Of a DNA stretch of 21,176 nt, positions 1-21,176 are shown one piece after another (the first letter of the stretch is position 1; every line of letters begins with the position of its first letter). Origin of the DNA: a virus; IMG/VR virus record IMGVR_UViG_3300017763_000255, positions 1 to 21,176 of that record. One strand, given 5' to 3'. Position numbers and translations under genes: made by a program. Under the pieces are notes generated by a model. That model was given only the letters and a program-made list of their open reading frames with translations. It searched no databases and was not told the DNA's origin.

Positions 1-147
1 CACAGGATAAACACGTTGGTTCTGATTCTTAACACCACCTTGAATAAAAACTCCCTTCATATGAAGAAACTTCTTATCGTCTTTGCCTTCTGATACAACT
101 TCCATTTTGGCTTGATCAAAAGTCAATTGTTCTGTTAATCGAATCAT
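1..147 (-). CDS. 21: Prohead core protease gp21, N-terminal part (runs off the window)
   Basis: The 49 visible codons start at the ATG at 147 and run off the left edge. Residues 29-48 (HMKGVFIQGGVKNQNQRVYP) match the start of the T4 prohead protease family, where a beta strand leads into an N-x-N/K-R-x-YP motif. In T4 this serine protease sits in the prohead core and cleaves scaffold and capsid proteins during head maturation. The catalytic residues lie outside the window. A strong ribosome site (AGGAAGG) lies about 7 bases before the ATG and supports this start. It follows the gp67-like gene by 30 bases, the same relative order as T4 (20, 67, 68, 21). The family call rests on a short segment plus gene order. 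Confidence 0.85.
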   Translation of the reverse strand, partial: MIRLTEQLTFDQAKMEVVSEGKDDKKFLHMKGVFIQGGVKNQNQRVYPV

Positions 148-177
148 ATTTGTTTCCTTCCTCTCCTATTGCAAGTA

Positions 178-1095
178 TTAGCCTGCAATAGACGATTTTG
201 CTGATGAGTCTGACCCATCTGTTGCATCTGCTTTAGCTGGAGATAGTTTAGCTTCTTGTGAAACTCCCATATCTTTTGCCGCTGGTGCTTTACCACCTGC
301 TTCAGCTGTTGAATTAGAAATACTTGGAGCCGCCCCCATGTCTTTCATATTTGCTGATGCTACTGGTGATTTTGCTGATGAATCTGCTTCGGCTTTAGCT
401 GGTGTCGCCACTGCTTTCATTTCCGTTGCTTCTTCTACTGCTTCTGCTTCTTTGTCTTCTGACTCAACTGCTGGTACAACTTCTTCTGTTGACTCTTCAG
501 CTGGCATTTCCATTTCAGCTTCTGCTTCTGCATCACCTTCTTCTTCGCCTTCACCTGACATAATTTTATCAAATTGTGCTTTAAGATCTTCTAATGCTGA
601 TTCAAGATCGTCTACTCTTTCCTCAGTATTTTCGTGATCGTGATCATCGGCTTCACCGTCTTCATCACCATCATCATCTTCATTAGTTTCTTCGTATTCA
701 ATTTCTTCAGCGTCTTCTACTGCTTTGTCTTTTAACTCAGCTTTAAGATCAGCTTCTTGGTCACCTGTACCACCTACAGTTTCTTCAACTGCTTCTTCAG
801 TAGTTTCTTCTTTGGCTTCTGTTGTAGCTTCTTCTTTAGCGTCTTCGTCTTTAGCTTCTGTAGTAGTTTCTTCTGTAGTCTCTTCTGCTACTGCTTCTTT
901 TGAATCAGTAGTTTCTGCAACTGCTTCTTCAGTAGTTTCTTCAGCTACTGTTTCTTCTTGTGAATTAACGATTTCTTCGTGGATGTCTCTAGCTTTTTCA
1001 ACTATTGCTGTGTGCAATAATGTTTCCGCTTTATCCTGCTCGCCGTTCACTAGAAATTCAAGCACTTGCTCTAGTTTTGAACTCATTTCTGACAT
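178..1095 (-). CDS. 67: gp67-like acidic prohead core protein, greatly enlarged
   Basis: This 305-residue protein is very acidic and rich in E, A, T and S. Residues about 5-45 form a helical segment whose pattern (AETLLHTAIVEKARDIHEEI) resembles the start of T4 gp67, a small component of the prohead core. A low-complexity E/T/A region follows, then a short predicted coiled coil (DDLESALEDLKAQFDKIM) and a tail with an imperfect internal repeat (two KDMG units and two SSAKS units). T4 gp67 is only about 80 residues, so this version is several times longer. The start chosen is the ATG at 1095, preceded by AGGAG at good spacing; the longer open frame to 1155 would add 20 residues with no ribosome site. 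It lies between the portal and protease genes, as in T4. Function is inferred from position and the N-terminal pattern. Confidence 0.75.
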   Translation of the reverse strand: MSEMSSKLEQVLEFLVNGEQDKAETLLHTAIVEKARDIHEEIVNSQEETVAEETTEEAVAETTDSKEAVAEETTEETTTEAKDEDAKEEATTEAKEETTEEAVEETVGGTGDQEADLKAELKDKAVEDAEEIEYEETNEDDDGDEDGEADDHDHENTEERVDDLESALEDLKAQFDKIMSGEGEEEGDAEAEAEMEMPAEESTEEVVPAVESEDKEAEAVEEATEMKAVATPAKAEADSSAKSPVASANMKDMGAAPSISNSTAEAGGKAPAAKDMGVSQEAKLSPAKADATDGSDSSAKSSIAG

Positions 1096-1239
1096 GATAT
1101 TTCTCCTGTTCGCGAATTTGTTAACTATTAATAGTAATATAGATATATTTAACAAAATATCAGAAGATACGGGAATAATAGGCGATTTTTTGCGATTTTG
1201 GATCGTGTCTCGCCAAAAGTATGTATTATAGTAGCTGTT

Positions 1240-1443
1240 TTATACTTCCATTGGTGGTTGGCCGTACATCTTAGCTACAAATTCTTTATTTGTTTCTTCG
1301 TCTTGTTTTCTTATTTCACGCACTTTACGTAATTTATTAAGATGTTTAAGAGTCAGTCTTGTTTTACGTGATGAACCAATTTGTGCTTTATGGTAATCAT
1401 CTTCATTTGGTAAGTATGTTTCTTTTAGTTCAATATAACGCAT
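1240..1443 (-). CDS. Small basic conserved protein of the head gene cluster
   Basis: This 67-residue basic protein begins MRYIELKET and has a central helical stretch (residues about 25-50) rich in K and R. It sits between the portal gene and the gp67-like gene on the same strand. I recall similar small proteins beside gene 20 in marine T4-like phages, but cannot confirm this here. It has no recognisable catalytic motif. Because T4 has core protein gp68 in this neighbourhood it could be a functional counterpart, but sequence alone does not show that. No Shine-Dalgarno site precedes the ATG. A 15-base palindrome that resembles a two-way late promoter lies 8 bases upstream. Confidence 0.75.
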   Translation of the reverse strand: MRYIELKETYLPNEDDYHKAQIGSSRKTRLTLKHLNKLRKVREIRKQDEETNKEFVAKMYGQPPMEV

Positions 1444-1450
1444 AACAAAC

Positions 1451-1465
1451 TTATTTAGTAAATAA
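1451..1465. promoter_or_regulatory. Palindromic, possibly divergent late-promoter-like element
   Basis: TTATTTAGTAAATAA is a perfect palindrome around one G. Read outwards it gives AGTAAATA on plus and ACTAAATA on minus, each two mismatches from the T4 late consensus TATAAATA. Each copy ends exactly 8 bases before a start codon, at 1473 (plus) and 1443 (minus). The symmetry suggests one element serving both genes, but both motifs are imperfect. Confidence 0.35.
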
Positions 1466-1472
1466 CTTTACA

Positions 1473-1697
1473 ATGGACGACTACTATAACGAAAATGATA
1501 AAATTGAAGAAGTAATTCAGTGGGAATTGGATGCAATAAACAATTATATAGTGTCTGTAGAAAATAGATCTAAAAAATTATCTAAAGACCAAAAAGCTAC
1601 GATTAAAAAAATGAAAATTGTTGCTGAATATCTTATTGCTAGATTAAATCAAAATATTGCTATTGATGTTTCAACTGAAAATCAAACTATTCACTAA
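1473..1697 (+). CDS. Small protein of unknown function, opposite strand to the head genes
   Basis: This 74-residue, mostly helical, charged protein fills the gap between the portal gene and the 1240-1443 gene almost exactly and ends 5 bases before the portal stop. Its codons use the same A/T-rich third positions as real neighbours, and residues 5-60 form a plausible amphipathic helical hairpin. It is the only plus-strand gene in an otherwise minus-strand head block. There is no clear ribosome site; a late-like element ends 8 bases before the ATG. I do not recognise the family. Confidence 0.6.
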   Translation: MDDYYNENDKIEEVIQWELDAINNYIVSVENRSKKLSKDQKATIKKMKIVAEYLIARLNQNIAIDVSTENQTIH

Positions 1698-1702
1698 TTA
1701 GT

Positions 1703-3448
1703 TTATTCTGGTGCAACGTCTGTAGGAGGTGCTGTTCCACTAATTGGTGATGCTCCACCGCCTTCATTATCTTGCACATCTTCACCTGGATCTAGTTCTG
1801 GCGCCGCCGGTACAGGACTTGCTCCCACTGAGCCTAATCCTTCTGCACCTGGTCCCATAGACTGAGGCATTGTATCTTTATTTTCTTCTGCCCACATTTT
1901 CTCATTTTCAAAAATTTCTTCTTGTGACATTTTTAAGAATCTCTTCATTGCAAATCGTTTACTAATGTAAGGTGCAGTATTAACTTGATTGAATATGTTA
2001 ACAAGTTGTGTGTCTAATTCAATTTGTCTGTACTTGCCAAAGTTTTGTGGTTCATTGAATTGTAATTCAAATGATCCTGAATCAATTTCAATTCCTCTAT
2101 GCTTCAAGAACATTTTAAATTCTCTGTCAATGGCAGGTTGAATAAATGATTGTAGACGTTTACAGAATTTTGTAAATCTATATTCTTGTATGTAGGCTGT
2201 ACCTACTCTACCATCTGTGAAAGCTGTTTGTGGATCATTTGGTGTTGAAGGCAAGTATGCACTTGGCACTCTTAGACCTTTCATCAATTTATCATTGAAA
2301 TATCTCAAGTCATCTATTTCACCTAATTGTGTTCCACCTGGTAATGTTTCAACTTTAGATCCTCTGCCCTCTGCCGTTTGAGCAAAGAAATAATCTTCAA
2401 TCATTGATAATGGATTGTATGTTGCGTCCATTATGTTTGTTCCACCACCTGATTGGTTTGGAATTCTTCTTTGGTGTATTTCGTTTTTAACTCTTTCAAT
2501 AAAGCCCATTGCTTTAGTTGTTGGCATATTACCTACATCAATATAGAACACTCTTCTTTCAGGTGCTCTTTGTACTCTGTAGATTATAATTGCGTCTTCT
2601 AGTAATTCTTTTTGTTTAAAAGTTTTAAAGATTGGTTCAAGTATTGATATACCAAAAGGCCAAAATCTATCCATGCCTTCTGTCATACTTAAATGTACAA
2701 CGTGTGATGCATCAATTGGATGTACTGTAGCATCTTTTTGAAATCTTGAACCGTAAGTACCACCTTGTCCTGATGTTTGCGGTCCACCGCCCATTGATCC
2801 ACCTCTAGCTTGAGTTGAACCAAAGCCACCAATTGGCATCGGTGATGTAGTTGCATATCCCATTGGCGTATTAAACTTTGAATATGAGTCTGATGTTAAG
2901 TTAAGATTTTTAACATTAAGATCTAAGTTTCTAATAAAGTAGGCTTCAGGTCTTTTACCTTTACCTTCGTTGACAACAATCTTGTCTACAAAACTTTGAT
3001 CAACCCAATACCATTTGTATGTTTGTGGGTCTCTTACAAAGATTTGATCTCCATACTTTAGAGTGTTACGAACCATTTTGAAACAACGTTTGTTCCATTG
3101 GTTAATTTTGTTCCACTGATTTAGTGCATCACTTAATAACGATACTTCAGTGTCTGTTGGATCATCTTTATAATGTACATTAAAAGGTGATTTGTTTTTT
3201 TCATCAATCTGTGTACAAAATTCTGCAATGGTATCTAGTGCTGAATTGATTTCAGTATCTAGGTCCATCATGTCATATTGATAATAACGTTCAACCCTGT
3301 TTGGTTGTCCAGCATATACTTCTGGTAACCATGAATTGTATTTGGAATTTGATGCTGTATTTGGGTTGACCGTAGGTGTGATACTGCCCATCGCTGAACG
3401 CGAACCAGTTGCTGTATCGTAGGGTTTAAAGTATTTTCTCCAACTCAT
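1703..3448 (-). CDS. 20: Portal vertex protein gp20
   Basis: This 581-residue protein is the T4-type portal, the dodecameric ring at the unique head vertex through which DNA is packaged and to which the neck attaches. The N-terminus carries the family pattern: MSWRKYFKP, then at about residues 38-65 a block containing SWLPEVYAG, RVERYYQYD and a helix with D and E residues. Later landmarks include residues near 265-300 (RFWPFGISILEPIFKTFKQKE) and a DPQTAFTDGR block near residue 405. T4 gp20 is 524 residues; the extra length is mainly a G/S/Q-rich loop near residues 195-235 and a proline-rich acidic tail. A perfect late promoter lies 5 bases before the ATG and no Shine-Dalgarno site is present, so the message is predicted to be leaderless. 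Confidence 0.95.
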   Translation of the reverse strand: MSWRKYFKPYDTATGSRSAMGSITPTVNPNTASNSKYNSWLPEVYAGQPNRVERYYQYDMMDLDTEINSALDTIAEFCTQIDEKNKSPFNVHYKDDPTDTEVSLLSDALNQWNKINQWNKRCFKMVRNTLKYGDQIFVRDPQTYKWYWVDQSFVDKIVVNEGKGKRPEAYFIRNLDLNVKNLNLTSDSYSKFNTPMGYATTSPMPIGGFGSTQARGGSMGGGPQTSGQGGTYGSRFQKDATVHPIDASHVVHLSMTEGMDRFWPFGISILEPIFKTFKQKELLEDAIIIYRVQRAPERRVFYIDVGNMPTTKAMGFIERVKNEIHQRRIPNQSGGGTNIMDATYNPLSMIEDYFFAQTAEGRGSKVETLPGGTQLGEIDDLRYFNDKLMKGLRVPSAYLPSTPNDPQTAFTDGRVGTAYIQEYRFTKFCKRLQSFIQPAIDREFKMFLKHRGIEIDSGSFELQFNEPQNFGKYRQIELDTQLVNIFNQVNTAPYISKRFAMKRFLKMSQEEIFENEKMWAEENKDTMPQSMGPGAEGLGSVGASPVPAAPELDPGEDVQDNEGGGASPISGTAPPTDVAPE

Positions 3449-3453
3449 GCTAC

Positions 3454-3461
3454 TATTTATA
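3454..3461 (-). promoter_or_regulatory. T4-type late promoter for gp20, 5 bases from the ATG
   Basis: The minus strand reads TATAAATA, an exact match to the T4 late -10 element recognised by gp55. It is followed by GTAGC and then the gp20 ATG. With the element at -13 to -6, +1 falls on the A of the ATG. Confidence 0.8.
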
Positions 3462-3525
3462 ATACCTTTTAATTGTTTGACTCTTGTAGTGTAGCTGAAT
3501 TACCAATATATGTCAAGTGATTTTA

Positions 3526-5751
3526 TTATTTGTGTAATACAGTTTGTATGTTGGTATTGGATTTTTTCAATAGATCAATCAATGTTGTCATCTGTTCTTG
3601 GGTAATAACACCGTTTGCCGCAATCTCTTTCAGGTAATCTTCTGGTTTTTTCTCTTGATTAACATAACTTTGTGCATCACCAAACATTGGCATTATTCTA
3701 ATTTTGCTTCTAGATCTTGCAGAAGAACCAACTCCGGCAGACCCTTGTCCACTATAATTGGAGCCATCTATATTAAAATTACCAGTACTTGTATTTCCTC
3801 CAAGTACTTTTCCTGAAGAATAATATTGACCATCATTTTCATTTAATTTTTTTATTGCCGCGGCCACGTGTTCGGGATCAACCATTCCATCTTTTGCCGC
3901 TTTAAAACCGGCAGTTCCTGGTGTGGTCTGCATATAACCAAGCATACTCATATTACCAGTTACTCTCATCATCTCGTAAAGAATTTTTCTTCGTTCTGCA
4001 TCAGCTTGGCCTGGTCTACCGGTCGCAACATTATTATATTGATCTCGTAATGCATCAAGTTTACCTAGTTTTTCTTTATTCATTCCTGTTGGTAATTTTT
4101 CAGCTAAACTTCTTTGCAGTGACGCACCTATGGCACCTGCCGCTGTGTGGAACATACCACTCATGAATCTAGTAATACCATTCATAATTTTATTGATCAT
4201 GCCAAATATTCCATTGTTTGGATCTGAGATAAAGTTTGCTAATTTATTTCCTAGGTCTGCAATATAGTTTCCAAAATTTTCAATTGCTTTGATCACACCA
4301 TCTGTTAAAAATGCTAATGCCAATTTGTTAAATGCAACTCTTAATATTGTCATTGTTCTAGATAGTCTTGATTGTACCTGTGCTAACTCGCCTGGTTTTA
4401 ATTCAGCTTGTGCTCTGGCCATCTCTTTGAAGTCATTGGTAACAACATCAATGTTTTCAGACAAATTAGAAAGTTTGATAACTGCATCTGCCATTGGCAC
4501 CCCAGCTATCTCTAATGCTTGTAATCTTCTTCTATCAATTTTTCCAACCCTAATTACATTTTCTCTAAATGCATCTAGTCCTGCCGCAACATCATCTGTT
4601 CCTCCTCCACCGGAAATAATTTTATTCAATTTTTCCAATGAAGAATAAAGTCTAGGTGATACAGTTAGTAGTTGTCTTGCTGATTCATCAAATGCCAATG
4701 TACCTCTACCAATACCTTGTGACAACATACTAGACAGTTGTCCACCTATCTCAGGACCAAATGCGGCCAAACCTGCAAAACCAACCTGTGCTGATTTCAA
4801 AGAATTCTGTCTCATAAAGTCTGGTAGCATTCTCATTCTATTTGTGAACGATGCCATTATTGATGCTTGAGCCACCATGGATCTAATTACATCTGCTGAT
4901 ACTTTAGTAAGTGAAGAGAACTGCTGAGTTACTCTTAAAACTTCTACTGTATGATCTGCAAGATTTTGTCCATCGGCTTGAACAGCAATACCCATTCTTC
5001 TAAATAGTTCTGCTTGTTCACCAACTTGTTCATTTAACTCTGCTACAGACAAACCTAATAGTCCTTGTGAGTCTAATGTTTTTTGAACCACGTTAGAGGC
5101 ATCAAACAATGTTGTGCCAAACACATCTATTGCTTTGCTGTATTGTGTCACGTATTCTGCCGCTTCGTCTACTGTCATACCTGCTTTTGCGGCCGACACA
5201 CCCAGTGATGCTATTCCGTTTGCCACACCTTCTGTGGCCTGGAAATCAAAGAAACCTCCTCTAAATAGTGTTGCTTCTAATCTTCCCAACTTCATTAAAA
5301 ACTTGAATGCTGTTGTTACTCCATGTACAAGTCCAACTAGTGCCGCAACACCAACATTTAAAAATCTTGTGAACTTGCCAAGACTACCAAACACATTACT
5401 AAAAGCACTCCCAACGGTTCCACTAGGTGAAGCCATTTTTTCTACTGCTGATACTAGTTTGGAATTGCCTTTTGACTGTTCTTGAAGTGCTTTCTTTTGA
5501 AGTTTGATTTCTTCTTGATCATTTCTTTTTTGTCGTGCGTCTTCTTTTGTTTGTTGCTGATGTGCTTTTTTTGTAGCTGTTGCTTCGGCTTTATTTCCTT
5601 CTCTGAGTATTTTAGAAATAAGTTTGCTATCGCCAGCGGCCACTCTAAGCTGTTCTTTAAGAATCTTTGCAATTTGCTGTATGCTCTCTTCATAGGCAAA
5701 TTCTGGTATTCTTACCTGTTTTCCATCTAATTCTATATCAATATATTTCAT
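3526..5751 (-). CDS. Tail tape-measure protein (T4 gp29 role)
   Basis: This 741-residue protein has the layout of a tail-length tape measure. Residues about 40-105 are a charged coiled-coil stretch rich in K, E and Q. Residues about 115-165 hold a G/A/F/L-rich hydrophobic helix. A long helical body follows, then a second hydrophobic region near residues 470-560 and a polar C-terminal tail. No enzymatic motif is seen. The length of such proteins sets tail-tube length. Placement supports the role: it starts beside and diverges from gp26/gp51, which resemble the chaperone pair usually found next to tape measures. The ATG at 5751 lacks a Shine-Dalgarno site, and a 7-bp hairpin lies just upstream. 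It could be another large baseplate or tail protein, but tape measure fits best. Confidence 0.75.
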   Translation of the reverse strand: MKYIDIELDGKQVRIPEFAYEESIQQIAKILKEQLRVAAGDSKLISKILREGNKAEATATKKAHQQQTKEDARQKRNDQEEIKLQKKALQEQSKGNSKLVSAVEKMASPSGTVGSAFSNVFGSLGKFTRFLNVGVAALVGLVHGVTTAFKFLMKLGRLEATLFRGGFFDFQATEGVANGIASLGVSAAKAGMTVDEAAEYVTQYSKAIDVFGTTLFDASNVVQKTLDSQGLLGLSVAELNEQVGEQAELFRRMGIAVQADGQNLADHTVEVLRVTQQFSSLTKVSADVIRSMVAQASIMASFTNRMRMLPDFMRQNSLKSAQVGFAGLAAFGPEIGGQLSSMLSQGIGRGTLAFDESARQLLTVSPRLYSSLEKLNKIISGGGGTDDVAAGLDAFRENVIRVGKIDRRRLQALEIAGVPMADAVIKLSNLSENIDVVTNDFKEMARAQAELKPGELAQVQSRLSRTMTILRVAFNKLALAFLTDGVIKAIENFGNYIADLGNKLANFISDPNNGIFGMINKIMNGITRFMSGMFHTAAGAIGASLQRSLAEKLPTGMNKEKLGKLDALRDQYNNVATGRPGQADAERRKILYEMMRVTGNMSMLGYMQTTPGTAGFKAAKDGMVDPEHVAAAIKKLNENDGQYYSSGKVLGGNTSTGNFNIDGSNYSGQGSAGVGSSARSRSKIRIMPMFGDAQSYVNQEKKPEDYLKEIAANGVITQEQMTTLIDLLKKSNTNIQTVLHK

Positions 5752-5762
5752 CGTGATAAATA

Positions 5763-5780
5763 ATTAAGTACGCACTTAAT
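5763..5780. repeat. Inverted repeat in the tape-measure 5' leader
   Basis: The arms ATTAAGT and ACTTAAT are perfect complements around a 4-base loop. The element lies between the late promoter at 5807-5814 and the tape-measure start at 5751, so it would form a hairpin about 12 bases before the ATG. It could be an operator or an RNA hairpin; it has no U-tract. Confidence 0.5.
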
Positions 5781-5806
5781 AATCCTTATAAGTATCATTA
5801 TAAAGA

Positions 5807-5814
5807 TATTTATA
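5807..5814 (-). promoter_or_regulatory. T4-type late promoter for the tape-measure gene
   Basis: The minus strand reads TATAAATA exactly. The predicted +1 is near 5801, giving a leader of about 50 bases that contains the 5763-5780 hairpin. This is one of two late promoters in the window with a conventional leader. Confidence 0.7.
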
Positions 5815-5820
5815 TAGACC

Positions 5821-5828
5821 TTTAAATA
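5821..5828 (+). promoter_or_regulatory. Possible late promoter for gp26
   Basis: TTTAAATA differs from TATAAATA at one position. The predicted +1 is near 5834, leaving a leader of about 20 bases that includes the AGGA ribosome site at 5844-5847. The position is right but the motif is not exact. Confidence 0.4.
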
Positions 5829-5853
5829 CGTACTTTATATACTAGGAAAAAAA

Positions 5854-6708
5854 ATGACAACAAACGAAAAACCAAGTAACCCACTAAAGCAATATTATAG
5901 AGCACCTAAACTTTATACTAGTTTGCCATCTGCGGGTCAATACGACAGCACAGAAGAAAAGTCAGCTTCAGGTGAAGTGGCTGTGTATGCCATGACTTCT
6001 AAAGATGAATTGACTTTGAGAAATCCAGATGCATTGTTAAATGGCGAAGCTGTTATACAACTTATTAAAAGTTGTGTTCCAGATATTGCTAATGCAAGAG
6101 CATTGCCAGTATGCGATGTTGACATATTGTTAATTGCAATACGTATGGCAACATATGGAGAAATCATGGAGACAAAAATTAGATCTCCACATGGTGCCAA
6201 AAGAGAAGATGAATATAGTGTGAACTTGAACGTCATACTTGAAAATGTACGACCAATAATGCCTGATCCAAATGTTGTTTTGAGCAACGGCATTGTTTGT
6301 TATGTTCGTCCGTTTACATATAATACACAAACAAAATTAAATCTGTTGGCTTACGACCAAGCCAAAGCAATTCGTAACATTGAAGATGCTGGTGGCGAAG
6401 GATCTAATCCTGAACTGTCGCAATTTAAAACCATGTTTGTGAAATTAGCTGATCAGAACACAGACTCCATGGTTGAATCTGTTGTTAAAATTACCACACC
6501 TGATGGTGATACTGTTCTTGATAAAGCACAAATCAAAGAATTCTTATTAAATTTAGATGCTGTCAGCATCAAAAAAATTGATAATAAGATAATTGAGCTC
6601 AACCAATCCTCAAGCACCGTAAAACAAAAATTTGTTTGTAAAGAGACCAACGAAGAATTTGAATCGGAAGTGAGGCTCGACCCTGCGGATTTTTTCGTAG
6701 CTTCTTAA
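5854..6708 (+). CDS. 26: gp26, T4-type baseplate hub / tail-assembly-chaperone-like protein
   Basis: This 284-residue protein matches the T4 gp26 baseplate family. Recognisable stretches include PKLYTSLPSAG near residue 20, the helix CDVDILLIAIRMATYGE at about residues 106-122, and a C-terminal KFVCKETNEEFESEV strand pair. T4 gp26 is about 208 residues. The ATG at 5854 has AGGA at suitable spacing. The next open frame (gp51) is in the -1 frame without a start codon, and a T TTT TTC heptamer in the correct register lies at 6690-6696, four codons before the stop. Most ribosomes would end at 6708 (gp26), and a fraction could slip to make a gp26-gp51 fusion of 357 residues. The divergent tape-measure gene fits a chaperone-like role. 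Confidence 0.85.
   Translation: MTTNEKPSNPLKQYYRAPKLYTSLPSAGQYDSTEEKSASGEVAVYAMTSKDELTLRNPDALLNGEAVIQLIKSCVPDIANARALPVCDVDILLIAIRMATYGEIMETKIRSPHGAKREDEYSVNLNVILENVRPIMPDPNVVLSNGIVCYVRPFTYNTQTKLNLLAYDQAKAIRNIEDAGGEGSNPELSQFKTMFVKLADQNTDSMVESVVKITTPDGDTVLDKAQIKEFLLNLDAVSIKKIDNKIIELNQSSSTVKQKFVCKETNEEFESEVRLDPADFFVAS
6690..6696 (+). other. Putative -1 ribosomal frameshift site joining gp26 to gp51
   Basis: The gp26 codons read GAT TTT TTC GTA, so T TTT TTC fits the X XXY YYZ pattern in register. A -1 slip continues as CGT AGC TTC and runs open to the gp51 stop at 6926. A purine-rich stretch (GGAAGTGAGG, 6666-6675) upstream could act as an internal Shine-Dalgarno stimulator. A weak stem downstream (about 6715-6750) is possible but not convincing. 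Confidence 0.65.
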
Positions 6709-6926
6709 TAACACACTCTCCTTCTGAGATAGCGACGTACTTCGAAGAGTTGCAAAACGATCAACGACAGATCAGACAAAGTGTTTGGGAAGTGATGTGG
6801 TATATGCGTGGATCAATATCAATGAATGAGGCATGGGGACTTACGTTTGAAGATAAAAAACAAATACAAGAATTCTTAAAAGAAAATCAAGAAAGATTTA
6901 AAGGTGCCATGTCACCAATTGTTTAA
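6696..6926 (+). CDS. 51: gp51-like baseplate hub assembly protein, -1 frame, no start codon of its own
   Basis: From the slip point the -1 frame encodes 76 residues. The core (SPSEIATYFEELQNDQRQIR then SVWEVMWYMRGS) resembles the small gp51 hub-assembly proteins I recall from marine T4-like phages. There is no ATG or GTG in frame between the preceding in-frame stop near 6659 and the conserved region. The first standard alternative, TTG at 6749, would remove the SPSEIATYFEE part, and nothing like a ribosome site precedes it. The simplest reading is expression as the C-terminal half of a gp26-gp51 fusion. The last 4 bases overlap the end of the convergent gene at 6923. A non-standard ATA start at 6708 is the alternative. 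Confidence 0.75.
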   Translation, partial: RSFLITHSPSEIATYFEELQNDQRQIRQSVWEVMWYMRGSISMNEAWGLTFEDKKQIQEFLKENQERFKGAMSPIV

Positions 6927-7180
6927 TTTGTTTTAGAAGATACCAATTTCATAGTCAACTGATAATCTTTGTATGCTTGATTGACTGCTGGATATTTTTT
7001 ACGCAACTGTTTTTCTTCTTTTAGTTTTGTTTCAAATCTACGTAATTTATTTTTTAAACTGTATTCTTCGTTTTTGTGAGAAGTTTTTACTATTGTTCTT
7101 CTGGTTATGATTGCTTGATTTTTGACTTCTTTTTTCAAAGCAAGGATTTCATTTTTAAGTGTTTTGTTGCTGTTTGGCAT
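6923..7180 (-). CDS. Small lysine-rich coiled-coil protein, unknown
   Basis: This 85-residue protein is basic, rich in K, N and E, and predicted to be almost wholly helical (residues 5-70), with heptad-like spacing suggesting a coiled coil. It is the last gene of a three-gene minus-strand set, starting 1 base after the stop of the gene before it. No clear ribosome site is present, so translation may be coupled. I do not recognise a family; a DNA- or RNA-associated role is possible from charge alone. Confidence 0.6.
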   Translation of the reverse strand: MPNSNKTLKNEILALKKEVKNQAIITRRTIVKTSHKNEEYSLKNKLRRFETKLKEEKQLRKKYPAVNQAYKDYQLTMKLVSSKTN

Positions 7181-7181
7181 T

Positions 7182-7505
7182 TTACTTTATATATAAACTA
7201 AAAAGAAAAGCATCTTTTCTGTTTGAAAAACTTATTATTGCCTGTTGGTCGTTCCAATGTGTTCCATCTTCGTAGTCTTCGTATGTGTTTTCTGTGTCTT
7301 CAAAGTGCCAACCAAACTTTCCTTTGCAATGATCACTGCACCAGTCAATATATTCTCCATTCACTCCATGTGCAGGCAGTCTTACTTTGTACTTGAACTC
7401 TTTTAGGTATCCGCAAGTTTTAGGAATAAGGCCGTTGTTCTCTAACCGGCAATCTCTGTAATCCCACTCGTTATCTAGTGGATCTGCTATTCTTGGTATT
7501 GTCAT
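7182..7505 (-). CDS. Small cysteine-containing protein, unknown
   Basis: This 107-residue protein has four cysteines (C19, C31, C56, C60) and nearby histidines (H59, H67). The WCSDHCKGKFGWHFED stretch looks like possible half of a metal site. The C-terminal part is aromatic and beta-like. It is the middle gene of a three-gene minus-strand set, and its start lies inside the end of the gene before it (35-base overlap, different frame), which points to coupled translation. It resembles no family I can name with certainty. Confidence 0.65.
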   Translation of the reverse strand: MTIPRIADPLDNEWDYRDCRLENNGLIPKTCGYLKEFKYKVRLPAHGVNGEYIDWCSDHCKGKFGWHFEDTENTYEDYEDGTHWNDQQAIISFSNRKDAFLFSLYIK

Positions 7506-7617
7506 CTTCTTGTGTTTCTTTCCACTTCCAATAACCAGTTAACCAGTCTTTGTGACTAGTTTCTTTTTTTGAAATTTTAGTAGGTTTACTTTTTTTGTTT
7601 ACTGTTTTTTTCTTCAT
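7471..7617 (-). CDS. Very small basic protein, first gene of an early operon
   Basis: This 48-residue frame starts at the ATG at 7617 and stops at 7471. The N-terminal 20 residues are mostly K, T and S, followed by a tryptophan-rich segment (HKDWLTGYWKWKETQ). The sigma70-like promoter at 7625-7653 predicts transcription to begin at or one base before the ATG, which supports this start although no ribosome site exists. It overlaps the next gene by 35 bases. The pattern of a small basic protein behind a strong host-type promoter fits an early host-takeover gene, but that is inference. Confidence 0.55.
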   Translation of the reverse strand: MKKKTVNKKSKPTKISKKETSHKDWLTGYWKWKETQEDDNTKNSRSTR

Positions 7618-7624
7618 ACACTAT

Positions 7625-7653
7625 AATATACTTGTTTATTGTGACAAAGTCAA
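7625..7653 (-). promoter_or_regulatory. Sigma70-like early promoter of the 7617-6923 operon
   Basis: The minus strand has TTGACT (7653-7648), a 17-base spacer and TATATT (7630-7625). The -10 box ends 7 bases before the ATG at 7617, so the transcript would be leaderless or nearly so. Confidence 0.7.
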
Positions 7654-7656
7654 CAC

Positions 7657-7664
7657 AATAAATA
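7657..7664 (+). promoter_or_regulatory. Possible late-type promoter for the radical SAM gene
   Basis: AATAAATA has one mismatch to TATAAATA and ends 6 bases before the ATG at 7671, close to the 5-base spacing of the three exact examples. It lies beside the -35 box of the divergent early promoter. Confidence 0.4.
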
Positions 7665-7670
7665 GAGTAA

Positions 7671-9134
7671 ATGACTAAGAAATCAAACAAAAATATAGAT
7701 AAACCTATCTGCAACGCACCATTTACATCAGCTTATTACTTTGGGCTGAGAGGTAATTTGGGTTTTTGCTGTGCATGGGAAGATGACGAACAGCCGTATT
7801 ACAAAGTACACAAAGACGGAGCTCCGGAAGATTTTTGGACTAGCAAATACGCCCAAGACATCAGACAACAAATGCTTGACGGTGAATGGCCCAAGGGATG
7901 TTCTGGTTGTAAGTGGCACGTTGAACGAGGACTAGAATCAGATATAGCTGGGTTTGAATCAATACCTGTAGATAAAAAAGACTTTGATGTTGTGTACGGA
8001 AATACCACACATAAAAAACCAGTGTATTTGGATTACAGGCCAGACAATTTATGTAACTTGTCGTGTATACAATGTAGTCCCGCCAATAGCTCAATAATTG
8101 AAAACTTTGGAGACAAAGAAACATGGGGCATAGGTCAAGACACATGGCGTGGCTCTTTAAAAACACTTAAAGAAAATAAGGATAGACATCATGAAATAGA
8201 ACAGTTTGTAAATGAACATCTTTTACATCAAGGATTGTTACAAATAAAAGTACTTGGTGGAGAGCCTACTATCAATGCTGGTGTGCAAAGAACTTTAAAA
8301 CATTTGATTGATAAGGACTATGCTAAAGATATTAGATTAAAGGTTACAACAAATTTTACTAATCTTAATAAAACATACGAACTGTTTTCTCATTTCAAAG
8401 AAGTTAGTGTAACTGCTAGTATCGATGGTGCAGGAAAAACATACGAATATGTCAGACACCCAGCCAAATGGAAAGTTGTTAAAAAAAACATATTGACTTT
8501 CATGGAAAAATATCTAACCAAGCCAGGATATTCACTTTCCGTAAACACCTGTATGATGGCCCACATGGCTTTTACGTTAACAGATTGGTTATCTGAATTG
8601 TCAGATATTTGGTTTCGAGAAAGACTTCATATTGTGGGTAAACAAGGTATAGATAACTTGTGGGGAAATATTTCTATAATACCTGTACTTGAGCCTCACT
8701 CAACCATTAATGCAATACCCAGTAAATTCATAAATGATATTTTACATGAATTAGAAACATTAAAGAAAACACTAAATGGAAGAAACAAAACGTTTGTAGA
8801 TGAAATAACTAAATTAGGCTTGAAGCCAAACGACTGGCCGTACGTAGGCACACCAGACTACCTCATTGACAAACTGATAAAAGTATTTCAAGATCACAAG
8901 TATGATGAACAGGCTCACTATGCATGGGCAGTAATGGCCGTGGCACAGCACAACTTTAAAAATTGTGATCTCACAAAATTAGATCCACGTTTCCTAGAGA
9001 TGTTTGATATGCTTGACGAAGGAACCGTGTTTATAAAACATAAATTTTATTATCCAGATACTTACAAATCATGGAAGAAAAACAAAGAAAAAGATCCTAA
9101 TTTTAAATTTTTTCCAACTGCAAAAAAGCCCTAA
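7671..9134 (+). CDS. Radical SAM protein with an N-terminal SPASM/twitch-like cysteine region
   Basis: This 487-residue protein has the radical SAM CxxxCxxC motif at C128, C132 and C135, which binds the 4Fe-4S cluster that cleaves S-adenosylmethionine, and a GGEP motif at 196-199. The N-terminal region carries further cysteines (C14, C33, C34, C77, C80) in a CNAP ... FCCAW ... CSGC pattern typical of the SPASM/twitch auxiliary-cluster region. Here it precedes the radical SAM core instead of following it. Related proteins modify peptides, sugars or RNA; the substrate cannot be told from sequence. No small precursor peptide is evident next to it. It has no Shine-Dalgarno site and a late-like motif 6 bases before the ATG. 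A role in modifying a virion protein or surface glycan is speculation. Confidence 0.85.
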   Translation: MTKKSNKNIDKPICNAPFTSAYYFGLRGNLGFCCAWEDDEQPYYKVHKDGAPEDFWTSKYAQDIRQQMLDGEWPKGCSGCKWHVERGLESDIAGFESIPVDKKDFDVVYGNTTHKKPVYLDYRPDNLCNLSCIQCSPANSSIIENFGDKETWGIGQDTWRGSLKTLKENKDRHHEIEQFVNEHLLHQGLLQIKVLGGEPTINAGVQRTLKHLIDKDYAKDIRLKVTTNFTNLNKTYELFSHFKEVSVTASIDGAGKTYEYVRHPAKWKVVKKNILTFMEKYLTKPGYSLSVNTCMMAHMAFTLTDWLSELSDIWFRERLHIVGKQGIDNLWGNISIIPVLEPHSTINAIPSKFINDILHELETLKKTLNGRNKTFVDEITKLGLKPNDWPYVGTPDYLIDKLIKVFQDHKYDEQAHYAWAVMAVAQHNFKNCDLTKLDPRFLEMFDMLDEGTVFIKHKFYYPDTYKSWKKNKEKDPNFKFFPTAKKP

Positions 9135-9157
9135 ATCAAACATCTTAAAAAAAGAGG

Positions 9158-9187
9158 TTGACTATATTTCCTATTCTGTCTTAATAT
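9158..9187 (+). promoter_or_regulatory. Possible sigma70-like promoter
   Basis: TTGACT (9158-9163) is followed after 18 bases by TAATAT (9182-9187). A better TATAAT at 9185-9190 is too far away at 21 bases. It would transcribe the gene-free stretch that follows. Confidence 0.35.
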
Positions 9188-9502
9188 AATGTTATTAGGC
9201 ACATTATAGGCAAACATAGGCAATATAGCATCTCTACAAAAAGCGAATTACGGTGTAACAACACAGGCGAATCGCACGATGCAAGACAAGTGTTAACTCA
9301 GGCACAAATGACAATGGCTCTGCTAGAGAAAGAAATGCAACCATTATCTTATACATAGACGGTCAGTTTTGGATATGTATAGGTCCCGTTGGATGAAGTA
9401 GGATTGATAGGGGTACAGGCCAACCGCCTCTTTAGGATCCGTAAGCTGGATGACTAATCTCTGGTAATATATAAAGCAATTTAATATTAACAAAGAAAAG
9501 TT

Positions 9503-9524
9503 CTTCACCCGTAGCAGGGTGAAG
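9503..9524. repeat. Perfect 8-bp hairpin, no U-tract
   Basis: CTTCACCC and GGGTGAAG are exact complements around the loop GTAGCA. The stem is much more GC-rich than its surroundings. No run of T follows on either strand, so an intrinsic terminator is unlikely. Confidence 0.6.
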
Positions 9525-9623
9525 TATGGCCAAATCTTGGTAATAAGTGATACAAACAAATATCTAAGTAATCAAATAGAAAACAAAAAAGCTAATACAA
9601 AGTACACTATCCAATATGATAAC

Positions 9624-9639
9624 ATTCTCTTAAGAGAAT
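9624..9639. repeat. 16-base perfect palindrome
   Basis: ATTCTCTTAAGAGAAT is fully self-complementary, as expected of a dimeric protein binding site. It lies about 45 bases before the -35 box of the promoter at 9683-9711, so an operator role is possible. Confidence 0.4.
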
Positions 9640-9682
9640 AGGGCATTCCGCCGAAGAGGTGATACGGGTCCGCAAAGAAGGC

Positions 9683-9711
9683 TTGCAAATTTTAATTAAG
9701 TATTGTATAGT
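9683..9711 (+). promoter_or_regulatory. Sigma70-like promoter for the nuclease gene
   Basis: TTGCAA (9683-9688), a 17-base spacer and TATAGT (9706-9711) give a good host-type promoter. +1 would be near 9718, leaving a leader of about 29 bases that includes the AGGGG ribosome site. Confidence 0.55.
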
Positions 9712-9746
9712 AAACATAATGACGAAGATTTTTTTTAGGGGCACCC

Positions 9747-10259
9747 ATGGGTAGTAAATCAAAAACCAAAGGCAAAATTTACGAAAGAGAAATTGCTAAT
9801 TTTTTAAGTGACTTGTACAACGAGTCATTTACCAGAGTACCGCATTCAGGTGCTTTCATTGGCGGACAGAATTTTTCTAGAATACAAAATTTATCAGAAA
9901 ATCAAACAAGAGGTTTCAAGGGCGATATTATTCCACCTGACTCTTTTCCACTATTAGTGATTGAAGCAAAAAACTACGGAGAGTTTCGTTGGAATCATCT
10001 AGCACTAGGACAACAAGTCAAACAGCTAGACGAATGGATTGGTCAAGCAGAAGACAGTTGCGAAGACAAAGACAAATGGTTGTTGTGTGTAAAAATCACA
10101 AGACAAGGCGAATTTGTGTTATGGGATCCAACACGTTTTACCAATTTAGATCATGATTTGACTTACGGTAAGTATTGTTATATTGAAACAAGTAAGTTTT
10201 GGAAAGCCAACAGCGATAAAATCAAAGAACAAAGTAAAAAACAAAATGTCACAGAATAA
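9747..10259 (+). CDS. PD-(D/E)XK-type endonuclease / Holliday-junction-resolvase-like
   Basis: This 170-residue protein has the order of a small PD-(D/E)XK nuclease: an early helix with a conserved glutamate (YEREIANFLSDLY, residues 12-24), an SGAF stretch with basic residues, then GDIIPP near residues 59-64 and IEAKN at about 72-76, which supply the acidic and lysine catalytic positions. Such folds include Holliday-junction resolvases and repair or restriction nucleases. A strong ribosome site (AGGGG) precedes the ATG. It overlaps the next gene by 14 bases. DNA recombination or host-DNA degradation is likely; the exact substrate cannot be told. Confidence 0.75.
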   Translation: MGSKSKTKGKIYEREIANFLSDLYNESFTRVPHSGAFIGGQNFSRIQNLSENQTRGFKGDIIPPDSFPLLVIEAKNYGEFRWNHLALGQQVKQLDEWIGQAEDSCEDKDKWLLCVKITRQGEFVLWDPTRFTNLDHDLTYGKYCYIETSKFWKANSDKIKEQSKKQNVTE

Positions 10260-11463
10260 ACTAACAGTAGTCATAGTTAAAAACAAAACTCTTTTATCAA
10301 GTATTAGAGATTACTTTTATCAAAGACTTTATTTTGAGCCAGGCATGGATTATGAGCTGGGTTGGCGTGTTGACGGTCCTGTGTATTGTGAAGACGAAGA
10401 AGATTTACATACAGTACTAAAACAGCTGAAATCAAATTTTGCAATGGTTATACAAGAAGGCAATTTCTTTTATGAGCATTTACACAATAACTTTATTTTA
10501 CCACTTATCAAAAGTGGTGACCTAGACAAATATTCATTAATAGGACACATACTAGATCGCAAAGAGCGTTATTATCAACTCCACAAACAATGTTTTATCA
10601 TCAATTTAGATCATTGGAATAAAGTTGGTGCACCTGATTTTAACTCTAGCGAACATCAAACTTTTATTGACGTTAGAAGATCAGAATCAAATTTTCATGA
10701 TGATTATACTCCACATTGGATCGAAGCTGACAACGGAATGAATGATTACAAAAAATGTAAAACCGGAGCCAAAGTGATTGGTGCGTTATTAAAAGAAAAA
10801 TTTAAAGTAAGACCATTTAATCAATACGAAAGAATATTAAAAACTTTTGTATATTATTTCAAAGAAGAACAAGTAAGTCATTTACTAACAAGCAGTTATG
10901 TAACAGACAATTCGTATTACTATCCCAAAGCAACATCTAAAAAAAACAAAAAGTTTAAAAAAAATCCGGAGCAGTTCATATCGGTTGCTAACGGTTTACA
11001 AAGTTTACAAACAATTTCCAACTGTTATGAGTCTATAAAAGAGATTTCATTTTATGATATATCAATGCCAGCATTGATCTTTACTGAACTATTGCTCAAT
11101 CATTATCACTTTGATGACTATGTTGAGTTTGTAAAAGAATTTGATACAAAATACAATGGAGAAAAGTTTACAACATTACCTATACATAACAATACATATC
11201 AAGACTTGCTTGGCGATATAGATATGTCAGAATATATTCCAATTATAAAACACATAAAAGATAACGTGAAAGTAAACTATTATGTTGGAGATATAACAAG
11301 AACGTCAATCATTGAAAATTTGGATAAACCAACTGCTATCTATATATCCAATAGTTTCCACTACTCGCATAGCCTAATTAGAAAATCTGAATTAGACTAT
11401 TACGAAAGTAAAATTGATCAACAATGTAAAATTAAATATATTAATATTGAAACTATGCGTTAG
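10246..11463 (+). CDS. Unknown two-part protein with a possible Rossmann-like C-terminal half
   Basis: This 405-residue protein begins at the ATG at 10246 (MSQNKLTVVIVKN), inside the end of the nuclease gene. The longer open frame from 10183 overlaps more of that gene and adds only basic, unstructured residues. Residues 5-130 alternate strands and helices (LTVVIVKN, FAMVIQEG, CFIINLDHW), which loosely recalls a nucleotide-sugar transferase fold. Residues about 245-405 contain SVANGLQSLQTI, EISFYDISMPALIF and DDYVEFVKEF, with strand-glycine and strand-aspartate patterns seen in Rossmann methyltransferases. No defining catalytic motif was found, so both suggestions are weak. It is coupled to the nuclease and lies between the radical SAM and hydroxylase genes. 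Confidence 0.6.
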   Translation: MSQNKLTVVIVKNKTLLSSIRDYFYQRLYFEPGMDYELGWRVDGPVYCEDEEDLHTVLKQLKSNFAMVIQEGNFFYEHLHNNFILPLIKSGDLDKYSLIGHILDRKERYYQLHKQCFIINLDHWNKVGAPDFNSSEHQTFIDVRRSESNFHDDYTPHWIEADNGMNDYKKCKTGAKVIGALLKEKFKVRPFNQYERILKTFVYYFKEEQVSHLLTSSYVTDNSYYYPKATSKKNKKFKKNPEQFISVANGLQSLQTISNCYESIKEISFYDISMPALIFTELLLNHYHFDDYVEFVKEFDTKYNGEKFTTLPIHNNTYQDLLGDIDMSEYIPIIKHIKDNVKVNYYVGDITRTSIIENLDKPTAIYISNSFHYSHSLIRKSELDYYESKIDQQCKIKYINIETMR

Positions 11464-11479
11464 AGATTATTTCAATCTC
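11463..11479. terminator. Small hairpin at convergent gene ends
   Basis: GAGATT and AATCTC pair perfectly around a 5-base loop, exactly where the plus-strand gene (stop 11461-11463) and the Dps-like gene (stop 11467-11469) converge. No U-tract follows on either strand, so it is only a weak two-way terminator candidate. Confidence 0.3.
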
Positions 11480-11841
11480 ATGTGAAATAATAGTTCATTA
11501 ATACTATGTACAATGTCATCGATGATGTCTTCAATATCAATGTAACCTAGATCGGTTATTGTTTCTTTAAATTTTTCGTATGCTGATCTTAAAGCTTCTA
11601 AAGACTCGATAACTTCTGGTACACCGTTATAATCAACCAATTCAACTTTGCCTTGATCAATACTAATTTTTGTACCAGTTCTACCTGCCATTGCCTCAAC
11701 CATTTTATCAACTGATTCACTAAAAGAATTATAAAACTCACCTAGTGCTTCATGGTGTGCATAACTTTCAGTTTGCCAATGATAATATCTGCTTTGGTTT
11801 AAGTATTCCAAAGAATATCGTACTATTTGATTAAAGTTCAT
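11467..11841 (-). CDS. Dps/ferritin-like protein
   Basis: This 124-residue helical protein resembles the Dps and ferritin-like family, which oxidises and stores iron and can protect DNA. The first helix has the Dps-type HW pair (H21, W22), H29 and H30 follow, and the second helix has D45xxxE49, matching the spacing of the Dps ferroxidase ligands. It is shorter than typical bacterial Dps (about 160 residues) and lacks the lysine-rich tail, so DNA binding is uncertain. AGGAG lies about 7 bases before the ATG. It is the last gene of the operon with the two iron-dependent hydroxylases, so an iron or oxidative link is possible but unproven. The ligand set is not complete enough to be sure of enzymatic activity. 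Confidence 0.7.
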   Translation of the reverse strand: MNFNQIVRYSLEYLNQSRYYHWQTESYAHHEALGEFYNSFSESVDKMVEAMAGRTGTKISIDQGKVELVDYNGVPEVIESLEALRSAYEKFKETITDLGYIDIEDIIDDIVHSINELLFHMRLK

Positions 11842-11873
11842 AAATTGCTCCTGTGTATTAAGTATGTTGTTTA

Positions 11874-12947
11874 CTATTTATTCCAGCCGTACCTCTTCCA
11901 GCTGTTTGGCATCAATGCATTTAATTTTTCTTTATCTGGGTCTCCGTGTATAATCATATGTAATCTTGCTTTGTTTGAATTGTTATGTACCCAATGTATT
12001 GTGCCCACATTCCATATAAAAGCTGTGCCAGGTGCATACGGAATCATTCCCCAATCTTTAACATAAACGCCAGCACCATTTGGATTACTAATAGCTAGAT
12101 TAAAACCCATGCATCTATTTTCAGCATCTTGGTGAGGTAAAATATATCCACCGGGTTCAATCCATGAAAATCTAATTCTAGAATAATTTTTTAACGGAAA
12201 ATCATGCATAAAAAATCTTTTAGTTATTGGACATTCGTCTGCCAGTTCAGTCCAATCTGGTTTTGGTTTGGTTGGATATTTTGTTTTGTCAACACCAACA
12301 TAGTCATAGCCAGATGTGATATCAGAAGCCAAACCAAATAGTGTTGTTGCATTCCAAGTACCACCAGCTTCATCTGATCTATGCATAAGCGATTTGTTTT
12401 TTACATTAATGGCTTCCATATACATTTTTTCATGCGGAACTTTTAAATCTAACTGTAGCCATGGGTATGGGCAGTCATCACTCTCAAACCAATTCCACAA
12501 ATCTTTATCTTTTTTTGGAAAATTATATGGCCTTTCGATGTAAGCTTCTTTCCATAATTTTAACATTTTTTCTGCAGTCAAGTTTTTTACCAATTTACTA
12601 TTAATATAATCCGAATTGTTATATCCTAAAATTAATTGAAATATAGGACTTAAACCATACTTTGCTTCCAACGTAGGCATTCTTTTATTATCTATTTCAT
12701 TAGGAATAAAGAAATCAATTTGTTGTTTTTGGCAATAAGACCTTACGTATTTGTTGATAGCAGATTCTCCTGGGTTACAAACGAACACCAAATCTTTCCC
12801 CTCAACAAATTTTGCTACAGAATTTTTGTTATAAGGCATTTCCAAAAAGTCAAACTGAAATCTTTTTTCGTTTTTCAATAAATTTGCAATAGCCTCGCTC
12901 AACCTAGGACCTTCAATATGACCTATAACTCCAACTTTAATCTGCAT
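11874..12947 (-). CDS. Aspartyl/asparaginyl beta-hydroxylase-like protein fused to an N-terminal domain
   Basis: This 357-residue protein has two parts. Residues about 1-135 form an alternating strand-helix domain starting IKVGVIGHIEG, which I do not recognise. Residues about 145-357 match the Asp/Arg hydroxylase family of Fe(II)/2-oxoglutarate oxygenases: IEPGG, the metal ligands H272 and D274 (PHQD), a distal H318, and R328 in SNKARLH that would hold 2-oxoglutarate. This half is a clear paralogue of the next upstream gene. The start chosen is ATG 12947, with GGAG about 10 bases before it; TTG at 12953 would add two residues. It overlaps the upstream gene by 11 bases. The substrate is unknown: a peptide side chain, a free amino acid or a lipid head group are all possible. 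Confidence 0.8.
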   Translation of the reverse strand: MQIKVGVIGHIEGPRLSEAIANLLKNEKRFQFDFLEMPYNKNSVAKFVEGKDLVFVCNPGESAINKYVRSYCQKQQIDFFIPNEIDNKRMPTLEAKYGLSPIFQLILGYNNSDYINSKLVKNLTAEKMLKLWKEAYIERPYNFPKKDKDLWNWFESDDCPYPWLQLDLKVPHEKMYMEAINVKNKSLMHRSDEAGGTWNATTLFGLASDITSGYDYVGVDKTKYPTKPKPDWTELADECPITKRFFMHDFPLKNYSRIRFSWIEPGGYILPHQDAENRCMGFNLAISNPNGAGVYVKDWGMIPYAPGTAFIWNVGTIHWVHNNSNKARLHMIIHGDPDKEKLNALMPNSWKRYGWNK

Positions 12948-13596
12948 AACCAAATTTCTCCCAACTTCTTTCTAATATATCAATCCATTCTTTGTAATGT
13001 CTTTTACCATGTGCAATAATATGTAATCTAACTTTATTGGAGTTATTAATAACTTCATGATGTTGTCCAACATCAATTAAAAATGCTACTCCGGGTTTAA
13101 ATGGTACTGTGCCTTTGTTTTTAAAATTAAAATCACAACCATCCGGATTATTAATTGCTATATTAACCGGCGTGAATGTTCTTTGTTCGCTGTCTCTATG
13201 CAAACTAATTTTTCCACCTGGTTCAAGCCACATAAATCTTAGTCTTTTGTATTGTCTATATGGAAATTTATTTTTAAAATATTCTGTAGTAGTAGGACAT
13301 TGATCAGCAATATCTGTCCATTTGTAATCAATTTGATCTTCTGTTAAACCTTTGTTTTCTTCGTACTGTTCCCAAGCATTGGTTTTAGTAGAACTAATAC
13401 CATGCAGGCAAAGACTAGACCAGCCGCCTCCCTGGCCATAATCTCTATGTGAGACAGCCTGATCTTTAACCGCTGATGCTTCTTTATAAATTTCTTCATA
13501 AGGAATATCATTAATATCTAGTTGCAAATACGGAATAGTTTTATCTTGCTCTAACCATTCCCAAATATCTTTGTCTGTGTTTGGGTTCATACACAT
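12937..13596 (-). CDS. Aspartyl/asparaginyl beta-hydroxylase-like protein, single domain
   Basis: This 219-residue protein is the stand-alone paralogue of the C-terminal half of its downstream neighbour. It has LEPGG, HRD at 133-135, a distal H180 in HHEVINNS and R190, the full ligand set of an Fe(II)/2-oxoglutarate oxygenase of the Asp/Arg hydroxylase type. The start may be ATG 13596 or ATG 13590 (two residues shorter). Both lie in or beside the 3' arm of a 13-bp hairpin, and no Shine-Dalgarno site is visible. A late-like AGTAAATA ends exactly 5 bases before ATG 13590, which favours the shorter form if that promoter is used. The pair suggests a tandem duplication, with one copy later gaining or losing the N-terminal domain. 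Confidence 0.8.
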   Translation of the reverse strand: MCMNPNTDKDIWEWLEQDKTIPYLQLDINDIPYEEIYKEASAVKDQAVSHRDYGQGGGWSSLCLHGISSTKTNAWEQYEENKGLTEDQIDYKWTDIADQCPTTTEYFKNKFPYRQYKRLRFMWLEPGGKISLHRDSEQRTFTPVNIAINNPDGCDFNFKNKGTVPFKPGVAFLIDVGQHHEVINNSNKVRLHIIAHGKRHYKEWIDILERSWEKFGYAD

Positions 13597-13618
13597 ATTT
13601 ACTCAGTGCATGAACCCA
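13582..13618 (-). promoter_or_regulatory. 13-bp hairpin covering the hydroxylase start codon
   Basis: Arms 13618-13606 and 13594-13582 pair over 13 positions around an 11-base loop. The single departure is a G-U wobble in the minus-strand message but an A-C mismatch in plus-strand RNA, so the structure is complete only in the hydroxylase mRNA. The 3' arm contains ATG 13590 and part of ATG 13596, so folding would hide the start. Confidence 0.6.
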
Positions 13619-13629
13619 TTAAGTTAGTT

Positions 13630-13881
13630 TTAGATATAAAAGCGATTGTGTGATTGTTTAAAATTTATTGATGACATTTCTTCATTTAGTTTTTCGTTGT
13701 CATGTCTTGCGGCAGGATCACTGTTATATAATGCCAACACGTAGTTTAGCATAGTTTTTGTAGTCTTTCTTGATATTTTTTTATATTTAGGCATGGATTT
13801 TGTCTCTCTGTTCTTGTTGTTAGCGAGAACGTGTGTAGCAAGTAATAATCCATTACCCAAAGATCTAAATATGTGTTCCAT
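13630..13881 (-). CDS. Small basic protein, unknown
   Basis: This 83-residue protein starts at ATG 13881, with AAAGGAA about 6 bases upstream. The N-terminal 20 residues are fairly hydrophobic (SLGNGLLLATHVLANN) but not a convincing signal peptide or membrane span. The middle is rich in K and T, and the C-terminus is polar. The gene overlaps the end of the preceding small gene by 17 bases in another frame, which supports both being real. No family is recognised. Confidence 0.6.
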   Translation of the reverse strand: MEHIFRSLGNGLLLATHVLANNKNRETKSMPKYKKISRKTTKTMLNYVLALYNSDPAARHDNEKLNEEMSSINFKQSHNRFYI

Positions 13882-14038
13882 CTTGTTCCTTTTGTTTAAT
13901 TTTTAATTGTTGATATGCATATAAACGATCTTGTTTAGACCATTCTGTTGATGCATATATCCACATAGGATCATGCTGGTAATCTTTTTCATTTGTCACC
14001 CAAATTGCATGGCAGAACTGTTTTATTATTCTTAACAT
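13865..14038 (-). CDS. Small protein, first gene after the structured leader
   Basis: This 57-residue frame starts at ATG 14038 and stops at 13865. The sequence is tryptophan- and aromatic-rich (CHAIWVTNEKDYQHDPMWIY, then STEWSKQDRLYAYQQ), unlike a chance AT-rich frame. A modest AGAG ribosome site lies before the ATG. It is the first gene after the late promoter at 14154-14161 and its roughly 110-base leader. The function is unknown. Confidence 0.65.
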   Translation of the reverse strand: MLRIIKQFCHAIWVTNEKDYQHDPMWIYASTEWSKQDRLYAYQQLKIKQKEQDGTHI

Positions 14039-14148
14039 TATTACTCTTTCTTTTGCTTACGAGCCCTTCAGATTAAATCTGTGTAAGGCTACACCTTGTT
14101 TCTCAGTTGCTCCATGTTTGATATAAAGTAGCGGGAATATCCGTTACC
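14039..14148 (-). ncRNA. Structured 5' leader of the hydroxylase-Dps operon
   Basis: The predicted transcript from the late promoter has a leader of about 110 bases. In the minus-strand RNA, GAGC (14112-14109) can close on GCUC (14064-14061). Inside lie a GUGUA-GCCU-UACAC hairpin (14094-14081) and a CAGAU-UUA-AUCUG hairpin (14081-14069), which share one base. The GCCU loop could also pair with AGGGC near 14068-14062 as a pseudoknot. An 8-codon frame, MEQLRNKV, starts at 14115 and stops at 14089 inside this structure, but has no ribosome site. It looks like a cis-regulatory RNA; I could not match it to a known riboswitch. Confidence 0.45.
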
Positions 14149-14153
14149 GCAGG

Positions 14154-14161
14154 TATTTATA
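14154..14161 (-). promoter_or_regulatory. T4-type late promoter for the 14038-11467 operon
   Basis: The minus strand reads TATAAATA exactly. The predicted +1 is near 14148, followed by the structured leader. Unlike the promoters at 3454, 14547 and 18374, it has a long leader. Confidence 0.7.
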
Positions 14162-14190
14162 AATTGAACATTCGAACATTAACTGACGTT

Positions 14191-14541
14191 TTATTCTTTA
14201 GATAATTTGTTAAATTCTGCACAACCATCGTCGGTGCAATTATCATCCGAATCTAATTCTTTCCACTCCTTGTCATTTTGTTCATTATATTCTTTTTGAG
14301 TTTGGTGTGGTGTTTCTTCTATTTTTTCTTTTTTAAATTTTTCACAGTCTTCACTTGCAGGTGCCAATGCACAACCTAAGATGTTTGCAATAGAATCCAT
14401 TTTACTAATAGTATCTAGTAAAGTTCCGCGGTCATATGAGTCCTTTTCAGCTTCTACATTTTTATTTGGAATTGTACTGCACGAAACCACAAATAAAAAA
14501 GCCGATAAAATGCTTAATTTAAGAAATGTTTTACTAGTCAT
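14191..14541 (-). CDS. Predicted lipoprotein, unknown role (spanin-like possibility)
   Basis: This 116-residue protein has a bacterial lipoprotein signal: a basic start (MTSKTFLK), a hydrophobic core, and the lipobox VVSC with the acylated cysteine at residue 21. The rest is polar and acidic, with four more cysteines (two pairs, near residues 57-65 and 102-107) that could form disulfides in the periplasm. Membrane-anchored phage lipoproteins include outer-membrane spanin subunits and superinfection-exclusion factors. No partner inner-membrane spanin is visible next to it, so neither role is shown. It has an exact late promoter 5 bases before the ATG and no ribosome site, so a leaderless late message is predicted. 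Confidence 0.75.
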   Translation of the reverse strand: MTSKTFLKLSILSAFLFVVSCSTIPNKNVEAEKDSYDRGTLLDTISKMDSIANILGCALAPASEDCEKFKKEKIEETPHQTQKEYNEQNDKEWKELDSDDNCTDDGCAEFNKLSKE

Positions 14542-14546
14542 GCGTG

Positions 14547-14554
14547 TATTTATA
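14547..14554 (-). promoter_or_regulatory. T4-type late promoter for the lipoprotein, 5 bases from the ATG
   Basis: The minus strand reads TATAAATA, then CACGC, then ATG. The spacing is identical to that at gp20 and the gp48-like gene, placing +1 on the start codon. Confidence 0.8.
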
Positions 14555-14564
14555 AAATGATGTT

Positions 14565-16352
14565 TTAATGAATGGAAACTACTTCAACGTCTTCTGATAA
14601 CGAAGTAAATCCATTTTCTTTTGTCACAGTCAATATTGAATTTACTCTACCTGTTAACTCGTCTTTGTGCGAAATTAAGAATATGTTTTTATGTCTTTCT
14701 CTAGTCATTTTTTTCAAAATGCTCATCGACGATTCAACACCTTGCATATCCATACCGGAATCAATTAGCTCATCAATGAATAATAAATTAATAGGAGTAC
14801 TTGTTGATTCAAATATATCTCTAAATGCCCAACTCAAACCTAATATTAATCTGTTACGTTCACCTCTACTCAAGTTATCAAAGTCCAACTCTCTACCTAG
14901 TTCTGTAATATTGACTGATAAATCAGATTGGAATATAACTTCATGTGGTAATGAAAGCAATTCTAGATAATGATTCAATCTTTGATTCAAATACATCAAA
15001 TTTTGATCAATAATTTTCTTTCTAATAAATGAATCTTTGCTTGTTAATAACCTATATAGAAACTCTTGGTGTTCTTTGAGTTTTGTTAAGCTATTCATAA
15101 AAGCATAATCAATATCTTCAATGTTTTTTTCTTTTAATGTTTCAATTTGTTCAATATGAGGATTTTCAGCATTGTTTTCTGCTTCTAAATCTCTTTGTAA
15201 GTTCTCTAAATTTTGCTTATGTTCATATGCATCGTTAATATTGTTATAAGATGTGCTAGGCATAGGTCCCAGATCGCCTAACTGTTGTATGCGATTTTTT
15301 GTATGTGTTATATTTTGTTGTATGTGTATGTGTTTTTCGGTGTACTGTTGTATGCTACTTTTTTTATGTGCTACGATTTTTTCGATCTCTTGACCATCCA
15401 CCTTCTGCAATCCTTGTTTACATAACGGGCAAGTCTCCCCGCCCAGCTGGGTCATTTCCTCAGTTAGTGTGTCTATGCTGTCCTGTATGCCCTGTGCTTC
15501 ACGCACATCATAATCCAGTTGCTTGTTTAATGTAGTACGTTCTTGTTCTTGTTCTTTCCATGTAGCTAGTGCATTATGGTTTTCAATCTCTTTGTTCATA
15601 TCAATTGAATCAAGCTCACTGATAGCTTTCTTTAGTCTAGCTATGTTGTTTGTGTGCTGTTCATTCCATGCAGTACTTTTGATTTTAAACTTTCTAATAG
15701 TTTCTTCGATACGCTCATTGCTGGCCTTGACTGCTTGTATTCTCAGTTCTTCGCCTTTAATATCCTCTTTAGTAAGCCGTACTTGCTCTTTAAGACGGTC
15801 TGCTTTGTCAGATAGCCTTGTGATGCCCAAAAGCTCTTCGATCACTGCACGTTGCTCTGTAGCCTTCATAGCCAAGAATGGCATATTGTAAGTGTTCAAT
15901 GCTATGATCTGCTTGAACAACGGCTGGCTCATGCCCAGTATTCTATTAACTTCGTCTTGTGTTAGTCGGTTTTCACCCTGTGCTTCGTCGGTGTCTTTTT
16001 CGTTCACCACTTCATCATCACAGATGAATCTAAAATATGCTGGTTTTCTACCACGTTCCACTTTGTATTTTTTGCCGTCCACTTCAAATGTACAGCTCAC
16101 ACTCATGTTTTTTTGATTGGTCTTGTTGATCAGGTTGTCACGTTTGATCTGTGTGATAGCATCACCAAACAAACAGAAGCTCAATGCATTAAGTATTGTG
16201 GTTTTACCCGTACCATTACGTGAGCCTTCACCTCCTAGGTCCAAGTTGTTACCCAACACTAGGGTAAGTCCTGGTTGATCCAGTCTAACTGCCTGTGTGG
16301 CGTTGCCCACACTCATGAAGTTTTTCATGGTCAGTGTTTTTAAAACTATCAT
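14565..16352 (-). CDS. 46: Recombination endonuclease subunit gp46 (Rad50/SbcC-like ATPase)
   Basis: This 595-residue SMC-like ATPase works with gp47 to resect DNA ends for recombination-dependent replication. The N-terminal P-loop is at about residues 43-52 (SRNGTGKTT). Long coiled-coil arms lead to a zinc hook CPLC at 308-311. The C-terminal part has the ABC signature (LSRGERNRLILGLSWAF), Walker B (LLFIDELIDSGMD) and an ISHKDE switch. T4 gp46 is 560 residues. The ATG overlaps the gp47 stop by 4 bases (ATGA), typical of coupled translation. The half of the gene encoding the N-terminal head and first arm is visibly more GC-rich than the other half. Confidence 0.95.
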   Translation of the reverse strand: MIVLKTLTMKNFMSVGNATQAVRLDQPGLTLVLGNNLDLGGEGSRNGTGKTTILNALSFCLFGDAITQIKRDNLINKTNQKNMSVSCTFEVDGKKYKVERGRKPAYFRFICDDEVVNEKDTDEAQGENRLTQDEVNRILGMSQPLFKQIIALNTYNMPFLAMKATEQRAVIEELLGITRLSDKADRLKEQVRLTKEDIKGEELRIQAVKASNERIEETIRKFKIKSTAWNEQHTNNIARLKKAISELDSIDMNKEIENHNALATWKEQEQERTTLNKQLDYDVREAQGIQDSIDTLTEEMTQLGGETCPLCKQGLQKVDGQEIEKIVAHKKSSIQQYTEKHIHIQQNITHTKNRIQQLGDLGPMPSTSYNNINDAYEHKQNLENLQRDLEAENNAENPHIEQIETLKEKNIEDIDYAFMNSLTKLKEHQEFLYRLLTSKDSFIRKKIIDQNLMYLNQRLNHYLELLSLPHEVIFQSDLSVNITELGRELDFDNLSRGERNRLILGLSWAFRDIFESTSTPINLLFIDELIDSGMDMQGVESSMSILKKMTRERHKNIFLISHKDELTGRVNSILTVTKENGFTSLSEDVEVVSIH

Positions 16353-17353
16353 AGTCGGTTATAAATCTCTACTAGTACGTTGTTGTCAAATGTTTCTGAC
16401 TCAATATGCTTCAATTGATCCAACACAATTTCATCAACTGACTGGAACTTGATCTCTCCTTTGAAATCAATTTCGTCTTCAGCTTCTTTGTGTGGTAGTA
16501 AACTTATTTCTCTTAACGAATAAGTTTGTTGAAAATTCTCTTTGATAAAGTTGGCTTCTTCATAACTGACATCTATGTCAATTTTGACTCTTACATGACA
16601 TTCCGGTTCCAAAAACTCATCTGGATTCTTTAATAGATCACTCAAATTCAATGTTCTGTATTTTGGACCTGCTGGCCATATCTTGTATTGTGGATCTTTG
16701 TCCATTTCCAAAAACATACAACCACGATTGTTATCCCAAGCATCTGCGTAATTGTGTGCAAAAGGATTACCTATATAAGACACATTGCCTCTGGTTTGTC
16801 TTTTGTGAAAATGTCCTGTAAACACTTGCCCTATATTTGCAAAGTGTGATTGGTTTAGTTCTCCAATATCAGGCATCTCGACCATGGCATTCATTTTAAA
16901 GTTCGGTAATTCAAAATGACCAAACATATATTTTGCTTTGATTTTTTTAATGCCTTTCCATTCGTCACCTATCAACCATGGAATTAACGCAACATCATCT
17001 TGTACCATGATTTCGTTGACTACTTTTATATTTGGAATTTCCTCGGCAAAGACAACACTAGAGATTTCACGTTTATCTCTATAAAACAAGTCATGATTTC
17101 CAACAATGAAATACGTTTGTTCGAATGCGTCACTCAATCGTTTGAGATTGCTGATTGAATAGTTGAGTGTACTAATGTTAATTGACGATCTATGATGATG
17201 CCAGTCGCCGAGGAAGATGCAGGTTTCTGCACCAAACTCTTTGGCTTCTTTTATAAACCACTTCACGAAATTTTCACAATCATTATTGTGCTGTCGTGAG
17301 TTGTTTTTTAAACCAAAGTGAATATCTGTAAAACAGGCCGCTTTTTTAAACAT
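16349..17353 (-). CDS. 47: Recombination endonuclease subunit gp47 (Mre11/SbcD-like nuclease)
   Basis: This 334-residue protein is a calcineurin-type phosphoesterase with all the Mre11 motifs in order: TDIHFG near residue 9, GDWHHHR near 49, GNHD near 86, GHFE near 149, and GHFHKR near 180. It is close in length to T4 gp47 (339). With gp46 it forms the end-processing complex for recombination, replication and host DNA breakdown. Gene order 47 then 46 is as in T4. A TTGACT-17-TATAAT promoter lies just upstream, with a leader of about 20 bases and only a weak ribosome site. Confidence 0.95.
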   Translation of the reverse strand: MFKKAACFTDIHFGLKNNSRQHNNDCENFVKWFIKEAKEFGAETCIFLGDWHHHRSSINISTLNYSISNLKRLSDAFEQTYFIVGNHDLFYRDKREISSVVFAEEIPNIKVVNEIMVQDDVALIPWLIGDEWKGIKKIKAKYMFGHFELPNFKMNAMVEMPDIGELNQSHFANIGQVFTGHFHKRQTRGNVSYIGNPFAHNYADAWDNNRGCMFLEMDKDPQYKIWPAGPKYRTLNLSDLLKNPDEFLEPECHVRVKIDIDVSYEEANFIKENFQQTYSLREISLLPHKEAEDEIDFKGEIKFQSVDEIVLDQLKHIESETFDNNVLVEIYNRL

Positions 17354-17379
17354 AATTTTGCAATCTCAACTTTATTAAT

Positions 17380-17408
17380 ATTATAGTTGAAATACAACCT
17401 TTAGTCAA
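17380..17408 (-). promoter_or_regulatory. Sigma70-like promoter for gp47-gp46
   Basis: The minus strand has TTGACT (17408-17403), exactly 17 bases, then TATAAT (17385-17380). This is the best host-type promoter in the window, in the 65-base gap after gp55. It lets the recombination genes be expressed before late sigma factor is made. Confidence 0.75.
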
Positions 17409-17418
17409 GTGCAAATGT

Positions 17419-18291
17419 TTATTTTTTTGCCGGCCTTCCAAACATTCTTTTTTTGGGTGCAAACTGTTTTTTTGGTTGGGCATAACTTGGAATTTCACCG
17501 GCCGCAATTCTGGATTGAGCTTCGTGTTCAAGTTGTCTAGTATATGATGGATTTTGTCCTGCCTCCTGCAATAGGTCATCTCGTAAACTTTGATGTTTCT
17601 TTTCTACATTCAAGATTCTAGTGAACGAATTGGTAATGGCCGCAGTATAATATGCAAAAGGATTTTCACTTTTGAATTCATCAAATTGCAATCCAATTTG
17701 TGATAATTGTAAAAGTGCTTGAGATCTCATCTCATCATTGTAAGTGTATCCTCTCCAGTTACCTCTGGATCCATAACGTTCACAAAGTTTCATAAACATC
17801 ATTGCCAATTTGTTTGTCATCTTGCCGTGATCTAAACTAAATTCATTATGAGATGCATAATGGCTTTTGCCAACTTCTTCCCATGCACCTTTATCACTTA
17901 ACTTATAATGTTTAAAAGGAATAAAGTTCAATTTGACTTTAGTATCTGCAACTGTTTTTGGATTTGTTTTTCTTTCAAAGTCATCTGGAATATGATCCCA
18001 TGTAACAACCCTAATTATAACATCTGTTTCTTTAACATCTTTGGTTTTAATTTCGTGTTCTTTTACTTGACTCTTTTTTAAACCCAATTCATCAACTTTT
18101 AGTTTGGTAAGTCTGGTAGCTCGTAGACGTCTAGCCTCCATGAGCTTTGTTTTATTCATTTTTTTAATACTTTCGTGGATAATCATATCATAAGCATTGT
18201 ATTCTGGTTTCACATAGAAACAGTAACTTGCTTTGGATTTATGTATTTCCTTCAGTATATCTTTATTATTTAGGTAATTTGTTCTAGCCAT
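17419..18291 (-). CDS. 55: Late-transcription sigma factor gp55, with a long insertion
   Basis: This 290-residue protein matches T4 gp55 at both ends. The N-terminal NYLNNKDILKEI corresponds to YVNNKELLQAI in T4. The C-terminal half has the region that follows the T4 order: GYTYNDEMRSQALLQL, then FDEFKSENPFAYYTAAITNSF and RILNVEKKHQ. gp55 binds host RNA polymerase and recognises TATAAATA late promoters. T4 gp55 is 185 residues; here about 130 residues (roughly 20-150), rich in K and with strand-like runs, separate the two conserved parts. ATG 18291 is preferred over GTG 18297 because the promoter would place +1 on that ATG; no ribosome site exists for either. The C-terminus is basic. Confidence 0.85.
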   Translation of the reverse strand: MARTNYLNNKDILKEIHKSKASYCFYVKPEYNAYDMIIHESIKKMNKTKLMEARRLRATRLTKLKVDELGLKKSQVKEHEIKTKDVKETDVIIRVVTWDHIPDDFERKTNPKTVADTKVKLNFIPFKHYKLSDKGAWEEVGKSHYASHNEFSLDHGKMTNKLAMMFMKLCERYGSRGNWRGYTYNDEMRSQALLQLSQIGLQFDEFKSENPFAYYTAAITNSFTRILNVEKKHQSLRDDLLQEAGQNPSYTRQLEHEAQSRIAAGEIPSYAQPKKQFAPKKRMFGRPAKK

Positions 18292-18297
18292 ATTCAC

Positions 18298-18326
18298 AAT
18301 ATATGGCTTTTTACCAAATTGGTCAA
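18298..18326 (-). promoter_or_regulatory. Sigma70-like promoter for gp55 with +1 at the start codon
   Basis: The minus strand has TTGACC (18326-18321), 17 bases, then TATATT (18303-18298), then GTGAAT and the ATG at 18291. With the -10 box at -12 to -7, the A of the ATG is +1. Confidence 0.7.
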
Positions 18327-18373
18327 CCTTTTTTGTATATTTTTTTTAAATTAAATACAGCTTTAAAGAAAGC

Positions 18374-18381
18374 TATAAATA
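18374..18381 (+). promoter_or_regulatory. T4-type late promoter for the gp48-like gene, 5 bases from the ATG
   Basis: TATAAATA is followed by TCAGT and then ATG 18387, the same spacing as at gp20 and the lipoprotein. It decides the start: the open frame also has an ATG at 18303, which lies inside the divergent gp55 promoter. Confidence 0.8.
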
Positions 18382-18386
18382 TCAGT

Positions 18387-19148
18387 ATGAGTATTAATAA
18401 TGATTTTAGAGGTAAGCTACAAGCCAAGCCCGGAGCCAAGGAAGAAATATATGGCAGTAAAGATGCCACTAGTAATTTATTGGCCCCAATAGCTGAAACG
18501 AATGGTATGATAATGCCATATACTCCAGCAATACAAGTGCAACACGCCTCTGTAGAATATACACAATATAATATACCGCAAACAAACTTTGATTATATGG
18601 CTTATGCTAGAAGAGCCTCTCCGAGACTATCTGTTACTATGCCATTTACAGCTAACAATGTGTACGAAGCAAGATATATGTTGGCAGTTATACATTTTTT
18701 AAGAACTGTTACAATGTCATATTATGGAATACAGAATGACAAAAGAAGAGGTGTACCACCACCAATTTTATTATTTTCAGCTTATGGTCCATATATGTTT
18801 GACAAGATACCTGTATTGATACAAAACGTATCTTTTGGTTTAGAACAAGATGTAGATTATGTTCCAGCGGGAATGCCAGCTGATTATCAAGTAGCTGAAA
18901 GCGATAGAAGTCCGGGCCACCCTGCTATGCAGACAATGGCAAATGAAAGAAAATCAGGAGCAGACAATTTTGGTAGTATTGACCAAGCCGTACAACAAAC
19001 TTATGTACCAACAGTATGTAATATTTTCATGGATGTAGTATATGCTCCAGTACCAAGTGTACAACGAGATCAATTTGATTTAGATTCTTTTAGAAAAGGA
19101 AAGCATTTACTTAAAGGTAACAAAAATGGTAACAGAGGATTCATTTAA
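18387..19148 (+). CDS. 48: Baseplate tail-tube cap protein, gp48-like
   Basis: This 253-residue protein lies directly before gp53 and resembles the C-terminal part of T4 gp48: a region near residues 70-115 (SPRLSVTMPFTANNVYEA then AVIHFLRTVTMSYYG) and a later strand pair (PVLIQNVSFGLEQDVDYV) with FMDVVYAP near the end. gp48 caps the baseplate end of the tail tube and starts tube assembly. T4 gp48 is 364 residues, so this is shorter at the N-terminus. The related tube initiator gp54 is the main alternative. The start at 18387 gives MSINNDFRGKL and fits the late promoter spacing. The stop overlaps the gp53 start (TAATG). Confidence 0.65.
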   Translation: MSINNDFRGKLQAKPGAKEEIYGSKDATSNLLAPIAETNGMIMPYTPAIQVQHASVEYTQYNIPQTNFDYMAYARRASPRLSVTMPFTANNVYEARYMLAVIHFLRTVTMSYYGIQNDKRRGVPPPILLFSAYGPYMFDKIPVLIQNVSFGLEQDVDYVPAGMPADYQVAESDRSPGHPAMQTMANERKSGADNFGSIDQAVQQTYVPTVCNIFMDVVYAPVPSVQRDQFDLDSFRKGKHLLKGNKNGNRGFI

Positions 19149-19444
19149 TGTCACAATATAAAAAAAATTCTCCATATGGTACTACAAGATTAGTAAACGA
19201 TTACTTAGATATAATGTCAGCACCAAATATGGCTTATTCAGATGCTGATGAATATTACACAATTGAAACGAAATATGAAAAACGTCCAGACCTGTTGGCT
19301 TATGCACTTTACGGTGACACTAGATTATGGTGGGTGTTTATAAAAAGAAATATGAACGTGATGGAAGATCCTATTGCAGACTTCAAAGCAGGTTTGGTTA
19401 TTAGGTTACCAAGTCGATCCTCAGTTTCACAGTTCGCTAATTAA
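19148..19444 (+). CDS. 53: Baseplate wedge protein gp53
   Basis: This 98-residue protein is the T4 gp53 wedge subunit. The conserved core is RPDLLAYALYGDTRLWWVF at about residues 48-66, followed by a short LysM-like end (PIADFKAGLVIRLPS). gp53 joins neighbouring baseplate wedges around the hub. T4 gp53 is about 196 residues, so the N-terminal part is reduced here. It begins one base inside the preceding stop, with an AGAGGA ribosome site about 10 bases upstream, so the two are coupled. Confidence 0.9.
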   Translation: MSQYKKNSPYGTTRLVNDYLDIMSAPNMAYSDADEYYTIETKYEKRPDLLAYALYGDTRLWWVFIKRNMNVMEDPIADFKAGLVIRLPSRSSVSQFAN

Positions 19445-19455
19445 AGGAAACAAAA

Positions 19456-21176
19456 ATGCCAGGTAAAGGAATTGGATTTAATCCTCTAAAAAATAAAATT
19501 TTAGATACAAAAAAAGCATTTAGCGAATCTGTTGATGTAACTGACATAAAAAATTTTGTAGGATCTGACAGTTTAAAAAATTTAGATCTAAACAAAACCG
19601 AGTTGTTAACAAATGATCTAACTTCCACGATGATTAATACCAAACCTATGAATTTTAAACATAGTGCCGCAATAAAAAATAAAATAAATTCTTTAAAATC
19701 ACATATGGATCAAGACATAGTTCCAGTAGTGTCAGATGGAATAGAAGCCGCCAAATCAAGTGCATTTAAAACGTTTGAAAATTTTAAAAATAAAAGTAGT
19801 AGCTCAGTAGAAAATAAAATTACAAGTGTTACAGCTGATGACGGATTTACTCCTGCTAATTTATTAAAATCAGGTGATGCTGTTGCAACAGAGCAAAGTG
19901 CTACAGCCGATGATGGCTTTGTTAATGATCAAGAAAAAACTACACACGACGAAGAATCAGAAGAGGAAATGAATGAAAGACTTTATGAAGGCACCGGTGT
20001 TGATTACAAATTTAAAAACGTAGTGCCAAACCCTGTACATGAATACGAACATTACACATATGACATCACACTAGCTATAGCTGATTTAAAACTTACCAAA
20101 AAATGGCTAGACGCAGAAGCAACAACCAAAGCAGGTAGTTTAAAAACCAAAGAGCCCGATACAGATTTAAGTAAAATTTCTGAATCAGATCCAAACAGCT
20201 TTGATAGTTCTTGGTTTAATTATGGTAAAGATGAACAAACTACATTTATAGTACTTGCCAAATCTGGACAAACAAATACACAGGTTACCAATCTTAGTAT
20301 GAAAAGTATTATTGGTCCCACGCAAGAAACAGGAATGGGAAATACTACTAATTTTAACTTTGAAATTACTCAACCATTGGGGGCTAGTTTTGTTAAAGAT
20401 CTGTACAAAGCATCAAAGATACTAGGTATCGAAGAATATAAAGTACATCCTTTTTTTATACAAGTATATCTAAAAGGTAGAAAACAAGATGGCAGTATTG
20501 GCGACGACGTAGAGATTCCAGGCACAAGACGTGTGTATGCTATGATGATTAACAATATAACTTATAGTGTTAACAGTGGTGGATCAGTATATTCTGTGCA
20601 AGGTGTACGTGCTGGAGATTTAGGGTTAGCAGATGATCACCAATTAGTACAAGATATTGAGATTAGTGATATTGTAACATTCGAAGATTTCCGTAAAGGA
20701 TTTGAAGTTGCATTAAACAAACAAGAACAACATCATTTAGGTGTTACAAAATATATTTTAGATCAATATGAGGTTGAAGTTGAATGTGAAAATCCTAGTG
20801 AAACAAAAGATATAAAATCATCTCCAATTATCTCAGATCTAGAAATGATTAGTAACGTTGACTTAAAAAACCAAAAACTTCGTTCAGTTAGTAACTACGA
20901 TGCTAGTATCAAAGAAATTATTACCAAACACGTGTCAAGGACAGAATTTTTTCAAAAGAAATTAAAAGGTTTCAAAGAAAAAGTAATTGATGCAACAGCC
21001 GGCGACGAGGATGCTAAGAAAAAATGGGATGATATAGATATGACAAAAAAACTTATCATTATCAAACCATATGCTGTGCCATTTCAGTGGGATCCGTTGA
21101 GACAAGATTATGCTAGAAAATTAAAGTATGTCATTAGAATCAAAAATGTAATGACAAAATTAGCTATCAAAGAAGA
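19456..21176 (+). CDS. Large virion structural protein, N-terminal part (runs off the window)
   Basis: The 573 visible codons start at ATG 19456, with AAAGGAAA about 6 bases upstream, 11 bases after the gp53 stop. Residues 1-190 are lysine-rich and low in complexity, with a TADDGF motif that occurs twice (near residues 130 and 150). From about residue 190 the protein alternates strands (YTYDITLAIADLKL, TTFIVLAKSG, FEITQPLGASFVKDLY, FFIQVYLKGRK), as in large baseplate or tail proteins. Position after gp48-gp53 fits the large structural proteins sometimes annotated VrlC-like in marine T4-like phages; I am not sure of that label. The C-terminus is outside the window. Confidence 0.75.
   Translation, partial: MPGKGIGFNPLKNKILDTKKAFSESVDVTDIKNFVGSDSLKNLDLNKTELLTNDLTSTMINTKPMNFKHSAAIKNKINSLKSHMDQDIVPVVSDGIEAAKSSAFKTFENFKNKSSSSVENKITSVTADDGFTPANLLKSGDAVATEQSATADDGFVNDQEKTTHDEESEEEMNERLYEGTGVDYKFKNVVPNPVHEYEHYTYDITLAIADLKLTKKWLDAEATTKAGSLKTKEPDTDLSKISESDPNSFDSSWFNYGKDEQTTFIVLAKSGQTNTQVTNLSMKSIIGPTQETGMGNTTNFNFEITQPLGASFVKDLYKASKILGIEEYKVHPFFIQVYLKGRKQDGSIGDDVEIPGTRRVYAMMINNITYSVNSGGSVYSVQGVRAGDLGLADDHQLVQDIEISDIVTFEDFRKGFEVALNKQEQHHLGVTKYILDQYEVEVECENPSETKDIKSSPIISDLEMISNVDLKNQKLRSVSNYDASIKEIITKHVSRTEFFQKKLKGFKEKVIDATAGDEDAKKKWDDIDMTKKLIIIKPYAVPFQWDPLRQDYARKLKYVIRIKNVMTKLAIKE

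Follow-up and report, generated by a model that had tools for sequence, protein, structure and literature searches.

The production of a short tail assembly chaperone together with a frameshift fusion is a classical principle exemplified by the lambda G/GT pair, in which the slip site is G GGA AAG, and Xu, Hendrix and Duda are said to have described in 2004 a conserved tail-gene frameshift, of which P2 E/E′ is another case. For T4-like phages, tail assembly chaperone genes were identified by Vladimirov, Gautam and Davidson (2022; Virology 566:9-15), as cited in PMC10885494 and PMC12846349. A passage of the PRFect paper describes some T4-like phages as encoding the short form and a longer fusion in separate genes, in place of frameshifting (PMC10885494), and a passage of the Adele paper treats poly-T slip sites as known in T4-like TAC-N genes (PMC12846349). 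The frameshifted tail assembly chaperone of the Vandenendeviridae follows the same logic as the locus described here, with a poly-T slip site near the TAC-N end, but its motif is GTTTTT and it belongs to another phage family (PMC12846349). T4 gp51 is needed for assembly yet absent from the particle (PMC3004832), and in the study of Sullivan et al. (2010; PMC3037559) the gp51 of cyanophages and vibriophages appeared cut back to about 20% of its T4 equivalent, and Aeh1 appeared to lack gp51. The principle of a frameshifted chaperone is already known, and the present locus, from an uncultivated marine relative of T4 near the jumbo-phage group, is a further case; what is reported below on stimulators, on the extension to jumbo phages and on why cyanophage gp51 looks 'short' may go beyond Vladimirov et al. 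2022.

In the window, by which we mean the whole stretch of 21,176 nucleotides that was analysed, gp26 ends GAC CCT GCG GAT TTT TTC GTA GCT TCT TAA (TAA, 6706-6708) and a second TAA follows immediately (Table 1). The first-pass annotation had recognized that T TTT TTC stands in the correct register before this stop, and the register is indeed the X XXY YYZ that is required for simultaneous -1 slippage; three sense codons separate the heptamer from the stop, not the four codons given there. It was also right that the -1 frame is open through the downstream coding region (6663-6926, overlapping the gp26 frame by 46 nt) and that this ORF has no usable start in the window, where the first ATG, GTG or TTG in the -1 frame is a TTG 42 nt beyond the gp26 stop, well within the conserved region. 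T TTT TTC at 6690-6696 is the sole copy among 20 ORFs checked in the window, in which chance would supply about 0.09 A6/T6-type in-frame heptamers per 15 codons. Judged by the window alone, this lone heptamer is suggestive and only mildly surprising, and it is the comparative evidence, not the single site, that settles the programmed-frameshift reading.

Table 1. Features at and beside the gp26 junction in the window.
Feature	Coordinates	Strand	Basis
gp26-like ORF, 284 aa; candidate short (G-like, TAC-N) form	5854..6708	+	PF12322, phrog_150, AlphaFold/BFVD matches
Slippery heptamer T TTT TTC	6690..6696	+	Sequence; in register in 112/115 relatives; codon invariance in window clade
Zero-frame stop TAA with tandem second TAA	6706..6711	+	Sequence; tandem stop retained in L008-L020
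-1 frame extension, 78 aa; putative T (TAC-NC) part, would join gp26 residues up to FF	6690..6926	+	Open frame, relatives, conservation
Structural protein, 741 aa; tape-measure candidate	3526..5751	-	Divergently transcribed; profile matches

The gp26 ORF matches PF12322 T4_baseplate (E 2e-15; 57.4 bits vs a gathering cut-off of 24.5) and phrog_150 baseplate hub (E 1e-20), and the named best viral matches of its AlphaFold model (mean pLDDT 79) in BFVD are mostly T4-type baseplate hub or assembly proteins. PF12322 is common to the window gp26, T4 gp26 and T4 gp51, and both phages would have one protein in a short and a long version. The likeness to lambda G/GT lies in a short protein with a -1 fusion, a heptamer just 5′ of the stop and a downstream part that in the window has no start of its own. 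The locus differs from the lambda pair in its slip site (T TTT TTC vs G GGA AAG), in its position beside T4-type structural genes, and in sequence and fold: a search of PDB sequences gave no match that would connect it with lambda G or other known tail chaperones, and in a Foldseek comparison with the PDB the gp26 model resembled no known tail assembly chaperone in fold (best E about 1). The -1 domain had no confident match in Pfam or PHROG. Its relatives in the named phages Atu_ph07, Phosso and SCTP-2 share 31-32% identity with it and begin exactly at the slip site. Profile comparison detected no homology of the window/jumbo -1 domain to T4 gp51 (hhalign, 0.2%) or to the cyanophage -1 domain (3%), and the name gp51 for the downstream ORF of the window rests on position, not homology. 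For the cyanophage -1 domain, hhalign shows homology with the C-terminal part of T4 gp51 (96.7%), and in S-PM2 the phrog_150 profile itself runs out of gp26 into the -1 frame.

The junction was surveyed in 115 loci, comprising 13 close IMG/VR relatives, 80 cyanophage-type loci, 3 jumbo loci and named phages. An in-register T6 heptamer is present in 112 of them (110 TTTTTTC, one TTTTTTG in Rhizobium N34 and one TTTTTTT in phiN3), and all 112 have an open -1 frame of 58-79 aa; among these are named phages without a gp51 annotation, namely avDM12-TAAL, Cronobacter S13 and PA5oct. When gp26 was clustered at 90% identity, 53 of 58 clusters had TTTTTTC, one TTTTTTG and one TTTTTTT; at 50% identity, TTTTTTC was found in 14 of 19 clusters, the G and T variants in one each, and three clusters were without a heptamer. 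Of 186 FF pairs in the remaining ORFs of these loci, 12 are coded as T TTT TTC, and at this background rate the binomial probability of 14 out of 19 clusters is 2e-13, a value that ignores residual relatedness and is a guide only. Judged from this survey, conservation of the heptamer across cyanophages, vibriophages and jumbo phages is not chance. Cyanophage (Kyanoviridae) and KVP40-type gp26/gp51 loci share the identical heptamer, register and offset with the window. Within the window clade, GAT TTT TTC GTA is codon-invariant, a property of only 47 of the 137 amino-acid-invariant codons, and in the -1 frame FFRSFLITHSPSEI is conserved 5′ of any start codon, with differences weighted to codon position 3. 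In a jumbo subgroup (L113, L114, L126, L127, L128), the zero-frame stop lies 36 nt past the heptamer, so that a stretch of about 11 codons is shared by the two reading frames.

T4-type phages serve as a natural control for these observations. In T4, gp26 and gp51 form a paralogous pair, each matching PF12322 at 1e-51 or better and each encoded on the strand opposite to the other, and the Tevenvirinae gp51 is a 249-aa in-frame fused paralogue. Because of this paralogy and the homology of its C-terminus to the cyanophage -1 domain, T4 gp51 is a genome-encoded counterpart of the frameshift fusion, although T4, unlike the window, uses two genes derived by duplication and fusion and does so without frameshifting. 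The end of Tevenvirinae gp26 retains FF or a variant, coded TTC TTT (as in T4) or G-TTT-TTT, so that the residues survive without the slip site. The proposal in the first-pass annotation that gp26 and the gp26-gp51 fusion are the T4-like counterpart of the lambda pair is supported by the retention of heptamer and register over very wide divergence, by the lack of a near start in about a third of lineages and by the absence of the heptamer from phages in which gp51 has been fused into a gene of its own; the -1 domain of the window shows no sequence link to the gp51 of T4 or cyanophages.

Two candidate stimulators accompany the heptamer in cyanophage-type loci. An SD-like element lies 6-12 nt 5′ of the heptamer (mean -5.2 vs -0.66 kcal/mol in the control) and is at or below -5 kcal/mol in 56% of 55 clusters vs 5.7% of the control, a signal that is partly forced by a conserved E-G-L motif. 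The dnaX frameshift also has an upstream SD-like element. On the 3′ side, a hairpin starts ~5-10 nt past the heptamer (mean z -1.84 vs -0.18 and -0.74). An RNAalifold consensus fold over all cyanophages gave no common structure because two subclades use different hairpin registers, in each of which ~92% of stem cells are paired vs 24-61% when the register is slid; covariation is slight (a single compensatory pair), and the sequence of one subclade hardly varies. The window clade was scored for the SD-like element and the hairpin, and neither was clear. These loci further differ from the window in having an ATG at the junction in many cases and another -1 domain.

We propose that a programmed -1 frameshift at T TTT TTC yields a short and a long form of a tail assembly chaperone, a reading to which we assign a probability of about 0.88 and which draws on the observed anatomy of the sequence, its conservation, the missing near start and the duplication in T4-type phages. 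Most ribosomes would read gp26 to the TAA and release the 284-aa form. In a minority, tRNA-Phe in the P and A sites on T TTT TTC would slip back one base, both re-pairing with UUU, and these ribosomes would bypass the stop and read 76 more codons, generating a gp26-T fusion of about 357 aa. Slippage is presumed to take place at a useful rate and the products to function as chaperones; on the model of lambda G/GT, the short form would be expected to cover the tape-measure protein, and the less abundant fusion to bring in subunits of the tail tube or hub. A T6 homopolymer in a metagenomic contig could also reflect an assembly or sequencing error, or a decayed gene, but the same T6C and frame offset recur in >100 independently sequenced loci, isolates included, and the -1 frame is under protein-level conservation, which leaves this explanation with a negligible probability.

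The start codons of the -1 ORF bear on whether it might instead specify a separate small protein, made by coupled reinitiation at the gp26 stop, with the T-run being incidental. Such a route would fit the ATG found at -4 to +5 of the stop in 26 of the 55 heptamer-bearing clusters, the separate gp51 annotated in S-PM2 and P-SSM2, and the TAATG that stands in place of the heptamer in Cygsa01 and Vibrio K475, two of the three Ackermann-like loci that lack the slip site. (The third, Serratia phage phiMAM1, has neither heptamer nor ATG at the junction, ~3762, though its -1 frame is open and gp51-like.) The first-pass annotation had named a relative with its own ATG and no heptamer as the case that would count against frameshifting; Cygsa01 and Vibrio K475 are of this kind, but the start there replaces the heptamer, whereas the 26 clusters have both. 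Its expectation that the junction would conserve the heptamer and lack a start is borne out for the former, and for the latter only in 20 of the 55 clusters, the window among them, which have no ATG, GTG or TTG before +17 in the -1 frame. This group, the entire window clade included, argues against reinitiation, since the protein is nevertheless conserved back to the slip site. Moreover, the heptamer persists alongside the ATG and has disappeared from T4-type phages, whose gp51 is encoded by a fused gene of its own, and the SD-like element, at ~24 nt before the junction ATG, is too distant to serve it and well placed for the frameshift. We consider reinitiation to be highly improbable. A combination, in which the fusion always arises by frameshifting and free gp51 is an additional product wherever a lineage has a junction ATG, is less easily set aside given that about half of the clusters carry both heptamer and ATG, and a free -1 product may be formed in those 26. 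However, the position of the ATG is elsewhere occupied by TTG, CTC or further codons, as expected for an ordinary hydrophobic residue, and the combination is inapplicable to the window, which has no junction ATG; we regard it as unlikely overall.

With respect to its evolution, we lean slightly toward the view that the T TTT TTC frameshift is ancestral for two chaperone isoforms across the T4 superfamily, including the Rak2/121Q-type and Agrobacterium jumbo phages. In this view it would have given way on at least two occasions, to gene duplication with in-frame fusion among T4 and its relatives and to termination-reinitiation among Ackermann-like phages, and the -1 domain would have been exchanged, or have diverged past recognition, between jumbo phages and cyanophages with the slip site fixed. 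Frameshift, reinitiation and duplication would form a natural series of means for keeping a required isoform pair. Frameshifting would account for the puzzle of the 'short' gp51 of cyanophages and vibriophages, and many cyanophage, vibriophage and jumbo-phage genome records probably miss or mis-start the -1 protein. After gp26 in avDM12-TAAL (L118) and Cronobacter S13 (L121), the gp51-equivalent -1 extension is unannotated. An unannotated -1 extension in an Aeh1-like phage may explain the reported absence of gp51.

The first-pass annotation had also placed a tape-measure gene adjacent to the pair. Genes for lambda-type frameshifted chaperones lie between those for the tail tube and the tape measure. 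In the window, the neighbouring 741-aa structural protein is only tape-measure-like and is encoded on the opposite strand, and it is a plausible candidate for the tape measure on the basis of profile similarity. A single-sequence search of jumbo genomes for its homologue found nothing, and profile comparison succeeded, aligning it with a syntenic virion structural protein of jumbo phages (hhalign 96.8%); one relative matches the phrog_10613 tape measure (E 7e-4). In KVP40-type phages and phiN3, the gene 5′ of gp26 is annotated as tail tube or tube initiator and the gene 3′ of gp51 weakly matches tape-measure PHROGs, one small ORF intervening in phiN3. The gene after gp51 in S-PM2 (L031, 6357-9860) has ADP-ribosyltransferase and phage tail lysozyme domains, unlike its syntenic counterparts. 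Elsewhere in the window, a 487-aa radical SAM-like protein (7671-9134, + strand) falls just under the Pfam cut-off, and adjacent genes at 11874-12953 and 12937-13596 (- strand) both match PF05118 aspartyl/asparaginyl beta-hydroxylase, constituting a tandem 2-oxoglutarate-type hydroxylase pair in a phage.
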